A DNA stretch of 7,464 nucleotides. It comes from Planctomycetaceae bacterium (GTDB lineage: Bacteria; Planctomycetota; Phycisphaerae; Phycisphaerales; SM1A02). Positions 1 to 7,464 of this stretch are shown here, one piece after another. The notes below the pieces were generated by a model. That model made no database searches and had not been told where the DNA came from. It saw only the letters and a program-made list of their open reading frames with translations. Within the stretch, counting starts at the first letter, position 1, and the number at the start of each line of letters is the position of its first letter. The stretch is taken from the NCBI GenBank assembly GCA_002684315.1, contig NYVB01000131.1, forward strand, positions 1 to 7,464, read 5' to 3'. A program made the translations under genes and the position numbers.

Positions 1-413
1 CCCTCACCGCGGCGAACACCGACCACTCCTCGAGTGATGCCTGTGGTGCGTCCATCCTTGGCGTCGAGCAGGAGTCCTTCTGGCACGATCACAAGGGTGC
101 CAAATTGAATGCCATCCGAACCAGAACCCTCATCTCCCGGGCAGACATCGTGGTCGCTCGATTCGGGCCCAAGTACCGACAGTGGAATGTCGCATTCGAT
201 GCCGGCCTTGCCGTGGCTCAGGGTGTTTGCCTGATCACCCTTCACGATGAGGACCTTGACCATGCTCTGAAGGAAGTTGATTCAACCGCTCTCGCGGTGG
301 CCCGCACCCCCGAGGAGGTCGTTTCCATCCTTATATATGTCGTTGAAGGTCGGCTCGATCTCTCCCCGACGTCCCCCACATCCTCATTCACAGCCCCCAA
401 GGACCCTTCATGA
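1..413 (+). CDS. YtoQ-family protein, 3' part (5' end outside window)
   Basis: The open frame enters from the left edge (first whole codon at position 3) and ends at TGA 411-413, giving about 136 C-terminal residues. I recognise the YtoQ family by the run of conserved blocks: SSSDACGASILG, FWHDHKGAKLNAIRTRT, ADIVVARFGPKYRQWN, AFDAGLAVAQG, ITLHDEDLDHALKEVD and a closing TPEEVVSIL helix. The family is small (about 150 residues), predicted cytosolic and related in fold to nucleoside 2-deoxyribosyltransferases; as far as I know no reaction is established. The TTG at 105 is an internal Leu codon in a conserved block, not a start. About 20 residues rich in Ser, Thr and Pro follow the usual family end. 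The stop overlaps the next gene's start as ATGA, so the two are probably translated together. Family confidence is high; function is unknown. Confidence 0.88.
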   Translation, partial: LTAANTDHSSSDACGASILGVEQESFWHDHKGAKLNAIRTRTLISRADIVVARFGPKYRQWNVAFDAGLAVAQGVCLITLHDEDLDHALKEVDSTALAVARTPEEVVSILIYVVEGRLDLSPTSPTSSFTAPKDPS

Positions 414-1237
414 CCGACCAGATTCGAACAGTTGCCTTGATCAGCGATGTCTTCTGGCAGGAGGATGGTGGTGAAAGACTCATCAAACGACTGTTTGAGG
501 CCCGTGAAATGGGTGCTCAAGTCGCTGTTATACCTGAACTTGCAATGAATCCTTGGTCCCCCGCTACCCAGGCTTCAGTCGACTCCGATGCCGAATCACT
601 GGGGGGGCCTCGGTGTCAGCTGCAGACGGATGCCGCACGTGAGGCTGGTATTGCGCTCATTGGTGGTGCGATTCTCCGAGATCCTGCCGGGAGACGCTTC
701 AATACCGCCCTGGTGATCAATGATGCTGGAGAGGTGGTCGGACACTGGGAAAAGGCCCATATTCCCGATGAACCGGGTTTTTGGGAGGCTGACCACTACG
801 ATCCCGGACGAGATCCTCTGACACCGATCGATGGGCTTGGATTTCCTCTTGGCGTTCAGATCTGTTCGGATGCGAATCGACCCCAGGGCACCCAGCTTCT
901 TGCGGCCGCCGGGGCGGAATGCGTTCTGGTGCCTCGAGCCAGTGAATCGGCGACCTGGCATCGATGGCGGCCGGTCTTGATCGCCAATGCTCTGACCAGT
1001 TGCTGCTGGGTGGCAACGGTCAATCGACCCTCACCTGAAGAGGGCGTTCTCCTGGGGGGGCCCTCCTTTGCGGTCGATCCCAATGGCCAGGTTCTGGTCG
1101 AATCCACGGATCCGGTCTGCACCTTCAGCTACGACGCCCGGGATCTCGAACAGCATCGTGTGTCCTATCCCGGATATCTCTCGGTTCGATCCGATCTCTA
1201 CGCCTCGGCATGGTCTGCCATACCACCCCGCCGCTGA
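410..1237 (+). CDS. Carbon-nitrogen hydrolase (nitrilase superfamily amidase)
   Basis: A 275-residue cytosolic enzyme of normal length for the nitrilase superfamily, which splits non-peptide C-N bonds such as amides and N-carbamoyl groups through a thioester intermediate. The catalytic triad is visible: Glu43 in VAVIPELAMNPW, Lys115 in GHWEKAHIPDEPG and Cys152 in GVQICSDANRPQ. Later core strands follow, including the AECVLVPRA block (169-177), VNRP near 204 and GGPSFAVDPNGQVLVES (216-232). The Lys block EKAHIPDEPGFWEADHYDPG resembles N-carbamoylputrescine amidohydrolases, but the full polyamine set is not visible, so the substrate is left open. The start is ATG 410, preceded by AAGGA at 399-403 with a 6-base gap, and overlaps the upstream YtoQ-type stop by four bases, implying coupling. 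The gene contains two runs of seven G (601-607 and 1054-1060), both encoding Leu-Gly-Gly-Pro. Confidence 0.92.
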   Translation: MTDQIRTVALISDVFWQEDGGERLIKRLFEAREMGAQVAVIPELAMNPWSPATQASVDSDAESLGGPRCQLQTDAAREAGIALIGGAILRDPAGRRFNTALVINDAGEVVGHWEKAHIPDEPGFWEADHYDPGRDPLTPIDGLGFPLGVQICSDANRPQGTQLLAAAGAECVLVPRASESATWHRWRPVLIANALTSCCWVATVNRPSPEEGVLLGGPSFAVDPNGQVLVESTDPVCTFSYDARDLEQHRVSYPGYLSVRSDLYASAWSAIPPRR

Positions 1238-1261
1238 CGTCGCGTGACCGCCTTCTATACT
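1234..1261 (+). promoter_or_regulatory. Candidate sigma70-type promoter for the PhoD-like gene
   Basis: CTGACG (1234-1239) lies 16 bases before TATACT (1256-1261), a 5 of 6 match to the -10 consensus. The -35 element overlaps the TGA stop of the amidase gene. Transcription would begin near 1268, about 50 bases before the preferred start at 1320. This is inferred from sequence only; the -35 is a 4 of 6 match. Confidence 0.45.
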
Positions 1262-1275
1262 CCAATGACCCCCGA

Positions 1276-1294
1276 CCATCCGTCCTACGGATGG
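1276..1294 (+). other. Perfect 8-bp hairpin in the PhoD-like gene leader
   Basis: CCATCCGT (1276-1283) and ACGGATGG (1287-1294) are perfect complements around a three-base loop CCT. No T run follows, so it is not a classical terminator. It would lie within about 10 bases of the predicted 5' end of the phosphatase mRNA and about 12 bases before its ribosome site. It could protect the 5' end, mark the 3' end of the amidase transcript, or tune translation. Confidence 0.45.
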
Positions 1295-1305
1295 GTGTCA
1301 GCCAA

Positions 1306-1310
1306 TGGAG
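1306..1310 (+). promoter_or_regulatory. Ribosome site deciding the PhoD-like start
   Basis: TGGAG at 1306-1310 sits 9 bases before ATG 1320. The in-frame ATG at 1305 overlaps this motif and has no clear ribosome site of its own. This favours 1320 and gives a signal peptide beginning MRARLGFLRS. Confidence 0.5.
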
Positions 1311-1319
1311 TCTTCGATC

Positions 1320-4064
1320 ATGCGCGCACGTCTTGGTTTTCTGAGATCCGTTCCACTCCTCGTTCTTTTCTCAGGCATGTTCCCTTCGGCCGGTGGTGTG
1401 TTCGCCGATGAGTTTCGAAGCACCTGGCACAACGATCTTGATCGAACATGGGTGGGACGTGACTACCACGCGAATCGATGGCAGGACTGGCAAGTCGAAA
1501 GTGGGAGGCTCGAGTGTCTTGAATCGGGAAAACGTCTGCCGATGCGCACCGTGCAGGTCCTTCCTGAAGTTCTCGATCCGATGAACGGACGCGTCGATCT
1601 CAGCGTCGGGCTCGGTGAGATCGAATTTGAAGCGCCGTGTGCCGACAATGCATGGGCCGGTCTCTTGATCGGTTCCGGTGGTCCCGACATCGACTACCGA
1701 CGCACTGCACTGGTTCACCACCTCCCCGCTGAAGACGGCGGGATCATGGTGGTCGTCGACGGTCGTGGAGTCGTTTCGATTCGTGACAACGAGCGTGGCA
1801 TCCGGGGACGTTCGACATGGGTCATCAGTGGTGACGTCGACGGATCCGATCTCCCGATCCTGCCCGGCACCATCAGTCGAATCGAACTTGATGACTACCG
1901 CATCCCCCGTGATGGTGTCGAACTTCGTGTCGTGATCGAATGCACCGACGATGGCTGCGTCGTCGACGCACGTGTCTTCGATTCCGAGGGTGATCAGGAG
2001 ATCTCACGCGCACGCGTCGAAGGCCTCCCGCTTTCAAAGGTCCAGGGTTCCTTCGGACTCATCTCGCACCATGGTCCGCAGGATTCGAGCTTCGGTTGGT
2101 GGTTCCGTGGTCTTGATGTGCGAGGCGCCGGAGTGGTCTCCGTCTCCGGGCGCAGCTTCGGCCCTATCCTGGGTGTCCTGTACACGCTTGACCGAAACGT
2201 CATGACGATGGTGTCCCAGTTTCCACCCATTGGAAAAGAGGACACGCAAACTGCGACCCTACAGATCCAACCAGAACCTCGGGGCAACTGGATCTCGGTT
2301 GGAACTTCGACCATCGACCCGGACAGTCGAACCGCTCGTTTCAGAGTCGCCGATTGGAATGACGATCAGGACATCCCCTACCGAGTCGTCTACAAACTGG
2401 CACGCAGGGATGGGACCATCGCCGTTGATGAGTATCACGGCACGGTACGCCGTGAACCAACGCCGGGAACCCCTTTTTCCATAGGCTCCCTGTCCTGTCA
2501 CAAGACCTACACCGGTGGGCTTGCCTGGAACGGTGATGGCCTGTGGTTTCCTCATGAGGAACTCTTTCGTGCGGTGGAGGAGGCTGATCCCGACATGCTC
2601 TTCTTCGCGGGTGACCAGATCTACGAGGGTGACCTGACTCCGGCCAATCAACGCAACGAAGATGCATTCATACTTGACTACCTCTGGAAGTACACGCACT
2701 GGCTCTGGGCATTCGGTGATCTGACTCGAGACCGACCGACCGTCGTCATACCTGATGATCACGACGTCTATCACGGAAACATATGGGGTGCGAACGGTCG
2801 TCGTGCGAAACGTACACCCGAACACAGTGCACAGGATTCCGGTGGGTACAAGCGACCTCCAAGATTCGTGAACGCGGTTCATCGGACTCAGGTCGGCAAC
2901 CTTCCCGATCCATTCGAGCCGGGGGACATTGGTGCGGGATACTCCGTCTATCACACCGACCTCGAGTACGGTGGTGTTTCGTTCGCAGTGATTGCCGACA
3001 GGCAGTTCAAGGAGTCTCCGTCCATCGCCGTACCCGAAGGTGAAGTCCGCAACGGATGGTTCACCGCCGAGAACTTCAACGTCGTCGATGATGGCGATGC
3101 ACCAGAGGCGTCATTGCTCGGTGAATCCCAGGAACGTTTTCTCACACGGTGGGTTGACGATTGGAACGATGGTATCTGGATGAAGGTATTGCTTTCACAG
3201 ACACCATTCGCATGCGTGCAGACGCTTCCCGTCGGTGCGAAGGGTGGCGTGCAACCTGCACTGACGATCTTCGAACCCGGAGGGTTCGCGACCGCAGATG
3301 TTCCGTGCTCCGATGCCGACAGCAATGGTTGGCCGATGACCGCACGTGATCGCGCTCTTCGCATACTGCAACCCGCGCAGGTTCTTCATCTGTGCGGCGA
3401 TCAGCACATCGGTTTCGCGGCACAGTATGGCGTCGAGACACAACGTGACGGCGGAGTCGTGTTCTGCAGTCCTGCCATTGCGAACACCTGGCCACGACGG
3501 TGGATGCCGCGCGACCCCGAGTCGAATGAGCCTCGTCCCCTGGGTGAACACCTTGACGGTTTCGGAAACATGATCGCCATCGATGCCGTCGCAAATCCAT
3601 TTCGCCGAGGTCATCAGCCATCAGCTCTTCATGATCGGAGTCCCGGTTTCGGACTGGTTCGTCTTGATCCTGCCGAGCATCGGATCACGCTGGAAGCCTG
3701 GCCTCGTGCCGCCGGCTTGAGTGATGACATCGGTCAATATGAAGGGTGGCCATTGAGCTATCGAACCACGGAGTTGGCGGGGGCGAACTGGACCTGGGTC
3801 CTTCCCCCACTGTTCTCTTCTCAGGTGTCCCTCGAGTCCGGTGCCCTGTGCCGAATACGCCGTCTTGGGCCTGAGGGTGATCCCGAAGAACTGGTCCGAA
3901 TCATTCGCTGGAACGACTCCCTACGAGATGTTGCCTTGCGTGTGCCGTTTTCCGGTACCTATGAGATCGACATCATGCCGGCTGATGCAGAGCAGCCTTC
4001 TCAGTCCGTCAGAGTTGATTCTCGGCCTCAAGACGAACCCCTTGATGTTCCTAAAAGCGATTAA
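1320..4064 (+). CDS. Exported PhoD-like metallophosphatase with N-terminal sandwich domain
   Basis: A 914-residue protein (919 if ATG 1305 is used). It opens with a Sec-type signal peptide: Arg-rich start, hydrophobic PLLVLFSGMF, and a likely cut after VFA near residue 29. No twin-arginine motif is seen, although B. subtilis PhoD uses Tat. Residues about 30-270 look like a LamG-like beta sandwich (GRVDLSVGLGEIEFE; GSFGLISHHG; FGWWFRGLDV), and about 275-380 like an Ig-like linker domain. The phosphatase core, about 385-760, carries SLSCHK (Cys393), FFAGDQIYEGD (Asp432, Tyr435), IPDDHDVYHGN (479-482), VIADRQFK, LLSQTPF and LHLCGDQHIGF (693-696), matching the PhoD metal-site order. A further strand-rich tail follows 820. 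Likely role: releasing phosphate from phosphoesters outside the cytoplasm; the exact substrate is unknown. It is much longer than ordinary PhoD. A candidate promoter precedes it and a terminator follows. Confidence 0.9.
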   Translation: MRARLGFLRSVPLLVLFSGMFPSAGGVFADEFRSTWHNDLDRTWVGRDYHANRWQDWQVESGRLECLESGKRLPMRTVQVLPEVLDPMNGRVDLSVGLGEIEFEAPCADNAWAGLLIGSGGPDIDYRRTALVHHLPAEDGGIMVVVDGRGVVSIRDNERGIRGRSTWVISGDVDGSDLPILPGTISRIELDDYRIPRDGVELRVVIECTDDGCVVDARVFDSEGDQEISRARVEGLPLSKVQGSFGLISHHGPQDSSFGWWFRGLDVRGAGVVSVSGRSFGPILGVLYTLDRNVMTMVSQFPPIGKEDTQTATLQIQPEPRGNWISVGTSTIDPDSRTARFRVADWNDDQDIPYRVVYKLARRDGTIAVDEYHGTVRREPTPGTPFSIGSLSCHKTYTGGLAWNGDGLWFPHEELFRAVEEADPDMLFFAGDQIYEGDLTPANQRNEDAFILDYLWKYTHWLWAFGDLTRDRPTVVIPDDHDVYHGNIWGANGRRAKRTPEHSAQDSGGYKRPPRFVNAVHRTQVGNLPDPFEPGDIGAGYSVYHTDLEYGGVSFAVIADRQFKESPSIAVPEGEVRNGWFTAENFNVVDDGDAPEASLLGESQERFLTRWVDDWNDGIWMKVLLSQTPFACVQTLPVGAKGGVQPALTIFEPGGFATADVPCSDADSNGWPMTARDRALRILQPAQVLHLCGDQHIGFAAQYGVETQRDGGVVFCSPAIANTWPRRWMPRDPESNEPRPLGEHLDGFGNMIAIDAVANPFRRGHQPSALHDRSPGFGLVRLDPAEHRITLEAWPRAAGLSDDIGQYEGWPLSYRTTELAGANWTWVLPPLFSSQVSLESGALCRIRRLGPEGDPEELVRIIRWNDSLRDVALRVPFSGTYEIDIMPADAEQPSQSVRVDSRPQDEPLDVPKSD

Positions 4065-4092
4065 ATAATCTAATAATACATCTAAAAGTCAC

Positions 4093-4126
4093 CAAGTTAG
4101 CCCAAATGTGTCTAACTTGTTTTTTT
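4093..4126 (+). terminator. Rho-independent terminator after the PhoD-like gene
   Basis: CAAGTTAG (4093-4100) pairs perfectly with CTAACTTG (4112-4119) around an 11-base loop and is followed at once by seven T (4120-4126). It lies 28 bases past the TAA stop and separates the phosphatase transcript from parB. The stem is not very GC-rich, so efficiency is uncertain. Confidence 0.8.
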
Positions 4127-4162
4127 ATTAAATACCTACAGCAGATGTGTTTAGCGTGTTTT
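4106..4162 (+). repeat. Imperfect 18-bp direct repeat, offset 39 bp
   Basis: ATGTGTCTAACTTGTTTT (4106-4123) and ATGTGTTTAGCGTGTTTT (4145-4162) agree at 15 of 18 bases. The first copy is partly inside the terminator. It may be a small local duplication; no function is apparent. Confidence 0.4.
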
Positions 4163-4196
4163 CTCGCCATGTTGGTGTTTGGCCGGGGGTTGCTGG

Positions 4197-4225
4197 TTGA
4201 CGTTCCACGTGGAACGTGAGATATT
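4197..4225 (+). promoter_or_regulatory. Candidate parB promoter with parS in its spacer
   Basis: TTGACG (4197-4202, 5 of 6) is followed after 17 bases by GATATT (4220-4225, 4 of 6). Transcription would begin near 4232, about 40 bases before the parB start. The palindrome at 4200-4217 covers the end of the -35 and almost the whole spacer, so ParB bound there should block RNA polymerase. The promoter itself is inferred. Confidence 0.5.
4200..4217. promoter_or_regulatory. parS: parS centromere-like site (perfect 18-bp palindrome)
   Basis: ACGTTCCACGTGGAACGT is a perfect palindrome. Its 14-base core GTTCCACGTGGAAC equals the core of the Pseudomonas-type parS (TGTTCCACGTGGAACA) and is close to the B. 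subtilis form (TGTTTCACGTGAAACA); only the two outermost bases of the 16-mer differ. It lies 55 bases upstream of a parB gene, which makes a ParB binding site the best reading. Confidence 0.88.
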
Positions 4226-4272
4226 CGCTTTCGGCGTACAGGATGTCGCGCACCTCCATGAAGGGATTCACA

Positions 4273-5478
4273 ATGGCAGAGTCTAAGAATAAGAAGTCGG
4301 GTACTGGGGTTGGTTCAAAGAATGCCGCATCTGGTGCTCCTAAAAAGAAGCGCCGTTTGGGCCGTGGTCTTGGGAGTCTTCTGAGTTCCCCGGTCGACGT
4401 GACGACTGGTGTGCCGCGTTCCACGGGGAACGCCCCTGCTCCTTCGCCCGGTGCTCAGTCTGGACGTGTGAAGTCGACTTCGCTGTCGAGTCCTGGTCTT
4501 GAAGTGCCAGGTCTTACGGATCCAGATCTTGAAGATTCAGGTCACGAGAGTTCGGGTCTCGAAAGTTCAGATCAGGGTGCGTCGGCTGCTGATTCTGGTG
4601 ATTCCCTCACCCAGTCCTCGGCCCCCCCTCTGGGTAGTGTCTCGTCTGTGGCCCACGATGGTCTGCAGGTTTCGATGATCTCGGTCGATACGGTCGTTGC
4701 CAATACCTATCAGCCCCGAGAAGACTTTGATGAGACTGCCCTTCACGAGTTGGCGGCCTCTATTGAGCGGTCAGGATTGATGCAGCCCTTGGTTGTTCGT
4801 TCCACGGGGAACACGGGAACTTGGGAGCTTGTTGCGGGGGAACGTCGGTTCAGGGCCATGAAGTTCCTGGGTCGAGATCAGGTTCCCGTGATCGCTTTGG
4901 ATGTGGATGATCAGGCTGCTGCCGAGTTGGCCTTGATAGAGAATGTTCATCGCGAGGACTTGAATCCAATCGAGCGGGCCCGGGGATTGGCTCGTTTGCG
5001 GGACACCTTTGGTTTAACTCAGAAGGCTTTGTCCGAGCGGGTTGGGCTTGATCGTTCGTCTGTCGCAAATCTTCTGCGTGTTCTGGATCTGGATGATTTT
5101 TCATTGGCGGCGGTTCGTCAGGGGACCCTTTCGCTGGGTCATGCCAAGGCCCTGTTGTCTTTGACTGATCAGGTTGTTCGCAGGGCAACTGCTGCCGCTG
5201 CGTTGAATGGTGGGTGGTCCGTTCGGGAGTTGGAGCGACGCGTTCGGTCGCTTTCCCAGGGGGACTCATTGAGTGCGCCCAAGGCAGGGGATGTAAGTCC
5301 GATAACTACACGTCAAGCGAATGTCGCTGATCTCGAAAAGCGGCTGACCGAGACTTTGGGGCTTCGTGTTCACATTGTCCTGGGCCGAAAAAAAGGCACC
5401 GGAAAAGTGCAGTTGTCATTTGAAACCTTGGAAGAGTTTGATCATCTGACTGAACGACTTGGCCTTAAAAACACGTAA
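4273..5478 (+). CDS. parB: ParB/Spo0J-family chromosome partition protein (CTPase clamp)
   Basis: A 401-residue ParB. In order: KKKRRLGRGLGSLL (24-37), the N-terminal motif that stimulates the ParA ATPase; a long Ser/Gly/Pro/Asp-rich linker (about 38-130) with a pentapeptide repeat; the CTP-binding core, with TYQPRE (145-150), GERRFRA (189-195) and ENVHREDLNPIERA (223-236); a helix-turn-helix region with TQKALSERVGLDRSSVANLL (249-268); and a C-terminal dimerisation segment (about 350-401). ParB loads at parS and spreads as a sliding clamp, working with ParA and SMC. The start is ATG 4273, preceded by AAGGGA (4261-4266) with a 6-base gap; longer in-frame starts (GTG 4216, ATG 4258) lack a ribosome site and the conserved motif is near the normal position from 4273. 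No parA lies in the window. Codon choice (many TTG and GTT) differs from the neighbours. Two parS-like sites lie inside the gene. Confidence 0.95.
   Translation: MAESKNKKSGTGVGSKNAASGAPKKKRRLGRGLGSLLSSPVDVTTGVPRSTGNAPAPSPGAQSGRVKSTSLSSPGLEVPGLTDPDLEDSGHESSGLESSDQGASAADSGDSLTQSSAPPLGSVSSVAHDGLQVSMISVDTVVANTYQPREDFDETALHELAASIERSGLMQPLVVRSTGNTGTWELVAGERRFRAMKFLGRDQVPVIALDVDDQAAAELALIENVHREDLNPIERARGLARLRDTFGLTQKALSERVGLDRSSVANLLRVLDLDDFSLAAVRQGTLSLGHAKALLSLTDQVVRRATAAAALNGGWSVRELERRVRSLSQGDSLSAPKAGDVSPITTRQANVADLEKRLTETLGLRVHIVLGRKKGTGKVQLSFETLEEFDHLTERLGLKNT
4417..4432. promoter_or_regulatory. parS-like site inside parB, copy 1
   Basis: CGTTCCACGGGGAACG differs from the promoter parS 16-mer (4201-4216) at one base: G for T at position 10. 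It encodes Arg-Ser-Thr-Gly-Asn (residues 49-53) in the disordered linker. The left half site is intact; the right half has the single change. Confidence 0.55.
4492..4581 (+). repeat. 15-bp in-frame tandem repeat, about six units
   Basis: Six consecutive 15-base units start with CCTGGTCTTGAAGTG and end near 4581, with consensus close to YCAGGTCTTGAAGWT. They encode degenerate pentapeptides PGLEV, PGLTD, PDLED, SGHES, SGLES, SDQGA (residues 74-103) in the ParB linker. The last unit is the most diverged. Confidence 0.65.
4798..4813. promoter_or_regulatory. parS-like site inside parB, copy 2
   Basis: CGTTCCACGGGGAACA shares its first 15 bases with the copy at 4417 and again encodes Arg-Ser-Thr-Gly-Asn (176-180), here in the variable loop just before the ELVAGERR block. 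Its outer right base (A) matches the canonical parS end better than copy 1. Confidence 0.55.
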
Positions 5479-5485
5479 AATGCGT

Positions 5486-5506
5486 TGAAAGTGCATTCTA
5501 CTTTCA
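5486..5506 (+). terminator. Weak hairpin after parB, possible terminator
   Basis: TGAAAGT (5486-5492) pairs with ACTTTCA (5500-5506) around a 7-base loop, starting 8 bases past the parB stop. The stem is AT-rich and no proper T run follows (CTTATTTCAG), although TTTTT occurs at 5535-5539. It may end the parB transcript, but the case is poor. Confidence 0.3.
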
Positions 5507-5736
5507 CTTATTTCAGCTAAATAGCATTATCTTGTTTTTACCTTGAGGACTGATTGGGAGACTTTTCTCACCGTCTGGCCAACTGGTAGGGGCCTGGTGT
5601 GCCCATTCTTTCTGATTTCATGACCTGCGCTTGATAGGCCTTTTCGAATGGTCGATCACTCCTGGAGTCCACTGCCGCTTCGATCGCCCCATCGATCGAG
5701 TGGGGAAGTCTGAATCGACTTCCTTTGCAAGTGGTC

Positions 5737-5742
5737 GAGGAG
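5737..5742 (+). promoter_or_regulatory. Ribosome site of the small pre-fliD gene
   Basis: GAGGAG at 5737-5742 is a strong Shine-Dalgarno match, 9 bases before ATG 5752. It is the main reason to believe that the short frame behind it is translated. Confidence 0.5.
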
Positions 5743-5751
5743 ACTTCGCCG

Positions 5752-5934
5752 ATGCAGGACATGAATTCATTCGAATCTGAACGAGCAGTTGCTGGCGCAA
5801 AGCGTCTTTTTCAGAGGACCCTTTCGATCTGGGCATCTGAATTGCTTGAGTTGGAACGGATCAGTTCTCGCGTTCCAGTCTGGAACACGGCGATACCTCT
5901 CTCCGAGGGTGATGGTTGGTCGATGGCCGCCTGA
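5752..5934 (+). CDS. Hypothetical 60-residue protein upstream of fliD
   Basis: I do not recognise this protein. The frame starts at ATG 5752 after a strong GAGGAG site and ends at TGA 5932-5934, 67 bases before fliD. The product begins MQDMNSFESERAVAGAKRLF. Its middle (about 13-40) could be an amphipathic helix (AKRLFQRTLSIWASELLELE), and there are three Trp; no signal peptide or membrane segment is seen. Codon choice (GAA, CGA, GTC, TCG) resembles neighbouring genes. The position suggests co-transcription with fliD, so a small flagellar or regulatory protein is possible, but this is a guess from context. A frame reading the other way across 5767-6156 runs into fliD and lacks support. An inverted repeat like parS arms lies inside it (5872-5886). 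It could also be a chance frame. Confidence 0.45.
   Translation: MQDMNSFESERAVAGAKRLFQRTLSIWASELLELERISSRVPVWNTAIPLSEGDGWSMAA
5852..5886. repeat. Cluster of GTTCCA/TGGAAC inverted repeats
   Basis: GTTCCAGTCTGGAAC (5872-5886) has two 7-base arms around one base. A third arm, TGGAACG (5852-5858), is a perfect complement of CGTTCCA (5871-5877), so two alternative hairpins can form. The six-base outer arms are those of the parB parS, but with three bases between them instead of two. Confidence 0.5.
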
Positions 5935-6001
5935 TATCGCTGGTGTTTGACAGTCTGTTTCGGGGGCTTTGGCGCTGATCATTGCGTCATAGGAGTCAAG
6001 C

Positions 6002-7464
6002 ATGGGTGGTATTTCAGCAGGCGTCGGACTCATCAGCGGTATTGACACCACTGCATTGATCGAGCAATTGCTCGCCGTCGAGTCTCGAATCAAGTTTCCC
6101 ATACAGGCGAGAATCGCCCGGTTGTCAACGGCAAAATCTGCCTTGCTCGACATCAATTCCCGCCTGCTGAATCTTCAAGGCACTGCCAGTGCCTTTCGTA
6201 CGAACGATATCTTCAACTCGGTACTCGCGACCTCATCGAATCCCGATGCACTTGGCGTCTCAGCCAGTGGGGGACCTCAACCAGGCTCGTACGCGTTCAT
6301 CGTGAAACGCCTTGCCTCGAGTTCTCAGTTTCTTTCGCACGGGTTCTCCACTCGTGACAGCACGCCTCTCGGTCTTGAATCCCTTGGAATCGAACTCGGA
6401 AACGGGCGCCTCACGCGCGACCAATCGCTTTCGCAGTTGAATGGTGGTGATGGTATTCAACGCGGACGCTTCCAGATCACCGATCGTTCCGGCGGAAGTG
6501 CGGAGATCGATCTTTCGGACGCGACATCATTGAACGAGGTTATCGATGCCATCAACGGGGCTTCTGGAATCTCCATCTCCGCATCGATTTCAGGGAACGG
6601 ATTGTCTCTCGAGGATTTCTCGGGGGGCGGTGGAGCGATCACCGTCGTCGACGGCGCGGGCAACACGACGGCTTCCGATCTCGGTCTTGCCGGCACATCC
6701 TCGACGAACACGCTGGCTGGATCGGACATCAATCGACTTGGGATGAACAGCACGCTGTCATCACTGAACGATGGTCGCGGTGTGTTGGTTCGTGACGGGG
6801 TCAGTGATTTCACGCTCACCGTCGGCCCCAACGATTTCGACGTCGACCTCGGCCGCGTCGACTCACCGATCACCGGTGAAACCTTGCTTGAAAAACTCAA
6901 CAACGGTGATGGTGTCGCCATCAACGACGATCCTGAACAAGCTGACTTCACCATCGTCTCTTCCACGGGAGTCTCCGTCACGATCGACCTCGGTAGAGTC
7001 CTCGATGATGACGGCCTGACCATCCAGGATGAAGTGGAAACCGTTCAGGACCTCATCGACCGCGTGAACGGTGCGCTGGCTGAAGAGTTCGGTGCGGGTG
7101 GTGTCACGCTGACTCTCAACGACGACGCAAACGGGTTCGTGGTCAACGACACACTTGCCGGACCCGATGAACTGATCGTCGAGGGCGAAGGCATCGGTGG
7201 TGATTCGACCGCTCAGGATCTTGGAATACTGGGAACCGCAGTGTCCGGCACTCTGCAGGGAGACGTGCTTCGTAACGAAGTCCAGACGGCTCGGGCGACC
7301 ACGATCGAAGATCTCGCACAACGAGTGAACGACGCCACGGGTGGAAGGGCGTTCGTCAACATCTCCGCCGACGGTCAGGGCATCGAGTTCTCTGCGGGTG
7401 GTTTTTCCCTTTCAGTGTCGGAGGGTTCACCGGGCTTCACCGGTGATGCCGCGGACATTCCCAC
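6002..7464 (+). CDS. fliD: Flagellar hook-associated protein 2 (filament cap), 5' part
   Basis: The frame is open from ATG 6002 to the right edge: 487 codons, no stop, 3' end missing. AGGAG (5991-5995), 6 bases before the ATG, fixes the start. FliD is exported by the flagellar type III system and forms the cap under which flagellin subunits are added. The N-terminus fits the FliD_N domain: GISAGVGLISGIDTTALIEQ, then a helical stretch (ESRIKFPIQARIARLSTAKS; LLDINSRLLNLQG) and GSYAFIVKRLASSSQF. No cleaved signal is expected or seen. The middle has several flagellin-IN-like units, each an Ile/Leu-rich helix with a following strand pair: SLNEVIDAINGASG (about 176), GETLLEKLNNGDG (about 292), TVQDLIDRVNGA (about 347) and TIEDLAQRVNDATGG (about 434). 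The motif DLG(L/I)xGT also recurs. Such repeat-rich FliD is seen in large variants, and the C-terminal FliD_C domain should lie beyond the window. Confidence 0.93.
   Translation, partial: MGGISAGVGLISGIDTTALIEQLLAVESRIKFPIQARIARLSTAKSALLDINSRLLNLQGTASAFRTNDIFNSVLATSSNPDALGVSASGGPQPGSYAFIVKRLASSSQFLSHGFSTRDSTPLGLESLGIELGNGRLTRDQSLSQLNGGDGIQRGRFQITDRSGGSAEIDLSDATSLNEVIDAINGASGISISASISGNGLSLEDFSGGGGAITVVDGAGNTTASDLGLAGTSSTNTLAGSDINRLGMNSTLSSLNDGRGVLVRDGVSDFTLTVGPNDFDVDLGRVDSPITGETLLEKLNNGDGVAINDDPEQADFTIVSSTGVSVTIDLGRVLDDDGLTIQDEVETVQDLIDRVNGALAEEFGAGGVTLTLNDDANGFVVNDTLAGPDELIVEGEGIGGDSTAQDLGILGTAVSGTLQGDVLRNEVQTARATTIEDLAQRVNDATGGRAFVNISADGQGIEFSAGGFSLSVSEGSPGFTGDAADIP

Follow-up and report, generated by a model that had tools for sequence, protein, structure and literature searches.

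The parB locus and its parS-like sites

The window, the whole stretch of 7,464 nucleotides analyzed here, contains the end of a YtoQ-family gene, genes for a carbon-nitrogen hydrolase and a PhoD-like phosphatase, parB, and the start of fliD. The parB coding sequence (4273..5478, + strand) specifies 401 amino acids in which the ParB_N, HTH_ParB, and ParB_C domains all scored above their Pfam cut-offs; the protein reached 150.6 bits against TIGR00180 (cut-off, 58.45) and, used as a query by sequence, retrieved ParB structures. The top NCBIfam model was nucleoid_noc, yet its score of 195.5 bits lay below the cut-off of 315. The specificity residues of chromosomal ParB are present as Arg (R261) and Gly (G289), positions that we take to be Caulobacter R173 and G201, the register being that of a Caulobacter stretch. 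With R and G instead of Q and R, and with the nucleoid_noc score below the cut-off, identity as Noc was rejected. No parA was found next to parB among the open reading frames and Pfam matches of the window; a parA gene usually, but not obligatorily, adjoins a chromosomal parB. PADLOC returned weak domain matches only. Between the PhoD-like gene and parB, a terminator-like hairpin at 4090-4127 (caagttag ... ctaacttg and then a T run) was spotted by eye; it is absent from the output of the hairpin scan, whose loop limit was 8.

Three parS-like sites lie at this locus. Site 1 (4202..4215, no strand assigned), 5' of parB, is a perfect parS core, GTTCCACGTGGAAC, and has a perfect or G-form counterpart in the relatives L001 to L004. 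Site 2 (4417..4431, + strand) and site 3 (4798..4812, + strand) lie within the gene and are copies of the 15-mer CGTTCCACGGGGAAC, that is, the cores GTTCCACGGGGAAC at 4418-4431 and 4799-4812 together with the preceding C. Both read CGT TCC ACG GGG AAC and encode RSTGN, at codons 49-53 and 176-180, respectively. Measured against the parS core palindrome GTTYCACGTGRAAC, site 1 is exact and sites 2 and 3 deviate at one base, the T-to-G change that defines the G form. The sequence-only reading of this DNA had described an exact 15-base repeat in parB, in one codon phase and encoding RSTGN, and three sites in about 610 bases; the coordinates and the peptide were confirmed, and the span from 4202 to 4812 is 611 bases. 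Another match in the window, with three mismatches at 6295, was taken as chance.

The two in-gene copies had also been placed in a disordered linker and a variable loop, and both placements agree with our results. In an AlphaFold2 model of the window ParB (15 sequences; mean pLDDT, 73.6), pLDDT was below 50 at residues 53-73, 77-85, and 87-129, and site 2 opens this low-confidence N-terminal linker. Site 3 falls at the beta-hairpin of the N-terminal domain that joins strands 173-177 and 184-188, and this hairpin varies in both length and sequence among 96 aligned ParBs.

A promoter is predicted upstream of the gene (4197..4225, + strand), with TTGACG at 4197-4202, a 17-base spacer, and GATATT at 4220-4225; it matches the consensus at 9/12 positions, and the shuffled region averages 0.6 such matches. 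Site 1 covers the last base of TTGACG and most of the spacer. Among all loci examined, the arrangement TTGAC-site-RTGnGATA was found in the window, in L001 to L004, and in G203, G086, and G370. Because site 1 fills the spacer of the predicted promoter, ParB probably represses its own gene through this site.

Distribution of the sites among relatives

A contig scan for relatives yielded 49 loci. L001 to L004 (Phycisphaerae / Planctomycetes) showed best-segment identities to the window of 58-75%; L001 and L002 retain the full set of three, and L003 and L004 retain an upstream site and the hairpin site, all in the G form. The contig of the closest relative, L005 (96%), starts inside parB at residue 238, just beyond the parS cluster, and does not cover the sites. 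When the whole genomes of nine relatives (1.4-3.0 Mb) were searched for the exact pattern GTTCCACGKGGAAC, eight contained it, at 18 distinct places, all 18 of them at the parB locus; the reversed control gave no match in any of the nine. In the ninth genome, which lacks the pattern, the parB contig opens at residue 238, past the sites. A chance repeat, judged unlikely from the sequence alone, was rejected on these counts, and the genome scan proposed at that time now indicates that the sites at parB account for all, or almost all, genomic copies in relatives.

The search was widened to 201 genomes from one order-level group, 191 of which have a ParB match. The pattern GTTCCMCGKGGAAC was present in 153 of the 201, and its reversed control occurred once each in 8; since the remaining 48 have no exact match, the parS-in-parB layout is not universal. 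Among 95 genomes whose parB locus was available, 136 of 149 sites were at parB (from 700 bases before to 200 after the open parB frame) and 13 were elsewhere. Any site was found in 79 of these genomes, exactly two in 55, and 68 had all of their sites at parB, a lack of sites elsewhere that is provisional, since many of the 95 are drafts. The window and these 95 genomes (30 loci; 60 more, G047 having been skipped; and G002, G003, G006, G008, and G009) make up what we call the first set. Genome totals were taken from the 201-genome search, except for G002, G003, G006, and G008, whose totals come from the nine-genome search with a pattern that omits the double variant. One to three parS-like sites per genome is usual; G111 has 24, spread over many contigs, G204 has 22, G184 has 13, and G088 has 8.

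Codon phase and the form of the site

The consequence of the T-to-G change for the protein depends on the phase in which the site is read. Read in phase 1, the perfect site is nGT TCC ACG TGG AAC, with a Trp codon; at that codon, the forward G form carries GGG, encoding Gly, and the reverse G form, GTTCCCCGTGGAAC, would retain Trp. In phase 0, every form encodes VPRGT and the change is synonymous. The first set contained, in phase 1, 21 forward G forms, 1 double variant, 1 perfect site, and no reverse form (G in 22/23); in phase 0, 9 perfect, 2 forward, and 5 reverse; and upstream of parB, 71 perfect, 7 forward, and 11 reverse. Fisher tests on perfect versus other sites separated phase 1 from upstream (p = 1.8e-11) and from phase 0 (p = 4e-4), and tests on forward versus reverse forms did likewise (p = 1.9e-5 and p = 2e-4, respectively), although all of these p-values are too small, since loci of one lineage are not independent. 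Eleven genomes of the first set have both upstream and phase-1 sites: nine carry T upstream and G in the gene, two carry G in both, and none shows the opposite.

The phase rule was predicted in writing before 60 new loci (59 genomes) were retrieved; G005 was excluded from them because its parB is cut. Thirteen of 14 phase-1 sites were forward G forms, as predicted, and the other was perfect; all 15 phase-0 sites were perfect; and upstream sites comprised 45 perfect, 4 forward, and 5 reverse. For G versus T at the position, phase 1 differed from upstream with p = 1e-9 and from phase 0 with p = 2e-7, values that are again too small for the reason given above. Among the eight new genomes with both kinds of site, four were as predicted, four were self-consistent, and none was opposite. 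When the two sets were pooled, the forward G form accounted for 34/37 phase-1 sites (plus one double variant) versus 2/31 phase-0 sites; G116 in the first set and G226 among the new loci are the phase-1 exceptions that keep Trp. These counts omit sites without an assigned start (11 in the first set: 5 perfect, 5 forward, and 1 reverse; 7 in the new loci, all perfect), as well as one-mismatch sites, of which the new loci have 13, including 6 in-gene sites in phase 2. In a rapid ParB phylogeny of the first set, made with the loop omitted, phase-1 sites occupy about five lineages and require at least six changes; several of the new loci come from lineages that the first set had already sampled.

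The reading best supported by the counts is that the T-to-G change would be a codon compromise: because a perfect palindrome in phase 1 would place Trp (TGG) in a linker or loop, GGG (Gly) would avoid this residue and keep one half-site perfect. A codon-phase rule for the form of parS appears to be new; our literature search, with most subscription journals outside its reach, found no paper on parS and codon phase. Phase 2 also provided some observations. A one-mismatch near-parS sequence is read in this phase at the conserved start of the N-terminal domain, (I/L)(P/H)VEQ, in L006 (2437), L063 (1773), L066 (1587), and L068 (1509), and likewise in L170, L171, and L175; it could be either a chance product of the protein motif or a budding site. 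The sequence GTTCCACGAGGAAC is read in phase 2 (FHEE) 425 bases into parB in L189, L215, and L228, each of which also has two phase-1 sites; it is perhaps the same sort of codon compromise in a third phase.

The shared T-to-G change had instead been suggested to mark a weaker class of site, which would tune ParB loading. There are reasons to consider this. In Pseudomonas aeruginosa, parS7-9, which are altered at the same position and have a second mismatch, are bound more weakly than perfect sites and cannot stand in for them, and an intact CACGTG core is found to matter for ParB affinity (PMC4368675). Jalal et al. tie the C at half-site position 6 in Noc to Arg201 with a permissive Lys (PMC7383237); in the Caulobacter-based register, the window ParB has Gly where they have Arg201. 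Given the missing Arg and the P. aeruginosa core data, the G form may still bind more weakly, and in the window it is the promoter site that is perfect. However, the form tracks codon phase in the pooled counts, and G forms are also found upstream of parB (18/89 in the first set). Furthermore, 20 genomes of the first set carry solely G-type sites at parB, and GTTYCACGTGRAAC occurs nowhere in any of them (0/20), which favors a fully used site. We therefore do not retain the weaker-class suggestion and regard it as unlikely, while noting that the two accounts, codon choice and weaker binding, could hold side by side. A comparison of the 20 G-only genomes with 44 T-only genomes gave no clear support for the four specificity residues as the cause of the G form: RLEG or RLDG was present in 15/20 and 23/44, respectively, and RIHG in three G-only genomes of a single lineage and in no T-only genome.

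Function of the cluster and comparison with known systems

Matches to ParA-like (AAA_31) and ScpA proteins were found in all 10 relatives searched. The top ParA-like match was on a contig other than that of parB in 9/10 and lay 17 kb from parB in G042; since AAA_31 also spans MinD-like proteins, ParA is only the likely name for these matches. A switch in GC skew is expected at a replication origin, and parS is typically near the origin. In G042, the sole relative examined for its origin (one contig, 3.84 Mb), GC skew over 20 sampled stretches changed sign, negative to positive, in the interval 1.40-1.50 Mb; the positions of dnaA and parB are 1.402 Mb and 1.556 Mb, respectively. The three sites very probably constitute a single parS cluster that is carried by parB itself and is the centromere of the chromosome. 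ParB would load on each of the three sites as a CTP clamp and spread over parB, ParA encoded elsewhere would move the ParB-parS complex, SMC-ScpAB would be loaded at the cluster, and occupancy of site 1 within the promoter would repress parB.

It is conceivable that the sites mainly regulate parB, as a promoter operator and in-gene roadblocks, rather than serve as a centromere, and the position of site 1 in the predicted promoter spacer, shared by five genomes of the clade and three others, would suit such a role. Yet few or no other such sites exist genome-wide while the ParB, ParA-like, and ScpA genes are present, so that these sites should also be the centromere, and the in-gene sites lie up to 955 bases into parB; a mainly regulatory role is thus quite improbable.

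We also asked how the in-gene sequence is conserved, using a codon alignment of the window and G001 to G004 with 180 degenerate columns outside site 3 in which one amino acid is kept throughout. At site 3, 5/5 codons are identical among the five genomes, versus 8/180 of the other amino-acid-conserved codons, and the 15-mer of site 3 is the longest run identical in parB across the five. The comparison covered site 3 alone; site 2 is kept at the same place in G001 and G002 and is absent from G003 and G004. To judge from these codon identities, the hairpin copy is selected as DNA, and for this copy the earlier proposal that the DNA is kept beyond amino-acid needs holds. The opposite pattern, RSTGN retained with its synonymous bases free to vary, was absent in the five genomes; two further clade members, G077 (GTTCCCCGGGGAAC, RSPGN) and G140 (GTTCTACGGGGAAC), deviate at site 3 by single bases only.

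Other genomes carry their sites either within the N-terminal linker or within, or close to, the linker that leads into the C-terminal domain; these are frequently read in phase 0, encoding VPRGT, and G191 has a phase-0 site inside the same hairpin that holds the phase-1 site of the window's clade. Such sites therefore recur in parB of other lineages in two codon phases, RSTGN and VPRGT, and since one DNA sequence in two phases yields two unrelated peptides, the protein does not explain it. A repeated protein motif, RSTGN, with the DNA repeat as its by-product, was rejected as scarcely credible: the two copies agree in reading phase and peptide, but the codons of site 3 are identical, RSTGN at the hairpin is limited to 6/96 ParBs, every one from the window's clade, the same DNA elsewhere encodes another peptide in another phase, and the upstream perfect site encodes nothing in parB.

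The second-longest run identical in the five parB genes is AGTCCGATAAC (window positions 5296-5306), in the linker before the C-terminal domain; within this region, GTCCGATAAC is present in 7/7 members of the window's clade. A similar sequence, AGTCCGAGAAC, directly precedes the upstream parS sites of another clade. The AGTCCGATAAC/AGTCCGAGAAC pattern was not enriched in nine genomes, with 26 matches versus 28 for the reversed control.

For the order-level group, a joint reading can be proposed, for and against which we find the balance about even. Here, parB would be a self-marking centromere gene, with parS co-evolving with its coding sequence and sites shifting among the N-terminal linker, the hairpin, and the C-terminal linker. 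Coding would set the form of the site, G in phase 1 and perfect in phase 0; if coding thus decides the form of the centromere, the cognate ParB should read the G form as a full site, with tolerance at position 6 reached without a Noc-type change. Promoter site 1 would act as a sensor of the ParB level. One DNA element would then be both centromere and codons, and comparing phase 0 with phase 1 would offer a natural control for telling the two demands apart. If this reading is true, a ParB whose specificity residues are the ordinary ones accepts C at half-site position 6, and parB-parS would be able to travel as one unit.

Our literature search on Planctomycetes / Phycisphaer found no parS study, and the accessible part of PMC5352709 makes no mention of parS. 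A parS site inside parB is already known: Bacillus subtilis parS-359 is located within the coding sequence of parB (spo0J; PMC4442127), as sites 2 and 3 are here. In contrast to B. subtilis, the locus described here has two in-gene copies and one promoter copy, the G form in phase 1, and relatives with few or no sites elsewhere. P. aeruginosa parS1-parS10 share the core GTTCCACGTGGAAC, and nine of the ten are predicted in coding sequences (PMC4368675); however, those ten sites lie along the chromosome, with no single cluster at parB, and the deviating sites are weaker and no substitute for perfect ones (PMC4368675). In Mycobacterium bovis BCG, one parS lies in a par gene and another overlaps the -10 box of the gidB promoter, where repression by ParB was proposed (PMC2346475), but the host gene is parA and the core sequence is different. 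The repABC systems place parS at the 5' end of repB, inside or beside the gene for its own binding protein (PMC9040568), although these are plasmid or chromid systems with another parS consensus. Finally, the G form resembles the Noc-binding site (NBS) in having C at position 6 in one of its halves (PMC7383237); it differs from the NBS at position 1, where it has the G of parS, and in the Caulobacter-based register the window protein has R and G where Noc has Q and R.
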